From Magnetospirillum aberrantis SpK (GTDB taxonomy: Bacteria; Pseudomonadota; Alphaproteobacteria; Rhodospirillales; Magnetospirillaceae), in assembly GCF_011022235.1 (NCBI RefSeq), contig NZ_JAAIYP010000045.1:1-64000 (forward strand): a DNA stretch of 64,000 nucleotides. The letters run 5' to 3'. The notes under the pieces are model-generated. The model was not told the DNA's origin. It ran no database searches and saw only the letters and a program-made list of their open reading frames with translations. The number at the start of each line of letters is the position of its first letter. The stretch's first letter is position 1. Below, piece by piece: positions 1-64,000 of this stretch. The position numbers were made by a program, and so were the translations under genes.

Positions 1-434
1 CGCTCCCGGCGCAGGGTAAAGCGCACGACCTCGCCCTTTTTGTTGGTGGCGAAACCGTAAAGCTTGCCCGAATCGGTCAGCACGCCCTGGAAGCGAAAAG
101 CACCCTCGCCGGCGTTCAGCGTCACCGTGCAACCGCTGACGGCCTCGACGCCGCCGGAAATCTGGGCGCCATCCCGCCACCCGAAATCGGTGTTGATGCT
201 GCCCTTGCGGTCCATGGTCCAGGTCAGCGCCTCGCCGGCCCGGACGAATTCCATGCGGGTCTGCGGCGCCACCCAGCGTCCCACCAGCCAGCCGCCGTCA
301 TTAGCCGCCGACACGTCGCAGATCGGTTCGGGCAACGGCTCGGGCGGGCCGACCTTGGGAGATTTCGGGAAATCCTCGGCCCACGCCGGAGCGGCGGCCA
401 GGATCAGGGCGGCGGTGAACAGAACTCGACGCAT
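1..434 (-). CDS. Secreted protein of unknown function (3' end missing)
   Basis: The reading frame opens at an ATG at 434 and runs off the left edge, giving 144 residues without a stop. The N-terminus MRRVLFTAALILAAAPAWA followed by ED is a clear Sec signal peptide with an AxA cleavage site, so the protein should be periplasmic. The mature part has two cysteines (one in EPICDV, one in SGCTVTL) that could form a disulphide. I do not recognise the family. It lies 8 bases downstream of the next lipoprotein gene and may share its transcript. Confidence 0.7.
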   Translation of the reverse strand, partial: MRRVLFTAALILAAAPAWAEDFPKSPKVGPPEPLPEPICDVSAANDGGWLVGRWVAPQTRMEFVRAGEALTWTMDRKGSINTDFGWRDGAQISGGVEAVSGCTVTLNAGEGAFRFQGVLTDSGKLYGFATNKKGEVVRFTLRRE

Positions 435-442
435 GGGAAACC

Positions 443-718
443 TCACTTCTTGCTGGTGGGCAGATAGCCCCGGTCGGTCATGCACATGCCGGCATAGGCC
501 TGAATCTGCTTCTTGGCGGCGGCGCGGTCGTAGTCGCGGAACACGCCCGACCCTTCGTCCTCGCGATAGCCGGCCTGGGCCTCGGCCCACCGGCGGCACG
601 CGGACCAGTCGCGACTCCACTGGCTTTTCGGCACGTCGGGATTTTGCCACGGCACCGAAGTCGCGGCGCATCCGCCAAGGGCGGCAAGGGCAAGACAGGC
701 AAGAACGGCACGGCGCAC
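443..718 (-). CDS. Small putative lipoprotein
   Basis: A 91-residue protein beginning at a GTG at 718. The start follows an AGGGGA ribosome-binding site and places a lipoprotein signal (VRRAVLACLALAALGGC) at the very N-terminus; the frame stays open upstream to an ATG at 823 but that extension looks non-coding. The lipobox LGGC predicts lipidation at the cysteine and location at the outer membrane. The mature part is rich in Trp, Arg and Asp (for example WSRDWSACRRWAEAQAGY) and has two further cysteines. I do not recognise a family. Confidence 0.7.
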   Translation of the reverse strand: MRRAVLACLALAALGGCAATSVPWQNPDVPKSQWSRDWSACRRWAEAQAGYREDEGSGVFRDYDRAAAKKQIQAYAGMCMTDRGYLPTSKK

Positions 719-886
719 GGCGATTTCCCCTGACAAGGCGACGGGCCGCCATTCCGCCACAGGCCGGCCCGTGTTGCAACCTCGGGAAATCGCGTGGGCT
801 CGGGTTGTGGGCGCTCGGGCCACTGTCTATACTGCGGCGCACCAAGCGGCCACACCAAGCGGCCCATGAACAGAGGAGCACACGGC

Positions 887-1321
887 ATGAGCGGCGAATC
901 CCTGAACGGCTTCTATTTCGAGGAATTGTTCGTCGGCCAGACGGCGGTGTTCGGCAAGACCGTGACCGAGGCCGACATCGCGGCTTTCGCCGGCGTGTCG
1001 GGCGACACCAACCCGGTCCACCTGAACGAGGAATACGCCAAGGGCACCATGTTCAAGGGTCGTATCGCCCACGGCATGCTGTCGGCGTCGTTCATCTCGA
1101 CCGTGTTCGGCACCAAGCTGCCGGGACCGGGCTGCATCTACGTCTCGCAAAGCCTGAAGTTCAAGGCCCCGGTCAAGATCGGCGACACGGTGATGGCCCG
1201 CGTCGAGGTGACCGCGCTGGCCCCGGAAAAGAAGTTCGCCACCTTCAAGACCCAATGTCTGGTCGGCGACAAGGTGGTGCTGGACGGCGAAGCCACCCTG
1301 ATGGTCCCGGCCAAGGGTTGA
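887..1321 (+). CDS. phaJ: MaoC/PhaJ-type (R)-specific enoyl-CoA hydratase
   Basis: A 144-residue single hot-dog domain protein. The signature region GDTNPVHLNEEYA followed by GRIAHGM is the hydratase 2 motif, with the catalytic Asp40 and His45 expected for PhaJ. The family hydrates trans-2-enoyl-CoA to (R)-3-hydroxyacyl-CoA, which links beta-oxidation to polyhydroxyalkanoate synthesis. The ATG at 887 has a GAGGAG ribosome-binding site. It is transcribed alone and divergently from the small lipoprotein. No pha synthase gene is nearby, so the polyester role is inferred from the family; other MaoC proteins act on different acyl-CoAs. Confidence 0.85.
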   Translation: MSGESLNGFYFEELFVGQTAVFGKTVTEADIAAFAGVSGDTNPVHLNEEYAKGTMFKGRIAHGMLSASFISTVFGTKLPGPGCIYVSQSLKFKAPVKIGDTVMARVEVTALAPEKKFATFKTQCLVGDKVVLDGEATLMVPAKG

Positions 1322-1323
1322 AG

Positions 1324-1920
1324 TCAGGCACCCGGCGTTTGCGGGGGGGCGTCTTCGGGCGCCTCCTTGCGTTTCAGCCGTGCCCGCACCAGCCGGTGCA
1401 GCCCGTAGACCACGACCGCAATGGCTGCCGCCACCAGGATGCGGTGTTCCCATTGCTTGATCTCGCCCATCATGCCCTGGATCGCCTGACCGAACAGATA
1501 GCCCAGGCCACCCACCGTCACCGCCCACACGGCGGCCGAAACCATGTTGAGCAGGGCGAAGCGCAAGGGCGGAATGGACGACAGCGCGATACCGATCAGC
1601 CCAACCGTGCGCAACCCGTAAAGAAAGCGGCACACCAGCACGAAACCGTCGCCCCACCGATCCAGCATGCGGCCGACACGGGCCGACGCGGCTGCGCTTT
1701 TGGGATGTTTTCCCAGCCAGGCCTTGCCATAACGGCGGCCCATCCAGAACCACACCTGATCGCCGGTGAACGATCCGACAAAGGCGCACAACATCACCAG
1801 ATCAAGGCGCAACAACCCCTGATGGGCGGCGAAGCCGGCCAGAACCGGCACCGTTTCGCCCTCGAAGAAGGTTCCGGCCAGAACCGCCAGATAACCAAAC
1901 TGGGCGACAAGCTGTTCCAT
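1324..1920 (-). CDS. DedA family inner-membrane protein
   Basis: A 198-residue hydrophobic protein with the DedA/SNARE-associated domain. It carries the early acidic motif FFEGETVPVLAGF, the GDQVWFWMGRRYGK segment, and the FLYGLRTVGLIGIA segment typical of DedA proteins, which act as undecaprenyl-phosphate or phospholipid translocases. A helix near 160-180 precedes a basic, proline-rich cytoplasmic tail. The ATG at 1920 is preferred over a TTG at 1926 that would overlap the upstream stop. It is the last gene of a leftward cluster behind the RNA methyltransferase, and its 3' end meets phaJ two bases away. Confidence 0.88.
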   Translation of the reverse strand: MEQLVAQFGYLAVLAGTFFEGETVPVLAGFAAHQGLLRLDLVMLCAFVGSFTGDQVWFWMGRRYGKAWLGKHPKSAAASARVGRMLDRWGDGFVLVCRFLYGLRTVGLIGIALSSIPPLRFALLNMVSAAVWAVTVGGLGYLFGQAIQGMMGEIKQWEHRILVAAAIAVVVYGLHRLVRARLKRKEAPEDAPPQTPGA

Positions 1921-1922
1921 GG

Positions 1923-3248
1923 TCAACGGCGGCAGACCGCCACCACCTCCAGATGAGCGGAAAACGGGAACTGGTCGATGGGCGTGACGGTCTCGATCCG
2001 GTAGCCGCCATCACGCAAACTGCGCAGGTCGCGGGCCAGGGTCGCCGGATTGCACGACACCGCCACCACCAGATCCGGCCCGGCCTCGGCCAGAATCTCG
2101 GCCTGCGCCTGGGCGCCGGCACGCGGCGGGTCGAACACCACCGCCTGGAACTTTTTCAGTTCGGGCGCCAGCAACGGACGACGGGCAAGGTCGCGCACTT
2201 CCGAGGTGACGCGCAAGCCCTGGGCGTTGACCGCCAGCTCAAGAGCGCGGATCGGCCCCTCTTCGCCTTCGACCGCGTGCACCGCACGGCCGGAAGCGGC
2301 CAAAGGAAAGGTGAAGCTGCCGCAGCCGGAATAAAGGTCGGCGACGGGGTCCGCCCCGCCCACGGCCGCCACCACCCGCTCGGCGATGGCCAATTCGCCG
2401 CCTCGCGTCGGTTGCAGGAAACCGCCGGGGGCCGGTTCCACCGCGACACCGCCGAACCGCACCAGCGCCGGACGGCGCCGGGCGATGGGATCGACGAAAC
2501 CGGCGCCGGGGCGACGCCAGGACAGCCGCGCCAGATCGTGAGCGTCGGCGAAGGCGGCAAGGCGTTCGCGGTCGAACAGGTCAAGGCGGGCATCGGCCTC
2601 GACCAACACGTCGAGACCGCTTTCGGTCTGGGCCACCACCACGTCGCCATCCTCACCGTCGGCCACCACTGCGGCCAGCAGGTCCCGCAGGGGGGGAAGC
2701 AACGCCGCCAAGGCCGGCTCCAGCAACAGACAGCGTTCGACATCGACCACCGCGTGGCTGGCCCGCGCGTTGAAACCAAGCGTCACCGCCGCCTTGCGCC
2801 GGGAAAAGGCGAAGGCCGCCCGGCGGCGGGAACCGGCGGGCACCCGCACCAACTCGTCAACCACCACGTCGCCCAATCCGGCACGGGCCAATTGCGTCGC
2901 CACCAGGGCACGCTTCCAAGCGACATAGATGTCGTCCGCCACATGCTGAAGGCTGCATCCGCCACAGCGGCCGTAATGGGGGCAGGCCGGCTCGACCCGG
3001 CCGGGGCCGGGCGCCACCACCTCGATCAAGGCGGCGGCCAGACCTTCGCCCCGACGACCTTCGACGCGGGCCACCACCCGGTCGCCGGGCACGGTGAAGG
3101 GCACGAACACCTGATCCTCGCCCAACCGCGCCACACCGTCACCCCGCGCGCCGATGGCCTCGATCTCGACCTCGACGGTGCGGGCGGGCGGCGGCGGCTT
3201 TCCCTTGGATCGGGATGCGGAAGAACGCTTGAACGGACGGTTTTTCAT
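1923..3248 (-). CDS. rlmD: TrmA/RlmD-type RNA (uracil-C5) methyltransferase
   Basis: A 441-residue enzyme with a basic N-terminal tail, a TRAM RNA-binding domain (about 22-80) and a class I SAM methyltransferase domain. Cys89, Cys95, Cys98 and Cys173 match the four ligands of the RumA [4Fe-4S] cluster. DLYSGCGSF is the SAM loop and VAVSCNPATLARD carries the catalytic Cys399. The expected reaction is C5 methylation of a uridine in 23S rRNA. Many alphaproteobacteria have one such enzyme whose exact target (U1939 or U747) is not settled by sequence. Its start overlaps the stop of the upstream lipoprotein gene by 4 bases, which suggests coupled translation. Confidence 0.87.
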   Translation of the reverse strand: MKNRPFKRSSASRSKGKPPPPARTVEVEIEAIGARGDGVARLGEDQVFVPFTVPGDRVVARVEGRRGEGLAAALIEVVAPGPGRVEPACPHYGRCGGCSLQHVADDIYVAWKRALVATQLARAGLGDVVVDELVRVPAGSRRRAAFAFSRRKAAVTLGFNARASHAVVDVERCLLLEPALAALLPPLRDLLAAVVADGEDGDVVVAQTESGLDVLVEADARLDLFDRERLAAFADAHDLARLSWRRPGAGFVDPIARRRPALVRFGGVAVEPAPGGFLQPTRGGELAIAERVVAAVGGADPVADLYSGCGSFTFPLAASGRAVHAVEGEEGPIRALELAVNAQGLRVTSEVRDLARRPLLAPELKKFQAVVFDPPRAGAQAQAEILAEAGPDLVVAVSCNPATLARDLRSLRDGGYRIETVTPIDQFPFSAHLEVVAVCRR

Positions 3249-3883
3249 GGGCGGGACACCGGAAGGGACACTTGCGACAGGTCGGAAACGAAACGCGACA
3301 ATAGCGCGGCCGTGCCCTGTTGCAAGGCCGCGACCGCCGCCGCCGGCCCGGTTCCGGCCGCGCTCGGCTCGGCTTCATAGCTCCGCAGCATCAGCAGCGA
3401 CCCGTCGCGGGCCGACACCACGGCCAATTGCAGCTTGATCGCCACCCGTCCCTTGTCAGGCAAGGCCTCGAAACGGAACAGCCGGCCACGCACCATCCAA
3501 TCCGGCGGCACCCGCAAATCAGGGGTCACCACCTGGCGGGCGATTCCGGCACGACGCAGGGTTTCCGCCAAATCCTGCTGCAAGGCGGTGGCCGGGGCGT
3601 CGCTCCACAGGTCATAACGATAACGCGACAGCGCGCCGTCGGCTTCCACATAGGCCAGACCGCGTTCCGACAGCACCCCGTCCACGTCCAGCCGGTTGAC
3701 CTCGACCACGCCGGGCAGGACCGGAGCGGACAACGCCGCCACCTCGGGCACCGCCCCCAGCCGGTAGAAATTGTCGCGCGGCGCCGCCGGCGAGGCGCAG
3801 GCGGCAAGGGCCGCGACGCCAAGGACCGCCAACAGGCCGCGACAGCTTCGTTGCGGGTTCATCCGTGTCCATCCGTGTCCCAT
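3245..3883 (-). CDS. PqiC-like lipoprotein of an MCE/Mla transport system
   Basis: The protein has up to 212 residues. A lipoprotein signal ends in the lipobox LAAC (core GLLAVLGVAALAAC), followed by an ABC-transport-auxiliary (PqiC/DUF330) domain with NFYRLG near its start. It lies 11 bases downstream of mlaD, so it is probably the outer-membrane partner that receives or delivers lipid in the periplasm. The ATG at 3883 is used here, but an ATG at 3862 (MNPQRS) gives a shorter, more usual signal peptide and is equally plausible. Confidence 0.82.
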   Translation of the reverse strand: MGHGWTRMNPQRSCRGLLAVLGVAALAACASPAAPRDNFYRLGAVPEVAALSAPVLPGVVEVNRLDVDGVLSERGLAYVEADGALSRYRYDLWSDAPATALQQDLAETLRRAGIARQVVTPDLRVPPDWMVRGRLFRFEALPDKGRVAIKLQLAVVSARDGSLLMLRSYEAEPSAAGTGPAAAVAALQQGTAALLSRFVSDLSQVSLPVSRP

Positions 3884-3894
3884 GGCCGCTCTCT

Positions 3895-4857
3895 CTACCG
3901 CCGTCCCGATCCGTCGTCATGCGCCTTGGTGCCGCCGATCAGCACGCCGGGGTTTTCCCGCAATTGGCGGCTGAATTCGTTGAAATTGCGGCTGGTGTTT
4001 TCCAGGTTGTAGGTGATGGAATCGATGTTGCGCGCCACACTTTGCAGGATGTAGCGCAGATCCTTAAGGCTGGCCTCGACCGCCGGGCCGCTTTTTTGCA
4101 CCGTGCCGTCCAGCGTCGTCAGCACCGAATCCACCTTGGCCCGGCTGTCCTTGAGACCGGCGGTCAGTTCCGCCAGGTTGTCCAGCGTCTGGGCGACGCG
4201 GGCGGCATTGGCCTCGGTCACCACCTGCGACGACAAGGTACCGGTCATCTTCTGCACGTCGGCGGTGATGCGCGGCGCCTTGACCGCCAGATCGGACGAA
4301 ATGGCCACCAGATTGGCCAACAGGTCGGGAGCCTGTTTTTCCAGGATCGAGCCCAGGGAATCGACCCGCTGGTTGATGTTAGCCAACAGCGGCAGCAATC
4401 CCTGCTGGTTCAATACCGCCACCTGTCCGGCCATTTCGTTCATGGTGGCGAAGATGTTGGCCGCCGGCCCGCCGGGAATTTCCGCGCCGGGTTCCAGCAT
4501 GCGCTCCGACCCGCCGCCCTTGATGTCCACCGTCATGGCCGCCAGGATGCCGGGGGCGGCGACGCGGGCCACACTGCCTTCGGGAATGGGCCAATGCTCG
4601 CGCACCGCCATCACCACCCGGAAACTGGTGCGCCCGTCCTCGCGCAACGGCACGATGTCGTCCACCTGGCCGACCACGAAGCCTTCATAGGTGACCTTGG
4701 TGCCGAACTTCACGCCCTGGACGTTGTTCAGCCGGGTGACATAGGTGTCGACCGTCCCCGTCCGCCCGGTCAACAGCGCCACCACCACCAGCAACGCCAC
4801 CAGCATGGCGGCGACGAACCCGCCGACGATCACATAATTGATGCGCACGTCCTTCAT
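3895..4857 (-). CDS. mlaD: MlaD-family MCE substrate-binding protein
   Basis: A 320-residue protein with one N-terminal membrane anchor (about 8-30) and an MCE domain (about 35-120), followed by a long helical region (about 125-300) rich in heptad-like Leu/Val. The MCE domain forms hexameric rings that pass phospholipid between the inner membrane and the periplasm. The long C-terminal region is more like gram-negative MCE proteins that form a needle than like the short E. coli MlaD. It overlaps the mlaF stop by 4 bases. Confidence 0.88.
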   Translation of the reverse strand: MKDVRINYVIVGGFVAAMLVALLVVVALLTGRTGTVDTYVTRLNNVQGVKFGTKVTYEGFVVGQVDDIVPLREDGRTSFRVVMAVREHWPIPEGSVARVAAPGILAAMTVDIKGGGSERMLEPGAEIPGGPAANIFATMNEMAGQVAVLNQQGLLPLLANINQRVDSLGSILEKQAPDLLANLVAISSDLAVKAPRITADVQKMTGTLSSQVVTEANAARVAQTLDNLAELTAGLKDSRAKVDSVLTTLDGTVQKSGPAVEASLKDLRYILQSVARNIDSITYNLENTSRNFNEFSRQLRENPGVLIGGTKAHDDGSGRR

Positions 4858-5687
4858 AGGCGTTTCCCTCGGGGTTCGTCCTCGTCGCCGTCACGGATTC
4901 CCATCAGGCGGCGCAAATAGGCGTCGGGGTCCACCTCGGCCTCTTCGGTGCGGCGATTCAACAGGTTCTGGATGCGGGGACTGGTGCTGGCGCGGATTTC
5001 GTCGACGGTGCCAAGCGCCAGCACCTCGCCCTTGTCCAGCACGCAGATCCGGTCGGCGATCTTGAACGTGGAATCCAGGTCGTGGGTGACCACCACGATG
5101 GACATGCCCATGGCGTCGCGCAGCCGCAGGATCAGGTCATCGATGCTGGACGCCACCACCGGGTCGAGACCGGCCGAGGGTTCGTCGCAGAACAACAGCC
5201 TGGGGTCCATGACGATGGCGCGGGCCAGGGCGGCGCGCTTGATCATGCCGCCCGACAGTTCCGAGGGCATCAGATCCTCGAACCCGGCCAGACTGACCAC
5301 CTCGAGCTTGAGCCGGGTGACGATGCCGATGGTGGTCTCGTCCAGTTGGGTATGTTCGCGCAAGGGCAGGGCGATGTTGTCGCCCACGCTCATGGACGAG
5401 AACAAGGCCCCCGATTGGAACGCCACCCCCATGCGGGTCCGCAGTTCCTGTTTCTCCAGGGGAGTGACGGCGTTGACGTCCCTGCCCAGGATGCGGATGG
5501 AACCCGACGACGGCCGCAGCAACCCAAGCAGGTGGTTGAGCAGCGTGGTCTTGCCCGAGCCCGAGCCCCCCATGATCACGAAGATCTCGCCCATGCGCAC
5601 GTCGAGCGACACGTTCTTCAGGATATGACGGCTGCCGTAATAGGTCTGGAGGTTGCGGACCTCGATGGAATTGGTCTCGGCCGTCAT
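4854..5687 (-). CDS. mlaF: MlaF-type ABC transporter ATPase
   Basis: A 277-residue ABC ATPase. The Walker A motif GGSGSGKTT lies at 40-48, the signature is ELSGGMIKRAALARA, Walker B is LLFCDEPSAGLDP, and VVVTHDLDS is the switch histidine. SGGMIKR is characteristic of the Mla/Ttg2A subfamily. It powers phospholipid movement by MlaE. The ATG at 5687 overlaps the mlaE stop by 4 bases, and the same frame stays open far upstream only because it lies antisense-like within mlaE. A short charged C-terminal tail ends in EPRGKRL. Confidence 0.92.
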   Translation of the reverse strand: MTAETNSIEVRNLQTYYGSRHILKNVSLDVRMGEIFVIMGGSGSGKTTLLNHLLGLLRPSSGSIRILGRDVNAVTPLEKQELRTRMGVAFQSGALFSSMSVGDNIALPLREHTQLDETTIGIVTRLKLEVVSLAGFEDLMPSELSGGMIKRAALARAIVMDPRLLFCDEPSAGLDPVVASSIDDLILRLRDAMGMSIVVVTHDLDSTFKIADRICVLDKGEVLALGTVDEIRASTSPRIQNLLNRRTEEAEVDPDAYLRRLMGIRDGDEDEPRGKRL

Positions 5688-6487
5688 CGCGTCACCATGA
5701 AGGCGAACACCATGTCGGTGATGATGATGGCGGAAATGGCGTGCACCACCGAGCGCGTGGTCATGCGCCCCACCCCCTCGGCGCCGCCGGTGACCGAGGC
5801 GCCGTTGACCACGCCGACGATGGTCACCAGCACGGCGAAGATGGCGCTTTTGGCCAGGCCATGCATGACGTCGTTGAGCTTGAGCACGGTCTGCAACTCG
5901 TCGCCATAGGCGGCCAGCGAGGTCTGAAGCTGGGCCGAGACGTAAAGCCCGGCCGCCAACAGGCTGACAAGGTCGGCCCACAGGGTCATCAGCGGCAGCA
6001 TCACCACCATCGCCACCAGGGGCGGCACCACCAGGAAACGCACCGGGTTGATGCCCATGACCGTCAGCGAATCGATTTCCTGGTTGATCCGCATGGTGCC
6101 CAGCCGCGCCGCCAGTGCCGAGCCCGAACGCCCGGCCACCAGGATGCCGGTGATCAGCGGCGAGAACTCGCGTACGGTGGAAAGCGCGATCCCCAGCGTG
6201 ACCCGGCTTTCGGCACCGAAGGTGCGCAGCGTGTAGATGCCCTGGATGGCCAGCATCAGGCCGATGGTGGCGGCCAGGATGGTGACGATGGGCAACGCCG
6301 CGATCCCCACTTCCATGGCCTGGGCCACCACCGGGGCCATCCGCACCCGCTGCCGCCGCCGCTGACCGAGAACCAGCCACCACAGCGCCTCGCCCAACAG
6401 GCTGGCGGCGAAGCCGAACTCCTCGAGCCCGCGCACGAAGGCGCGGCCAAGACGGTCGAACAAGGTGTGGAGGCGGGCGGCGAGCAT
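5684..6487 (-). CDS. mlaE: MlaE-type ABC transporter permease
   Basis: A 267-residue inner-membrane permease with an amphipathic N-terminus and about five to six helices. The MlaE signature region is clear: FGAESRVTLGIALSTVREFSPLITGILVAGRSGSA, given here in part as VREFSPLITGILVAGRSGSA, then RINQEIDSLTVMGINPVRFL. It forms the membrane core of the phospholipid transporter. It begins 8 bases after the STAS gene and overlaps mlaF by 4 bases, so the STAS protein, MlaE, MlaF, MlaD and the lipoprotein are probably one transcription unit. Confidence 0.92.
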   Translation of the reverse strand: MLAARLHTLFDRLGRAFVRGLEEFGFAASLLGEALWWLVLGQRRRQRVRMAPVVAQAMEVGIAALPIVTILAATIGLMLAIQGIYTLRTFGAESRVTLGIALSTVREFSPLITGILVAGRSGSALAARLGTMRINQEIDSLTVMGINPVRFLVVPPLVAMVVMLPLMTLWADLVSLLAAGLYVSAQLQTSLAAYGDELQTVLKLNDVMHGLAKSAIFAVLVTIVGVVNGASVTGGAEGVGRMTTRSVVHAISAIIITDMVFAFMVTR

Positions 6488-6495
6488 CGGGCTTC

Positions 6496-6822
6496 CTAAC
6501 CGGCCAAGGCGGCGTCCACAGTGTCGGCCAGGGCGAACACCTTGTCCAGCCGGGCCAGTTGCAGTACCCGCATGGCCGGGGCGCTGACCGCCACCAGGAC
6601 GAAGCGGGTGGCGTTCTTGCGCGCCGCCTGATAGGCCTCGACCAGACTGGCGATGCCGGAACTGTCGATATAGGCGACGCGCGACAGGTCCACCAGCACG
6701 TCACGCTGTTCGAACATCAGGTCCATCAACTGGCGACGCACCGTCGGCGAATGCTGAAGGTCGATCTCGCCGGCCAGGGTCACAACGACGGTGGTGCCGC
6801 GTTCTTGGGTTTCCATCTTCAT
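6496..6822 (-). CDS. STAS-domain protein (anti-anti-sigma-like or MlaB-like)
   Basis: A 108-residue single STAS domain. The motif YIDSSGIASL places Ser54 at the position phosphorylated in SpoIIAA-type anti-anti-sigma factors. It overlaps the upstream phosphatase/kinase-like gene by 4 bases (ATGA) and sits 8 bases before mlaE. Two roles are possible: a partner-switching regulator acting with the upstream protein, or the MlaB subunit that binds MlaF in the Mla complex. The two are not exclusive, and the gene order supports a link between them. The evidence for each role is positional only. Confidence 0.85.
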   Translation of the reverse strand: MKMETQERGTTVVVTLAGEIDLQHSPTVRRQLMDLMFEQRDVLVDLSRVAYIDSSGIASLVEAYQAARKNATRFVLVAVSAPAMRVLQLARLDKVFALADTVDAALAG

Positions 6823-8507
6823 CGGGGGTCTATCCGTCTGCTCATCTGCAACAGGTTGCCGACGCCGTCGGGCGACGTCAGGAACTCCACCCGGTCCATC
6901 ACCGAGCGAATGAAATGCAATCCCAGACCGCCGGGACGCACCTCGTCCAGCGGCCGCGGCAGCAGCCGGGCGCAATCCACCGGCGGCGCCGAATCGTTCA
7001 GACGCACCACCAGGTCGCCACAGGCCCGTTCGACCCGGACCCGGATATCGCCGTCCCCGCCGCCATAGGCATGGCGGATGATGTTCTGACAGGCCTCGTC
7101 CACCGCCAGCACCACGTCGCCGGCCATGTCCTGGCCGCAGCCCAGCGCCGAAACCGCCGCGGACACCGCCCGACGGATGTCGCACAGGGATTCGGGACGG
7201 GCGGGAAACTGCCGGTCCAAGGCGGCCTTGCGCTCCTCGACCAGCACCATGGTCATGTCGTCGCGCAACGCCGCCCCCTTGGGGGCGATGGCGTCGACCA
7301 CCGCCGCCATGCGCGCCGGCGGCGGCAAGGCGCGATGACGCAACAGCAACTCCTCGACCCCTTCGCCGCCCAGCATCTCGCCATCCTCGCCGCGCGCCTC
7401 GGTCAGGCCGTCGGTGAACAGCACCAGGGTCTGGCCGCCCAACTCGATCTCGCTTTCCGGGCAACCGTCGGCGAACAAGGCGGGATCGATGCCCAGGGGC
7501 GGCATGCCGCCCTCGATCCGGCGCACCGTGTCGCCACACAGCAACAGCGGCGTCTCGTGACCGGCATTGGCCAGCACCACCCGCCCGGTCGCGGGTTCCA
7601 GGATGCCGGCGACCATGGTCACGAACATGCCCGCCGAACCGGTTTCCGCCAATTCGGAATCGATGGCCGTCAACAATGCGCCGGGACCGTCCAGGCGCTT
7701 GGACAGGCAGCGAAACAGGCTGGCGGTTTTCGCCATCAAAAGCGCCGCGTTCATGCCCTTGCCCGACACGTCGGCGATGGTGAAGGCGATGCGCCCGTCC
7801 GGCAGTTCCACCACGTCGAAAAAGTCGCCCGACACACCGCGCGCCGGCCGGTTGATACCATGAATGGGAAAATCCGCCGGACGCGACGGCGGCAGCATGG
7901 CGCGCTGAATATCGAAGGCCAGCGCCAGTTCGCGCCGGAACGCCTCGCGCTCGGCCATGGCCGCCGCCTGACGGGCGTTGATCAGCGCCAACGCCGCCGA
8001 AGCGGCCAACGCCTGAAGAATGCGGCGGTCGTCGTCGTCGAACGCCAGGTTGCCGCGTTTGTTGAACAACTCGATGGCGCCCAGGCATTCGTCGCGCACC
8101 GACATGGGCGCACACAGCACCGTGCGGGTGGTGAAGCCGGTGGCGTCGTCCACCTTTTGGGTAAAATCCGGGTCCAGGGCGGTGTCGCGCACCAGTTGCG
8201 GCCGGTTGCGCAGCACCGCGCGCCAGACGATGCCGTCACCTTTCGGCAGCCTGAGCCCGGTCACGTCGGCCGGACCGCAACAGGCGCGGCACACCAGTTC
8301 GCCGCTGTCGCCGTCCATCAGGAACAACGACGCCGCCTCGGCCTCCATCCTTTCGGCGATCAGCTTGAGCCCGACCCGCAGGCTTTCCTCGATGTCGCGC
8401 GACAGGGCGAAATCGGCCGTCATCTCGGCGATCAGCTCGAGATCGTCGGCCAATCCCTGCGGCAAGTCGGGAACCGGCGAAGATGGGGGTAACGGCGCGT
8501 CGTTCAT
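6819..8507 (-). CDS. GAF - PP2C (SpoIIE/RsbU) phosphatase - HATPase regulator
   Basis: A 562-residue cytoplasmic protein with three domains. A GAF sensor domain (about 30-185) is followed by a SpoIIE-type PP2C phosphatase (about 215-420) with DVSGKGMNAALLMAKT, ANAGHETPLL and LFTDGLTEARG. A GHKL ATPase domain of the RsbW type (about 430-555) carries AVDEACQNIIRHAYGG as the N box and PGGLGLHFI as the G box. The combination can both dephosphorylate and phosphorylate a STAS protein, and the gene overlaps one by 4 bases. The signal sensed by GAF is unknown. Confidence 0.88.
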   Translation of the reverse strand: MNDAPLPPSSPVPDLPQGLADDLELIAEMTADFALSRDIEESLRVGLKLIAERMEAEAASLFLMDGDSGELVCRACCGPADVTGLRLPKGDGIVWRAVLRNRPQLVRDTALDPDFTQKVDDATGFTTRTVLCAPMSVRDECLGAIELFNKRGNLAFDDDDRRILQALAASAALALINARQAAAMAEREAFRRELALAFDIQRAMLPPSRPADFPIHGINRPARGVSGDFFDVVELPDGRIAFTIADVSGKGMNAALLMAKTASLFRCLSKRLDGPGALLTAIDSELAETGSAGMFVTMVAGILEPATGRVVLANAGHETPLLLCGDTVRRIEGGMPPLGIDPALFADGCPESEIELGGQTLVLFTDGLTEARGEDGEMLGGEGVEELLLRHRALPPPARMAAVVDAIAPKGAALRDDMTMVLVEERKAALDRQFPARPESLCDIRRAVSAAVSALGCGQDMAGDVVLAVDEACQNIIRHAYGGGDGDIRVRVERACGDLVVRLNDSAPPVDCARLLPRPLDEVRPGGLGLHFIRSVMDRVEFLTSPDGVGNLLQMSRRIDPR

Positions 8508-8573
8508 CGCCGGGCATGATGCCCGGCTTTACCGGCGCCGCCAACCCTTGGCCGCATATACAAACGCCGGAAA

Positions 8574-9377
8574 TTAACCCGCCAGTTCCTTGCCACGGCG
8601 GGTGGCGGCGGCGACGGCGTCGTCCATCAACTCGCCGAATCCCTTGCCCTCGGCCATCAGCACCGCCAGGGCGGCGGCGGTGGTCCCACCGGGACTGGTG
8701 ACGTTGATGCGCAATTGCTCGCTGCTTTCCGCCGACTGGCTCAGCAACTGTCCCGATCCCCACACGGTGGCCCGCGCCAGACGGGTCGCCAGTTCCGGCG
8801 GCAGACCGGCCTTGGCGCCGGCCTTGGCCATCACCTCGGCCAACAGGAACACATAGGCCGGACCCGAACCGGAAACGGCGGTGACCGCGTCCATCAGCCC
8901 CTCGTCGTCGATCCAGGCGACTTCACCCACCGCTTCGAGCAGGATTTGGCAGGCGGCCCGGCGGGCGGCATCCACGCGGGCGTTGGCGACGCAGACGGTG
9001 ATGCCGGCGCGCACGGCGGCCGGTGTGTTGGGCATGGCCCGTACGATGGCGACGTCGCCCAGAAGACCGGCAAAGAACGACACCGGCTTGCCGGCGGCGA
9101 TGGACAGGAACACCCCGTCCTTGAACCGGGCGTAAGAGGGCGCGACCTCGGCCATCACCTGCGGCTTGACCGCCAGCACCACCACGTCGGGCATGAAGGC
9201 GCGATCAACGGCGCCGACCGTATCCACCACCGTCACCCCCTTGGGGCCGAAGGTGTCGCGCGCCGCGCCACCGGGTTCCACCACCACGATGCCGGCGGGG
9301 TCGATGCCCCGCTCGATCCAGCCCGCCAACATGGCGGACCCCATCTTGCCACAGCCGACCAACAGCACTCGGGTCAC
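8574..9377 (-). CDS. proC: Pyrroline-5-carboxylate reductase
   Basis: A 267-residue enzyme of normal family length. The N-terminal Rossmann motif is LLVGCGKMGSAM. The C-terminal dimerisation and substrate region has the ProC signature with VSGSGPAYVF and INVTSPGGTTAAAL. It reduces 1-pyrroline-5-carboxylate to proline with NAD(P)H in the cytoplasm. It follows the YbjN-like gene by 119 bases on the same strand, and the two are neighbours in many alphaproteobacteria as far as I recall. Confidence 0.95.
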   Translation of the reverse strand: MTRVLLVGCGKMGSAMLAGWIERGIDPAGIVVVEPGGAARDTFGPKGVTVVDTVGAVDRAFMPDVVVLAVKPQVMAEVAPSYARFKDGVFLSIAAGKPVSFFAGLLGDVAIVRAMPNTPAAVRAGITVCVANARVDAARRAACQILLEAVGEVAWIDDEGLMDAVTAVSGSGPAYVFLLAEVMAKAGAKAGLPPELATRLARATVWGSGQLLSQSAESSEQLRINVTSPGGTTAAALAVLMAEGKGFGELMDDAVAAATRRGKELAG

Positions 9378-9496
9378 GACGCGCCTCGTTTGCAGATTAC
9401 CGAAGAAGAGAAATTAGATGACCACAGACGGCGACCGTTGAACAGCGGCGATCGACGCCCCGCCCCCGCAACACCCCATGTGGTTTTTTGCGCGTC

Positions 9497-10000
9497 TCAG
9501 GCTTCGCCCACGGTTTCCAACAGCGACGCGGCGATGGCTTCCTTGGCCGACTTGCCGCCCCACACCACGAACTGGAAAGCCGGATAGAAGCGCTCGCACT
9601 CGGTGACCGCGATGTCCATCAGGTCCTCGATCTGCTCGGCCGAGAACCCGGCGGCGCCGCGCAACAGCGAGGTGTGGCGGAACATGGGCACGCCCTCTTC
9701 CTCCCACAGGCCGAAATGTCCGAGCCACAGCTTTTCATTGATCACCGCCAGCAATTCGTGGATCGGCCCACGCTTGGGCGCCGGCACCTTCATGTCGAAA
9801 GCACAGGTGAAGTGCATGCCGCCGGTGTCTTCACGCCAGGCGAAATAAAGCGAGTAGTTACACCACTTACCCGGCACCTCGGCGGCCAGTTCCTCGTCGG
9901 AACGGCGGTCGAAAGCCCAATCGTTGGCGACGACGAATTGCTCGACGATGTCGAGGGGATTGATCGCGGTCTCTTCCTCGTAGACGAGGGAAATCGACAT
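9497..10000 (-). CDS. YbjN-domain protein
   Basis: A 167-residue cytoplasmic protein with a YbjN-like fold (NPLDIVEQFVVANDWAFDR near the start, then ALLRGAAGFSAEQIEDLM, of the bacterial sensory-transduction regulator family). Its exact function is unknown; relatives are thought to assist other proteins in a chaperone-like way. The ATG at 10000 is preceded by a GGAGGG ribosome-binding site, so the upstream frame extension to 10084 is not used. The 278-base gap upstream carries palindromes and DnaA-box-like sites. Confidence 0.8.
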   Translation of the reverse strand: MSISLVYEEETAINPLDIVEQFVVANDWAFDRRSDEELAAEVPGKWCNYSLYFAWREDTGGMHFTCAFDMKVPAPKRGPIHELLAVINEKLWLGHFGLWEEEGVPMFRHTSLLRGAAGFSAEQIEDLMDIAVTECERFYPAFQFVVWGGKSAKEAIAASLLETVGEA

Positions 10001-10123
10001 GCCTTCGCCCTCCGTGGCTTGGCCGTTGTCGGAAAAGGCGTTCTTGGCCCCATGTCTTGTGGCCAGCTTACGCCCCGCGCACAAGCGGTAGAGTAGGCAC
10101 AGCCGCGACCGCGGTGCAACACC

Positions 10124-10265
10124 TTATGAACAAATGGACTCGCATTTGTTGTGGATAAGGGCCGAATTCATCCACAGCACCGACGAGTGCCGGCACTGTT
10201 CGAACAAGTTCGCAACGTTATTGTTGCTGATAGTTCATGGCGACTTGTGGATATCCTGTGGATAG
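10124..10265. promoter_or_regulatory. Cluster of DnaA-box-like sites and palindromes
   Basis: Between the YbjN-like gene and ubiK there is a perfect DnaA box, TTATCCACA, on the minus strand at 10150-10158. Three one-mismatch boxes sharing the core ATCCACA follow: TCATCCACA on the plus strand at 10168-10176, ATATCCACA (minus) at 10246-10254 and CTATCCACA (minus) at 10257-10265. A weaker TTATGAACA lies at 10124-10132. Palindromes are interleaved: AACAAATG/CATTTGTT with a 6-base spacer (10129-10150), AGTGCCGGCACT (10186-10197) and GTTCGAAC (10198-10205). The density is far above chance for DNA this GC-rich. It may be a replication origin or a DnaA-controlled promoter. Confidence 0.6.
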
Positions 10266-10278
10266 TCCAGCCCGCCGA

Positions 10279-10545
10279 CTATTCCTTGGCGGCGCCCAGT
10301 TCCGCCAGCTTGGCCTCGAGCGCGGCGACGCGGACCTCGAGGTCTTCCTGTTCGCTGCGGGCCTTGATGGCCAGGGCGCGCACCGCCTCGAACTCGTCGC
10401 GCGGCACCATGTCGGCGCCGGCCATGACCCGCTCGAACTGTTGGCGGACCAGGGTCTCGATCTCGGCCTTCAGCCCCGACAATGCCCCCAGCGCCCCCCC
10501 GGCCATGCGGGCGAGATCGTCGAAGAAGGGGTTCTGGGTCTGCAT
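10279..10545 (-). CDS. ubiK: UbiK-like ubiquinone biosynthesis accessory factor (BMFP family)
   Basis: An 88-residue protein made almost entirely of helix. The N-terminus MQTQNPFFDDLARMAGGALG is typical of the YqiC/UbiK (BMFP) family, and the C-terminal half (about 50-85) is a coiled coil. In E. coli UbiK binds UbiJ and supports late, aerobic steps of ubiquinone synthesis in the cytosolic Ubi complex. ubiD occurs elsewhere in the window. It is divergent from hldD, with 136 bases between them. Confidence 0.85.
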   Translation of the reverse strand: MQTQNPFFDDLARMAGGALGALSGLKAEIETLVRQQFERVMAGADMVPRDEFEAVRALAIKARSEQEDLEVRVAALEAKLAELGAAKE

Positions 10546-10620
10546 GGCGCACGCTCTTTCAATGAATGACGCCGGATATTACGGGAGCGGAGCGGACAAT
10601 TGCAAGAGAACGCCCGTCGC

Positions 10621-10649
10621 TTGCCCGACGCCCCGCCCCGGCCTATAAA
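10621..10649 (+). promoter_or_regulatory. Probable sigma-70 promoter of the hldD operon
   Basis: TTGCCC at 10621-10626 and TATAAA at 10644-10649 are separated by 17 bases and lie about 30 bases upstream of the hldD start codon. Spacing and distance fit a housekeeping promoter driving hldD-lgt-midA-pgeF. Confidence 0.5.
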
Positions 10650-10681
10650 GCCCCAAGACCGGAAGCAAGGAGCAGCCGAGC

Positions 10682-11668
10682 ATGATCGTCGTCACCGGAG
10701 GGGCCGGTTTCATCGGGTCCAACATCCTGGCCGCGCTGGAAGAGCGCGGCGCCGGCAAGCTGGTGGTGTGCGACCGCCTGCGCTCCAACGACAAATGGCG
10801 CAACATCGCCAAACGCGAGATCGCCGACATCGTCCATCCCGAACAATTGTTCGATTTCCTGGAAGCCAACCGCAAGAACGTCGAGGTGATCTTCCACATG
10901 GGCGCCATCTCGGCCACCACCGAGACCGACGCCGACAAGATCGCCGCCAACAACTTCTCGCTCAGTTTGGCGTTGTGGAAGTGGTGCGCGCTGTCGGGCG
11001 TGCGCTTCATCTACGCCTCGAGCGCCGCCACCTACGGCGACGGCAGCGCCGGCTTCGACGACGACTGGTCCATGGAGCATCTGGCCAAGCTGCATCCCAT
11101 GAACGCCTATGGCTGGTCCAAGCATCTGTTCGACCGCCGGGTGGCGCGCAAGATCGCCATGGGCTCGCGCCGGCCGCCGCAATTCGCCGGACTCAAGTTC
11201 TTCAACGTCTACGGCCCCAACGAATACCACAAGGGCGGCCAGCAAAGCGTGGTCGCCCAGGTCTATCCGCACGCCAAGGAAGACGCCGCCTACCAACTGT
11301 TCCGCTCGCACAATCCGAAATACAAGGATGGCGGCCAGATGCGCGACTTCATTTGGGTCGGCGACGTGGTCGACGTGATGATGTGGCTGTTGGACAACCC
11401 TCAGGTCAGCGGCATCTTCAATGTCGGAACCGGAAGCGCGCGAACCTTCCTCGACCTGGCTTCGGCGGTCTATGGCGCGCTGGGCAAGGACCCGAAGATC
11501 AAGTTCCAGGACACGCCGATCGCCATCCGCGACAAGTACCAGTACTTCACCGAAGCCAGCATGGCCAACCTGCGCGCCGCCGGCTACGACCGCCCCTTCA
11601 CCTCGCTGGAGGACGGTGTCAGCCAGTACGTGAAGAACTTCCTCGACCGCCCGGACCGGTACCGCTGA
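10682..11668 (+). CDS. hldD: ADP-L-glycero-D-manno-heptose-6-epimerase
   Basis: A 328-residue short-chain dehydrogenase-like epimerase. The NADP-binding motif is VTGGAGFIGSN at the N-terminus. The active-site region contains ASSAATYGDG and YGWSKHLFD (the YxxxK pair), and FFNVYGPNEYHKG follows. It converts ADP-D-glycero- to ADP-L-glycero-D-manno-heptose for the lipopolysaccharide inner core. It is first in a tightly packed rightward operon and its stop overlaps the lgt start. Confidence 0.93.
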   Translation: MIVVTGGAGFIGSNILAALEERGAGKLVVCDRLRSNDKWRNIAKREIADIVHPEQLFDFLEANRKNVEVIFHMGAISATTETDADKIAANNFSLSLALWKWCALSGVRFIYASSAATYGDGSAGFDDDWSMEHLAKLHPMNAYGWSKHLFDRRVARKIAMGSRRPPQFAGLKFFNVYGPNEYHKGGQQSVVAQVYPHAKEDAAYQLFRSHNPKYKDGGQMRDFIWVGDVVDVMMWLLDNPQVSGIFNVGTGSARTFLDLASAVYGALGKDPKIKFQDTPIAIRDKYQYFTEASMANLRAAGYDRPFTSLEDGVSQYVKNFLDRPDRYR

Positions 11669-12471
11669 TGCTGGCCATCGCCTATCCCCACATCGACCCC
11701 ATCGCCATCGAGCTGGGGCCGTTCGCCATCCGCTGGTATGCCATCGCCTACATCGCCGGGCTGATGCTGGGCTGGCGTTACGTCAAATGGCTGGTGTCCA
11801 AGCCGCCACATGCCATGCGCGACGTGGACGTGGACGACTTTCTGGTGTGGGCGACACTGGGCGTGGTGCTGGGCGGCCGCCTGGGCTACGTGCTGTTCTA
11901 CAAACCCGGCTATTACCTGTCCCACCCGGCCGAAATCTTCATGCTGTGGCATGGCGGTATGGCCTTCCACGGCGGCGCGCTGGGCGTCATCGTCGCCATC
12001 ATCCTGTTCGCGCGGCGACGCGGCCTGAACCTGTTCGCCATCGGCGACGTGGTGTGCTGTGCGGTGCCCATCGGCCTGTTCTTCGGCCGCATCGCCAATT
12101 TCATCAACGGCGAATTGTTCGGCCGGGTCGCCCCCGACGTGCCGTGGGCCATGGTCTTTCCCGGCGGCGGCCCCGATCCGCGCCACCCCAGCCAGCTTTA
12201 TCAGGCCGGCCTTGAAGGGTTGGCGCTGTTCCTGGTCCTGTTCCTGCTGTGGCGCAACCGCGACATCCGCGAACACCGCGGCACCCTGGCCGGGGTGTTC
12301 CTGATGGGATACGGCATCGCGCGGATCATCGGCGAGTTCTTCCGTCAGCCCGACGCCCATCTCGGCTTCCTGATCGGTGGCGCCACCATGGGCCAATTGC
12401 TGTCGGTCCCGCTGATCCTAGCCGGAGCCGGCGTGGTGTGGTGGGCCCACAAATACGGCCACCGTCCCTGA
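11668..12471 (+). CDS. lgt: Prolipoprotein diacylglyceryl transferase
   Basis: A 267-residue inner-membrane enzyme with about seven helices. The family motifs are present: GGRLGYVLFY, WHGGMAFHGGALG, and the Lgt signature GRIANFINGELFGR. It transfers diacylglycerol from phosphatidylglycerol to the lipobox cysteine of prolipoproteins, the step before LspA, which is encoded near 48 kb. Its ATG shares one base with the hldD stop and its stop shares one base with the midA start. Confidence 0.95.
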   Translation: MLAIAYPHIDPIAIELGPFAIRWYAIAYIAGLMLGWRYVKWLVSKPPHAMRDVDVDDFLVWATLGVVLGGRLGYVLFYKPGYYLSHPAEIFMLWHGGMAFHGGALGVIVAIILFARRRGLNLFAIGDVVCCAVPIGLFFGRIANFINGELFGRVAPDVPWAMVFPGGGPDPRHPSQLYQAGLEGLALFLVLFLLWRNRDIREHRGTLAGVFLMGYGIARIIGEFFRQPDAHLGFLIGGATMGQLLSVPLILAGAGVVWWAHKYGHRP

Positions 12472-13535
12472 TGACGGCGCTGTCGGACATCTTGGCCGGG
12501 CGCATCCGGGCCGGCGGTCCGATCACCGTCGCCGACTTCATGGCCGAGGCGCTAAGCCACCCCGAACACGGCTATTACATGAGCCGCGAGCCGTTCGGCA
12601 CCTCGGGCGACTTCACCACCGCCCCCGAAATCAGCCAGATGTTCGGCGAACTGATCGGGCTGTGGGCGGCGGTAACCTGGCAGGCCATGGGCTGCCCGTC
12701 CCGCGTGGTGCTGGCCGAGATGGGGCCCGGCCGTGGCACCCTGATGCGCGATCTGTTGCGTGCCGCCGCCGGTGTGCCGCCGTTTCTCAAGGCGGCCGAG
12801 GTGTGGCTGGTGGAAACCAGCCCGCGCCTGCGCCAACGTCAGCGCCAGACCCTGGGCGGTGCCGAAATCAATTGGGCCGAGCGGTTCGAGGACCTGCCCC
12901 AGGGACCGTTGATCATGGTCGCCAACGAATTGTTCGACGCCCTGCCCATCCGCCAGTTCGAAAAGACGGGTGGGGTGTGGCGCGAACGCATGGTGGGACT
13001 GTGCGGCGACGATTTCGCCTTCGTCCCCGGCCCGGAACACACACCGGAGGTGCCGGCGGAGGTGCTGGCGGCGGCCGACGGCTCGATCGTCGAGACCTGT
13101 CCCCAAGGCCGCGCCCTGGCCGCCACCGTGGGGGCCAGATTGGCCGGTGAAACGGGGGCGGCGCTGTTCGTCGATTACGGCCATGCCCAATCGGGTGTGG
13201 GCGACACTTTCCAGGCGGTCAAGCGTCACCGCTTTCACCCGGTCCTGGAAAATCCCGGAAGCGCCGACCTCACCGCCCATGTGGATTTCGAGGCACTGGC
13301 GGCGGCGGCACAGCCGGCACGGGCCTGGGGACCGGTCCCCCAAGGCGCCTTCCTGGAGACCTTGGGCATCCGCACCCGCGCCGCCTTGCTGGCGCAGAAC
13401 GCCGGCCCAAAGGTCGCCGCCGACATCAACGGACAGATGCGACGCTTGATCGATCCCGGCGAAATGGGCACCCTGTTCAAGGTTCTGGCGCTGACGAACC
13501 CCGCCTTGCCTGCCCCCATCGGGTTCGTGTCCTGA
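12471..13535 (+). CDS. SAM-dependent methyltransferase of the MidA/NDUFAF7 family
   Basis: A 354-residue protein with the N-terminal region typical of this family (HPEHGYYMSREPFGTSGDFT, then APEISQMFGELIGLW). The SAM site is LAEMGPGRGTLMRDLL and ANELFDALPIRQF follows. In mitochondria NDUFAF7 methylates an arginine of the complex I 49-kDa subunit, and bacterial relatives are presumed to do the same to NuoD. It starts at the ATG overlapping the lgt stop. No nuo genes are in the window. Confidence 0.88.
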   Translation: MTALSDILAGRIRAGGPITVADFMAEALSHPEHGYYMSREPFGTSGDFTTAPEISQMFGELIGLWAAVTWQAMGCPSRVVLAEMGPGRGTLMRDLLRAAAGVPPFLKAAEVWLVETSPRLRQRQRQTLGGAEINWAERFEDLPQGPLIMVANELFDALPIRQFEKTGGVWRERMVGLCGDDFAFVPGPEHTPEVPAEVLAAADGSIVETCPQGRALAATVGARLAGETGAALFVDYGHAQSGVGDTFQAVKRHRFHPVLENPGSADLTAHVDFEALAAAAQPARAWGPVPQGAFLETLGIRTRAALLAQNAGPKVAADINGQMRRLIDPGEMGTLFKVLALTNPALPAPIGFVS

Positions 13536-13549
13536 AGGTTTCGCCCCCC

Positions 13550-14317
13550 ATGATCACCCTGTCCGCCTTGAACGAGGTCAACCACATCCGCCACGGTTTC
13601 TTCACCCGTGAAGGCGGCGTGTCGCAGGGCCTTTACGCCTCGCTCAACTGCGGCACCGGCTCCAGCGACGACCCGGCGGCGGTGGCCGAGAACCGGGCCC
13701 GCGCCATGTCCATGCTGGATCTGGCGCCCACCGCCCTGGTCACCGTGCACCAGCAGCACACCGCGACCGCGGTGCTGGTGACGGCCCCGTGGGCCGATGG
13801 CGCCCGTCCCGTCGCCGACGCCATGGTCACCACCATTCCGGGCCTGGCGCTGGGCATCCTGACCGCCGATTGCGCGCCGGTGCTGTTCGCCGACCGCCGT
13901 GGCGGCGTGGTCGGCGCCGCCCATGCCGGCTGGAAGGGGGCGCTGGGCGGCGCGCTCGATTCCACCTTGGACCTGATGGTCGCCCAGGGCGCCAAGAAAA
14001 AGAACATCGTCGCCGCCATCGGCCCGTGCATCGGCCACCGTTCATACGAGGTCGGGCCGGACTTCCCGGCGCCGTTCCTGGCCGAGGCCGACGAGAACAA
14101 GGATTTCTTCGCCCCCGCCCGCCGCGCCGGCCATTTCCTGTTCGACCTGCCGGGCTATGTATCGCGCAAACTGGCGCGGCTGGGTGTCGTCGACGTCACC
14201 CGCGTTCCCGCCGACACCTGCCGCGACGAGGCCCGCTTCTTCAGCTACCGCCGCACCACCTTGCGCGGCGGCGGCGATTACGGGCGGCAATTGACCGCCA
14301 TCTTGCTGGATCGCTAG
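13550..14317 (+). CDS. pgeF: Peptidoglycan editing factor PgeF (YfiH/laccase-domain family)
   Basis: A 255-residue protein of the Cu-oxidase_4 (YfiH) family. The conserved metal-site elements are visible: HQQHTATAV, TADCAPVLFAD, GAAHAGWKGALGG and AIGPCIGHRSYEVG, giving the His-Cys-His set. Members hydrolyse or phosphorolyse purine nucleosides, and E. coli PgeF removes L-Ser-containing muropeptide errors. It is 14 bases after midA and is followed 2 bases later by a small ORF. Confidence 0.9.
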   Translation: MITLSALNEVNHIRHGFFTREGGVSQGLYASLNCGTGSSDDPAAVAENRARAMSMLDLAPTALVTVHQQHTATAVLVTAPWADGARPVADAMVTTIPGLALGILTADCAPVLFADRRGGVVGAAHAGWKGALGGALDSTLDLMVAQGAKKKNIVAAIGPCIGHRSYEVGPDFPAPFLAEADENKDFFAPARRAGHFLFDLPGYVSRKLARLGVVDVTRVPADTCRDEARFFSYRRTTLRGGGDYGRQLTAILLDR

Positions 14318-14319
14318 GC

Positions 14320-14397
14320 ATGCCGCACTTTCTCATGCTGTTCGCCTTTTTGATGATCGGGTCGCTGGTCACCTGTGTCGCCATGGTCGCGTCGTGA
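14320..14397 (+). CDS. Small hydrophobic peptide (25 aa)
   Basis: The ATG is 2 bases after the pgeF stop, and the TGA overlaps the GTG start of the next lipoprotein by 3 bases (GTGA). The peptide MPHFLMLFAFLMIGSLVTCV, then AMVAS, is one membrane-spanning helix. Such close packing on both sides suggests that it is translated, or at least that the frame couples pgeF to the lipoprotein gene. I know of no family for it. Confidence 0.5.
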   Translation: MPHFLMLFAFLMIGSLVTCVAMVAS

Positions 14398-15251
14398 GAC
14401 CGTCGCTCGCGGTCCTGGCCGCCATCCTGGCGCTCGCCGCCTGCGGCGAGGTGCCGCAGCCGTTCCGCCACGACGATTCCATTCCCCGCCTGGCGGTGCC
14501 CAAGATGACCCGCGGCGTCACCGTCCGCCCCCCCGCCGACACCGCCGACGGACGCGCCCTGGCCGAATCCCTGGTGCGGGCGTTCGAGGACCAGGAAGTT
14601 CCCGCCCTGGTCGGCGACGGTCACCCCTTCGGGTACGTGGTCGAAGGCGAATTGCAGGAAACCGCCCAGGGCGCCCAGGTTCTCTGGACGCTCAAGGCAC
14701 CCGACGGCACCGTTTCCGAAACCGCCGAACATCGGGTTCCCCGCGCCACCCTGGAACAGGGCAGCCCGATCCTGCTGAAACGTGCCGCCATGGCGGCGGC
14801 CAGCCGTTTGTCCATGCCGCTGGCCGATCCCGACGCGGCCCCGTCCCAAATGCCGACGCCGCAGGCGATCGACCGGCGCCCCACCGCCACGGTCGCACCG
14901 TTGCGCGGTCTGCCCGGCGACGGCGACAGCTCCCTGACCGAAGCCATGAAACGGGCGTTGGGCCGGGGCGGTCTGGCGATCAAGCCCGAGGGCGGCACCT
15001 ATCTGGTGGAGGGTCGCGTCACCGTCACCCCCGGCCGGCAGGGCGAGGAGATCGTCGGCGTCGCCTGGATCGTCAAGACCGGCAAGGACGGCGCCGAACT
15101 GGGCCGGGTTGCCCAGGACGGCAGCATTCCCAAGGGCCGTCTGGACAAGTCCTGGGGCACCATGGCCCGCGACATCGCCGAGGGCGGCGCCGCCGGCGTG
15201 GTCGAGGTTGTCCTGACCGATTCGGAAAACCACGGCGGCAAGCAGCCGTAA
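14394..15251 (+). CDS. Putative lipoprotein of unknown function
   Basis: A 285-residue protein starting at a GTG that overlaps the previous ORF. The signal RPSLAVLAAILALAAC has the lipobox LAAC, so the product is probably membrane-anchored in the periplasm. The mature part has two related-looking halves. One is about 45-130, with RALAESLVRAFEDQEVPALV and GYVVEGEL; the other is about 175-275, with LTEAMKRALGRGGLAI and TYLVEGRV. They are joined by a proline-rich linker. The pattern suggests an internal duplication. I do not recognise a named function. It is last in the hldD operon. Confidence 0.75.
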   Translation: MRPSLAVLAAILALAACGEVPQPFRHDDSIPRLAVPKMTRGVTVRPPADTADGRALAESLVRAFEDQEVPALVGDGHPFGYVVEGELQETAQGAQVLWTLKAPDGTVSETAEHRVPRATLEQGSPILLKRAAMAAASRLSMPLADPDAAPSQMPTPQAIDRRPTATVAPLRGLPGDGDSSLTEAMKRALGRGGLAIKPEGGTYLVEGRVTVTPGRQGEEIVGVAWIVKTGKDGAELGRVAQDGSIPKGRLDKSWGTMARDIAEGGAAGVVEVVLTDSENHGGKQP

Positions 15252-15256
15252 TTCCA

Positions 15257-15285
15257 TTTACAGAAAAGTAACCTGCTGATATACG
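15257..15285 (+). promoter_or_regulatory. Probable sigma-70 promoter of prs
   Basis: TTTACA at 15257-15262 and TATACG at 15280-15285 are separated by 17 bases in an AT-richer stretch just after the lipoprotein stop. The predicted leader to the prs start is about 140 bases. Confidence 0.5.
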
Positions 15286-15432
15286 AGGCCCGTTCAAGAA
15301 AGCTTTCAAAAAATCAAGGCGCGAAATGGTCGGCCCGTCCGGGGTTCCGACCCTGAAAGCCGCGCCATCCGGGATATTTGGCCGTCACGGCGGCCGCTGG
15401 TCTTGAATCTTGCGCGCACGGGTAGCAACACC

Positions 15433-16359
<927 letters not shown>

Positions 16360-16382
16360 GGACCGGCAACGGTACGACAGGA

Positions 16383-16413
16383 AAGAGGGGGTGCCGCAAG
16401 GTCGCCCCCTTTT
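16383..16413. terminator. Bidirectional terminator between prs and oxyR
   Basis: GGGGG (16387-16391) and CCCCC (16405-16409) flank an inner GCC-GCAA-GGT hairpin. AAAGA lies on the left and TTTTC on the right, so the stem can stop transcription of prs rightward and oxyR leftward. Confidence 0.7.
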
Positions 16414-16418
16414 CTGTT

Positions 16419-17309
16419 TCACGCGCCCTTCAGCACTTCGGCCAAGGCCCGGAAATCGGCCTTGCGCGGCGAACTGGGCCGCCACGCCAGACCGATGCCG
16501 CGCACCCCGGCATCCATGATCGGCCGCGCCACCAGACCAGTACCGGCCAACACGCCGCAATCCACCGCCATCTTGGGCAGCAGCGTGATGCCCAGACCGT
16601 TGGCCACCATCTGCACCAAGGTCACCATGCTGGTGCCGAGAATCCCCTCGCCCTTGGCCGGTCCCGGCAAGTGACAGGCGGCCAGGGCGTGGTCGCGCAG
16701 GCAGTGGCCTTCCTCCAGCAACAGCAATTCCGCGGCGGCCAGATCGGCCGAACACAGGTCGGCTTTGGCCGCCAGCGGATGATCGGGCGGGCAGGCCAGC
16801 AAGAAGGGGTCGTCGCCCACCTCCAACGTCTCGACATCGGGGGCGTGATAAGGCAGCGCGATCAACACCACATCCAGATCACCGGCCGCCAGACGTTCCA
16901 GCAGCCGTGCCGTCAAATCCTCGCGCAGATAAAGTCTGAGGCCGGGATGGGTCTCGCGTAGATACGGCATCACACGCGGCAGAACATAGGGACCGATGGT
17001 CGGAATGACCCCCAGCCGCAACGGCCCCGACAGCGGTTCCGACGACGCGGCGGCAAGATCGGCGATTTCCTCGGCGCCGCGCAGCACGGTGCGGGCACGG
17101 GCCACCACTTCCTCGCCGATGGGGGTCAGCATGACCTTGCGCTTGGTGCGTTCGACCAGCACCACCCCCAACAGATTCTCCAACTCCTGCAACCCGGCCG
17201 ACAAGGTGGATTGGGTGGCCAGACAGCTTTCGGCGGCACGACCGAAATGCCGGTATTCGGACAGCGCCACCAGATAGCGCAACTGGCGCAAGGTCGGCAG
17301 GATTTTCAT
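16419..17309 (-). CDS. oxyR: OxyR-type LysR regulator of peroxide response
   Basis: A 296-residue LysR-family regulator with an N-terminal helix-turn-helix (about 7-65) and a substrate-type sensor domain. In the motif EEGHCLRDHALAAC, Cys203 and Cys212 are nine residues apart, exactly like the redox pair Cys199-Cys208 of E. coli OxyR. It should therefore sense hydrogen peroxide by disulphide formation. No katG or ahpC gene is adjacent. It is transcribed away from asd and its end meets prs. Confidence 0.88.
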   Translation of the reverse strand: MKILPTLRQLRYLVALSEYRHFGRAAESCLATQSTLSAGLQELENLLGVVLVERTKRKVMLTPIGEEVVARARTVLRGAEEIADLAAASSEPLSGPLRLGVIPTIGPYVLPRVMPYLRETHPGLRLYLREDLTARLLERLAAGDLDVVLIALPYHAPDVETLEVGDDPFLLACPPDHPLAAKADLCSADLAAAELLLLEEGHCLRDHALAACHLPGPAKGEGILGTSMVTLVQMVANGLGITLLPKMAVDCGVLAGTGLVARPIMDAGVRGIGLAWRPSSPRKADFRALAEVLKGA

Positions 17310-17479
17310 ATCATCGCCCCCTTCGATTTCTGTAACAGAAATATTCCGTTGGATCGATGAGTCAAGCCCGACATATGGTCTGGCTCAAGGCGCTTCCCTC
17401 TCCCCTGCCGGGAAGCAGCCACGGCGGGTCCTTCCCCCTCCCTCCCCTCCCCCCTACGGGTCGGGGAAAACCGCAAAGA

Positions 17480-17511
17480 AAAACGGCGGAGCCGCAAGGC
17501 TCCGCCGTTTT
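17480..17511 (-). terminator. Strong terminator after asd
   Basis: A perfect 14-bp stem (17480-17493 with 17498-17511, core ACGGCGGAGCC) encloses a 4-base loop. On the minus strand the stem ends in a T-rich run (TTTTTCTTT), placing it 20 bases after the asd stop. Confidence 0.85.
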
Positions 17512-17530
17512 ACGTTCCTGCGGCCGGCGC

Positions 17531-18550
17531 CTACTTCTTCAGGTAGTCGCGGATCAGCACTTCGGCGATCTGCACCGCGTTCAGCGCAGCGCCCTTGCGC
17601 AGGTTGTCCGACACGCACCAGAACGACAGGCCGTTGTCGATGGTCGGGTCCTGGCGAATACGGCTGACATAGGTGGCATCCTCGCCCACGCATTCGATCG
17701 GAGTGATGTAGCCGCCGGGTTCGTGGCGGTCCACCACCACCACGCCGGGCGCGGATTCAAGGGCGGCGCGGGCTTCCTCGACCGACACCGAGTTCTCGAA
17801 CTCGACGTTGACCGATTCGGAATGGCCGACGAACACCGGCACGCGCACGCAGGTAGCGTTGACCTTGATCTTGGGGTCCAGGATCTTCTTGGTCTCGACC
17901 ACCATCTTCCATTCTTCCTTGGTCGAACCGTCATCCATGAAGACGTCGATCTGGGGAATCAGGTTGAAGGCGATGGGCTTGGCGAATTTCTGCGGCTCGC
18001 GCGCGTCGTTGACATAGACGCCGCGGGTCTGTTCGAACAACTCGTCCATGCCTTCCTTGCCGGCACCCGACACAGACTGGTAGGTCGAAACCACCACGCG
18101 CTTGATGGTGCCCAACGTATGCAGCGGCTTCAGCGCCACCAGCATCTGGATGGTCGAGCAGTTGGGATTGGCGATGATGCCCTTCTTGGTGTACTGGGCG
18201 ATCGCCTCGGGGTTCACTTCCGGGACCACCAGCGGGATGTCGGGGTCCATGCGGAAATGCGAGGTGTTGTCCACCACCACGCAGCCGGCGGCCGCGGCGC
18301 GCGGGGAGTGGATGGCCGACACCTTGGCGCCGGGCGACGACAGGGCGATGTCGCAACCGGCGAAGTCGAACTTCTCGAGGTCCTGGACCTTGAGGATCTT
18401 GTCGTCGCCGAACGACACTTCCTTGCCGACCGAACGCGCGGAGGCCAACGCCACCACTTCGTCGGCGGGGAAGTTGCGCTCGTCCAGGATGCGCAGGATT
18501 TCGCGACCCACGTTGCCGGTGGCGCCGATGACAGCAACCTTGTAACCCAT
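17531..18550 (-). CDS. asd: Aspartate-semialdehyde dehydrogenase
   Basis: A 339-residue enzyme. The NADP motif VIGATGNVGREI is at the N-terminus, and the catalytic Cys131 is in IIANPNCSTIQM. The segment VSTYQSVSGAGKEGMDEL matches the family. It reduces aspartyl phosphate to the semialdehyde, the branch point to Lys, diaminopimelate, Met and Thr. It stands alone, with its own terminator; the upstream gap of about 115 bases to the 34-aa ORF holds a GC hairpin. Confidence 0.95.
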   Translation of the reverse strand: MGYKVAVIGATGNVGREILRILDERNFPADEVVALASARSVGKEVSFGDDKILKVQDLEKFDFAGCDIALSSPGAKVSAIHSPRAAAAGCVVVDNTSHFRMDPDIPLVVPEVNPEAIAQYTKKGIIANPNCSTIQMLVALKPLHTLGTIKRVVVSTYQSVSGAGKEGMDELFEQTRGVYVNDAREPQKFAKPIAFNLIPQIDVFMDDGSTKEEWKMVVETKKILDPKIKVNATCVRVPVFVGHSESVNVEFENSVSVEEARAALESAPGVVVVDRHEPGGYITPIECVGEDATYVSRIRQDPTIDNGLSFWCVSDNLRKGAALNAVQIAEVLIRDYLKK

Positions 18551-18614
18551 GTTCCCTTTCTCCGTTGTCTGGAGCCCTGGTCTTCGCCCCGAGCGCCTTC
18601 CCCATTATGCGAAA

Positions 18615-18637
18615 GCCCGCGGGAACCGTCCGCGGGC
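18615..18637 (-). terminator. GC hairpin, possible terminator of the 34-aa ORF
   Basis: GCCCGCGG (18615-18622) pairs with CCGCGGGC (18630-18637) across a 7-base loop, about 30 bases after the small ORF stop on the minus strand. Only a short T run follows, so termination may be weak. Confidence 0.45.
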
Positions 18638-18667
18638 CTTGATGCAGTCGTGACGAACCGGCCCGCG

Positions 18668-18772
18668 CTAAACGGTGATCTTAGTGCCGGTTTTAGTGGT
18701 GGCGACGGACGTCGCGCCCTGGGCGACACCCAGGTCGGCAATCGCGGCAGCGATGGCGAAGCGACCAGACAT
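18668..18772 (-). CDS. Small ORF, 34 aa, with strong ribosome-binding site
   Basis: The ATG at 18772 follows GGAGG with a 9-base spacer, one of the better Shine-Dalgarno sequences in the window. The peptide starts MSGRFAIAAAIADLGVAQGA, then TSVATTKTGTKITV. It is alanine- and threonine-rich, with no cysteine or obvious membrane helix. A GC hairpin follows it. It lies between the MCP gene and asd on the same strand. I do not recognise it. Confidence 0.5.
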   Translation of the reverse strand: MSGRFAIAAAIADLGVAQGATSVATTKTGTKITV

Positions 18773-18840
18773 GAACGATGACCTCCGTCGAAGCCGTAGC
18801 TTTACCGCAACGCAACGGCCCGACGCAAGCGCTTTCCCGG

Positions 18841-20154
18841 TTACTGGTTGCGGATGCCCGAACAGACGCGCACGACGAAGGCGTCGATGTCGTCGTTCAT
18901 GCCGACCGTGCGCGCCGCCAGGTCGCCGGCGGCGACCAGAACCTGGTCGGCGGCCTCGGTGGCGGTGCCGGCCACCTGGCTGACGTCGCCGATGGTGTTG
19001 GCCACCGTCTGCACACTGGCGGCGACGTCGCGGATCGAGCGGCTGATCTCGGCCACCGCCGACGATTGCTGTTCGGTGGCGGCGGCGATGCCGGTCGAGT
19101 TGTCGTTGATGTCGCGGATCATGCCGGCGATGGCGCGCACCGCCTCGACCGCGTGGCCGGTGGCTTCGCGCATGCCCATGATCTGGGCCGAGATGTCGTC
19201 GGTGGCCCGCGACGTCTGGTTGGCCAGATGCTTGACCTCGTTGGCGACGACCGCGAAACCCTTGCCGGCCTCGCCGGCTCGTGCCGCCTCGATGGTGGCG
19301 TTCAGCGCCAGAAGGTTGGTCTGCGACGCGATCTCGGTGATCATGTTGACCACATCGCCGATCTTTTGCGCCGCCTCAAGCAGTCCATGGATGGCTTCGT
19401 CGGTTTCGCCGGCCACGCGCACCGTTTCCTGGGCCATGTCGGCCGAGGCCTGGATGCGCGACGCCACCTCGCGGATGCCGCCGGCCACCTGTTCGGCCGC
19501 CGCCGCGACGCCTTCCACATGGCTTGAGGCGTCACCCGCCGCCCGTGCCACGGTGGCCGATTGCTCGCTGGTCTGCGACGCGATCGAGCTCATCTGCTGG
19601 GCGGTGGCTTCCAATTCGGTGGCGGTGGCCGCCACCGCCTGGCTCATGTGCTTGATGGTGTTGCCGACGCCGGTGGCCTCGGTGACGAATTCCTTGCTGC
19701 GCCGTTCCATGCCGGCCAGCGCGTCGTTGATCAGCCGCGCGTGATCCGAGAACTCGCCGACCAGACCCTCCAACAGGATATGACGGAAATAACGCCCCTC
19801 GGCGGTTTTCGCCATGGCGGCGTCGGCCTCCTTGGTGAAGGCCTCGGTCAGGTCGAGCAGACGGTTGATGGCGTGATCCAGTTCGCCCAGCACGCCGCCT
19901 TCGGTCAACCCGACCAGACGCACGTCCAGACGGCCGGCGGCGGCCTGGGTCAAAACCTCGCGGGACCGCAGCGCGTTGGCGCGGGTCTTGACGGTGAACA
20001 CCAATCCCGACAGCCCGGCCAGCAAGACCACCCCGGCCACCAGGGATTGGGCCACGCCCTGTCCCGAGACCAGTTCCATCACCAGCAACACCAAGCCGGC
20101 GGCGGCACACACCACCGACGACCACAGCGCCTTAGAGAGCGAAGACGAATTCAT
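18841..20154 (-). CDS. Methyl-accepting chemotaxis protein
   Basis: A 437-residue receptor with two closely spaced N-terminal helices (about 8-55) and almost no periplasmic loop, then a linker and a cytoplasmic signalling domain (about 150-435). The hairpin tip contains [20 protein letters not shown] and [15 protein letters not shown], the CheA/CheW-binding region. Without a periplasmic sensor, the input must come from the membrane or cytoplasm. Its ATG lies inside the 3' end of the PAS gene (23-base overlap), so the PAS protein is the likely sensor partner. Confidence 0.88.
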
Positions 20155-20656
20155 CGTAAGGAACCCCCAGCGCCTGCAACTTGTCCACAAGGGCCTTGAA
20201 CGAGGCTTCCATCCCTTGCTTGCGGTCTTCGTGCGCCGCTTCGATCGCCAGAAGCTCGTTATAGAGAGCCTCGGCCTTGGCCACCGATTCGCGCTTGGGG
20301 CTGCGTCGGTTGGAATGATAGCTGACGATGTTTCCCTGACCGTCGAAGGTCGGCGTGACATGCGCCAGAACCCAGTAATGATCGCCGTTCTTGGCCCGGT
20401 TCAGGACATAGGCGAAAATCTCGCTGCCGGACTGGATGGTGTCCCACAACAGCTTGAACACACAACGCGGCATGGCCGGATGGCGGATGGCATTATGAGG
20501 CTGTCCCAGAATCTCGCGCTCGCTGTAGCCGGCGATGCTGAGGAACACCTCGTTGGCGTAGATGATCCGGCCCTTGAGATCGGTCTTGCTGACGATGATC
20601 TCGTCGCGGCCGAAAGTCCGCTCCACACCTGTCAAATGAACGTCAGACCTTGCCAT
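20132..20656 (-). CDS. PAS-domain sensor protein
   Basis: A 174-residue soluble protein with one PAS domain (about 15-125). [20 protein letters not shown], then [16 protein letters not shown] and [15 protein letters not shown], match the Aer-type PAS seen in aerotaxis receptors, which bind FAD or haem. The last 50 residues are helical. It overlaps the following MCP gene by 23 bases in a different frame, so the two behave like a split version of an Aer receptor. The ligand is not shown by the sequence. Confidence 0.85.
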
Positions 20657-20922
20657 ATCCCCCCCGGGTTGGCTGTGCCTAGGGACGCCACACGCCGCTT
20701 TCCGGCCGCACGGCTTCCTTCAGGCATATCTCGTACACCATTGACACTTAACCGATGCTTAAATCTGGATCAATGTTCGCACGCGCGTCATGGACAATAT
20801 TTGGCGGATCGGGGAAAACGAACACAAGTCGTTGATTTCCACAAATGGCATTTTAACCTAAAGTATATTCACCCCACTTCCCCCCCTTGCGCGGCAAGAC
20901 GTTTTGTCGCACAACCCGCGCC

Positions 20923-21777
20923 ATGAACTATCGTCACGCCTATCACGCCGGCAACTTCGCCGATGTCCAGAAGCACGCGGTCCTGGCCTTGATCGTCGAG
21001 CACCTCAAGCGCAAGGAATCGGCGTTCTGCTATCTCGACACCCATGCCGGCATCGGCTCTTACGACCTGGGCTCGGTCCAGGCGGAAAAGACCGGCGAAT
21101 GGCAGGACGGCATCGGCCGCGTGCTGGCCGCGGCCACCGATGCGCCCGAGGAACTGGCCCCCTATCTGACGGCGGTCGAGGCGGTCAACCCCGGTGGCGG
21201 CGTCCTGCACTATCCCGGCTCGCCGCAGGTGGTGGCGTCATTGGCCCGGCCCGGCGACCGCCTTGCCCTGTGCGAGTTGCATCCCGAGGACGTGGACGAA
21301 TTGCGGCGACGGTTCCGGCAGGACACGCGCATCGGCGTTCACCACACCGACGGCTACGGCGCGCTCAAATCCATGCTGCCGCCGCCCGAACGGCGGGGGC
21401 TGGTGCTGATCGACCCGCCGTTCGAGAAACGCGACGAGTTCGCCGCCATGCGCAAGGGGCTGGCCCAAGCCATGAAACGCTGGAATTCCGGCCTTTATGC
21501 GCTGTGGTATCCGATCAAGGCGCGCGAGCCGGTAGCCCGTTTCCACGCCGATTTGTGCATGATAGATCTGCCCAAAACCCTGGTGGCCGAGGTGCTGGTC
21601 GCCCCTGACGACGTGCCCGACCGCCTGAACGGTGCCGGACTGGTGCTGGTCAACCCGCCCTGGAAACTGGACGAAGCGTTGGAGACGTTGCTGCCCTGGT
21701 TGGCACGGACACTGGCGCCACAGACGGGATCGTGCCGCGTGGAATGGTTGATCCGCGAAAAGTCGGGCGCCCATTAA
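20923..21777 (+). CDS. rlmJ: 23S rRNA (adenine-2030-N6)-methyltransferase
   Basis: A 284-residue protein beginning MNYRHAYHAGNFADVQKH, the hallmark of the RlmJ (DUF519) family. THAGIGSYDL is the SAM loop and LIDPPFEKRDEF carries the catalytic DPPF motif. It methylates A2030 in 23S rRNA. It is monocistronic, with a 266-base gap upstream in which I see only an AT-richer stretch (20740-20870) that could hold divergent promoters. Confidence 0.93.
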   Translation: MNYRHAYHAGNFADVQKHAVLALIVEHLKRKESAFCYLDTHAGIGSYDLGSVQAEKTGEWQDGIGRVLAAATDAPEELAPYLTAVEAVNPGGGVLHYPGSPQVVASLARPGDRLALCELHPEDVDELRRRFRQDTRIGVHHTDGYGALKSMLPPPERRGLVLIDPPFEKRDEFAAMRKGLAQAMKRWNSGLYALWYPIKAREPVARFHADLCMIDLPKTLVAEVLVAPDDVPDRLNGAGLVLVNPPWKLDEALETLLPWLARTLAPQTGSCRVEWLIREKSGAH

Positions 21778-21884
21778 CCCCTTGGATAATCCCCTTATCC
21801 CTTTCCCCAGGTGGTGACCCCGCCCCCGAAGGAGCACACTTGCCAACAGGTCGAAACAGCCACTTTTGAGGAGGCGGAACGACC

Positions 21885-22211
21885 ATGCTGTTACAGTGGC
21901 AACAGGAATTCGAGGTGGGCCACCGTCCCACCGATCTGGCGCACCGGGCCGTCGTTGACCTCTTGAACGAGTTGGACGAATCCCTGGCCGTTGGCGCCCC
22001 GCAAGAAGTCGTCGAGCGGCTTTTGGGCGAACTCAACCACCTTTTGACCGAGCATCTTGAAAGCGGGCATGACGCCCTGGAGCGGCTGTGCCGGGGAGAA
22101 GGTCCCGACAGCCGCCACGACCTCAAGCTTCTGGCCCATTGGTGGCTGGCCCATTTGTGCGGCCAAGACCCGGTCCAGCCCTGCGCGCCGACTAAACCGC
22201 CGTCACATTGA
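21885..22211 (+). CDS. Shortened hemerythrin-like protein
   Basis: A 108-residue protein. The start FEVGHRPTDLAHRAVVDLLN resembles the first helix of bacteriohemerythrins, HLLTEHLESGHDALERL resembles the second, and WWLAHLCGQD closely resembles the last (compare WWVGHIGTED in the full-length protein near 35 kb). The helix with the HxxxH pair is missing, and the Glu of HFxxEE is replaced. It may be a degenerate or non-oxygen-binding member. Its 3' end overlaps the convergent cobC end by 20 bases. Confidence 0.6.
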   Translation: MLLQWQQEFEVGHRPTDLAHRAVVDLLNELDESLAVGAPQEVVERLLGELNHLLTEHLESGHDALERLCRGEGPDSRHDLKLLAHWWLAHLCGQDPVQPCAPTKPPSH

Positions 22212-22803
22212 CGCAATCCACCCGCCAGCCGTCACTGGTGCCCTCGATCCGGGTCAGGGACAACGGCTGAATGGAAAACCGTAGCGCTTGCGCCGGTTCC
22301 AAGCCCAAGGCCATGGCCAGCGCGGCCCGGATGGTGCCGGCATGAACCACGGCCACCACGTCGCGGCCGGGGAACTGGTCCGACAGCCGACACAGGGCAC
22401 GGCGCACGCGGGCACAGACCAGGGCAAAGCTTTCACCCTCGGGCGGGGTGGTTTCCGCCGGGTCCTGCCAAAACGCGGCGAGATCGGGGTCCTTGGCGGT
22501 TTCCAGTTCCAGCCAGCTTTTTCCCTGCCAGCGGCCGAAATTCTGTTCGGCCAGATCGGGTTCGACCACCGGCGGCGGCAACAGCAAGCCGGCCGCCTCA
22601 AGCGCCCCCGCCGTCTGACGGCAGCGCATCAGGCCGCTTTCCACCAACACCGCGTTGGCCGGAACACGCCGTGCCAGTTGCAGGAAGTCCTCGTCGTCCG
22701 AAGTATCACAGGCCACGTCCAACTGACCAGTGATCCGGCCATGCGGGCACGGCACCGGCGCATGCCGTACCAGCCACCAGCGGGTGTCACGCGCCTTGTT
22801 CAT
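22192..22803 (-). CDS. cobC: Histidine phosphatase, probable alpha-ribazole phosphatase
   Basis: A 203-residue histidine phosphatase. The catalytic motif is LVRHAPV (the RHG-type loop with Ala replacing Gly), the second arginine lies in SGLMRCRQTA, and the second histidine in VVHAGTIRAAL. Translation is coupled to cobS by a 4-base overlap, which supports dephosphorylation of alpha-ribazole phosphate or adenosylcobalamin phosphate in the last steps of B12 synthesis. Confidence 0.82.
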   Translation of the reverse strand: MNKARDTRWWLVRHAPVPCPHGRITGQLDVACDTSDDEDFLQLARRVPANAVLVESGLMRCRQTAGALEAAGLLLPPPVVEPDLAEQNFGRWQGKSWLELETAKDPDLAAFWQDPAETTPPEGESFALVCARVRRALCRLSDQFPGRDVVAVVHAGTIRAALAMALGLEPAQALRFSIQPLSLTRIEGTSDGWRVDCVNVTAV

Positions 22804-23588
22804 GCCCAAGCTCCCGCCGCTGCCACCAGAACCGCCATTTCCGCCACTTGCTGCACCGCCCCCAATACGTCGCCGGTAAACCCGCCGAAATTTCGTCGCG
22901 CCAGAACCACCATCCCCCAAGCGGCTGCCAAAGCCGACAGCACCGCCACCGGCGCGCCAGTTCCCAGGCCCCCCAGTGCCAGCACCAGCCCCAGAACCGC
23001 CGCCGTCGCCGCCACGGTGGCGTCGGGCACGCCGGCCCCGGCGCCCAACCCTTCGGCACGGGCCGATGGCATCACCTGCATGGCCGCCGGAATCAGAGCC
23101 CGCGACCATGCCGCCGCCGCCACCAGCGCCCCCAACCCCGCCAGACCGGACGGCGCGGCGGCCAAGGCCGCGCAGCGCAACCCCACTGAAAACACCAGGG
23201 CCAGCACGCCATAGGCGCCCGAACGGGAATCGCGCATCACCTCAAGCCGCTTCTCGCGACCTCCACGCGCCCCAAGCCCGTCGGCGGTGTCGGCCAAACC
23301 GTCCTCGTGCAAGGCGCCGGTCAGCAGCACCCCGGCCAGCACCGCCAGCATCGCGGCCGGCAAGGCGGGCAACACGGCCTGCGCCGCCAGGAACACCAGC
23401 CCGGACAACGCCCCGACCGCCCCCCCGACCAGGGGAAAGAAACGCATGGCACGCGCCAGCGTGCCGGGCGGCAACATGCCGCAATCGGGCAACGGCAAGC
23501 GCGTCAGGAAGACGAAAGCCAGATGCGCCTGGGCCAACAGGCCGGGCGGCGGCAATATCTCGGGCGGGGGGGATGGCTGTTCTGTCAT
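22800..23588 (-). CDS. cobS: Adenosylcobinamide-GDP ribazoletransferase
   Basis: A 262-residue integral membrane protein of the CobS/CobV family. FVFLTRLPLP opens the domain, and TGALHEDGLADTADGLGARG is the conserved acidic, Mg-binding loop; RSGAYGVLALV follows. It joins adenosylcobinamide-GDP to alpha-ribazole to complete cobalamin. It is divergent from cobT with about 78 bases between start codons, and I see no cobalamin riboswitch there. Confidence 0.93.
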   Translation of the reverse strand: MTEQPSPPPEILPPPGLLAQAHLAFVFLTRLPLPDCGMLPPGTLARAMRFFPLVGGAVGALSGLVFLAAQAVLPALPAAMLAVLAGVLLTGALHEDGLADTADGLGARGGREKRLEVMRDSRSGAYGVLALVFSVGLRCAALAAAPSGLAGLGALVAAAAWSRALIPAAMQVMPSARAEGLGAGAGVPDATVAATAAVLGLVLALGGLGTGAPVAVLSALAAAWGMVVLARRNFGGFTGDVLGAVQQVAEMAVLVAAAGAWA

Positions 23589-23666
23589 CGTCGATGGTGA
23601 TTTCGGCTGTCGTTTGGGTTATAGGACCAACCGCCGCGCCTGCGCAACATCTTGGGGAGAGGTCAT

Positions 23667-24677
23667 TTGAATACCTCCATTTCTAGTGTGGCCGACATCG
23701 AGTCCCTGATCGCCGCCTTGCCCGCGGCGGATCAGGCCGCCGCCGCCTTGTGGGCCGCCCGCGACCCGCAATTGACCAAGCCGCCGGGCGCCCTGGGCCG
23801 TCTCGAGGAATTGTCGTTGTGGCTGGCCAGTTGGCAGGGGCGTCACCCGCCGCGCCTGGAAACCCCGCGCGCCCGCGTCTTCGCCGGAAACCATGGTGTC
23901 GCCGCGTTGGGCGTGTCGGCCTTTCCCGCCGAGGTCACCGTGCAGATGGTGAAGAACTTCGAGCATGGCGGCGCCGCCATCAACCAGCTCTGCCGCACCT
24001 TCGGCACCGAACTGGCGGTGGTGTCCCTGGACCTTGACCGCCCCACCGCCGACTTCACCAAAGGTCCCGCCATGGACGAGGCCGAATTCGTCGCCGCCTT
24101 CCGTGCCGGCATGGATTCGGTTCCCGACGACACCGACTTGCTGGCCTTGGGCGAAATGGGGATCGGCAACACCACCCCGGCGGCGGCCATCGCCTGCGCG
24201 CTTTATGGCGGCGACGCCGATGGTTGGACCGGGCGCGGAACCGGTGTCGACAATGCCGGCCTGATCCGCAAGACCGAGGTGGTCGCGGCCGGAGCCGCCT
24301 TGCACAAGGGCAAGGCACCGTTGGAAATCCTGCGCTCCCTTGGCGGGCGCGAACTGGCGGCCATGGCCGGCGCCGTGCTGGCGGCGCGTCTCAAGCGGGT
24401 GCCGGTGCTGTTGGACGGCTATGTCTGCACCGCCGCCGCCGCTCCGCTCGAAGCCGCCTGCCCCGGCGCGCTCGACCATTGCGTGGTCGCCCACGTCTCG
24501 GCCGAACCGGGGCATCAGCGCTTGCTGTCGGCACTGGGCAAGGAACCGTTGCTGAGCCTGGGCATGCGTCTGGGCGAGGCGTCGGGCGCCGCCCTGGCCA
24601 TCGGCGTCGTCAAAGGCGCGCTGGCCTGTCACACCGGCATGGCGACTTTTGCCGAGGCCGGCGTCGCGGCAGGATGA
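23667..24677 (+). CDS. cobT: Nicotinate-nucleotide-dimethylbenzimidazole phosphoribosyltransferase
   Basis: A 336-residue enzyme. LTKPPGALGRLEEL, GNHGVAALGVSAFP, GEMGIGNTTPAAAI and LGEASGAALA are family motifs; the Glu of LGEASG is the catalytic base. It makes alpha-ribazole phosphate for the lower ligand of B12. I place the start at the TTG at 23667 behind GGGAGAGG. A TTG 15 bases upstream has no such site. Confidence 0.93.
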   Translation: MNTSISSVADIESLIAALPAADQAAAALWAARDPQLTKPPGALGRLEELSLWLASWQGRHPPRLETPRARVFAGNHGVAALGVSAFPAEVTVQMVKNFEHGGAAINQLCRTFGTELAVVSLDLDRPTADFTKGPAMDEAEFVAAFRAGMDSVPDDTDLLALGEMGIGNTTPAAAIACALYGGDADGWTGRGTGVDNAGLIRKTEVVAAGAALHKGKAPLEILRSLGGRELAAMAGAVLAARLKRVPVLLDGYVCTAAAAPLEAACPGALDHCVVAHVSAEPGHQRLLSALGKEPLLSLGMRLGEASGAALAIGVVKGALACHTGMATFAEAGVAAG

Positions 24678-24686
24678 CCGCCACCA

Positions 24687-24737
24687 GGGCGCCGCTCAGG
24701 CGGCGGGTGGATTGACAGGGGCGCCGCTCAGGCGGCG
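24687..24737 (-). repeat. Repeated 19-base hairpin sequence at the trpF 3' end
   Basis: GGGCGCCGCTCAGGCGGCG occurs at 24687-24705 and again at 24719-24737, where it includes the trpF stop codon. Each copy can fold as CGCCGC-CTGA-GCGGCG. The copies may act as terminators for the convergent cobT and trpF genes, or be a small local duplication. Confidence 0.6.
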
Positions 24738-25369
24738 CTCTTGGCCGCCGCCACGAAAGCGGCGATCTTGGCCGGGTCCTTGACGCCGGGACGCTCCTCG
24801 ACCCCGGACGACACGTCCACCGCCGGGGCTCCGGTCACCCGGATCGCCTCGGCCACGTTGGCGGACGTCAGGCCACCCGCCAGCATCCACGGCACCGGGC
24901 ATTTGAACCCCGCCAGCACCGACCAGTCGAAGCTGACGGCGTTGCCGCCGGGCAAATCCGCCCCCTTGGGCGGCTTGGCGTCGAACAAGATCCAGTCGAC
25001 CACCTCGTAAAACGGCTCGGCGGCGGCAAGGTCGTCCTTTGTCGCCACCGGGATGACCTTCATCACCTCGACGCCGTATTCGGCCCGCACCCGCGCCAGA
25101 CGCTCGGGCGTTTCCGATCCGTGGAACTGAAGCATGTCCAGGCGCAAATGGCTGGTCACCTCGTCCAACAACGCATCGTCGGGATCGACGAACAGGCCGA
25201 CCTTGCAGACACCCTCGACGAACTGGCTCAACTCGGCCGCCTGTTCGGCGCTCACCGCGCGCGGGCTCTTGGGATAGAACACGAAGCCGATGAACTCGGC
25301 ACCGGCTTCCAGCGCCGCGTCGATGGCCTCTTCGTCGTTCAGGCCGCAAATCTTGACCTGTGCCGCCAT
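24728..25369 (-). CDS. trpF: Phosphoribosylanthranilate isomerase
   Basis: A 213-residue TIM-barrel enzyme. VKICGLNDEEAIDAAL holds the catalytic Cys, GFVFYPKSPRAVS and GLFVDPDD follow, and the phosphate-binding loop is LAGGLTSANV with VDVSSGVE. It converts phosphoribosylanthranilate to CdRP in tryptophan synthesis. It is 10 bases downstream of pyrF; trpA and trpB are not in the window. Confidence 0.94.
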   Translation of the reverse strand: MAAQVKICGLNDEEAIDAALEAGAEFIGFVFYPKSPRAVSAEQAAELSQFVEGVCKVGLFVDPDDALLDEVTSHLRLDMLQFHGSETPERLARVRAEYGVEVMKVIPVATKDDLAAAEPFYEVVDWILFDAKPPKGADLPGGNAVSFDWSVLAGFKCPVPWMLAGGLTSANVAEAIRVTGAPAVDVSSGVEERPGVKDPAKIAAFVAAAKSAA

Positions 25370-25379
25370 GGGATATCCC

Positions 25380-26084
25380 CTACCGCAGTTCTTCCGCGAT
25401 GCGTCGCGCCGCGTCGGCCGGGTTGGTGGCGCCGGTGATCGGGCGGCCGATGACCAACAGGTCGGCGCCGGCCTTCAACGCCTCTTTCGGCGTCATGAAC
25501 CGCTTTTGGTCGCCAGCCTCGGCCCAGGCGGGGCGAATGCCGGGAACCACCAGGGTCATGTCCGAGCCGACCACGTCGCGCACATGCGCCACCTCGTGCG
25601 GGGAACAGACCAGACCATCGACGCCGGCCTTTTGCGCCAGTTCGGCCAGCCGCTTGACCTGATCGAGCACAGTGCCGCCAAAGCCCACCTCGGCCATCGC
25701 CGGCTGGTCGAGCGAGGTCAGCACGGTGACCGCCAGAACCTTGGTCGCCGACCGGTTGGCCTTGGCCGCGCCTTCGCGCGCCGCCTCGGCCGCCGCCTGC
25801 ATCATGGCGAAACCGCCAGAGGCATGGATGGTGGTCAGCCGCGGCGCCAGCTTGGCCACGCCACGCATGGCGCCGGCCACCGTGTTGGGAATGTCGTGCA
25901 GCTTGAGGTCCAGGAACAACGGCATGCCGAGATCGGCAATGGCTTCGACCCCACGCGGCCCGCAATAGCTGAAGAACTCCAGACCCAGCTTGACGCCGGC
26001 CACCAGCCCCTTGAGGCCGGTTGCAAGCGCCGCCGCCTGGGCAACATCAGTGGTGTCGAGGGCGACGTAAACGGGCGAAGTCAT
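25380..26084 (-). CDS. pyrF: Orotidine 5'-phosphate decarboxylase
   Basis: A 234-residue TIM-barrel enzyme. The catalytic array is in FLDLKLHDIPNTV, the substrate loop is TIHASGG, and the C-terminal phosphate site is VIGRPITGATNP. It makes UMP, the last step of the de novo pyrimidine path. It follows lapA on the same strand with a 73-base gap and probably shares a transcript with trpF. Confidence 0.95.
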   Translation of the reverse strand: MTSPVYVALDTTDVAQAAALATGLKGLVAGVKLGLEFFSYCGPRGVEAIADLGMPLFLDLKLHDIPNTVAGAMRGVAKLAPRLTTIHASGGFAMMQAAAEAAREGAAKANRSATKVLAVTVLTSLDQPAMAEVGFGGTVLDQVKRLAELAQKAGVDGLVCSPHEVAHVRDVVGSDMTLVVPGIRPAWAEAGDQKRFMTPKEALKAGADLLVIGRPITGATNPADAARRIAEELR

Positions 26085-26157
26085 GGCGTCTCCAGGAATG
26101 TCCAGAGGGCGTTATAGCGCAGACCGAAGCCGCGCGCGAGAGATCCGGGAAACAGCC

Positions 26158-26481
26158 TCAGCCGCCCGCGGGCGGCGGCAGTTGCGGCGCGGAAACCTTG
26201 TCGTCGGAACCGCCGGCGGCAGCCAGCTGACGTTCCAGCGATTCGGCGCGGCGGCGATGATACCCCGCCGCCATGCGGGCGGAATGGCCGCCCAGCCAAG
26301 CGACCAAGGCCCCCAGCATCAATCCCAGCACCAGCGGCCCCAGGACCGCCAGATAGACCGGCACTTCGACACTCCAGGGCAGCGGCCACAATTCCAGGCG
26401 CAGGCCATGGCGGTTGGCGACGGCGAAAACCACCGCCACCAGCGACACCGGCAACGCCAGAAGCCAGCCGAGCAGGCGCAT
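26158..26481 (-). CDS. lapA: LapA-domain membrane protein
   Basis: A 107-residue protein with two membrane helices (about 2-22 and 42-65) and a cytoplasmic tail rich in Arg, then Pro. The pattern FAVANRHGLRLELWPLPWSV between the helices is typical of the LapA/DUF1049 family, which helps regulate lipopolysaccharide assembly with LapB. It lies 9 bases after ihfB. The first codon is taken as the ATG at 26481 rather than the GTG just before it. Confidence 0.8.
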   Translation of the reverse strand: MRLLGWLLALPVSLVAVVFAVANRHGLRLELWPLPWSVEVPVYLAVLGPLVLGLMLGALVAWLGGHSARMAAGYHRRRAESLERQLAAAGGSDDKVSAPQLPPPAGG

Positions 26482-26490
26482 CACGCCCCC

Positions 26491-26781
26491 CTATTCCTCG
26501 TCGTCGCCGTTAAGCAGCTCGCGCAACTGCTTGCCGGTCTTGAAGAACGGAATCACTTTGCCCTGGACCGAAACCTGTTCGCCGGTCCGGGGGTTGCGGC
26601 CCTGGCGGGCATCGCGCTGCTTCACCGAAAACGCACCGAACCCGCGCAACTCGACTCGGTCGCCCTGCGCCAGGGCGGCGGCGATCTCGTCGAAAATGGT
26701 GGTCACGATGCGTTCGACGTCGCGCTGGTAAAGGTGGGGATTCCTTTCCGCCAGGCGAGCGATCAGCTCCGACTTGGTCAT
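26491..26781 (-). CDS. ihfB: Integration host factor beta subunit
   Basis: A 96-residue DNA-bending protein of the HU/IHF family. It begins [20 protein letters not shown] and has [20 protein letters not shown] leading into RNPRTGE, where the arm contacts DNA; this pattern fits IhfB rather than HU. It bends DNA in replication, recombination and transcription. In many proteobacteria it follows rpsA, but here rpsA is at about 53 kb. Confidence 0.93.
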
Positions 26782-26997
26782 TCCTGTCTCGAAACCTAAA
26801 AATCCTGAATCCGCGCAGCCTGCCCAAGGGGGAGGCCCGAGTCAAGGAAAGCGGTGATAAAGACTGGTTTTGGCCGCCGGAAGCGGGTCCTGGTGAATTT
26901 TTCGTTGCACGCATGGGTGTGCGTTGACTCCCCCCCCCGGAAAACAGCGACAATGCCGCCGCCGCGGCATAGTCCGTCGGCACACGGAGACGCGACG

Positions 26998-28833
26998 ATG
27001 TTCACCCCGGTCCATGCCCACGGCGAAGCCACCAAGGCGACGTCGCCAACGGTGCACACCACGAGCCCCTTCGCCGCCACCTTGCGGCCTTGGGCCGAGA
27101 TCATCGCCACCTTGGACGTGGCCTTCCAGCCCATCGTCAACATCCACACCGGCGCCTGCTACGGCTACGAAGCGCTTTTGCGCAACACCGAAGCCGCCGG
27201 CTTCTCCTCGATCCAGGATTTCTTCGACACCTGCCACGCCTTGGGTGCCCTGCCCGAAATGGAACTGGCGCTTCGGGAAAAGGCGATGGAGAAATTCCTG
27301 CGCCTCGACCATTGCCGACAAAGCAAGCTGTTCCTCAACCTCGACAACCGCGCCCTCGATGCCTCGGGCAGCCTGACCGCGCGGACCCGCAAGCTTCTGG
27401 AACGCGCCGGCCTTGACGAATCACAGGTGGTCTACGAAGTGTCCGAACGACACGCCTTCGACCATCCCGGCGAAGCGGCCAGCGTTCTGGCCCACGACAA
27501 ACGCGCCGGCTTCCGGCTGGCCATCGACGATTTCGGCACCGGTTTTTCCGGCCTGCAATTGCTGTATTTCGCCGAGCCCGACTTTTTGAAGATCGATCGC
27601 TTTTTCGTGTCCGACATCGCCAACGATTCGAAGAAGAAGCTGTTCTTGTCCCAGATCGTCAACATCGCCCACCTGTTGGGCGTGGTGGTGCTGGCCGAGG
27701 GCGTCGAGACCGAGCGCGAGTATTTCGTGTGCAAGGATATCGGCTGCGACCTGATCCAGGGTTATCTGGTGCAAAAGCCGACCGTGGACATGGCGGAGTT
27801 GAAGCCCGCCTACCAGGCCATCGCCCACATGGCGAAAAGCGAACGCCGTGCCGCCGTCAGCGACCAGAAACTGATCGCCGACCAGATCACCTATGTCGAT
27901 CCCATCGGCCTGGATTGCCGCATGGAGGAGGTGTTCGAACGCTTCCGCGCCGACAAGTCGCTGACCTTCTTTCCGGTGGTGGACGAAGCCGGCGAACCGG
28001 TCGGCATCGTGCGTGAGAAGGAACTCAAGGACTACACCTACTCGCTGTACGGCAAGGCGCTGATCAGCAACAAGACCATCGGCCGCAAGCTCAAGGACTT
28101 CGTCACCCGCTGTCCCATGGCCGACATCAACACCAAGGCCGAACGCATCCTTCAGGCCTATTCGACGGTGGAACGGTCCGAAGGGATCATCATCGTCGAC
28201 AACATGAAATACGTGGGCTTTCTGTCGGCGCATTCGCTGTTGCGGGTCATCAACGAAAAGAACCTGGCCGCCGCGCGCGACCAGAACCCGCTGACCAAGC
28301 TGCCGGGCAACAACCTGATCCACGAATACGTGTCGGAAGTGCTGGCCGCCACCGACCAGGAAGTGGTGCTGGCCTATTTCGACTTCGACAATTTCAAGCC
28401 GTTCAACGACAAATACGGCTTCCGCCTAGGCGACCGCGCCATCCTGCTGTTCGCCGAATTGCTGTCCAAGGCGCTGCCGCGCGACACCTGCTTTCCCGCT
28501 CATGTGGGCGGCGACGATTTCTTCGGCGGCTTCCGCGGCCAGGGTTACGCCGAGACCATGGGCACCATCGCCGATCTGGTGGAGACCTTCCGCCGCGATG
28601 TCGAAAGCTTCTACGACGACGAAACCCGCGCCGCCGGCCATATCACCGGCCAGGATCGACAGGGCAACGTGGTACGCTTTGCATTAATGTCGGTGTCGGC
28701 GGCGGTGGTGCACCTGCCGGCCGGACGCCCGGTCCACACCGTGGACGAGATCAGCCAACTGATCGCCGGCCTCAAGAAGGAAGCCAAGAAAAGCCCCGAC
28801 CGGGTGGCGGCCGGGGCCTTGGTGGCGCGCTGA
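26998..28833 (+). CDS. EAL - CBS - GGDEF-like c-di-GMP protein
   Basis: A 611-residue cytoplasmic protein. An EAL phosphodiesterase domain (about 30-275) has E58AL60, LFLNLDNR, EVSERH, IDDFGTG and LAEGVETE, so it should be active. A CBS pair (about 290-420) follows, and then a GGDEF-type domain (about 435-590) whose loop reads GGDDF at 504-508. The last domain resembles those that bind rather than make c-di-GMP or GTP. CBS domains may add adenine-nucleotide control. The ATG at 26998 has GGAG upstream. It is a single gene facing the TPR methyltransferase. Confidence 0.87.
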   Translation: MFTPVHAHGEATKATSPTVHTTSPFAATLRPWAEIIATLDVAFQPIVNIHTGACYGYEALLRNTEAAGFSSIQDFFDTCHALGALPEMELALREKAMEKFLRLDHCRQSKLFLNLDNRALDASGSLTARTRKLLERAGLDESQVVYEVSERHAFDHPGEAASVLAHDKRAGFRLAIDDFGTGFSGLQLLYFAEPDFLKIDRFFVSDIANDSKKKLFLSQIVNIAHLLGVVVLAEGVETEREYFVCKDIGCDLIQGYLVQKPTVDMAELKPAYQAIAHMAKSERRAAVSDQKLIADQITYVDPIGLDCRMEEVFERFRADKSLTFFPVVDEAGEPVGIVREKELKDYTYSLYGKALISNKTIGRKLKDFVTRCPMADINTKAERILQAYSTVERSEGIIIVDNMKYVGFLSAHSLLRVINEKNLAAARDQNPLTKLPGNNLIHEYVSEVLAATDQEVVLAYFDFDNFKPFNDKYGFRLGDRAILLFAELLSKALPRDTCFPAHVGGDDFFGGFRGQGYAETMGTIADLVETFRRDVESFYDDETRAAGHITGQDRQGNVVRFALMSVSAAVVHLPAGRPVHTVDEISQLIAGLKKEAKKSPDRVAAGALVAR

Positions 28834-30450
28834 TCAGCCCTTCAGAACCACCACCAGACCGGGCACCTCGTTGCCGCCGTCGCGGCGGGTGACCGCGTCT
28901 TCCATCAGGGCGACGGAAAAACCCGCTTCGGCAGCAGTGGCGGCGACATAGTCGGCGGCATGGGCATAACGTTGCTTGGCGCCCAACACATAGCTGCCGG
29001 ATTCTGCGGTCTTCTCCACCGTGAAGGCGAAGGCGCCGCCGGCCCGCACCGCCACGCGCGCCGCCTGCATCACCGGGCCAAGGTCACCGAGATAGACCAG
29101 CACGTCGGCCGCCACCAACAGGTCGTAGCGTTCGGGCCGCGCCAGAAGCGTCTCCACCAGTTCGCCCACCAGCAATTCGTCGTAAAGACCGCGTTCGTCG
29201 GCACGCGCCACCATGGCCGGCGACAAATCGACGCCGTCCAGCCGCTTCGCATAGGGCTTGAGCACCGGCGCCGCCAGGCCGGTACCACAGCCGGCGTCCA
29301 TGATGTCGAGTCCGCCGCGCCGGTCGATGGTCCGGGCCAGAGCGTCGGCCAGAAGCTGCGGCGCGCAATATTCCAGCTTGTCCACCAACGACTGGTCGAA
29401 ACGGTCGGCGTAATCGTCGAACAGCTGACGCACATAGGCCTCGGGCGCCTTGTCCGGCACCGGCCCGCCCCCCACCAGGGCCAAGCCAAGGGCGGCACCG
29501 TGCAGGTCGCGCTCATCCAGCTTCAGCGCCTTGCCATAGGCCCGTGCCGCACGGGCGTTCTCGCCCAGCCGGCGACAGGCCTCGCCCAGGCAATACCATC
29601 CCCTGGGGGAACGCGGCGCCAGGGCGGTAACCCGTTCGAACGCCGCCGCCGCGCCTTCGAAATGGTCCTGGGCCTGACGGATCAGCCCCAGTTCCATCCA
29701 GCATTCAAGGCTGCGCGGCGCCACGCGCGTCCCGTCCTCGGCCGCCTTGCGGGCGTCGTCGAGCCGGTTCTGGGCACGATAGACCGACGCCAGATTGGCC
29801 CGCATGCCCGGCTGGTCCGGGCGCAGATCGACCGCCCCCTCCAAAATGGTGGCGGCGGCGTCGAGACGGCCGCAATCACGCAGCGCCAAGCCGAAATTGT
29901 TCAGTGCCGCCGGCCAGTCGGGACGCAGGTCCAACGCCCGCCGCAACGCGTCGCAGGCTTCGCCCGGCCGCCCCGCCTCGGTCAACAGGGCTCCCAGACA
30001 GTTCAGCGCCTCGGCATGGACCGGACTGGCGGCGATGGCGGCGCGGCAATGTTCGATCGCTTGGTCGCGCCGCCCCTGCCGCCCCAACAGCGCCCCCAGG
30101 CGGGCATGGGCCTCGGCATGGGCGGGGTCCAGGGTCAGCACGGTACGGTAATGCAGCGCCGCCTCGGCGACGTCGCCGGACATCTCCAGCGCCTGCCCCA
30201 TGGCCAGATGCAGCACCGTCTGGCCGGGGGTGATGGCGATGGCGCGGGCCAGACTGTCCACGGCCCGCTTGCCCTGGCCGGAATCCAGGGACAACAGCCC
30301 CATCAGGTAATGGGCGCCGCCGAATTTGGGCGCGACTTCGGTCAGCTTCTTGGCCAGCCGCTTGGCCTCTCCCCCCCGCCCGTCTTCATAGGCGGCCATG
30401 GCCTCGGCGAAGATTTCGGCGACCGTTTTCGTCTGAGCAGGCTGCATCAT
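28834..30450 (-). CDS. TPR protein fused to a methyltransferase
   Basis: A 538-residue protein. About nine tetratricopeptide repeats fill residues 1-310, with recurring patterns such as ALNNFGLALRDCGRLDAAAT. A class I SAM methyltransferase domain (about 340-538) has IMDAGCGTGLAAPVLKPYA as the SAM site and LLVAADVLVYLGDL as motif IV. TPRs usually bind protein partners, so the methyl acceptor may be a protein. The ATG pair at 30450 and 30447 is preferred over a TTG at 30471. It ends directly against the EAL gene. Confidence 0.82.
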   Translation of the reverse strand: MMQPAQTKTVAEIFAEAMAAYEDGRGGEAKRLAKKLTEVAPKFGGAHYLMGLLSLDSGQGKRAVDSLARAIAITPGQTVLHLAMGQALEMSGDVAEAALHYRTVLTLDPAHAEAHARLGALLGRQGRRDQAIEHCRAAIAASPVHAEALNCLGALLTEAGRPGEACDALRRALDLRPDWPAALNNFGLALRDCGRLDAAATILEGAVDLRPDQPGMRANLASVYRAQNRLDDARKAAEDGTRVAPRSLECWMELGLIRQAQDHFEGAAAAFERVTALAPRSPRGWYCLGEACRRLGENARAARAYGKALKLDERDLHGAALGLALVGGGPVPDKAPEAYVRQLFDDYADRFDQSLVDKLEYCAPQLLADALARTIDRRGGLDIMDAGCGTGLAAPVLKPYAKRLDGVDLSPAMVARADERGLYDELLVGELVETLLARPERYDLLVAADVLVYLGDLGPVMQAARVAVRAGGAFAFTVEKTAESGSYVLGAKQRYAHAADYVAATAAEAGFSVALMEDAVTRRDGGNEVPGLVVVLKG

Positions 30451-30552
30451 GTTTCCGCGAGAGGGCACCAAAGGATTTCCGTCACACCATAGCCACTTCC
30501 CCCGCGCTTCGCGACCATCGCTTGGCGATATTTGACCGGGAAGACCAGGAAA

Positions 30553-31323
30553 TCACGGCGCTTGCCGACGGTCACGATACCAACGCACAAGGAACAGCAG
30601 CGCGAACAAGGGCACCGACGCCCGCACCACGAACGGCCCCAGTCCTGCACGGGTATACCCCCCGGACAGGAATTGAAAGAACAGCGGGTTGACCATCACC
30701 TCGCCCGAGGTCCAGTTCAACGACACCTGACAGACGCCGAACAGGATGCCGACCGCCCAAAGAACCTTGCGCCGACGCGGCATGGACGAAAGCAAGCACA
30801 GGGCAAGGGCCGTCACGCTGAGGGCCGGCGCAAGCACGGCCAGGACCAGGATCGCGTAATGCACGCCCCCCTTGCCCTGGAACGTGAAGGCATTCAGCGT
30901 CTCGAGCGGCATCGCCAGGGGTTGCAGGTGAAAACCTTCGAGGATGGCTGAACCTTGGTTTTCCGTGCGCCATTGAAAGCTGGCCAGGAACCATTGCTCG
31001 CCAAACCCGGCCTGTAGCTCCAGGTTGACCCGCCGGACGGTCCCGGCCGCATCCATGATCTTGACCGCCCCGTATTGCGCAACCGTCATGGACGTGGCCG
31101 GTGACGACGGCAACAGGGAACGCATCTGAATCAAAGGAGAGCGGAGATCCTTTTTCCGCAATTCAGGATCGGCCATGGCCTCGATGAGGTCGTAACGCCC
31201 GTCCTGTAGGGCCGAAAACAATTGGTTGGCGGTTCCCACGTCGGCTGGCCGGTCCAAGACATCTGGAGCACAGGCCGTCAGGAAGACCGACAGCCCAAGC
31301 ACCGCCAAAAAGACCTTGATCAT
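30553..31323 (-). CDS. Putative lipoprotein with C-terminal membrane helices
   Basis: A 256-residue protein. The signal VFLAVLGLSVFLTAC has the lipobox LTAC. The periplasmic part (about 20-145) resembles a small DUF with a SMTVAQYGAVKIM segment. Three hydrophobic helices follow (about 152-175, 185-205, 225-247), ending in a basic tail. A lipoprotein that also has membrane helices would be anchored in the inner membrane. Base composition is a little less GC-rich than neighbours. I do not recognise the family. Confidence 0.7.
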   Translation of the reverse strand: MIKVFLAVLGLSVFLTACAPDVLDRPADVGTANQLFSALQDGRYDLIEAMADPELRKKDLRSPLIQMRSLLPSSPATSMTVAQYGAVKIMDAAGTVRRVNLELQAGFGEQWFLASFQWRTENQGSAILEGFHLQPLAMPLETLNAFTFQGKGGVHYAILVLAVLAPALSVTALALCLLSSMPRRRKVLWAVGILFGVCQVSLNWTSGEVMVNPLFFQFLSGGYTRAGLGPFVVRASVPLFALLFLVRWYRDRRQAP

Positions 31324-31389
31324 GAGTTTCCCCCACCCCGTATCGGGCAGAGGATATCGCAGCCGATCAACAACCGATAGAAGCCAACA

Positions 31390-32841
31390 TCACACCGCCG
31401 TTCCCCCCACCGTCAGGCCGTCCATGCGCAGCGTCGGCTGGCCGACGCCCACCGGCACGCCTTGGCCGTCCTTGCCGCAGGTGCCGACACCGGGGTCGAT
31501 CTGAAGGTCGTTGCCGATCATCGACACACGGGTCATGGCGTCGGGACCGTTGCCGATCAGGGTGGCGCCCTTGACCGCCGGGCCGATCTTGCCGTTCTCG
31601 ATCAGATAGGCCTCGGTGGCGGCGAACACGAACTTGCCCGAGGTGATGTCCACCTGGCCGCCGCCGAAATTGACGGCGTAGATTCCCTTCTTCACCGAGG
31701 CGACGATCTCGGCCGGGTCGTGCTCGCCGGCGACCATGAAGGTGTTGGTCATGCGCGGCAACGGCGGATGGGCATAGGATTGGCGGCGGCCGTTGCCGGT
31801 GGGCCGCACCCCGGTCAAGCGGGCGTTCAGACGATCTTGCATGTAGCCGACCAGGATGCCGTCCTCGATCAGCGTGGTGCGGGAACTGGCCGTGCCTTCG
31901 TCGTCGATGGTGATGGAACCGCGCAAATCAGGCAGCGTGCCGTCATCGACCACCGTCACCCCCTTGGCGGCGACGCGCTGGCCGATCATGCCGGAAAAGG
32001 CGCTGGTGCCCTTGCGGTTGAAGTCGCCTTCGAGCCCGTGCCCCACCGCCTCGTGCAACATCACGCCGGGCCAGCCGGGGCCCAGCACCACGCTCATCTC
32101 GCCGGCCGGGGCGGAAACGGAATCCAGATTGACCGAGGCCTGACGCAACGCCTCGTCCACGCAATGGCGCCATTGCTCGGGGGCCATGACGCCGTCATAG
32201 GTGAAACGGCCGCCCATGCCATGGCTGCCGGTTTCCATGCGCTCTCCCTGGCCCAGCACCACCGAGACGTTGATCCGCACCAGGGGCCGGATGTCGGCGG
32301 CGTGGCTGCCGTCGCCGCGCAGGATATAGACCGCCTGCCACGACCCGGACAGCGACGCCGACACCTGCCGCACGCGCGGTTCGCGTCCACGGGTGTAGGC
32401 GTCGATCTCCTCCAGCAGCTTGACCTTGGATTCGAACGGCACCAGGGCCAGCGGATTGAGGTCGGTGTAAAGGGCGGCGTTGGTGCCCACCGGTCCTTCG
32501 GCCAAATGGCCGGTGCGGCCCGACTTGACGGCCGAGACGGTGGTGGCGGCACGCTTGATCGCCTCTTCGTTCAACTCGGAACCATGGGCATAGCCGTGCG
32601 CCTCGCCCGCCACCGAGCGCAGGCCGAAGCCTTGCGCGGTGTCGAAGCTGGCCGACTTGATCTGGCGGTCGTCCAGCACCAGGCTTTCCGACTGGCGGTA
32701 TTCCAGGAACAATTCGCCGTCATCGGCGCCGGTCAGGCTTTCGGCGACGATCTTGCGCACGTTGTCGCGATCCAGGCCGGCGCGGACGAAGAACAATTCG
32801 TGGGCGTGGGCACCGGCTTTGGCGGGAACGTCTTGCGGCAA
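31390..32841 (-). CDS. tldD: TldD metalloprotease
   Basis: A 483-residue enzyme of the TldD/TldE family. The zinc motif HEAVGH is at 263-268, followed by GLEGDFNRKG. With its partner TldE (PmbA), not found in this window, it degrades unfolded peptides and matures modified peptides such as microcin B17. The first codon is TTG at 32841, preceded by AGGAGA. It is divergent from the DUF3422 gene with 107 bases between. Confidence 0.93.
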   Translation of the reverse strand: MPQDVPAKAGAHAHELFFVRAGLDRDNVRKIVAESLTGADDGELFLEYRQSESLVLDDRQIKSASFDTAQGFGLRSVAGEAHGYAHGSELNEEAIKRAATTVSAVKSGRTGHLAEGPVGTNAALYTDLNPLALVPFESKVKLLEEIDAYTRGREPRVRQVSASLSGSWQAVYILRGDGSHAADIRPLVRINVSVVLGQGERMETGSHGMGGRFTYDGVMAPEQWRHCVDEALRQASVNLDSVSAPAGEMSVVLGPGWPGVMLHEAVGHGLEGDFNRKGTSAFSGMIGQRVAAKGVTVVDDGTLPDLRGSITIDDEGTASSRTTLIEDGILVGYMQDRLNARLTGVRPTGNGRRQSYAHPPLPRMTNTFMVAGEHDPAEIVASVKKGIYAVNFGGGQVDITSGKFVFAATEAYLIENGKIGPAVKGATLIGNGPDAMTRVSMIGNDLQIDPGVGTCGKDGQGVPVGVGQPTLRMDGLTVGGTAV

Positions 32842-32948
32842 GGGGGTCTCCTGTCGGAACGGGTAGGGCCAGTCGGGCGGTTGGCAGGACGCGGGCCGGA
32901 GTGTACACCATTCGGCAGCGAAGACGCCGCCTCAAGGGAATATAGGCC

Positions 32949-34256
32949 ATGGCCGCACCGATACCAGAGCGGAATTGGGCGCTGACCGAGCACCCGGGCC
33001 GCCGTGCCCTGGCCGGCGAGGTGCACGCGCGCCCCTATGAACAATTGGTGGCGCCGGTGCGCGCCAGCCATGTCGCCATCTTGCACCACGGCTTGACCGC
33101 CACCGACGAACGCGCCTTCCTGACCGAGTTGCTGGCGGCGCACGGTGTGGAACCGCCGGGCGAGAACGCCGCCCACCTGTCGCGCGACCTGGGGGCGTTG
33201 CGCCTGAAATGGGAACGCCATTCCGAATTCTCGACCTACACCTTCCTGCGTTTCGACCCGTTCGACCATCCCTTCGCCGCCCCGGCACTGGAACTGGCGC
33301 CCACCGACTGGCTGGAACGGATGCCCGGCGCGGTGATCGCCGCCCTGCATGTGGCGGTGGACAAGGGAAGCCACAGCAGCGACGGCCTGTCGGCGCTGTT
33401 CGACGGCAACATGCTGATCGGTTCCAAGGTGTTGGGCGGCGCCGGCGAGGCGTGGACCGATTTCCGCCTGCACGCCGACGGTTTCGGCCGCGCCCTGGTG
33501 CTGGATCACGGATTGTCCCGCGGCCAGATCGGCCGGCTGTTGCAGCGTCTGGTGGAGATCGAGACCTATCGCATGATGGCGCTTCTGGCCTTTCCGGTGG
33601 CCCGCCATGCTTTCGCCGAGGTCGGGCGCATGGACCGCGCCCTGGCCGACATCGTCACCGAGTTGGCCGACCCCGAGGTGGAGCAGAACGACCGCGAGCT
33701 TCTGGACCGCCTGACCGCCTTGTCGGCCGAGGCCGAACGCCTTGACGCCGACACCAGTTTCCGGCTGTCGGCGGCCAGGGCCTATTACGACATCGTCACC
33801 CGCCGTATCGACGAATTGCGCGAAGACCGCATCGCCGGCGTGCAGACCATCGACGAATTCATCGACCGCCGTCTGGCGCCGGCCATGCGCACCTGTGAAA
33901 CGGCGGCCGAGCGTCAGCAATTGCTGGGCCGGCGCGCGGCACGGGCCGGCGACCTGTTGCGCACCCGCGTCGACATCGCGCTAGAGGAAAAAAACCGCGA
34001 CCTGCTGCGCAGCATGAACCGCCGCGCCCAGTTGCAATTGCGCCTTCAGGAAACGGTCGAGGGCCTGTCGGTGGTGGCCATCAGCTATTACCTGCTGGGC
34101 CTGGTGCTGTACGCCGCCAAGGGCCTGAAAGGCGCCGGCCTGCCGCTCAACCCGGATCTGGCGGCGCTGGTGGCGTTGCCGGTCATCGTCGGCGCGGTGA
34201 TCCTGGGGGTGCGCCGCCTGCGCCGGGCGCTGGGCCACGGTGAGGACGCGGAATAG
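32949..34256 (+). CDS. DUF3422 family membrane protein
   Basis: A 435-residue protein with the family pattern EVHARPYEQLVAPVRASHVA near the start and VIAALHVAVDKG in the middle. A long helical region (about 230-370) with many Glu, Arg and Leu is likely coiled coil, and two membrane helices lie at about 363-385 and 398-418. Related proteins are widespread in alphaproteobacteria, but their function is unknown. The helical part plus paired C-terminal helices resembles CorA-type channels in outline only. Confidence 0.8.
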   Translation: MAAPIPERNWALTEHPGRRALAGEVHARPYEQLVAPVRASHVAILHHGLTATDERAFLTELLAAHGVEPPGENAAHLSRDLGALRLKWERHSEFSTYTFLRFDPFDHPFAAPALELAPTDWLERMPGAVIAALHVAVDKGSHSSDGLSALFDGNMLIGSKVLGGAGEAWTDFRLHADGFGRALVLDHGLSRGQIGRLLQRLVEIETYRMMALLAFPVARHAFAEVGRMDRALADIVTELADPEVEQNDRELLDRLTALSAEAERLDADTSFRLSAARAYYDIVTRRIDELREDRIAGVQTIDEFIDRRLAPAMRTCETAAERQQLLGRRAARAGDLLRTRVDIALEEKNRDLLRSMNRRAQLQLRLQETVEGLSVVAISYYLLGLVLYAAKGLKGAGLPLNPDLAALVALPVIVGAVILGVRRLRRALGHGEDAE

Positions 34257-34264
34257 GTTGAAGG

Positions 34265-34834
34265 CTAGGTCCGCAGCGGCGGCAAGCCGTAGCGGTTGGC
34301 CGCAGCGCTCCCATCCATGAAACCGTTTTCGATCAAGGCCCAGATCGGTCCAACCAGCGGCACCACGGCGATGAGGACCCACAGGCCCGACTTGTCGCGA
34401 TCATGCCACCGCTTCACCTCGACCGCGACGCAAACCCACATCAGGATGGCGAAGACCGTCAGAATCAGGATGTTGTTGTACGGTGTGTTGGCAATGGACA
34501 ACCCCATCGCCCCGCCGCCCACGAAATACGCCACCACCAGCAACCGGGTCGGAAGCCAATACCGTATCCAGAATTGCGACAAGGACACCCGCCCCCCCAG
34601 CGAGAACAGGAACCAGCGCCAGGAAAATTCCTGATAGGTTCCCGGTTCTTGCACCGGATCGGCCGCCCAAATGGCGCCAACCTCTCCCTTGCGAAGCTCG
34701 AAGTTGACCGGATCGCCGACTTGCGGGTTCATGAAGGTCGGCAGGCTGCCTCGGGGAAAGGCGTAGACCACGCCACCGGCTTCGATGGTCCCCGAACGGG
34801 TGACCGGATCGAAGGAAACAAAAACACCACGCAT
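34265..34834 (-). CDS. Cold-shock-like domain fused to a DUF805 membrane domain
   Basis: A 189-residue protein. The first 65 residues (MRGVFVSFDPVTRSGTIEAG, ending in GDPVNFELRKG) look like a single-domain cold-shock OB fold. The remainder is a DUF805-like domain: SWRWFLFSLGGRVSLSQFWI, then three membrane helices and KRWHDRDKSGLWVLI. DUF805 proteins are inner-membrane proteins of unknown role. The ATG at 34834 has AAGGTG upstream. It ends 9 bases from the DUF3422 stop on the opposite strand. Confidence 0.78.
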   Translation of the reverse strand: MRGVFVSFDPVTRSGTIEAGGVVYAFPRGSLPTFMNPQVGDPVNFELRKGEVGAIWAADPVQEPGTYQEFSWRWFLFSLGGRVSLSQFWIRYWLPTRLLVVAYFVGGGAMGLSIANTPYNNILILTVFAILMWVCVAVEVKRWHDRDKSGLWVLIAVVPLVGPIWALIENGFMDGSAAANRYGLPPLRT

Positions 34835-34895
34835 GAAGCACCTTTTGGGCGACGTTAAATTGACGGTGCAACCATATGGCAGGCAGTGCGGCCCA

Positions 34896-35327
34896 TCAAG
34901 AATCGATGGCCGCCACGGCGTCGGGGCGCGACTGGACATGGTCGCGGTATTGCTTGTCCTCGGTGCCGATGTGGCCGACCCACCAATCCACCAGCCACGA
35001 CAGCAACTCGCCCACCTCGGGCAACGGCGACGCCCCCATGACGATGTTGGCCACATAGGCGCGAAAAGCGTCGTGACGGGCGCGGTGCTGGATCAGATAA
35101 GGATAGCCGGCCAGCAACAGCATCCGTTCCTCGCGCTGGAAATGGGTTTCGGCATAGGCCGCGATTCGTCCCACGGCAAGACGTACCGCGTCGGTGCCGT
35201 GATCGGAATCATAGGCTTCGTGCAAATGGGCGATCAGGTCCAGGATGCCGCGATGGTCGTCGTCGATGGCCGCGATCCCCACCGACAGATCGTCGGACCA
35301 CGCCTCCCAATCCAGCTTGGCCCGCAT
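34896..35327 (-). CDS. Bacteriohemerythrin
   Basis: A 143-residue single-domain hemerythrin. The di-iron ligands are in place: IDDDHRGI, ETHFQREERM, HRARHDAF and HIGTEDKQY, covering the His and acidic ligands. It binds oxygen reversibly, and in microaerophilic alphaproteobacteria such proteins deliver oxygen or act in signalling. It lies 61 bases downstream of nothing obvious (the DUF805 gene follows it) and just after the secreted paralogue pair, on the same strand. Confidence 0.9.
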   Translation of the reverse strand: MRAKLDWEAWSDDLSVGIAAIDDDHRGILDLIAHLHEAYDSDHGTDAVRLAVGRIAAYAETHFQREERMLLLAGYPYLIQHRARHDAFRAYVANIVMGASPLPEVGELLSWLVDWWVGHIGTEDKQYRDHVQSRPDAVAAIDS

Positions 35328-35340
35328 GCGCCGCCCTTTC

Positions 35341-35916
35341 CTATCTGCGGGTTGCCATCTTGGCGTTCATGGCTTCCTGCATCTTCCAGTCGATCATCAT
35401 CGCCAGCGCGGTGTCGCCTTCCTCGTGCAGGACGATGGCTTCCTTGCCCGGTTCGGCCCAACGCACGAAACGCCCGTCGGTTTCCGCGGGCGGTCCCAGA
35501 CGCGCGGTGAAATGCGCCACCAAACCGTCGAAGCCGTCGCGCGGGCCTTGCAGGAACAATTGCACCAGCCGCTTGGTGCCGCCGGCATCGGGGGCGAAGG
35601 TGGCCGCCACCTCGACCGGCGAGCCGCCGACCCGGCGCGTCGCCGCGCTGTATTTCCCGGCCTCGTCCACCTTGAGCAAGGCGCAGCGAACGGCTCCCAA
35701 ATCGGCCATCTGGCGCGGCATGGCCAACAGCCGGTCAACCTCCTTGGGGCGGTCAACGTCGTCGGAACAGCGCACGCTCAGCCCGGCCGGCCACGCGGCA
35801 AAGCGGAACTGGCCCATCATCATGCCGATGCGGGCGTAGCCCAGGTCGTAATCCTTGGCCATGGCCGGCCCGGCCATCGCCGACAGGACCGCGCAAACGC
35901 CCAGCAGACGTTTCAT
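35341..35916 (-). CDS. Secreted protein, paralogue of the upstream gene
   Basis: A 191-residue protein with signal peptide MKRLLGVCAVLSAMAGPAMA. The mature part starts KDYDLGYARIGMMMGQFRFA and continues WPAGLSVRCSDD. The upstream protein has the same pattern (ELDLGFARSGMTLDEFRAG, then WPDGTIVRCSGE), so the two are tandem paralogues with about 190-200 residues each. Both have cysteines at matching places. The gene overlaps the paralogue stop by 4 bases. I do not recognise a function. Confidence 0.72.
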   Translation of the reverse strand: MKRLLGVCAVLSAMAGPAMAKDYDLGYARIGMMMGQFRFAAWPAGLSVRCSDDVDRPKEVDRLLAMPRQMADLGAVRCALLKVDEAGKYSAATRRVGGSPVEVAATFAPDAGGTKRLVQLFLQGPRDGFDGLVAHFTARLGPPAETDGRFVRWAEPGKEAIVLHEEGDTALAMMIDWKMQEAMNAKMATRR

Positions 35917-36512
35917 TTTTGCTTTTCCCTGGCTTCCGTGCGGCGGATATGGTGGCTGGTGCGGGCGTGCAACGCCGCCTGGAGACGGGTGTCGATGACG
36001 AAGGCCAGCAAGATGCCGCCATCGACGATGATCGCCACCTCGGCCTCGGGCTCTTGCCAGCGCGCCAGATTGTCGCGCCGCAATTCCGGTTCGCCAAAGC
36101 GCTCGCCGAAGTAATCGGCCAACACCCCAAAGGCCGCCGCCGGCTGGCGCAGGACCAGATGCATCAGGCGCGGCGTGCCGGAACGGTCGGGAAAGAACTT
36201 GCCCCACACCTGGGTCTCGATGCCGGCGACCTGGATCACGCTGGGATGCCATTGCGTGCCGCTTTGATGGAACAGGCCGCAGCGCGTGCCGCCCAGCCTC
36301 GCCACCGGATCGGGCACCGCCAGCCGCACGTCGTCGGATTCGGGCGGCAAGTCGGCCTCGCCGGAACAACGGACAATGGTGCCGTCAGGCCAGACGCCCG
36401 CGCGGAACTCGTCCAGCGTCATGCCGGAACGGGCGAAGCCCAGATCGAGTTCGGCGGCCCGCACCGTCGGTGCCAGCACCAGGAACAGCAAAAGGACGGC
36501 GATTGTTTTCAT
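35913..36512 (-). CDS. Secreted protein, paralogue of the downstream gene
   Basis: A 199-residue protein with signal peptide MKTIAVLLLFLVLAPTVRA. It shares with its downstream neighbour the LGxARxGMxxxxFR opening, the WPxG and VRCS cysteine, an RCGLF/RCALL cysteine segment, GxxRLxxLxL in the middle, and an RFGEP/RLGPP segment near the end. The start is placed at the ATG at 36512, which gives the signal peptide; an upstream extension to 36548 is unlikely. It begins 32 bases after the lipoprotein hydrolase gene ends. Confidence 0.72.
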   Translation of the reverse strand: MKTIAVLLLFLVLAPTVRAAELDLGFARSGMTLDEFRAGVWPDGTIVRCSGEADLPPESDDVRLAVPDPVARLGGTRCGLFHQSGTQWHPSVIQVAGIETQVWGKFFPDRSGTPRLMHLVLRQPAAAFGVLADYFGERFGEPELRRDNLARWQEPEAEVAIIVDGGILLAFVIDTRLQAALHARTSHHIRRTEAREKQK

Positions 36513-36544
36513 GATGCGAAGAATGTCATGAAAGCCCGTCGCCG

Positions 36545-37537
36545 TCATCCCCGCAGCCTCGCCAATTCGGCCTTTGCCGCCTGGTCGGCCGCCGACGGCA
36601 AGGGCGCGGACGGGTCGGCCATCCAGGCGGCGACATCGTCCAGAACCACGCGGGCCTCCAGATCGCGCAACAGCATGTGGTAGCCACTGGCATAGAACGC
36701 CGCCCGCTGGTCATGCCCCAATCCGGGCAGGCGTTCCACCGCCGCCCACACCGGAGCGGCCGGCACCACCTGATCCTTGGCGCCATACAGCACCAGGGCC
36801 GGCAGGCGAATTCGCGGCGCGGTAACGGCGGCGGCGTCCATCAGGTCGACCACGCCATTGATGGCATCGACCCTGGTTCCCTTGATCACCAGCGGATCGG
36901 CGGCCAGCGCCCGCAGCATGGGGATGTTGTCGGACGGCCAGATGTCGAGCCCCTCGCCGGTCAACTTCCACCCCGGCGCCACCTGATAGGCCAGCCACAG
37001 CGCCGCGCGCTGGAACCAGCCCATGGATTGGCGGCTCCACACCGCCGGCGCCGACAGGATCACTCCGCGCAGGTCGGACGGCGGCTCGCCAGCGGTGGCC
37101 AGCATGGCGACCGCGCCGCCCATGCTTTCCCCCAACAGATAGACCGGCACGCCGGGATGACGCGCGGCCACCAGCTCCAGCGCGGCACGGGCGTCGGCGG
37201 CCATGGTGGCGGCCGAGGAAAAGATGCCGGGCTGTGGTGCGGCACCGAAACCGCGCTGGTCATAGGCGTAAGAGGCGATGCCCTTGGCGGCCAGATATTT
37301 GCCCGGTTCGTCGAAGAAATTGGAATAGTCGTTCATGCCGTGCAGCGCCAGCAGCACGGCCCGCACCTCACCCTGGGGCAGCCAAGACCGCAGCGGCAGA
37401 CGCACGCCGTCGGCCGTCACCCACGCGGCCTTTTCCCACTGGGGCGGCGCCACCGCCGGCCCCGCCTGTTGCGTGCGCGCGGCACAGGCCGCGACCAGGG
37501 CCGCCAGCATCAGGACCGCCAGCGCCCGTATCCTCAT
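36545..37537 (-). CDS. Lipoprotein alpha/beta hydrolase (monoacylglycerol lipase-like)
   Basis: A 330-residue protein. The signal RALAVLMLAALVAAC has the lipobox VAAC. The hydrolase domain has LALHGMNDYSNFF as the oxyanion region, the nucleophile elbow LLGESMGGAVAM, the acid in LYGAKDQVVP and the catalytic His in ASGYHMLLRDLE. This resembles monoglyceride lipase/lysophospholipase. Its ATG overlaps the ABC ATPase stop by 4 bases, so the two may act together, for example on lipids, but this is inference. Confidence 0.85.
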   Translation of the reverse strand: MRIRALAVLMLAALVAACAARTQQAGPAVAPPQWEKAAWVTADGVRLPLRSWLPQGEVRAVLLALHGMNDYSNFFDEPGKYLAAKGIASYAYDQRGFGAAPQPGIFSSAATMAADARAALELVAARHPGVPVYLLGESMGGAVAMLATAGEPPSDLRGVILSAPAVWSRQSMGWFQRAALWLAYQVAPGWKLTGEGLDIWPSDNIPMLRALAADPLVIKGTRVDAINGVVDLMDAAAVTAPRIRLPALVLYGAKDQVVPAAPVWAAVERLPGLGHDQRAAFYASGYHMLLRDLEARVVLDDVAAWMADPSAPLPSAADQAAKAELARLRG

Positions 37538-38493
37538 GGCATCCGCGACGAGGTCAGTTGCAGGAAGATGTCCTCGAGGTCGGTTTCCTCGGTGGACAGG
37601 TCGGCAACCCGCAAACCGGCGGCGGCCACCGCGTCCAGGATGGCGGCCACCGGCATCTCGGACGGTTTGTAGCGGACCACCAGACGGCCGTCGGGGCGAA
37701 TTTCCGGGGCGAACGGCACCAGGGCCTCGGGCACCGTTTCCAGCGGCCCGGTGACGGCCAGCACCAGCGCCTTGCTGTCCAGCCGCCCCAACAGGGTCCG
37801 CTTGTCCTCGCACGCCACCACGCGGCCATGGTTGATGATGGCGATGCGGTCGCACAATTCCTCGGCTTCCTCGAGGTAATGGGTGGTCAGGACGATGGTG
37901 GTCCCAGCGGCGTTGAGCTGTTTGACATAGGCCCAGAGCGACTGCCGCAACTCGATATCGACACCGGCGGTGGGTTCGTCCAGCACCAGGACCGGCGGAT
38001 TGTGCACCATGGCCTTGGCCACCAGCAGACGTCGGCGCATGCCGCCCGACAGGGTCCGGGCATAGGCCTCCGCCTTGTCGGCCAACCCCACCGCCTCAAG
38101 GATTTCCATGGTGCGGCGTTCCGCCTTGGGCACGCCGTACATGCCGGCCTGGACCTCCAGCAACTCGCGCGGGGTGAAGAACGGGTCCAGGTTCAGTTCC
38201 TGCGGCACCACGCCGATGGCCGCCTTGGCCTCACGCGGGGCGCGGTCGATGTCGCGGCCCCAGACACAGGCTTGGCCGCCGCTCTTGATCACCAGCCCGG
38301 CCAGGATGTTGATGAAGGTGCTCTTGCCGGCGCCGTTGGGCCCCAGAAGACCGAAGAAGGAACCGCGCGGCACCGCCAGCGAAACGCCGTCCAGCGCCAC
38401 CTTGGTGCCGCGCCGGCCGCGATAGACCTTGCGAAGATCGCGGGTCTCGATGGCGTTGTCGGGCGAATTCGGATCGATGGGTGTTTGAACCAT
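37534..38493 (-). CDS. ABC transporter ATPase (ABC-2 type, YadG/NodI-like)
   Basis: A 319-residue ATPase with Walker A GPNGAGKST, Q loop VPQELNLDPFFTPREL, signature LSGGMRRRLLVAKA and Walker B LVLDEPTAGVD. A C-terminal extension (about 235-319) is typical of ABC-2 exporters such as YadG. The usual partner permease (YadH) is not adjacent; a lipoprotein hydrolase gene is fused to it by overlap instead. It is divergent from the zinc-finger gene with 51 bases between. Confidence 0.9.
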   Translation of the reverse strand: MVQTPIDPNSPDNAIETRDLRKVYRGRRGTKVALDGVSLAVPRGSFFGLLGPNGAGKSTFINILAGLVIKSGGQACVWGRDIDRAPREAKAAIGVVPQELNLDPFFTPRELLEVQAGMYGVPKAERRTMEILEAVGLADKAEAYARTLSGGMRRRLLVAKAMVHNPPVLVLDEPTAGVDIELRQSLWAYVKQLNAAGTTIVLTTHYLEEAEELCDRIAIINHGRVVACEDKRTLLGRLDSKALVLAVTGPLETVPEALVPFAPEIRPDGRLVVRYKPSEMPVAAILDAVAAAGLRVADLSTEETDLEDIFLQLTSSRMP

Positions 38494-38544
38494 GGCCCGA
38501 CATGGGTATCATCCGGCCGTTTCCACGGTCAACGGATGCCTGCC

Positions 38545-38736
38545 ATGTCTGCCGTCACTGAAGCCAAGATCGAACCCCAAACGGTCGAAACCGCCACCGT
38601 CGCCTGTGACGGCGGCACCGGCCCCCTGGGCCATCCGCGCGTGTTCCTGCATTTCGGCGCCGAGCGCGAGGTGGTGTGCCCCTATTGCTCGCGCACCTAT
38701 GTGCTGGCCGAGGGCGCCAAGGCGCACGGTCACTGA
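38545..38736 (+). CDS. zf-CHCC zinc-finger protein
   Basis: A 63-residue protein. The pattern CDGGTGPLGHPRVFLHF, followed by VVCPYCSRTYVL, is the zf-CHCC fold related to the NDUFS6 subunit of complex I. Its role in bacteria is not settled. The ATG at 38545 has GGA about 8 bases upstream; an ATG at 38536 would add three residues. polA begins 2 bases after its stop. Confidence 0.8.
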   Translation: MSAVTEAKIEPQTVETATVACDGGTGPLGHPRVFLHFGAEREVVCPYCSRTYVLAEGAKAHGH

Positions 38737-38738
38737 CG

Positions 38739-41531
38739 GTGAGCACTCCCCGCCACGTGTATCTGGTGGACGGCTCGGGATTCATTTTCCGGGCCTTCCA
38801 CGGTCTGCCCATGATGACGCGCGCCGACGGCACCCCCGTCAACGCCGTCTACGGCTTCACCACCATGATGATGAAGCTGTTGAACGAGACCGACGCCGAC
38901 CATGTGGCGGTCATCTTCGACGCGGCGCGGAAGACCTTCCGCAGCGACATCTACCCCGCATACAAGGCCAACCGCCCCCCCGCTCCCGAGGAGTTGGTGC
39001 CCCAGTTCCCGCTGATCCGCGAGGCGACACGGGCCTTCAACGTGCCCGCCGTCGAGCAGGAAGGGTTCGAGGCCGACGACCTGATCGCCACCTACGCCAC
39101 CCAGGCGGTGGCCCTGGGCGCCCGCGTCACCATCGTCTCGTCCGACAAGGACCTGATGCAGTTGGTGGGCGATGGCGTCGAGATGATGGACCCGCTCAAG
39201 GGGCGTGCCATCGCCGCCGAACAGGTGGTCGAGAAGTTCGGCGTGCCGCCCGACAAGGTGGTGGACGTCCAGTCCCTGTGCGGCGATTCCACCGACAACG
39301 TGCCGGGCGTGCCGGGCATCGGCATCAAGACCGCCGCCCAGTTGATCACCGAATACGGCGACCTTGACACCTTGTTGGCCCGCGCAGCCGAAATCAAGCA
39401 GCCCAAGCGGCGCGAAACCTTGATGACCAACGCCGACATGGCCCGCGTCAGCCGCGAGTTGGTGCGTCTCAAGCGCGACGTGCCGGTGGTCGAGCCGCTG
39501 GAAAGCTTCGCCAAGCGCCAGCCCGCGCCCGAATTGCTGGCCGAGTTCGTCCGCGAGCAGGGCTTCAAGTCGCTGAGTGCCCGGTTGGGCGGCGGTGGCG
39601 CCACCATGCCCAAGATTCCCGCGCCCAAGTCCGCGACGTCCGCCCTGCCTCCAACCGCCGCGATGGCTCCTGCCGCCGCGCCGGACAAAATCGAATACGA
39701 GTTGGTAACCTCGGTCGCTTCCCTGGACGCCTGGGTGGCCGAGGCGACCCGCGCCGGCATCGTCGCCATCGACACCGAGACCACCGGCCTGGACGCCCTG
39801 CGCGCCGAACTGGTGGGGGTGTCGCTGTCCACCGCGCCGGGGCGGGCCTGCTACATCCCGGTCAAGCATTCGCCGGCCGAGGCGCAGGGCTCGCTGTTGC
39901 TGAGCGATCCCGGCGCGCCGGAAAGCCCCAAGATCCTGCCCCGCGACGTCGTCCTGGAAAAGCTGCGCCCGCTTTGCGCCGACCCGTCGGTTCTCAAGGT
40001 CGGGCACAACATCAAATACGACTTGCACATCTTGAACCGCGCCGGTCTTGAGGTTGCGCCCATCGACGACACCATGCTGCTGTCCTATGTGCTGGACGGC
40101 GCCAGCCACGGCCATGGCATGGACGAACTGGCCCAGCGTCATCTGGGGCATTCCACCATCAAGTTCGCCGACGTCTGCGGCAGCGGCAAGGCCCAGATCA
40201 CCTTCGACCGGGTGCCGCTGGACAAGGCCCTGGCCTATGCCGCCGAAGACGCCGACATCACGCTCAGGTTGCATGCCCTGCTCAAGGGGCGGTTGCTGGC
40301 CGAACACATGGTGACGGTGTACGAGACGCTGGAACGCCCCCTGGCGACCATCGTCGCGGCCATGGAGCGCGAGGGCATCAAGGTCGACAGCCCCGCCCTG
40401 CTGGCGCTGTCCGAGGAATTCGGCGCCCGCATGGCCGAATTGGAAAAAGACATCCACGCCCTGGCCGGACACGAATTCAACGTCGCCTCGCCTGCCCAGT
40501 TGGGCAAGGTTCTGTTCGAGGAAATGGCGCTGCCCGGCGGCAAGAAGACCAAGACCGGGCAATGGGCCACCGGCGCCGATGCGCTGGAGGAACTGGCGCT
40601 ACAGGGACACGCCCTGCCCGCCCGGTTGCTCGACTGGCGCCAGTTGGCCAAGCTGAAAAGCACCTACGCCGACGCGCTGGTCGCCCAGATCAACCCCGAC
40701 ACACGGCGCGTCCACACCAGTTATTCGCTGGCGGTGACCACCACCGGCCGGCTGTCGTCGTCGGACCCCAACCTTCAGAACATCCCCATCCGCACCGAGG
40801 AAGGGCGCAAGATCCGCGCAGCCTTCGTGCCCGAGCCGGGCAACGTGCTGTTGTCGGCCGATTATTCGCAGATCGAATTGCGTCTGGTCGCCCACGTGGC
40901 GGGAATCGAGGGGCTGAAACAGGCGTTCCGGGACGGCGCCGACATCCACGCCATCACCGCCTCCCAAGTGTTCGGCGTGCCGATCGAGGGCATGGACCCG
41001 TCCCTGCGCCGCCGCGCCAAGGCCATCAATTTCGGCGTCATCTACGGCATCTCGGCATTTGGTCTGGCGCAACAGCTGGGCATCTCGAACGGCGAGGCCA
41101 AGACCTTCATCGACGCCTATTTCGCCCGCTTCCCGGAAATCCGCGACTACATGGAACGGGCCAAACAGGAAGCACGCGACAACGGCTTCGTCACCACCTT
41201 GTTCGGCCGCAAGGTCTATGTGCCCGACATCAACGCCAAGGGACCATTGCGGGCCTTTGGCGAGCGTGCCGCCATCAACGGCCCGATCCAGGGCGGCGCC
41301 GCCGACATCATCAAACGTGCCATGATCCGCCTGCCCGGCGAGATCGCCGCCGCCGGATCGAAGGCCCGCATGCTGCTTCAGGTGCACGACGAACTGGTTT
41401 TCGAAGTTCCCGAAGCCGAGATCGCGGACACCACCGCCTTGGTCAAGCGGGTGATGGAAGGGGCCGCCCAACTGGACGTGCCGCTGGTGGTCGAGGTGGG
41501 AACCGGTGCGTCATGGGACGCCGCTCACTGA
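38739..41531 (+). CDS. polA: DNA polymerase I
   Basis: A 930-residue enzyme of normal length. The 5'-3' exonuclease (about 1-290) starts HVYLVDGSGFIFRAFHG. The 3'-5' exonuclease has VAIDTETTGLD with the catalytic DxE, so proofreading is likely present. The polymerase has LLSADYSQIELR as motif A and LLQVHDELVFEVP as motif C. It fills gaps in repair and removes primers. The start is a GTG at 38739, 2 bases after the zinc-finger stop, with only a weak ribosome-binding site. Confidence 0.95.
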   Translation: MSTPRHVYLVDGSGFIFRAFHGLPMMTRADGTPVNAVYGFTTMMMKLLNETDADHVAVIFDAARKTFRSDIYPAYKANRPPAPEELVPQFPLIREATRAFNVPAVEQEGFEADDLIATYATQAVALGARVTIVSSDKDLMQLVGDGVEMMDPLKGRAIAAEQVVEKFGVPPDKVVDVQSLCGDSTDNVPGVPGIGIKTAAQLITEYGDLDTLLARAAEIKQPKRRETLMTNADMARVSRELVRLKRDVPVVEPLESFAKRQPAPELLAEFVREQGFKSLSARLGGGGATMPKIPAPKSATSALPPTAAMAPAAAPDKIEYELVTSVASLDAWVAEATRAGIVAIDTETTGLDALRAELVGVSLSTAPGRACYIPVKHSPAEAQGSLLLSDPGAPESPKILPRDVVLEKLRPLCADPSVLKVGHNIKYDLHILNRAGLEVAPIDDTMLLSYVLDGASHGHGMDELAQRHLGHSTIKFADVCGSGKAQITFDRVPLDKALAYAAEDADITLRLHALLKGRLLAEHMVTVYETLERPLATIVAAMEREGIKVDSPALLALSEEFGARMAELEKDIHALAGHEFNVASPAQLGKVLFEEMALPGGKKTKTGQWATGADALEELALQGHALPARLLDWRQLAKLKSTYADALVAQINPDTRRVHTSYSLAVTTTGRLSSSDPNLQNIPIRTEEGRKIRAAFVPEPGNVLLSADYSQIELRLVAHVAGIEGLKQAFRDGADIHAITASQVFGVPIEGMDPSLRRRAKAINFGVIYGISAFGLAQQLGISNGEAKTFIDAYFARFPEIRDYMERAKQEARDNGFVTTLFGRKVYVPDINAKGPLRAFGERAAINGPIQGGAADIIKRAMIRLPGEIAAAGSKARMLLQVHDELVFEVPEAEIADTTALVKRVMEGAAQLDVPLVVEVGTGASWDAAH

Positions 41532-41561
41532 GCTCGCTCCATCATTAGTAATTACACATGG

Positions 41562-41588
41562 CGCCCGCGGGGACTTTCCCTGCGGGCG
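41562..41588 (+). terminator. Hairpin after polA
   Basis: CGCCCGC (41562-41568) pairs with GCGGGCG (41582-41588), and the loop GGGGACTTTCCCT can pair further inside. It lies 30 bases after the polA stop. The run after it is AT-rich but not a clean T tract. Confidence 0.6.
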
Positions 41589-41589
41589 T

Positions 41590-41724
41590 TGTCATTTCAT
41601 TCAATATCCATTCATTTTCATTTGAACAACAAACACAACATTCACAATGCATAGGCTTCATTTTCATAAGTGATACAAATTAATTCCACCAAGATATTCC
41701 ATGCCATTTCAGTTTTGCTATAAT
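41590..41724 (+). promoter_or_regulatory. AT-rich region ending in a perfect TATAAT box
   Basis: About 135 bases after the polA hairpin are strikingly AT-rich for this window. TTCATTTTCAT occurs twice (around 41613 and 41657). A consensus -10 element TATAAT stands at 41719-41724, with no good -35 at the usual distance. It probably drives the two small genes that follow. An AT-rich upstream element may help RNA polymerase or bind a nucleoid protein. Confidence 0.55.
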
Positions 41725-41781
41725 GCAGCACAGCAAAGAACTTGCCTCGCCGTTACCCCCCGAACTACCGGAGGCCGAACC

Positions 41782-41865
41782 ATGGAAGCCGCCACCTTCG
41801 AGATGGTGCTTACCGCCCGCGCCGAGGTCGAACGCCTCGACCTGCCCCGGCAACTGGCCGCCTGA
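41782..41865 (+). CDS. Small ORF, 27 aa
   Basis: An ATG 58 bases after the TATAAT box follows CGGAGG with a 7-base spacer. The peptide is MEAATFEMVLTARAEVERLD, then LPRQLAA, and looks like a short charged amphipathic helix. It precedes the 90-aa coiled-coil gene by 20 bases. The promoter, ribosome-binding site and spacing together support translation, perhaps as a leader or a partner peptide. No family is known to me. Confidence 0.55.
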   Translation: MEAATFEMVLTARAEVERLDLPRQLAA

Positions 41866-41885
41866 AGCCCAAAGGGACGTCTGCC

Positions 41886-42158
41886 ATGAGCAACCCGTTC
41901 GAAATCGAACTCGCCCGGCTGGAAAGCGAACGCAAGCGCCTCGACGCCATGCTTGACGACGCGGTGGCTCAATTCGCCCTGGTCGAGGAAGACATGAATG
42001 CCCGCATGAAGGTCGCCAGCCCGGCCCAGCTTCAGGCGCTGATGGAAGAACGCGCCCGCATCGAGGAATCGCTGGGTATCGCCGCGCTGGTGGACCGCAT
42101 CGACGAAATCCGCGCCCGCGCGGCGCTGGTCAAAAGCGCCGCCGCAGCGGCCGCCTGA
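41886..42158 (+). CDS. Small coiled-coil protein of unknown function
   Basis: A 90-residue protein that is almost wholly helical. MSNPFEIELARLESERKRLD and the following ALVEEDMNARMKV, ALMEERARIEESLG and VDRIDEIRARAALV contain heptad-like repeats, so it is probably a coiled coil. The end is a run of alanines. AAGGGACG lies upstream of the ATG. A strong terminator follows it, so this gene and the 27-aa ORF form a closed unit. I do not recognise the family. Confidence 0.7.
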   Translation: MSNPFEIELARLESERKRLDAMLDDAVAQFALVEEDMNARMKVASPAQLQALMEERARIEESLGIAALVDRIDEIRARAALVKSAAAAAA

Positions 42159-42176
42159 GATCCCCGCGATCCATGC

Positions 42177-42208
42177 CCCCTCTTCCGCCAGGCGGAAGAG
42201 GGGTTTTT
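42177..42208 (+). terminator. Strong rho-independent terminator
   Basis: CCCCTCTTCCG (42177-42187) pairs with CGGAAGAGGGG (42193-42203) across a 5-base loop and is followed by TTTTT. It closes the unit of two small genes and lies 6 bases before the end of the restriction-modification gene. Confidence 0.9.
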
Positions 42209-42213
42209 CATGT

Positions 42214-44250
42214 TCAACGTTCGTAGGGACCGAGGAAGCGGCAACCGTTGAAATGGATCATGTGCTCGGGCTTGCTTGCGACCCAAGCCTCGGTTTCCCA
42301 ACCGATCTCCTTGGAGAACTTCGCGAACGCCTTCATGGTTTCGAAGGCGCTGACGTAGACACACCCTGCCGTACAGTCCTTGGTGAACTCGCGCAGCTTC
42401 ATGTGGCGAATTTCGCTGATCGGGTTGGACGAATGCACCGCCTCGACCAAAAACAACCAATTCCGCTCCGGCTCATAGGCGACGACATCGGGCAGCATGT
42501 CGCGGGACAATTCCGGCAACCCCAACGTCTTCAAAGCTGCCTCGTCACAATAAAGCAGCTTGTTTTCCGTATCGCCGATATACAGGACCTGGGCCCCTCG
42601 GGAGAACCGAGGAAGAAACTGCTCGACCACAGCTTTCTGAATGGCGTTGTGCGGCCCCGGAGACAGCTTCAGCTCTTGTCCCCCAGGGAGGGTCACTGGA
42701 ACCATTTTCATCTCGCGCGCCTTGCTCAGCCGGTCGGCCAAAGCCACATGCTGCGCCCGGAACCGAATCAGTTCATCGTCCCAAGCGGTTCCACCATAAC
42801 TCTGCAACAAGGGTAATGCCTCGGCGACAATCGCGTAGCCGCGCGTTCCGTCGTTGGTGTCCGCAGCGGAATTGGCCGCGCTTTTGGCGACAAGGCCTAC
42901 CTCGACCAGAATGACCAGATCCTTCCGCCGTACGTCGTCATAGGAAGAATCCGCGACGTTCTCACCATAATACTTGTTCCAGAAGGCGATAATCTGTCGG
43001 GTCGTCACCGGGGGAACACGATTATCGACCAGATGGCTTTTCGCATTGGACCATCCATCCCCAGGCGCCAGATGCGCGACCGCAAGCAGCGCCAACGCCA
43101 GACGCTCGCGGCGGCGTGCGGTATAATCACGAAGAGGCACTCCGATGCTGCGCAGGATGTTCTGAGCCTGCTCGATCTTTATGGTAACGGTATCGCTATC
43201 CAAAATTTCCCCCATCCCTTTGGCGACCGGCACCGCCCCAGGGGGAAGCCCGTCCAGGTGCCTCCAGACCTGAGCGGCGATAGCCCTGCCCATCAACGGA
43301 GGGACGGCATTGCCGATCTGCTCGAACTGGTCGTATTCACCACCCTCAAAGGTGAACCAATCCGGGAACCCCTGCAACCGGGCAGCCTCTCGCACCGTCA
43401 ACATGCGCCGTCGACCATCAAGCAAGCGAATCCGCAGCATATCCGAAGTCGCCCCACCCAGATTACGGCACGTCACCGTCCGCGACGGCTGATCCAGGTG
43501 CAGGTCACGGGGCCGGACACAGTTGCTTTTCCTTTCGTATTCAGCAACATAGCGATCCATACTGGCGGTCAGGAAGCGACTATCGGGCCCGTGGCTATAG
43601 GCCAGTGGCCCCAAAGCTATTCCCGCCGTAACAGGATTGGACACAACCGCTTCCGGCCACGACCAGCCGACGCGAGAGGCGACGATCACGACACGTTCGC
43701 GTTTCTGCGGTACACCGAATTCCGCCGCCTTGAGCAAGCGCGCATCCACCGCATAACCAAACCGCGTCAATTCGTCCGCGACCTGCCGTAGATAATCCTT
43801 GTTCCGGAACAGCAAACCTCGAACGTTTTCAATAATGGCGATCTTCGGCCGCACCCGTTCGACGGCGTCCAAGAATATGGGAAAGCCATCTCGGGGATCA
43901 CGCTTCCCCCGTTGATAGCCGATTTGACTGAACGGTTGACACGGCGGGCCTCCGATCAGCACCTCCGCCTTCCCTTCCGGCATTCCCACCGTCAGGAAAA
44001 CTTCGTCACACGGCCCCGCCAGATTCTTGCTGTAGGTTGCGGCAACCGCCGGCTTCATCTCGTAGCCGGCGGTCAGGAAGCCTTGCGACTCGAACCCCAA
44101 AGCCATGCCACCGCACCCTGCGAACAGGTCCATGACCACGGGGCCGGTCGGTGGCAGGGACTGATCGGGCAGGCATTCCTGGACCCACGGCAACCACGCT
44201 TCGTGATCCGAGAAATCCAAGAGACCGGGGGAATCAATCCGACGAACCAT
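42214..44250 (-). CDS. C5-cytosine DNA methyltransferase fused to a BsuBI/PstI-type restriction endonuclease
   Basis: A 678-residue protein in one frame. The N-terminal half (about 35-335) is an m5C methyltransferase: motif I VMDLFAGCGGMALGF, motif IV IGGPPCQPFSQIG with catalytic Cys104, motif VI IIENVRGL (141-143), motif VIII QKRERVVIV, motif IX PSRTVTCRNLGG and motif X EQIGNAVPPLMGRAI. The target-recognition segment is short. The rest (about 370-678) matches the BsuBI/PstI endonuclease family: a winged-helix-like region, then PGPHNAIQKAVVEQFLPRF, VLYIGDTENKLLYCDE, LPDVVAYEPERNWLFLVEAV and HFNGCRFLGPY. So modification and cutting lie on one polypeptide. Base composition is less GC-rich than neighbours, a sign of transfer. 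The sequence specificity is unknown. Confidence 0.88.
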   Translation of the reverse strand: MVRRIDSPGLLDFSDHEAWLPWVQECLPDQSLPPTGPVVMDLFAGCGGMALGFESQGFLTAGYEMKPAVAATYSKNLAGPCDEVFLTVGMPEGKAEVLIGGPPCQPFSQIGYQRGKRDPRDGFPIFLDAVERVRPKIAIIENVRGLLFRNKDYLRQVADELTRFGYAVDARLLKAAEFGVPQKRERVVIVASRVGWSWPEAVVSNPVTAGIALGPLAYSHGPDSRFLTASMDRYVAEYERKSNCVRPRDLHLDQPSRTVTCRNLGGATSDMLRIRLLDGRRRMLTVREAARLQGFPDWFTFEGGEYDQFEQIGNAVPPLMGRAIAAQVWRHLDGLPPGAVPVAKGMGEILDSDTVTIKIEQAQNILRSIGVPLRDYTARRRERLALALLAVAHLAPGDGWSNAKSHLVDNRVPPVTTRQIIAFWNKYYGENVADSSYDDVRRKDLVILVEVGLVAKSAANSAADTNDGTRGYAIVAEALPLLQSYGGTAWDDELIRFRAQHVALADRLSKAREMKMVPVTLPGGQELKLSPGPHNAIQKAVVEQFLPRFSRGAQVLYIGDTENKLLYCDEAALKTLGLPELSRDMLPDVVAYEPERNWLFLVEAVHSSNPISEIRHMKLREFTKDCTAGCVYVSAFETMKAFAKFSKEIGWETEAWVASKPEHMIHFNGCRFLGPYER

Positions 44251-44285
44251 GCCGACTTGTAACGTGTTTCAAATCGCTTGTCCCC

Positions 44286-45587
44286 CTACTTCCCCAGCCC
44301 CTCGGGCTTGCCCACCACCACGAAGGTCAGACGGGACGGGTCGAGCAGGCGGGCGGCCACCGCCTTGACCTGTTCCTTGCTCACCGCCTCGATCAAGGCG
44401 TTGCGGCGATCAAGATAGTCGATGCCCAGCTTGTCCAGTTGCATCGCCGTCAACAGGCCGGCGACCGAGGAGGTGGAATCCATCTGAAGGGCGAAGGACC
44501 CGGTCAGATAGGTCTTGGCGTCGGCCAGTTCCTGGTCGGTGACGCCGTTTTCCACCATGCGGGCGAACTGCGCCTTGATCAGTTCCAACGATTCCCTGGT
44601 CCGCGCGTTCTGGGTGGCGACGCCGCCGCTGATCAGGCCGGCATGGTCCAAAGGCACTAGATAGGAATAGACGGAATACGCCAACCCCCGCTTTTCCCGA
44701 ACTTCCTCGGTCAGCCACGAGGAAAAGCCGCCGCCGCCCAGGATGTAATTCATCACATAGGCCGCGTACCAATCGGGATCGTCGCGTTTGAGGCCCTGGG
44801 TTCCGAACGCGGCGACGCTTTGCGGGTTGTCGCGTTCGATCACCTGGATACGGCCCGCCGCCCCCACCATCGCTTCCGGCACGGCAATCTTCGGGTGACG
44901 ATCCGGCAGGGCGCCGAAGGTCTTGTCCAGCAACGGCGCCAGTTCGGCCGGGGTGATGTCGCCCACCACCGAGACCACCATGCCCTGGCGGCTGAGCCAG
45001 GTCTTGGCGTAGGTCTTGAGTTCGGCGGTGGTGATCGACTTGATGGTCGCCGGTTCACCCCGCGACGGCGTCCCATAGGGGTGGTCGCCGAACACCAGAC
45101 GATACCAGGCACGGGCCGCCACCGCTTCGGGGCTTTGCGCCTCGCGGGCCAGCAGGGTCACAATCTGGCTGCGCACCCGCTCGACCGGTTCCTTGTCGAA
45201 ACGCGGCTGGGTCAGGGCCAGCCGGAACAGGTCGAAAGCCACGTCGCGACGTTCGCTCAGCGTCTTCAGCGATCCAAGGAGATTATCCTTGCCGGCGCTG
45301 AACGACATCTGGATGGCCAAGTCCTCCAGCTTGCCCTGGAAGGTCTGGGAATCGTACGGTCCCGCCCCTTCGTCCAACAGGCCCGACACCATGGTCGCCA
45401 GACCGGGCTTGCCCTCGACCGAGGCGCCGCCGGCCATGGCCAGCGACAGCGACAAGATGGGGTTGGAATGGTCTTGGACCAGCCACGCCTCGACGCCGCC
45501 GGGACTGACCACGCGCTCGATGGTGACGGCATGGGCGGCAGGTGTCGCCACCACCAGCACGAACAGGAATGCGAACAGACGGCGCAT
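44286..45587 (-). CDS. M16 peptidase-like protein, non-catalytic partner
   Basis: A 433-residue protein with signal peptide MRRLFAFLFVLVVATPAAHA and two M16 domains. The HxxEH zinc motif is missing at the expected place (GLLDEGAGPYDS instead of HLLEH), but VREKRGLAYSVYSYL, typical of the second half, is present. In related bacteria it forms a heterodimer with an active M16 subunit. Its ATG shares one base with the stop of the active gene upstream. Confidence 0.88.
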   Translation of the reverse strand: MRRLFAFLFVLVVATPAAHAVTIERVVSPGGVEAWLVQDHSNPILSLSLAMAGGASVEGKPGLATMVSGLLDEGAGPYDSQTFQGKLEDLAIQMSFSAGKDNLLGSLKTLSERRDVAFDLFRLALTQPRFDKEPVERVRSQIVTLLAREAQSPEAVAARAWYRLVFGDHPYGTPSRGEPATIKSITTAELKTYAKTWLSRQGMVVSVVGDITPAELAPLLDKTFGALPDRHPKIAVPEAMVGAAGRIQVIERDNPQSVAAFGTQGLKRDDPDWYAAYVMNYILGGGGFSSWLTEEVREKRGLAYSVYSYLVPLDHAGLISGGVATQNARTRESLELIKAQFARMVENGVTDQELADAKTYLTGSFALQMDSTSSVAGLLTAMQLDKLGIDYLDRRNALIEAVSKEQVKAVAARLLDPSRLTFVVVGKPEGLGK

Positions 45588-46972
45588 CAGCGGACCTCCT
45601 TGGCGGCGGGCTGCATGGGGGCCGGACGGGCGGCGGCCGTCTCCACGCCCGGAACCGGCAACAAGACGCCGGTGACCGACGCCTTGGCGTCCAGCACCGC
45701 ACGGGCGGCGGCGTTGACCTGGGCGGCATCGACGGCGGCGATGCGGGCGGGCCAAGCCTCGACGTCCTCGACCGTCTGGCCGGTGGTCAACGCCTGTCCC
45801 AGGACCTGGGCGGCGGTGTGCAGCGAATCGCGCGCATAGACAACGTTGGCGCGCAGCCGTTCCTTGGCCCGCTCGACCTCGGCCGCGTCGATGCCCTTTT
45901 CCAGCACGCGGGCGATTTCCTTGTCCATGGCGGCCTGAAGCTTGTCCATGGCGATTCCGGGGCGAGGCGTCGCCGCCACGCCGAACGTGGTGTGATCCAG
46001 GGACGAGGGGTCGTACCATGCCGATGCCGAGGTCGCGACGCCTTGCTCCACCACCAGGGATTTATACAGCCGCGCGGTGGTGTTGCCGCCCAGGATCTCG
46101 GACAGCACCTCAAGCGCATAGGGCTGCGCCTTGTCGGCAGCCGAGGCATAACTGGGGGCGAGGTACGAACGGCCCCACGACGGCTGTTGCACGCGGGCGT
46201 CGGACAACGTCACAATCCGTGCCGCCACCGGCGGCGGCTCCTCGATACGCTGGCGCTCGGGCACATTTTCCGGCTTGAGCGGACCGTAATAGGTTTCCGC
46301 CAATTGCCGCACCTTCTCGGGCTGCACGTCGCCCGCCACCACCAGGATGGCATTGTTGGGGGCGTACCAGCGCTTGTAGAAGTCGAGCGCGTCCTGACGC
46401 GACAGACTGGCGATCTCGCTGGCCCAGCCGATGATCGGCCGGCGATAGGGATGGTTGAGGTAAAGCGCGGCCTCGACCTGCTCGGCCAGAAGCGCCTGGG
46501 GATTGTTGTCGGTGCGCGAACGGCGCTCCTCCTCGACCACGGCGCGTTCGGTGGTGACGTTGGAATCGTCCAGCGTCAGGTTGCGCATGCGGTCGGCTTC
46601 CATCTTCATCACCGCTTCCAGTCGGTCGGCGGCGACGTTCTGATAATAGGCGGTGTAGTCGGACGAGGTGAAGGCGTTGTCGCGACCGCCCATGCGGGCG
46701 ACGATCTTGGAAAACTCGCCCGGCGGCACACTTGGCGTTCCCTTGAACATCAGGTGTTCCAAAAGGTGCGCGATGCCGCTTTTGCCCGGCACCTCGTCGG
46801 CGGCGCCGACCCGATACCACACCATGTGGCTGACGATCGGGGCGCGGTGGTTTTCCACCACCACCACCTGAAGGCCGTTGTCCAGCCGATAGGTGGTGGG
46901 ATTGAACACCTGGGCGGCCGCCGGCAACGGCGACAACAAGGCGGCGGCCAGGGCGAGACGGGCGAGTTTCAT
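45587..46972 (-). CDS. M16 zinc peptidase, active subunit
   Basis: A 461-residue protein. The signal peptide MKLARLALAAALLSPLPAAA leads to NGLQVVVVENHRAPIVSHMV. The inverted zinc motif H69LLEH73 precedes LMFKGTP. It degrades peptides in the periplasm. The ATG at 46972 has GAGGAAGT upstream; the frame extends further without support. Its partner is translated from an overlapping start. Confidence 0.92.
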   Translation of the reverse strand: MKLARLALAAALLSPLPAAAQVFNPTTYRLDNGLQVVVVENHRAPIVSHMVWYRVGAADEVPGKSGIAHLLEHLMFKGTPSVPPGEFSKIVARMGGRDNAFTSSDYTAYYQNVAADRLEAVMKMEADRMRNLTLDDSNVTTERAVVEEERRSRTDNNPQALLAEQVEAALYLNHPYRRPIIGWASEIASLSRQDALDFYKRWYAPNNAILVVAGDVQPEKVRQLAETYYGPLKPENVPERQRIEEPPPVAARIVTLSDARVQQPSWGRSYLAPSYASAADKAQPYALEVLSEILGGNTTARLYKSLVVEQGVATSASAWYDPSSLDHTTFGVAATPRPGIAMDKLQAAMDKEIARVLEKGIDAAEVERAKERLRANVVYARDSLHTAAQVLGQALTTGQTVEDVEAWPARIAAVDAAQVNAAARAVLDAKASVTGVLLPVPGVETAAARPAPMQPAAKEVR

Positions 46973-47053
46973 ACTTCCTCCGGGAGGCTTCCGGGCACGT
47001 CGGTCGGGATATAGGCCGGGATCATGGCGATCCCAAGGCAACGCCCGCATACG

Positions 47054-47080
47054 AAAAAGGCGCGACCCGCTGGCCGCGCC
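47054..47080 (-). terminator. Terminator after bamF
   Basis: GGCGCGACC (47059-47067) pairs with GGCCGCGCC (47072-47080), allowing one G-U pair, across a 4-base loop. On the minus strand five T residues follow (47054-47058), 25 bases after the bamF stop. Confidence 0.8.
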
Positions 47081-47104
47081 CCTCTTTCGTGCCCCAAGGG
47101 GGCG

Positions 47105-47695
47105 TCAGTCGAAAATGCCTTCCAGCATGCCCTTGCGGCGACGCTGGATGCGCGGGCTGTCGCCGTCGGTGGCGGAACGGCCCAGGGCTTGATTCTCACG
47201 CAGCCGCTGCGCTTCCTTGCCGGCGTCCAACTGTTCTCCGGCACCGGGGCCTTCGGGCTTGCGCCAGAACACCAGCTTGTCGGTGAAGCTCGTGTCCATG
47301 CCGGCCAAGGCTTGGGTTTCCTTGTTGATCAGGACACGGATGTCGGGCTGGATCTGCTCGGCCCCGGCCTTCTTCAACAGCGCCACGTCGCCCTGGGTAC
47401 GACCGGTGGTGGACACCGGCGTTCCCGCCGAGCGGCCGAACAGCGCCTGACGGGCCTGCTCACGCGCCGACCCCTCTTGCGGACGGACCGAACCGGGGCT
47501 CGGCGGCCGAAGCGAGAAGTCGGGCGGCATGGACAGCGGCGCGCGCTCCACCACCTGGAATTCGTCCGGCGGCGCCTTCTCGAAACCCAGCGCGCGGCGG
47601 GTATCGGTGCAACCGGACAGAGCGATCGCGGCCCCCACCGCCACAAAGGCGGCAAACAGGGCGCGGACGGGAGCGGACGTGGTGTTGCGCATCAT
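47105..47695 (-). CDS. bamF: BamF-like outer-membrane assembly lipoprotein (DUF3035)
   Basis: A 196-residue lipoprotein. The signal FAAFVAVGAAIALSGC has the lipobox LSGC. The conserved segment ALGFEKAPPDEFQVVERAPL then SMPPDFSLRPPSPGSVRPQE is the DUF3035 signature. In alphaproteobacteria this protein is a subunit of the BAM complex that inserts outer-membrane beta-barrels. It is 4 bases after lspA, the peptidase needed to mature it. Confidence 0.87.
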   Translation of the reverse strand: MMRNTTSAPVRALFAAFVAVGAAIALSGCTDTRRALGFEKAPPDEFQVVERAPLSMPPDFSLRPPSPGSVRPQEGSAREQARQALFGRSAGTPVSTTGRTQGDVALLKKAGAEQIQPDIRVLINKETQALAGMDTSFTDKLVFWRKPEGPGAGEQLDAGKEAQRLRENQALGRSATDGDSPRIQRRRKGMLEGIFD

Positions 47696-47699
47696 GGCC

Positions 47700-48224
47700 C
47701 TAGTTTTTATCCGAAGACGGCTTGGCGAACAAGGCGTCCAGCACCAGCAGGACGGCACCGACGGTAATGGCGGAATCCGCCACGTTGAAGGCGGGCCAAT
47801 GATAGCCCATGACATGTACGTCCAGGAAGTCGGCAACCGCCCCCCAACGCACGCGATCGACAACATTGCCCAAAGCACCGCCGATGATGCCACCCAAAGC
47901 CAAAGTCACCAACATCGAAGTGGATTTTCGCATCCACACCAACAGGCCGGCCGAGATCGCCACCGACAGCACCGACAGGATCACCGCGTTCCAGGCGCCG
48001 GCATTGTTGAGAATGCCGAACGACACACCCCGGTTCCACGCCATCACCAGATCGAACACCGGCAGGATCTCGATGCGGACCGGAGAATAGAAGGGCGTGT
48101 CGGCCACGCCTTCCGGCCGCATCAGGTGCTCGACCACCGCCCATTTGGAAAGCTGGTCGAGCACGACGATGACGGCGGCCAGGATCAGGCCCGGGCGTAT
48201 GGAACAGCGCATGGAGCGGCTCAC
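47700..48224 (-). CDS. lspA: Lipoprotein signal peptidase (signal peptidase II)
   Basis: A 174-residue inner-membrane aspartic peptidase with four helices. VVLDQLSKWAVV, NRGVSFGIL, GNVVDRVRWGAVADFLDV and FNVADSAI are the family motifs; the Asp of VVDR and of VADS are catalytic. It removes the signal from lipid-modified prolipoproteins. The GTG at 48224 overlaps the ileS stop by 4 bases; an ATG at 48212 is an alternative. Confidence 0.93.
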   Translation of the reverse strand: MSRSMRCSIRPGLILAAVIVVLDQLSKWAVVEHLMRPEGVADTPFYSPVRIEILPVFDLVMAWNRGVSFGILNNAGAWNAVILSVLSVAISAGLLVWMRKSTSMLVTLALGGIIGGALGNVVDRVRWGAVADFLDVHVMGYHWPAFNVADSAITVGAVLLVLDALFAKPSSDKN

Positions 48225-51073
48225 GGCACGTCCACCGCGTCCGAACAGCGGCCGCACACGCTGTCATGCTTGTGCTTGCCCACCTCGTTCAGCACCTTCC
48301 AGCAGCGCTGGCATTTCTCGCCCTCGGCTGCCTTGGGCAGGACGCCGATGCCGGGCACGTCCGACAGGGTGAAGGCCCCCTCGGGCGCGGCGCCCTTGAC
48401 CAGCATCAGCCCCGAGGTGATGCAGATTTCCGCCAGATCCAGACCGTCAAGGGCGGCGGTGACGGCCGTGTCCTCGACATAAAGCGCCGGGCTGGCCTGA
48501 AGGCTGGAGCCGATGCGCTTGGCCACACGCTCGATTTCCAGCGCGCCGGTAACCACCCGGCGAACGGCGCGAACGGTTTCCCACTTGGCGGCCAAGGCGG
48601 CGTCCCGCCATTCGGCCGGGATGACCGGGAAGGTTTCCAGATGCACCGAACCGTCCTCGGACGGATGGCGGGCCAGCCAGGCTTCCTCGGCGGTGAAGCA
48701 GGTAAAGGGCGCCAGCCATTTGCACAAGGCGTCGAGCAGCAGGTCCATCACCGTGCGGGCGGCGCGGCGGCGGATGCTGTCGGGCGCGTCGCAGTAAAGC
48801 GCGTCCTTGCGGATGTCGAAATAGAACGCCGACAGGTCGACCGCGCAGAAATTGTGCAATTCGTTGAACCAGCCATGGAATTCGAAATCATGGCAGGCCT
48901 GTTTCAGGCCCGCGTCGATCTCGGTCAGGCGGTGCAGCACCCAGCGCTCAAGCTCGGGCATCTCGGCCACCGGCAGCTTTTCCGCCTCGGCAAGGCCGTC
49001 CACCGCGCCCAGCAGATAACGCAGGGTGTTGCGCAGGCGGCGATAGATGTCCACCTGGGTCTTGAGGATTTCCGGGCCGATGCGCAGATCGTCGGAATAA
49101 TCCGACCCCACCACCCACAGGCGCAGGATGTCGGCGCCCTGGACGCCGACCACGTCCTGGGGCGAGACCACGTTGCCCAGCGATTTGGACATCTTGCGGC
49201 CTTGCTCGTCCAGCACGAAGCCGTGGGTCAGCACCGCCTCGTAGGGCGCACGGCCGCGCGTGCCGCAGCTTTCCAGCAACGAGGAGTGGAACCAGCCGCG
49301 ATGCTGGTCCGACCCTTCCAGGTACAGGCTGGCCGGCCATTGGGTGTCGTCCCATTCGCCGCTTTCCAGCACGAAGGCGTGGGTGCAGCCGGAATCGAAC
49401 CACACGTCGAGCACGTCGAACACCTGTTCGAACTGGTCGGGATCGTAACTGTTGCCCAGGAACCGCGAGGCCGGGCTGGTGTACCAGGCGTCCGAGCCCT
49501 CTTGTTCGAAGGCGGCGACGATGCGGTCCATGACCTCGGCGTCACGCAACGGCTGGCCGGTCATCTTGTCGATGAACAAGGGCAGCGGCACGCCCCAGGC
49601 CCGCTGGCGCGACAGGCACCAGTCGGGACGGGTGGCGATCATGGCGCCGATGCGGTTGCGGCCCTGGTCGGGAACGAACCGGGTTTCGTCGATGGCCTTC
49701 AACGCCTTTTCCCGCAGGCCATGGCTTTCCATGGACACGAACCATTGCGGCGTGGTGCGGAAGATCAACGGCGCCTTGGACCGCCAGGAATGGGGGTACG
49801 AGTGCTCGACCTTGCCATGCGCCAACAGGTTGCCGCACACGGTCATGGCCTCGATCACCGGCTTGGCGACCGGGCTGTAATACTTGCCGTTCTTGCCCTG
49901 GGCCAGCACGCTCTGGCCGGCGAAGACGGCCACCGACGGATAATAAGTGCCGTCGGGCTGCACGGTGTCGGGCACGGCGATGCCATGCTCCTTGCCCAAC
50001 AGGAAGTCGTCCTCGCCATGGCCGGGCGCGATGTGCACGAAGCCGGTGCCGGTGTCGGTGGTGACGAAATCGCCGGGCAGCGCCGGAACGGGGAAGTCGT
50101 AGCCGCCCTTGGCCTCGGGATGGAACTTGAGCGGATGATGGCAGACGGTGCCGGCCAGCGCCTCGCCCTTGATGGTCGAGAGCACCTTGAAGGTCGCCTT
50201 GGCGTCCTTGGCCACCTGTTCCGCCTGATCCTTGATCAGCACCAGCTTGTCGCCGACACGGGCCAACGAGCCTTCGGCGACTTCCGTCACCTCGACCACC
50301 ACATAGTCGAACTCGGGGCCATAGGCCACGGCACGGTTGCCCGGCATGGTCCACGGCGTGGTGGTCCAGATCACCACGGACGCCCCTTCGACCTCGGCGC
50401 AGCCGGCGGTGACGACGGGGAACTTGACCCAGATGGTGACCGATGTGTGGTCGTGGTACTCGACCTCGGCCTCGGCCAGGGCGGTCTTTTCCACCACCGA
50501 CCACATCACCGGCTTGACGCCCTTGTACAAGGACCCGTCCAGCAGGAACTTGCCCAGCTCGCGGGCGATGGTCGCCTCGGCGGCGTTGGTCATGGTGGTG
50601 TAAGGGTGGTCCCAGTCCCCTTCCACGCCCAGGCGCTTGAATTCCTCGCGCTGGATGTCGATCCAGCCGCGGGCGAATTCACGGCATTCCTCGCGGAACT
50701 GCACCACCGGCACCTGATCCTTGTCCAGGCCGGCGGCACGGTACTTTTCCTCGATCTTCCATTCGATGGGCAGACCGTGGCAGTCCCAGCCGGGGATGTA
50801 GTGGACATCACGCCCCAGCATGAACTGGGTGCGGTTGATGACGTCCTTGAGAATCTTGTTGAGCGCGTGACCGATGTGCAGATGGCCGTTGGCGTAGGGC
50901 GGGCCGTCATGCAGCATGAATTTTTCCCGGCCCTTGGCCACGTCCCGCATGCGGCCGAACAGACCGATCGAAGCCCAGCGCGCCAGCAGCTTGGGCTCGA
51001 GCTCGGGCAGGCCGGCCTTCATGGGGAAATCGGTCTTGGGCAGAAAAACGGTCGACTTGTAGTCCACGCTCAT
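48221..51073 (-). CDS. ileS: Isoleucyl-tRNA synthetase
   Basis: A 950-residue class I synthetase. The HIGH motif is in PYANGHLHIGHALNK and the KMSKS motif in GRKMSKSLGN. The editing domain is present in the middle (TTTPWTMPGNRAVAYG). The C-terminal zinc site is CQRCWKV with CGRC. It charges tRNA-Ile and edits valine. It is followed by lspA, the usual pairing, and preceded by ribF with 11 bases between. Confidence 0.96.
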   Translation of the reverse strand: MSVDYKSTVFLPKTDFPMKAGLPELEPKLLARWASIGLFGRMRDVAKGREKFMLHDGPPYANGHLHIGHALNKILKDVINRTQFMLGRDVHYIPGWDCHGLPIEWKIEEKYRAAGLDKDQVPVVQFREECREFARGWIDIQREEFKRLGVEGDWDHPYTTMTNAAEATIARELGKFLLDGSLYKGVKPVMWSVVEKTALAEAEVEYHDHTSVTIWVKFPVVTAGCAEVEGASVVIWTTTPWTMPGNRAVAYGPEFDYVVVEVTEVAEGSLARVGDKLVLIKDQAEQVAKDAKATFKVLSTIKGEALAGTVCHHPLKFHPEAKGGYDFPVPALPGDFVTTDTGTGFVHIAPGHGEDDFLLGKEHGIAVPDTVQPDGTYYPSVAVFAGQSVLAQGKNGKYYSPVAKPVIEAMTVCGNLLAHGKVEHSYPHSWRSKAPLIFRTTPQWFVSMESHGLREKALKAIDETRFVPDQGRNRIGAMIATRPDWCLSRQRAWGVPLPLFIDKMTGQPLRDAEVMDRIVAAFEQEGSDAWYTSPASRFLGNSYDPDQFEQVFDVLDVWFDSGCTHAFVLESGEWDDTQWPASLYLEGSDQHRGWFHSSLLESCGTRGRAPYEAVLTHGFVLDEQGRKMSKSLGNVVSPQDVVGVQGADILRLWVVGSDYSDDLRIGPEILKTQVDIYRRLRNTLRYLLGAVDGLAEAEKLPVAEMPELERWVLHRLTEIDAGLKQACHDFEFHGWFNELHNFCAVDLSAFYFDIRKDALYCDAPDSIRRRAARTVMDLLLDALCKWLAPFTCFTAEEAWLARHPSEDGSVHLETFPVIPAEWRDAALAAKWETVRAVRRVVTGALEIERVAKRIGSSLQASPALYVEDTAVTAALDGLDLAEICITSGLMLVKGAAPEGAFTLSDVPGIGVLPKAAEGEKCQRCWKVLNEVGKHKHDSVCGRCSDAVDVP

Positions 51074-51084
51074 CGGACTTCTCT

Positions 51085-52071
51085 TCAGTTATCGCCCAAC
51101 GGCACCATGGGGCCGGGGCTGTCGGGAAAATGGTGCTCGGCCAGCAAGGCGCGGGCCGCGCGTACGTCGTCCTCGATCTGCGCCTTCAGCGCAGCCAGGC
51201 CGGAAAACTTCATCTCGGGACGCAGGTAATCCACCAGGGCCACCCGCAGATGCTTGCCGTAAAGATCGACGTTGGCGTCCAGCAAATGAACCTCCAGAAC
51301 CTCGTCGGTCTTGTCGAAGGTGGGGCGGCGGCCAAAATTGGCGACGCCGTCATGCCATTGCGTGACCACGCCCAGATCGACACCGGCCCGCACCGCGTAG
51401 ACGCCGGTGGCCGGGCGCTGGTATTCGCCCAAGGCGAAATTGGCGGTGGGAAAACCGATGGTGCGGCCACGCGCGTCGCCGTGTTCGACCCGGCCCTCCA
51501 CCTCCCAGTAATGGCCCAACAGCTTGGCCGCCTCGGCCGGCTGGCCGCCGACCAGGAACTCGCGCACGCGGGTCGAGGAATAGACGTCGCCATCGGGCGC
51601 CATCTCCGGCGGCACGGCGGTAAAGCCGAAATTCCCCTCGTTCGCGGCCTTTTGCAGCAAGGCGCCGGTGCCCTGGCGCCCCTTGCCGAACACGTAATCA
51701 TATCCCACCACCACATGACGCGCCGCCAGCCCGCACACCAGGATCGAGGCGATGAATTCCAGCGCCGTCAGGTTGGCGAAGGCGGCGTCGAAATGCTGGG
51801 CCACCATCAGGTCGGCGCCCAGCGCCTCGACCAGACGGGCCTTGACGCGGAACGGCGTCAGCCTGAACGGCGGCTGGTCGGGGCGGAAGAAACTGCGCGG
51901 GTGGGGCTCGAAGCACATCACCACCAAGGGCGCGCCCAATTGGTCGGCGATGCGCCGCGCGGCGCAGATCACCGCCTGATGTCCCTTGTGCACGCCGTCG
52001 AAATTGCCAAGCGCCACCACGCCCCCCTTGAGATCGGGAGGCAGTTCGCCGCAATGACGGATCAGGCGCAT
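51085..52071 (-). CDS. ribF: Bifunctional riboflavin kinase/FAD synthetase
   Basis: A 328-residue enzyme. The N-terminal nucleotidyltransferase has ALGNFDGVHKGHQAV (the HxGH motif), and the C-terminal riboflavin kinase has GRTIGFPTANFAL. It makes FMN and then FAD. The ATG at 52071 fits family N-termini; a TTG at 52080 would add three residues. The order ribF-ileS-lspA is common in bacteria. Confidence 0.94.
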   Translation of the reverse strand: MRLIRHCGELPPDLKGGVVALGNFDGVHKGHQAVICAARRIADQLGAPLVVMCFEPHPRSFFRPDQPPFRLTPFRVKARLVEALGADLMVAQHFDAAFANLTALEFIASILVCGLAARHVVVGYDYVFGKGRQGTGALLQKAANEGNFGFTAVPPEMAPDGDVYSSTRVREFLVGGQPAEAAKLLGHYWEVEGRVEHGDARGRTIGFPTANFALGEYQRPATGVYAVRAGVDLGVVTQWHDGVANFGRRPTFDKTDEVLEVHLLDANVDLYGKHLRVALVDYLRPEMKFSGLAALKAQIEDDVRAARALLAEHHFPDSPGPMVPLGDN

Positions 52072-52151
52072 GGAAGACAAGACGGATTTCCCCGGTTACG
52101 TGGACCGTAAGGGGTATCCGATGCGTGACCGATTCGCAACCACGAACACCC

Positions 52152-52183
52152 AAAGAAAAGGGGCGCCCCAAAAGGGACGCCCC
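52152..52183 (-). terminator. Terminator after rpsA
   Basis: A 10-bp stem with one G-U pair (52160-52169 with 52174-52183) encloses a 4-base loop. On the minus strand T residues follow. It lies about 27 bases after the rpsA stop. Confidence 0.8.
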
Positions 52184-52209
52184 GATCCTTTGGCTTTGAC
52201 CGAGAAGGA

Positions 52210-53886
52210 TTACTTCTCTTCCTGAGCCCGGCGCATGGCGGCGCCGAGGATGTCGCCGAGCGAAGCGCCCGAGTCGGACGAACCGTACTCGGCCATCGCC
52301 TGCTTCTCCTCGTCGATCTCGCGGGCCTTGACCGACAAGGTGACCTTGCGGGCGCCCTTCTCGATCAGAGTGACCTTGGCGTCGATCTTCTCGCCGACGG
52401 CGAACTTCTCGGGGCGCTGCTCCGAGCGGTCACGCGACAGCTCACCCTTGCGGATGAAGCCGGTCAGGCCGTCCACCTGGACCTCCAGACCGTTCTCGGT
52501 GACCGAGGTGACGGTGGCGGTGACGATGTCGCCCTTCTTGATGCTGGCGACGGCGTCCTGGAAGGGATCGCTGGACAACTGCTTGATGCCGAGAGAGATA
52601 CGCTCCTTCTCGACGTCGACGTCCAGGACCTTGGCCTTGACCATGTCGCCCTTCTTGAACTCGGCGATGGCGGCCTCGCCCGACTTGTCCCAGGACAGGT
52701 CGGACAGGTGCACCATGCCGTCGATGTCGCCCGGCAGGCCGATGAACAGACCGAATTCGGTGATGTTCTTGACCTCGCCCTCGACCTCGGTGCCGGCCGG
52801 GAACTTCTCGACGAAGGATTCCCACGGATTGGCCAGGCACTGCTTGAGGCCCAGCGAGATGCGGCGCTTCTGCGGATCGACGTCCAGCACCATCACTTCG
52901 ACTTCCTGCGAGGTCGAGACGATCTTGCCGGGGTGGACGTTCTTCTTGGTCCAGCTCATCTCGGAGACGTGCACCAGACCCTCGACACCCGGCTCCAGCT
53001 CCACGAAGGCGCCGTAATCGGTGATGTTGGTGACGCGGCCGACGAACTTGGCGCCCACCGGGTACTTTGCTTCCACGCCCTCCCACGGATCAGCGTCCAG
53101 CTGCTTGATGCCGAGCGAGATACGCTGGGTTTCCGGGTTGAAGCGGATGACCTGCACGCGCACGGTCTGACCGATGTGCAGGGCTTCGGACGGATGATTG
53201 ATGCGCTTCCAGGCGATGTCGGTGACGTGCAGCAGGCCGTCGACGCCGCCCAGGTCAACGAACGCACCGTAATCGGTGATGTTCTTGACCACGCCCTCGA
53301 GGATCTGACCTTCCTTGAGGTTCTCGATCAGCTCGGAACGCTGTTCGGCGCGGGTCTCTTCCAGCACGGCGCGGCGCGAAACCACGATGTTGCCGCGCGA
53401 GCGGTCCATCTTGAGGATCTGGAAGGGCTGGGGGGTGCCCAGCAGCGGGGTGATGTCGCGCACCGGACGGATGTCCACCTGGGAACCCGGCAGGAAGGCG
53501 ACGGCGCCCGACAGATCGACGGTGAAGCCACCCTTGACGCGACCGAAGATAACGCCGGTGACGCGCTGGTTGTCCTGGAAGGACTTCTCCAGCAGGGTCC
53601 AGGCTTCCTCGCGCTTGGCCTTCTCGCGGCTCAGCACCACTTCGCCGTTGCGGTCTTCATAGCGCTCGACGAACACCTCGACGGAATCACCCGCCTGGAT
53701 TTCCGGAGCGCGGCCAGCGGTGGCGAATTCCTTCAGCGGCACGCGGCCTTCCGACTTCAGACCGACGTCGATGACGGCGAAATCATTTTCGATGCGAACG
53801 ATGGCGCCCTTGATCACGGTGCCTTCGAACGGGTTGCCGACACCCATGGTCTCGTCCAAAAGGGCGGCGAAATCTTCCATAGTCAT
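52210..53886 (-). CDS. rpsA: 30S ribosomal protein S1
   Basis: A 558-residue protein with six S1 RNA-binding domains; repeats include KNITDYGAFVDLGGVDGLLH, TNITDYGAFVELEPGVEGLV and KNITEFGLFIGLPGDIDGMV. It binds mRNA on the small subunit and unfolds structure at start sites. The ATG at 53886 is preceded by AGGAAG; the frame extends to 53964 without support. ihfB, which usually follows rpsA, is at 26.6 kb instead. Confidence 0.95.
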   Translation of the reverse strand: MTMEDFAALLDETMGVGNPFEGTVIKGAIVRIENDFAVIDVGLKSEGRVPLKEFATAGRAPEIQAGDSVEVFVERYEDRNGEVVLSREKAKREEAWTLLEKSFQDNQRVTGVIFGRVKGGFTVDLSGAVAFLPGSQVDIRPVRDITPLLGTPQPFQILKMDRSRGNIVVSRRAVLEETRAEQRSELIENLKEGQILEGVVKNITDYGAFVDLGGVDGLLHVTDIAWKRINHPSEALHIGQTVRVQVIRFNPETQRISLGIKQLDADPWEGVEAKYPVGAKFVGRVTNITDYGAFVELEPGVEGLVHVSEMSWTKKNVHPGKIVSTSQEVEVMVLDVDPQKRRISLGLKQCLANPWESFVEKFPAGTEVEGEVKNITEFGLFIGLPGDIDGMVHLSDLSWDKSGEAAIAEFKKGDMVKAKVLDVDVEKERISLGIKQLSSDPFQDAVASIKKGDIVTATVTSVTENGLEVQVDGLTGFIRKGELSRDRSEQRPEKFAVGEKIDAKVTLIEKGARKVTLSVKAREIDEEKQAMAEYGSSDSGASLGDILGAAMRRAQEEK

Positions 53887-54015
53887 AACCAGATACTTCC
53901 TTTCATCTTCTTTTACCCGGCCGTCCGGTTGTATCCGGCGGTCTTGCGGGAATTTCCCCGCCACATGGCAACAGGCCCCGTACCGTCACCGGCCGGGGCT
54001 GTAAAAAGCGGACTC

Positions 54016-54648
54016 TTACAGCTTTGCGCGGATAAACGCAATCGCCGCGTCAAAGGCGGCGGCGGCGTCCAAATCGGACGTATCCAACTGGTGGGCGTCC
54101 TCGGCCGGCTTCAGGGGTGCGACCGCACGTTGCGAATCGCGTTCGTCGCGTTCGCGCATCTCGGCCAGCACCGTATCGAAAGAGGTCTCGACACCCTTGC
54201 CCTGAAGCTCCAGCAGACGGCGGCGGGCACGGGTCTCGGCGCTGGCGGTGACGTAAAGCTTGATGGCCGCTTCGGGGCAGACCACGGTGCCGATGTCGCG
54301 GCCGTCCAACACCGCGCCCTTGCCGCCCGGCGGCTGGGCGGCGAAACGGCGCTGGAATTCCAGCAACTGGTCCCGCACCTCGGGAATGGCGGCGACCTTG
54401 CTGGCGGCCTGGGCCGCCTCGTCGCCGCGCAGATCGTCGGCGGTCAGATCCTCGGGTTCGAGGTCGCGTGCCGCTTCACCGGCGCGGGCGGGATCGGACG
54501 GCTCGAAGCCGGCGTTCCACACCTTCATGCCGACCGCGCGATAGATCAGGCCGGTATCCAGGTAATCGAACCCCAATTCGGCGGCGACCCGCCGGGCCAG
54601 GGTACCCTTGCCGGCAGCGGCCGGACCATCGATGGCGATAACAGTCAT
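54016..54648 (-). CDS. cmk: Cytidylate kinase
   Basis: A 210-residue nucleoside monophosphate kinase. The P loop IDGPAAAGKGTLARRVA is at the N-terminus, and DYLDTGLIYRAVG and LDGRDIGTVVCPEAAIKLYV follow. It phosphorylates CMP and dCMP. The order aroA-cmk-rpsA is widely conserved. The 121-base gap to aroA holds only short repeats of CGCTCGC type, with no recognisable gene. Confidence 0.95.
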   Translation of the reverse strand: MTVIAIDGPAAAGKGTLARRVAAELGFDYLDTGLIYRAVGMKVWNAGFEPSDPARAGEAARDLEPEDLTADDLRGDEAAQAASKVAAIPEVRDQLLEFQRRFAAQPPGGKGAVLDGRDIGTVVCPEAAIKLYVTASAETRARRRLLELQGKGVETSFDTVLAEMRERDERDSQRAVAPLKPAEDAHQLDTSDLDAAAAFDAAIAFIRAKL

Positions 54649-54769
54649 ATGTTTTGTCCCTCAAGCGCCGGGCGCTCGCTTTCGGCTCGCAGGGCTCACG
54701 CTCGCATAAGCTCGCGGGGCCTCGATGGCCCAGTCCCTCGCCTTCGGCTCGCTCCGGTCGTTCACTCGT

Positions 54770-56098
54770 TCAAACGGTCTCGATCTTGGCGCCGAGGCCG
54801 TTCATCAACGTCTCGAAGCCGGGAAAACTGGTCTCGATGGCCTCGGCGTCGTCCACCGTCACCGGCTGGCCGGACGCCATGCCCAGCACCAGGAACGACA
54901 TGGCGATACGGTGGTCCAGGTTCACCGCCACGGTGCCGCCGCCGGGCGGCGGCGCGCCGGTGCCGTGGACGACCATGGTGTCGCCCTCCTCCTCGACCTT
55001 GACGCCACAGGCCACCAGACCGCGCATGACGGCGGCGAAGCGATCGCTTTCCTTGACCCGCAATTCGGACAGGCCGTTCATGCGGGTGGTGCCGGTGGCG
55101 AAAGCAGCGGCGACCGCCAGAATCGGGTATTCGTCGATCATCGACGGCGCCCGTTCGGCCGGCACCTCGACACCGCGAAGCCGCGACGCGCGGATCAACA
55201 GGTCGGCCACCGGCTCGCCCCCTTCCTCGCGCGCGTCCTGGAAGCAGATGTCGGCGCCCATTTCCTGAAGGGTGGTGTAAAGCCCGGTGCGCAACGGGTT
55301 CATGCCGACCCCGCGCAAGGTGATTTCGGACCCCGGCACGATCAGCGCGGCAACCGCCGGAAAAGCGGCGGAGCTGGGGTCGGCCGGCACCACCACATGG
55401 CGGCCGGTCAATTCGGGGAACCCGGTCACCGAAATGGCGTGGCGGCCGTCTTCCAGATATTCGACATCGACGGTGGCGCCGAAATTCCTGAGCATCAACT
55501 CGGTGTGATCGCGGGTGGCTTCCTTTTCGATCACCGTGGTAATGCCCGGCGTGTTGAGGCCGGCCAACAGGATCGCCGACTTCACCTGGGCCGAGGCCAC
55601 CGGCAACTCGTAGACGATGGGCAGCGGATTGTCGGTGCCCACCACCGCCGCCGGCAGGCGCCCCCCCTCGCGGGTGAAGAAGCGCGCCCCCATGCGCGAC
55701 AGCGGTTCCGACACCCGCTTCATGGGACGCGAGCGCAAGGACGCGTCGCCGGTGAAGATGGTGGTGAAGGGATGGGTGGCGACCAACCCCATCATCAGCC
55801 GCGCCCCGGTGCCGGAATTGCCGAGATCCAGCACGTCGGCCGGTTCCTGAAGACCGCCGACCCCGCGCCCCCACAGGCGCCAGCTGCCGTCTTCCAGACG
55901 TTCCACCTCGGCACCCAGCGCCCGCATGGCCGCCGCGGTGCGCAACACGTCGTCGCCTTCCAGCAACCCCTCGATCCGGCTTTCGCCTACCGCCAGCGCT
56001 CCGAACATCAGCGCGCGATGGGAAATGGACTTGTCGCCCGGCACGCGCACGCCACCCGACAAGGGCATGGCCTGGCTGGATTTCAAGGGCTTGCTCAT
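54770..56098 (-). CDS. aroA: 3-phosphoshikimate 1-carboxyvinyltransferase (EPSP synthase)
   Basis: A 442-residue enzyme. [18 protein letters not shown] and [16 protein letters not shown] are the substrate motifs, and [10 protein letters not shown] is the second signature. It makes EPSP for aromatic amino acids. The LGNSGTGAR motif with Ala after Gly is the pattern of the class II (glyphosate-tolerant) enzymes in alphaproteobacteria. The ATG at 56098 has GGGAGAG upstream; the frame continues upstream through the 30-bp repeats. Confidence 0.95.
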
Positions 56099-56427
56099 GT
56101 TCTCTCCCACCGTTCGCCACATGCGGGCCGGGACGGCCGTCATCATGAGGCGGTTGCCCCGATGATTTACTCATGTGGGGCCTTTGCCCCGATGATTTAC
56201 TCATGTGGGGCCTTTGCCCCGATGATTTACTTATGTGGGGCCTTTGCCCCACAGGGCGCCTGATCTACCATAAACACCGACGCCGCACCTAGAAGAAGAC
56301 GGCGGCACGCCCCCGGCATGGGGGGACAGGTTTTTTTCGTTTTGACACACGGGGGCGAACATGGCAAATGCCCCCGAACCACCCCACCGTCCCGGCGGGG
56401 ACGAGACGTTTCGCAAGGAGGAATCAC
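56099..56427. other. Intergenic region between aroA and the TIGR02300 gene
   Basis: This 329-base divergent region contains the three 30-bp repeats at 56161-56250. To their right lies a stretch with GC-rich segments and a T-rich run (TTTTTTTCGTTTTGACA) around 56331, which could be a -35 element (TTGACA at 56341-56346) for the rightward gene. No further gene was found. Confidence 0.5.
56161..56250. repeat. Three tandem 30-bp repeats containing hairpins
   Basis: Units at 56161-56190, 56191-56220 and 56221-56250 are contiguous. The first two are identical and the third differs by one base (C to T at unit position 12). Each ends in GGGGCCTTTGCCCC, an inverted repeat GGGGC-CTTT-GCCCC, giving three identical hairpins in a row. 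A partial unit (TGCCCC) precedes the first copy. On the minus strand each unit is an open 10-codon block with an ATG, in frame with aroA. Confidence 0.9.
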
Positions 56428-56814
56428 GTGGCCAAGCCGGAATGGGGTCAGAAGCGCACTTGCAACAGCTGCGGCTGTCGTTTCTACGACATGAGCCGCT
56501 CGCCCATCACCTGCCCCAAATGCGGCGGCACGGTTGAACCCGACATGCCGTTCAAGGTTCGCCGCAGCAGCGCCAGCAGCGCTGCCCAGGCCGAAGCCAA
56601 GGCGGCGGCGCAGAGCGCGGCCAGTGCCGTGGATCTGGAGAGCGGCGACATCGCCGCCATCGAGGAAGACGAGGACGCGCTCGACAACGACGAGGATTCG
56701 GCGGACGAGGACGAGAGCGGCCTGATCGAGGACGCCTCGGACCTGGGCGAGGACGACGACGACATGGCCGAGGTCATGGAGCACCTGGACGAGGAGATCG
56801 GGGACGAGGTCTGA
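56428..56814 (+). CDS. TIGR02300 family (FYDLN acid) zinc-ribbon protein
   Basis: A 128-residue protein. The start MAKPEWGQKRTCNSCGCRFY, with FYDMSRSPITCPKCGG, is a zinc-ribbon with the family FYDLN-like motif. The rest is a strongly acidic tail rich in Asp and Glu with alanines before it. The function is unknown. The GTG at 56428 has a perfect AAGGAGG ribosome-binding site. Confidence 0.9.
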   Translation: MAKPEWGQKRTCNSCGCRFYDMSRSPITCPKCGGTVEPDMPFKVRRSSASSAAQAEAKAAAQSAASAVDLESGDIAAIEEDEDALDNDEDSADEDESGLIEDASDLGEDDDDMAEVMEHLDEEIGDEV

Positions 56815-56877
56815 AGACCTTCGTTCTCCTGGATTTCGCCACTCCGGCAAAAAAGTCACGGGGCTGAAAGAATCCTC

Positions 56878-56906
56878 TTGACCCCAATGGCCGAAGTCCA
56901 TAATTT
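56878..56906 (+). promoter_or_regulatory. Sigma-70 promoter of the first tRNA-Ala
   Basis: TTGACC at 56878-56883 and TAATTT at 56901-56906 are separated by 17 bases, 48 bases before the tRNA. Confidence 0.75.
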
Positions 56907-56953
56907 CCCGCTCCACCGACGACGGAACCCAGAGCCGAAGTCGTGAAAGTTTC

Positions 56954-57029
<76 letters not shown>

Positions 57030-57034
57030 AATCG

Positions 57035-57072
57035 AAGGACCCGGCGGCACCCCGCCGGGTCTTTCGCTTTTT
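57035..57072 (+). terminator. Terminator of the first tRNA-Ala
   Basis: GACCCGGCGG (57038-57047) pairs with CCGCCGGGTC (57052-57061), and a T-rich run (57062-57072) follows. Confidence 0.85.
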
Positions 57073-57113
57073 GGCCAATCCCGGACAGACCGTCACGACG
57101 GTTCTTTTCCCCC

Positions 57114-57142
57114 TTGACCAGCCGGCATGAAATCCATATTTT
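57114..57142 (+). promoter_or_regulatory. Sigma-70 promoter of the second tRNA-Ala
   Basis: TTGACC at 57114-57119 and TATTTT at 57137-57142 are separated by 17 bases, 47 bases before the tRNA. The layout is the same as for copy 1. Confidence 0.75.
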
Positions 57143-57189
57143 CCCGGCTCCACCGATGGCGGCCCCCCAGGCCGCGTCGCGAAAGTTTC

Positions 57190-57265
<76 letters not shown>

Positions 57266-57269
57266 AATC

Positions 57270-57300
57270 AAAGGCCCGGCGGCCGTCCCGCCGGGCCTTT
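57270..57300 (+). terminator. Terminator of the second tRNA-Ala
   Basis: AAAGGCCCGGCGG (57270-57282) pairs with CCGCCGGGCCTTT (57288-57300), a 13-bp stem ending in T residues. Confidence 0.85.
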
Positions 57301-57320
57301 CGCTTTGTCCCCAGCTTTTC

Positions 57321-59009
57321 TCAGGCCGCCTGAGCAGCACCGGCCTCGCGCACGCCGCACAGGAAGTTTTCCACGTACAGCCGCAGTTCATTGGCCTGTT
57401 GCGACAATTCCCCGGCCGCCTGCAACACCTCGGTAGCGGTAGCCCCGGCGGTATGGGCCGCCAGACTGACCTCGACGATGGTGTGCGACACCGCCTCGGT
57501 GCCGGTCGCGGCCTGTTCCACGCTGCGGGCGATTTCGGCGGTGGCTGCGCTTTGCTGGTCCACCGCCGACGACACCTCGGCCGAGGTGCGGTTGATGGCC
57601 CCGATGATATCGCCGATGGTGGCGATGGCCGACGCGGCCTCGGTCGCCGAATCCTGTACCGCGCAGATCTGGGCGGAAATCTCGGCGGTGGCCCGCGAAG
57701 TCTGGGTGGCGAGACTTTTCACCTCGTTCGCCACCACGGCGAAACCTTTTCCGGCTTCGCCGGCACGGGCCGCCTCGATGGTGGCGTTCAGCGCCAACAA
57801 ATTGGTTTGCGTCGCGATGGCCCCGATCAGATCGACCACCTCGCCGATCCGTCCGGCAGCGGCCGTCAGTCCCAAGACGATCTCGCCCGACCGCTGGGCC
57901 TCGCGCACGGCGGCTTGGGCGATGCGCGCGGAATCGTTCACCTGACGGGCGATCTCCGCCTCGGTCGCGGTCAGTTCCTCGGTGGCCGAGGCGACGTTCT
58001 GGACGCTCATCGCCGCCTGTCCGGCGGCCGAAGCCACCGCCGACGACTGCATCCGGGTCTGTTCGGCGATGGCCGACATGGATTGGCTGGTCGCCTGCAT
58101 CTGGGTGGCGGCGGCGGTGACGGATTTTGTCACTGCCGCCACCTGGACGTCGAACTCGGCGGCCAGACGCTCGATCTCGCGCTGGCGGCGCAACTGCTCC
58201 TCCTGGCCGCGCAGACGCTCGGCGGCAACGCGCTCGGCCTCGGCCACATGATCACGAAACTTGACCAGACCGCGCGCCAGTTCGCCGATTTCATCGGAAC
58301 GGTGAGTGTGGCCGATCTGGAAATCATGTTCGTCATTGGTCAAACGGCGAATGGCGACGGTGACGTCGGCAAGCGGCCGGGTGATGCGGCGACCGTTCAG
58401 CCAAGCCACCGTCCCCACCACCGCCAACACCATCAGGGCGGCGGCGGCGAACCACAACACACGCTGGCGGAAGGCGGAATCGACGTCGTCCACATAGATG
58501 CCCGAACCGACCACCCAGCCCCAGGGCTCGAATCCCGCCACATAGGACAGTTTCGGCACCGGCCGCTCCGCCCCCGGCTTCGGCCATTGATAGGTAACGA
58601 AACCGGCACCGGCCCGCGTGACCTGGCGGTTCATCTCGCGGAACAGATAAAGGCCGGTGGGATCTTGCATGCCGTCCAGGCTGGTGCCCACCAGCTTGGC
58701 GTTGGAATGGGCCAGCATGGTCGAATCGGACAGGCGGTGGACCCAAAGATACTCCGCGCCGTCGTAGCGGATGGCCGAGATGGCGGCCAACGCCTGGGCC
58801 TGGGCGGCGGCACGGTCAAGCGTGCCGTCCCGTTCCATCCGCTGATAGTGACCAAGCAGGGTCCGGCCCAGATCGACGATGTGCCGCGTCTTGATCTCGC
58901 GGTCCAACAACAAATCCGACCGCATCTGCTGGACGCTGAACGCCACCACCGCCAACGTGCCAAGCACGGCGGTGACGACGATCAGCCAAAGCCGACCGCC
59001 AATACGCAT
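57321..59009 (-). CDS. Cache-domain methyl-accepting chemotaxis protein
   Basis: A 562-residue receptor. Helix 1 (about 8-27), a periplasmic single-Cache (sCache_2) domain (about 30-185, with [12 protein letters not shown] and [19 protein letters not shown]), and helix 2 (about 188-208) are followed by HAMP and the signalling domain (about 270-545). The tip is [20 protein letters not shown]. sCache_2 receptors often bind small organic acids, but the ligand here is unknown. It is transcribed toward the tRNA genes. Confidence 0.9.
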
Positions 59010-59161
59010 GATGTTCCTCCCCCCGGCGAGTGTCGCTCTGCGGCAACTATCTCGTGCAGGGGCGCAGTATCACCAACCGAGGGGCGGCCGTCAATTTTGG
59101 CAAATGAAAATATCCGGAAAGCGACATCCTTGCCGCCGCTTTGTCCGCCGGAAGGGGGAGG

Positions 59162-60676
59162 CTAACTCTTCTTCCCCTTCAACGCCGCCTCGAGCGCGTC
59201 GCACACGGTGGTCAGCACCTTGACGCGGGCGAAGGGCTTGTCGTTGGCCTCGACCAGGGTCCACGGCGCCATGCTGGTCGAGGTTTTCTCCACCATGTCG
59301 TTGACCGCCGCCTCGTAATCGCCCCACTTCTCGCGGTTACGCCAGTCCTCGTCGGTCAACTTCCATTTCTTGTATTCGATCTCGCCACGCTGGTTGAAGC
59401 GGGCCAATTGTTCCTCGGGGGTAATGTGCAGCCAGAACTTGCACAGCACCGTGCCGGCGCGGACCAATTGATCCTCGAAATCGGTGATCTCGCCATAGGC
59501 GCGGCGCCAGGCTTCCTCGGAACAGAAGCCCTCGACCCGCTCCACCAGCACCCGGCCGTACCACGAACGATCGAAGATGGTGACGCGGCCCGACCGCGCC
59601 AGATGGCGCCAGAACCGCCACAGATAATGCTGGGCGCGTTCTTCCTCGGTCGGCGCGGCGATGGGGATGACCTGATAGTCCCGCGCGTTGAGCGCGTTGG
59701 TCAGCCGGCGGATGGTGCCGCCCTTGCCCGCCGCGTCCCACCCCTCGAACACCAGGACGGTGGAAACGCCCTGTTGCTTGGCCTGACGGTGCAGCGTCGA
59801 CAGCCGTCCCCGGCATTCCTGAAGGACGCGGTTATAGTCGTCGCCAGAGATCGAACTGGTCATGTCAAGCGACGACAGGATCGACGGCTGGCCGCCAAGC
59901 GCCGCCGGCTTGGCCTTCTTCGCGGGGACCTCTTTCATCTCGGCCGCCACCTTGCGCGCCACCGCGCGCGTTTCAAGATGCCGGACGATGGCGTCGCGCA
60001 CCGTGCTCAGCACCACGGAATAGCGGTAGCGGGGGTCGGCGCCCTCGACGATGTGCCACTGGGCATGGCCCTTGGACGTCTTCATGATCAGCCGCTCGGC
60101 GGCACCGACGAACTTGTCGTAAAGCTTGAAGTGCTTCCAGTCGGTCTCCGACACCTGCCACTTGGTCAGCGGGTCTTCCTCGAGCTTCTTCAGCCGCTTC
60201 TTCTGAGCCTTCTCGGACAGATGCATCCAGAACTTGAGGATCAGCGCGCCTTCGTCGGCCAGGGTCTTCTCGAAGCGGACGATGCGGGCCAGATCCTCGT
60301 CCATCTCGGCCGGGCTGGTCTCGCCCATGGCGTGGGAGACGAACGGGTGATGATACCACGACGACAGGAACATCCCGATCTTGCCCTTGGGCGGCAGGTC
60401 ACGCCAGAAACGCCAGTATTCCGGGCGTTCGCGTTCCTCGTCGGAAGGCGGACCATAGGCGCGGGTAACGATCCAGCGCGGGTCCATCCATTCGTTCAAA
60501 AGGTTCACGGTCTCGTTCTTGCCGGCCCCGTCGACGCCGGCGAAAACGATGACCACCGGAAAGTCGGCGCCCCGCAATTGTTGCTGCAAGTCCAGCAACT
60601 CGGTCCGAAGATCCGGCGCCAGGGCGTCGAATTCCTCTCGGCTGACCTTGCGGCCCAGTTCCGCGGCCTCGAACAT
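59162..60676 (-). CDS. pap: Polyphosphate:AMP phosphotransferase (tandem PPK2 domains)
   Basis: A 504-residue protein with two PPK2 domains. The first (about 10-240) has P loop FAGVDGAGKNET and MFLSSWYHHPF. The second (about 285-500) has FEGWDAAGKGGTIRRL and IFDRSWYGRVLVERVEGF. Only the second has the usual D-RSWY lid motif, so it is probably the catalytic one. The family converts AMP to ADP with polyphosphate. The start is an ATG at 60676. It is 72 bases downstream of the small membrane ORF. Confidence 0.92.
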   Translation of the reverse strand: MFEAAELGRKVSREEFDALAPDLRTELLDLQQQLRGADFPVVIVFAGVDGAGKNETVNLLNEWMDPRWIVTRAYGPPSDEERERPEYWRFWRDLPPKGKIGMFLSSWYHHPFVSHAMGETSPAEMDEDLARIVRFEKTLADEGALILKFWMHLSEKAQKKRLKKLEEDPLTKWQVSETDWKHFKLYDKFVGAAERLIMKTSKGHAQWHIVEGADPRYRYSVVLSTVRDAIVRHLETRAVARKVAAEMKEVPAKKAKPAALGGQPSILSSLDMTSSISGDDYNRVLQECRGRLSTLHRQAKQQGVSTVLVFEGWDAAGKGGTIRRLTNALNARDYQVIPIAAPTEEERAQHYLWRFWRHLARSGRVTIFDRSWYGRVLVERVEGFCSEEAWRRAYGEITDFEDQLVRAGTVLCKFWLHITPEEQLARFNQRGEIEYKKWKLTDEDWRNREKWGDYEAAVNDMVEKTSTSMAPWTLVEANDKPFARVKVLTTVCDALEAALKGKKS

Positions 60677-60748
60677 GCGCGTCCCTCTCCCCGTTTCAGG
60701 CCGTCACCCCGGCCCAGGAAAGAACGCTATGCCTTTCTTATGGGGCAC

Positions 60749-60856
60749 TCAAGGGCTGAACTGATTGATCAGGAATGCAAGCCCCGCGCAAATGGTCAGG
60801 CACAGGGCCAACGCCAGGATCAGCTTCTTGGAATTGTTGGTCGGTTCCTCGGACAT
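60749..60856 (-). CDS. Small single-helix membrane peptide (35 aa)
   Basis: An ATG 6 bases after the ubiD stop, with a GTGAGG sequence in front of it, opens a 35-residue frame: MSEEPTNNSKKLILALALCL, then TICAGLAFLINQFSP. The charged N-terminus and single hydrophobic helix (about 12-32) predict an inner-membrane peptide with the N-terminus inside. It probably is cotranscribed with ubiD. I do not recognise a family. Confidence 0.65.
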   Translation of the reverse strand: MSEEPTNNSKKLILALALCLTICAGLAFLINQFSP

Positions 60857-60862
60857 CACGCC

Positions 60863-62401
60863 TCACTTCCAGATGGGTTTGCCGCTGCCCGGCAAGCCGT
60901 ATTCGGCCCAGCGCTCGCTCACCTTGTCCACCACGCCCTGATCCATGCGCAGCTTGACGCCCCACTCGCGGTGGGTCTCGGGCGGCCATTTGTTGGTGGC
61001 ATCCAGGCCGATCTTGCCGCCCAGCCCCGATTCCGGGCTGGCGAAATCCAGATAGTCGATGGGCGTGCCCTCGATCACCGTGATGTCGCGGGCCGGGTCC
61101 ATGCGGGTGCTGACCGCCCACATCACGTCCTTCCAGTCCCGCGCGTCGATGTCGTCGTCCACCACGATGACGAACTTGGTGTACATGAACTGCTTGAGGA
61201 AGCTCCACACCCCGAACATCACCCGCTTGGCGTGGCCGGGATAGGCTTTCTTCATGCTGACCACGGCGATGCGGTAGCTGCATCCCTCGGGCGGCAGCCA
61301 GAAATCCTTGATCTCGGGGAATTGCTGGGACAACAGCGGGATGAACACCTCGTTCAGCGCCTCGCCCAGCACGCTGGGCTCGTCCGGCGGACGGCCGGTG
61401 AAGGTGGACAGGTAGATGGGGTCGCGGCGCATGGTGATGGCCGAGACACGGAACACCGGGAATTCCTCGACATTGTTGTAATAGCCGGTGTGGTCGCCAT
61501 AGGGGCCTTCGGGGCCGAACTCGTCCAGCATGACGTGGCCTTCCAGCACGATCTCGGCCTCGGCCGGGACCTTGAGCGGCACCGTCTTGCACTCCACCAA
61601 TTCAACCTTCTTGCCGCGCAGCAGACCGGCGAACTGGTACTCGGACAGGGTCTCGGGAACCGGGGTGACGGCGGCGATGATGGTGCCGGGATCGGCGCCG
61701 ATGACCACGGCGGCCGGCATGGGCTCGCGTTTGGCACTTTCAGGACGTCCCGCTTCGCGTTGGGCCCAACGCTGGTAATGCTGCGCTCCGCCGCGATGCT
61801 TGAGCCAGCGCATCAGCGTGGTGTTGCGCCCGGTCACCTGCATGCGGTAGATGCCGAGATTGTAGTTGTCGCGCCGGTCGCCCTTGGTGTCGGGGCCTTG
61901 CGTCACCACCAGCGGCCAGGTGATCAGCGGCGCCGGCTCGCCCGGCCAGCAGCCCTGGATCGGCAGCATGGACAGGTCCACGTCGTCGCCCTGATAGACC
62001 ACCTGCTGACAGGGCGCGCCGCCCACGACCTTGGGCTTCATGGCCAGCACGGTCTTCATCAGGGGCAGCATGTCCCAGGCGTCGCGCAGCGAGGCCGGCG
62101 GCTCGGGCTGTTTCAGGAAGGCCAGGGTCTCGCCCACCTCGCGCAACTGATGCGGTTCGCGGTCCATGCCCCAGGCGACGCGCTCCACCGTGCCGAACAG
62201 ATTGACCAGCATCGTCATGGGATATTTCGAACCATCGGCGCGCACCACGTTCTCGAACAGCACCGCCGGCCCGCCTTCGGCCAACAGCCGGGTCTGGATC
62301 TCGGTCATCTCGAGCGCGGGCGAAACTGCTGCCGACACCCGCACCAGCCGGCCGGACGCTTCGAGTTTGTGGATGAAATCGCGCAAGGAATCGTAGGGCA
62401 A
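60863..62401 (-). CDS. ubiD: 3-octaprenyl-4-hydroxybenzoate decarboxylase (UbiD)
   Basis: A 512-residue prenylated-FMN decarboxylase. [24 protein letters not shown] and the acidic EFGPEGP region are the family active site. It decarboxylates the prenylated ring in ubiquinone synthesis and needs UbiX, not found here. I start at the TTG at 62401 ([19 protein letters not shown]), which has GGAGG five bases upstream and matches family N-termini. An ATG at 62485 would add 28 residues that look non-coding. Confidence 0.92.
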
Positions 62402-62594
62402 AGGGGCCTCCGCAGAAACGGCGGCCAAGGGTGGCGCCAAGCGACGGCGGCCGTCAACCCCGGAGCGCGTCCACCGCATTTTCATCGCCAAGCAAGGTCT
62501 ATACCCGGCTTGGCGGGTTTCGGGAATCCCTGTACTCTGTGACGTAGTGTGACGGGGGGTGGGACGCCGGGCCGGCGTCAAGGGAGTGAGGGAC

Positions 62595-64000
62595 ATGGCT
62601 GCGGCTTCGCAGGAACAGCGCTATCGCACTCTGATCGAATTGGGCATCGCCCTTTCCGCCGAGCGTAACCACAACCGCCTGATGGAGAAGATCCTCCTCG
62701 GCGCCAAGTCCATGACCAACGCCGATGGCGGCACGCTTTATCTGGTGAGCGAGGAAAAGGACGGTCTCAAGTTCGAGATCATGCTGAACGACACGCTGGA
62801 CGTCGCCATGGGCGGCACCACCGGCAAGGCGATCCCCTTTCCGCCGCTCAGGCTGTACGACGACGAGGGCAAGCCCAACCATAAGAACGTCGCCTCGTAT
62901 TGCGCCCTGTCGGGAACCACGGTGAACATCGCCGACGCCTATGACGTGGACAAGTTCGACTTTTCCGGCACCAAGGCCTTCGATTCCAAGACCGGTTACC
63001 GGTCGAAATCCTTCCTGACGGTGCCGCTCAAGAATTACGAGAACGAAGTCATCGGCGTTCTTCAGTTGATCAACGCCCGCGACCGCCGCAACAACGTCGT
63101 CGCCTTCGGTCCCGACATCACCCCGCTGATCGAGGCACTGTCGTCGCAAGCCGCGGTGGCGCTGGACAATTCCCGCCTGATCGAAGCCCAGAAACACCTG
63201 TTCAAGAGCTTCATCCAGGTCATCGCCGGCAGCATCGACGCCAAGTCGCCCTATACCGGCGGCCACTGCAACCGCGTTCCCACCATCACCTTCATGCTGG
63301 CCAAGGCGGCATGCGAAAGCACCGAAGGCCCGTTCAAGGACTTCATGCTGACCGAGGACGAGTGGTACGAGTTGGAAGTCGCCGCCGGCCTGCACGATTG
63401 CGGCAAGGTGACCACGCCGGAATACATCGTCGACAAGGCGACCAAGCTGGAGACCATCTATAACCGCATTCACGAAGTGCGCATGCGCTTCGAGGTCGCC
63501 AAGCGCGACACGGTGATCGACTATCTTCAGGGCGTGGTGGCCGGCGAACGGCCCGAGAGCGAGCTCAAGGCCGAGATGGAGCAACGTCTGGCGCAACTGG
63601 ACGACGACTTCGCCTTCATCGCCGAATGCAACGTCGGCGGCGAGTTCATGGCCCCCGAACGCATCGAACGCATGAACGCCATCGCCGAACAGACCTGGGT
63701 GCGCACCATCGACGACACCTTGGGCCTGTCCATCGACGAGATGAGGCGCCGGCATGGCGAGGAGCCGAAGCCGCCGGTGGTGGAAAAGATGCTGTCCAAC
63801 AAGGACTGGCACATCATCCCGCACGACGTCACCATCGACCTGGCGCAGTACGAAGCCGAAGGGTTCGCCATGCGGCCGTGCCAGAACAAGTACGACCTGG
63901 GCGAGCTTTACAACCTGGCCATCGGCCGCGGCACGCTGACCGCCGAGGACCGTTTCAAGATCAACGAGCACATCACCCAGACCATCCTGATGCTGAAGGC
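62595..64000 (+). CDS. GAF and HD-GYP domain protein (3' end missing)
   Basis: The first 468 residues of a cytoplasmic protein that continues past the right edge. A GAF domain (about 8-195, with [20 protein letters not shown]) is followed by an HD domain with [20 protein letters not shown], where His267-Asp268 are metal ligands, and by [11 protein letters not shown], an HD-GYP-like second helix. An insertion of about 160 residues lies between these parts. The family degrades c-di-GMP, but the GYP motif itself was not found. GAGTGAGGGAC lies upstream of the ATG. Confidence 0.85.

Follow-up and report, generated by a model that had tools for sequence, protein, structure and literature searches.

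The endonucleases PstI and BsuBI are stand-alone nucleases that recognise CTGCAG, and SdaI, an 8-base cutter, has the longer site CCTGCAGG. In the 64,000-nucleotide stretch of Magnetospirillum aberrantis SpK DNA analysed here (the window), one gene was described in an earlier note as encoding a nuclease of this kind joined in a single polypeptide to an m5C methyltransferase, a pairing that the note called unusual. The question raised by this locus is whether it encodes a natural one-chain restriction-modification enzyme and, if so, which sequence this enzyme would recognise and how it came to be there. We consider it likely, with a probability of about 0.8, that the gene encodes a Type IIC enzyme specific for CTGCAG, which was born of the fusion of two genes, was gained horizontally and has a role in defence.

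The gene and the parts of its product are located as follows.

42214..44250, minus strand: restriction-modification fusion gene, m5C methyltransferase plus BsuBI/PstI-type endonuclease, 678 aa, ATG start
43228..44250, minus strand: methyltransferase half, residues 1-341, PF00145
43936..43944, minus strand: PCQ motif with the presumed catalytic Cys104, residues 103-105
43417..43662, minus strand: target-recognition region, residues ~197-278, between motifs VIII and IX, borders set by inspection
43201..43248, minus strand: linker, approximately residues 335-350, pLDDT <50 in the structure model
43213..43215, minus strand: Met346 codon, candidate ancestral or internal nuclease start, from alignment
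42739..43179, minus strand: winged-helix domain PF17728, residues 358-504, from Pfam
42244..42702, minus strand: nuclease domain PF06616, residues 517-669, from Pfam, with D560, K564, P587-D588, E603, E654 and H666

The frame has no internal stop and is open over 684 codons. Pfam hmmscan of the protein matched DNA_methylase (PF00145, E 1.9e-55) in two stretches, BsuBI_PstI_RE_N (PF17728, E 6.1e-27) and BsuBI_PstI_RE (PF06616, E 2.4e-59), all with scores well over the curated cut-offs, so that the search of the C-terminal half proposed earlier found both the nuclease family and its winged-helix partner. The PADLOC model REase_II (PDLC03420) covers residues 357-678 with an E of 1.2e-89, and nearly the same C-terminal part matches positions 531-839 of the 840-position MTase_II model PDLC03359. 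The nearest solved relative of the nuclease half is SdaI (2ixs), of which residues 11-338 of 338 align (E 8.5e-60), and the closest PDB sequence to the methyltransferase half is M.HaeIII. The PCQ, with Cys104, ENV and QKRER motifs that had been claimed for the N-terminal half are present in order, at residues 103-105, 141 and 182, and are followed by IGNAVP at 312 (within GNAVPP); the PCQ cysteine is the catalytic residue of m5C enzymes. In the C-terminal part both Pfam domains of the BsuBI/PstI family are accompanied by its conserved PD...E, GDT..K and WETE...H residues, and the N6-adenine partner that is usual for the family, without defining it, is absent, an m5C partner lying within the same chain. 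Endonuclease and methyltransferase in one polypeptide, which is what defines Type IIC, are thus found at the level of sequence, with a PF00145 m5C domain in place of the gamma-class m6A domain that most such enzymes have and that is not part of the definition. Together, the frame, the domains and the near end-to-end alignment with SdaI confirm the reading of 42214-44250 as a gene for a single-chain restriction-modification protein of m5C type with a BsuBI/PstI-type nuclease.

Conservation of individual residues points in the same direction. D560, P587, D588, E603, E654 and H666 are invariant across all 27 of the nuclease rows compared with the fusion, and the K564 column (GDTxxK motif) of the same rows holds 22 K, 3 R, one T and one A. 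A catalytic or metal-binding role of these residues is suggested by the PD...E pattern, and the acidic ones, whose loss in alignment would have spoken against the earlier reading, are kept. Loss of a catalytic lysine, considered from the comparison of EAVKS in SdaI with EAVHS in the fusion, was rejected: the column, occupied by His606 in the fusion and by His in both of the two-gene relatives described below, is Thr in 20 of the 27 relatives, and the K564 column is mostly K. An AlphaFold2 model built from a 37-row alignment (mean pLDDT 87.2, pTM 0.55) has two confident halves and a 16-residue joint at 335-350 with pLDDT <50; the halves seem to be joined by a short flexible link, their mutual placement not being fixed by a model with this pTM. 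Foldseek ranked SdaI first and M.HaeIII second. With VIA-align the best m5C methyltransferases (M.HaeIII and M.HhaI) gave a Z of ~30 within residues 4-339, and SdaI a Z of 24.1 over 357-671 with an rmsd of 16.4 over 302 residues, which indicates that the subdomains are placed differently in the fusion model and in SdaI.

How rare such a protein is was estimated from 106 nuclease-bearing loci classed with profiles of m5C and m6A partners, a count that replaces one by motifs whose m6A class had also taken SPPY, SPPW, DPPY and DPPW. The partner was m6A and separate in 75 loci, m6A and fused in 12, m5C and separate in 5, and m5C and fused in 1, with 13 unclassed (chiefly incomplete frames, or loci that run off the end of a contig); loci are not independent systems, since L005 coincides with L295 and L057 with L276, several of the viral contigs hardly differ from one another, and one place is counted twice among the six m5C loci. 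The view that the pairing is unusual is therefore borne out, by six m5C against 87 m6A loci, and the sole m5C fusion is the gene studied here. A further m5C pair, L190, came from the methyltransferase scan and lies outside the 106. PF06616 was present (E 1e-10) in 11 genomes out of 398 from the phylum, in 10 out of 317 from the order and, in the phylum to which the Planctomycetota MAG discussed below belongs, in 25 out of 392; apart from the 13 unclassed loci, no other m5C fusion was recognised among the PF06616 loci of these 398 + 317 + 392 genomes and 53 viral loci. Nor was a full-length fusion besides its own found among 190 genomes of the class and 61 relatives (E 1e-30), among the other 12 genomes of the genus, where G201 matches the methyltransferase alone, at 37% identity, or among 82 plasmid records with a match, none covering 80% of the protein. 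In 79 viral loci matched by the methyltransferase, the best of 277 relatives, identity was 48-61% in seven and at most 41% in the rest, and the nuclease occurred in three, each time as a separate frame; a related nuclease was seen in three phage records. For two m6A-BsuBI fusions encoded on viral contigs the match to PDLC03359 is near end-to-end (1795 and 1286 bits), so that one-chain forms of m6A type are already catalogued.

The origin of the fusion is best approached through its unfused relatives. A scan of genome contigs with patterns from the fusion protein alone, which reaches close relatives only, returned two, Vibrio sp. Hep-1b-8 (L006) and the Planctomycetota MAG JANXQG010000430 (L005). 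In the former the methyltransferase (7998-8990) and nuclease (8998-10020) are separate genes 7 nt apart; in the latter (52-1197 and 1181-2230, the nuclease with a TTG start as listed) the genes overlap or almost touch, depending on the start codon. Their methyltransferases are 51% (L006) and 54% (L005) identical to that of the fusion, and the nucleases 47% in both cases. These systems have the same methyltransferase subfamily, nuclease clade and gene order as the fusion, and differ from it in consisting of two adjacent genes instead of one chain. Because the nearest two relatives found carry the same pair as neighbours, a natural fusion is the best reading of the gene, which would be a two-gene system that has lost its border; Met346 lies approximately at the start of the stand-alone nucleases. 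The reverse, a fused ancestor split into two genes, is less economical. The two-gene relatives also speak against the earlier suggestion that specificity may be set by one half, as they suggest that the ancestors of the two halves were each a complete enzyme that recognised DNA through a part of its own. The Vibrio copy adjoins a phage-integrase fragment, and may be newly arrived there.

In a nuclease tree of 55 rows the fusion, L005 and L006 form a clade with support 100/100, and L171 and L174 group, again at 100/100, with L150 and L170, the latter two having m6A partners. Forcing the five m5C-paired rows together was rejected with a p-AU of 0.0003, in a tree where L130 and L006 are long-branched and with an m5C-paired group that was defined beforehand. 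A single origin of the m5C pairing was accordingly discarded, as the tree needs two changes. The five methyltransferases nevertheless belong to one subfamily: the four stand-alone ones are 49-53% identical to that of the fusion, and the recognition block [NR]PRDL..D.P.RT.TCRNL.GAT.DM.R is common to all five aligned enzymes. We infer that an m5C enzyme of one specificity has replaced an m6A partner at least twice.

With regard to the sequence recognised, the search for CTGCAG depletion proposed earlier was run, and only 42 sites were seen in the 4,148,414 bases of the host genome against ~859 expected (scaled). In 464 kb of the genome there were 11 against 96.1 expected from 4- and 5-mers, a ratio of 0.11, which is the lowest of all 6-base palindromes bar one with an expectation of 2.1; CCCGGG follows closely, with 20 against 163.8 in the same 464 kb. 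The window has no CTGCAG. Of the 42 sites, 24 sit in three tracts (C1:24.7-27.2k, C34:155-192k and C36:71-98k), and the 315 kb of contig C34 that were examined outside 150-195k have two. The host has the lowest count of 61 genomes, its own and 60 relatives: counts in the rest of the genus (12 genomes) run from 126 to 2120 sites, and the three nearest by M16 peptidase identity have 2083 (G199), 866 (G192, 79% complete) and 838 (G190). Other relatives are also poor in CTGCAG, namely G241 (66 in 2.6 Mb), G219 (72 in 2.7 Mb), G229 (73), G194 (126), G203 (182) and G193 (225), none of which is among the PF06616 matches of the order survey; genomes that do have PF06616 contain 326 (G208), 1629 (G234) and 1509 sites (G202, whose nuclease gene is more distant). 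The two-gene relatives differ, the Planctomycetota MAG being CTGCAG-poor (169 against a control of 995) and the Vibrio not (436 against 502). Depletion as a general trait of the lineage was rejected: in samples from eight genomes most Markov ratios lay at 0.52-0.83 (G199 0.78, G200 0.68, G191 0.81, G195 0.83, G207 0.52), with low values in G196 (0.28) and G194 (0.15, with only 19.7 expected), and counts in the 61 genomes vary widely.

A search for a second CTGCAG system in the host covered PF06616 and PF07669. The only PF06616 gene is the fusion, and no PstI-type m6A enzyme was seen. Judged by eye, the single PF07669 match is a Type I HsdM, with frames resembling HsdR and HsdS next to it, and it scores 20 bits to the PstI-type m6A partner profile; other m5C enzymes of the host lie on contigs C34 and C8. 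Methylation of either C in CTGCAG blocks cleavage by PstI (PMC7497271), so that an m5C partner would be chemically able to protect, and T4gt DNA with hydroxymethylcytosine is fully PstI-resistant (PMC7653180). The depletion is supporting, not exclusive, evidence, and the specificity of the fusion is very probably CTGCAG.

Both activities, the base methylated, dimerisation and the role in defence are predictions, which run as follows. The N-terminal half would methylate C5 of one of the two CTGCAG cytosines, thereby protecting host DNA, and the half at the C-terminus, which resembles SdaI and PstI, would cut unmethylated CTGCAG in incoming phage or plasmid DNA, probably by dimerising on the palindrome. 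The gene would have arisen when the border was lost in a head-to-tail m5C and PstI-like pair such as those of Vibrio Hep-1b-8 and the Planctomycetota MAG, and would have been gained horizontally long ago, or after another CTGCAG system, the core genome being almost cleared of CTGCAG as a result. Most methyltransferases are active as monomers and nucleases are typically dimeric, and a Type IIC chain would in theory methylate before cutting while it accumulates (PMC12707154). Both activities would be made at once in a single chain, and a range in which it methylates and does not cut would let the gene establish safely; such a range would suit a gene that has no control gene beside it. This account of safe establishment, by monomer methylation and dimer cutting, is the one that we tentatively prefer.

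Several other explanations have to be weighed against a CTGCAG-specific fusion enzyme. The gene might have two products, the full-length protein and a free nuclease from Met346, which lies near the start of the stand-alone nucleases; the AAAGGG there abuts the ATG, however, leaving it without a convincing Shine-Dalgarno at the proper distance, and we regard a second product as unlikely. We consider it rather improbable that the specificity is another or a longer one (CCTGCAGG, as for SdaI, or a short methyltransferase motif), the depletion then having come from, for example, an older system of PstI type that has since disappeared. SdaI, the nearest solved relative, is indeed an 8-base cutter, several relatives without the gene are CTGCAG-poor and the Vibrio two-gene form is not depleted, but a 6-base depletion to 0.11 of expectation is far too deep for an 8-base cutter, and the host is the lowest of 61 while its three nearest relatives by M16 identity are not so depleted.

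An active methyltransferase with a nuclease that is dead or not made, that is, an orphan m5C enzyme with a decaying tail, is suggested by His606, where 20 of 27 relatives have Thr; since the proposed catalytic residues and a complete C-terminus are kept, both two-gene relatives have His there too and the purge of CTGCAG suggests cutting, there is little to recommend it. It is very improbable that CTGCAG was lost through m5C deamination and not through selection against cutting. Although m5C is generally known to be mutagenic, CTACAG stands at 0.46 of expectation, inside the range of seven relatives (0.33-0.76), and TTGCAG, at 1.32, is not above ATGCAG (1.43) or GTGCAG (1.35), Markov normalisation making this a weak test. 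An error of sequencing or assembly which joined two genes deserves equally slight credence: this is a draft genome of 48 contigs, no other m5C fusion was seen, and a wrong length of the five-C or five-G run in the linker could shift the frame, but the halves are alike in third-position GC (0.695 and 0.698) and the frame stays open for its 684 codons.

Comparison with known systems shows what would be new in a natural CTGCAG-specific enzyme of this kind. PstI, BsuBI and SdaI share PF17728 and PF06616 with its nuclease half, whereas they are separate proteins and the surveyed loci of the family usually lie beside an m6A methyltransferase, the fusion having an m5C enzyme in its own chain. The one-chain m6A and BsuBI/PstI fusions (PDLC03359) also have the methyltransferase followed by a PstI-like nuclease, but the former is of m6A (NPPY) type and the latter falls outside the clade of the m5C fusion. 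RM.Eco29kI, an engineered m5C Type IIC fusion, is likewise one working chain made from a palindromic system, and differs in being laboratory-made, with a GIY-YIG nuclease in front and the site CCGCGG; its authors considered it possible that two-gene systems have given rise to bifunctional enzymes in nature (PMC3039593). The natural Type IIC/IIG enzymes MmeI, Eco57I and BcgI have both activities in one polypeptide, as the fusion does, whereas those tabulated are m6A enzymes, mostly with a PD-(D/E)XK domain in front, and cut away from the site (PMC4081073, PMC3039593). Type IIC enzymes are mostly of gamma class, with alpha-class BtgZI as an exception (PMC4081073), and all those tabulated are m6A except one that was engineered (PMC3039593). 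Furthermore, origin of Type IIC by fusion of a two-gene Type II system is rare, 0.9% resembling a two-gene system at >50% (PMC4176335). No account of a natural m5C Type IIC enzyme came up in the literature searched, which consisted of titles and abstract openings, for the most part outside subscription journals. The odds seem about even that this is the first one described with a palindromic PstI-type site, with unfused relatives ~50% identical, a family in which the m6A partner was replaced at least twice while CTGCAG was kept, and that it has driven CTGCAG almost completely out of the host core genome. The gene is a candidate natural counterpart of the engineered Eco29kI fusion, and a compact object for testing two things, namely by what means methylation and cutting are kept apart within one chain, and how the methyltransferase partner of a nuclease can be exchanged with no change of site; the reading predicts m5C at CTGCAG.

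The manner in which the gene reached its present place is reflected in its surroundings, which include the following.

44286..45590, minus strand: M16 peptidase gene (stretch used in searches), upstream neighbour, 35 nt before the fusion
41886..42158, plus strand: small gene after polA, convergent, downstream neighbour, no Pfam match
42177..42203, plus strand: terminator-like stem of the convergent small gene, with the T run on the plus strand

The earlier note placed the gene alone after a strong terminator, which these positions contradict: the stem belongs to the convergent gene (the region has 2 terminator-like stems against a shuffle mean of 3.7), and the fusion lies 35 nt behind the same-strand M16 peptidase gene, with which it may be transcribed. 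No match to a sigma-70-type promoter was found on either strand of 41500-44700, so that a promoter of its own and read-through from the M16 gene are both simply possible. The gene is less GC-rich than its neighbours, as had been noted, at ~0.60 against mostly 0.63-0.71 elsewhere in the window. Its third-position GC, given above for the two halves, compares with 0.84-0.88 in four neighbouring genes, a deviation that agrees with a foreign origin; together with the lack of the fusion elsewhere in the genus (12 genomes) it supports the horizontal acquisition proposed earlier. Because the loss of CTGCAG is deep, the acquisition would not be very recent. The trpF block (window 24731-25474, PF00697) lies ~0.15-2 kb from the M16 gene in G199, G191 and G192 (three of eight genomes compared), and cobT (window ~23998-24673, PF02277 in L264) follows the small post-polA gene in G199 and G195 (two of ten, with a 1.5 kb flank). 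In the window cobT and trpF adjoin each other and the fusion occupies the other junction. The gene order varies in the genus, and the fusion gene probably sits at a rearrangement junction in this lineage.

Gene order in the window with the fusion gene (42214-44250, minus strand), in which an m5C methyltransferase is joined to a BsuBI/PstI-type nuclease with the predicted site CTGCAG, is unlike that of relatives at 24673/24731 and at 42158/44286. In the window, cobT and trpF lie together, as do the small gene downstream of polA, the fusion gene and the M16 peptidase gene, whereas in relatives the small gene is found with cobT in 2 of 10 and trpF lies near the M16 gene in 3 of 8.

The CTGCAG sites left in the window genome (G000) are unevenly placed, 24 of the 42 being confined to three tracts, which are probably islands of recent acquisition:
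C1:24.7-27.2k, CTGCAG-bearing tract
C34:155-192k, CTGCAG-bearing tract
C36:71-98k, CTGCAG-bearing tract
On contig C34, the 5 kb bins with CTGCAG are mostly lower in GC. A further m5C methyltransferase (L002) lies inside the C34 tract.

Very few CTGCAG sites were also counted in six relatives (G241, G219, G229, G194, G203 and G193), and none of these is among the PF06616 matches in a profile search of the order's genomes.

The subfamily to which the fusion's methyltransferase half belongs is also represented on two viral contigs, L185 (61% identity to that half) and L187 (53%), with no PstI-like nuclease within 3 kb on either side; these enzymes perhaps serve viral self-protection from CTGCAG restriction. 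The second kind of two-gene m5C system, whose nucleases group in the tree with those of m6A-paired loci, lies on other viral contigs:
L174:2210-3937, adjoining a GmrSD gene
L171:5990-7831, adjoining an AIPR gene
Both may belong to small defence clusters of viral contigs.

In a 464 kb sample of the window genome, CCCGGG is depleted equally to CTGCAG (20 seen versus 163.8 expected), which suggests another restriction system, SmaI/XmaI-like and either present or past. At about 116 kb on contig C44 (L311), HsdR-like, HsdM-like and HsdS-like frames, read by eye, follow one another and probably encode a Type I system.
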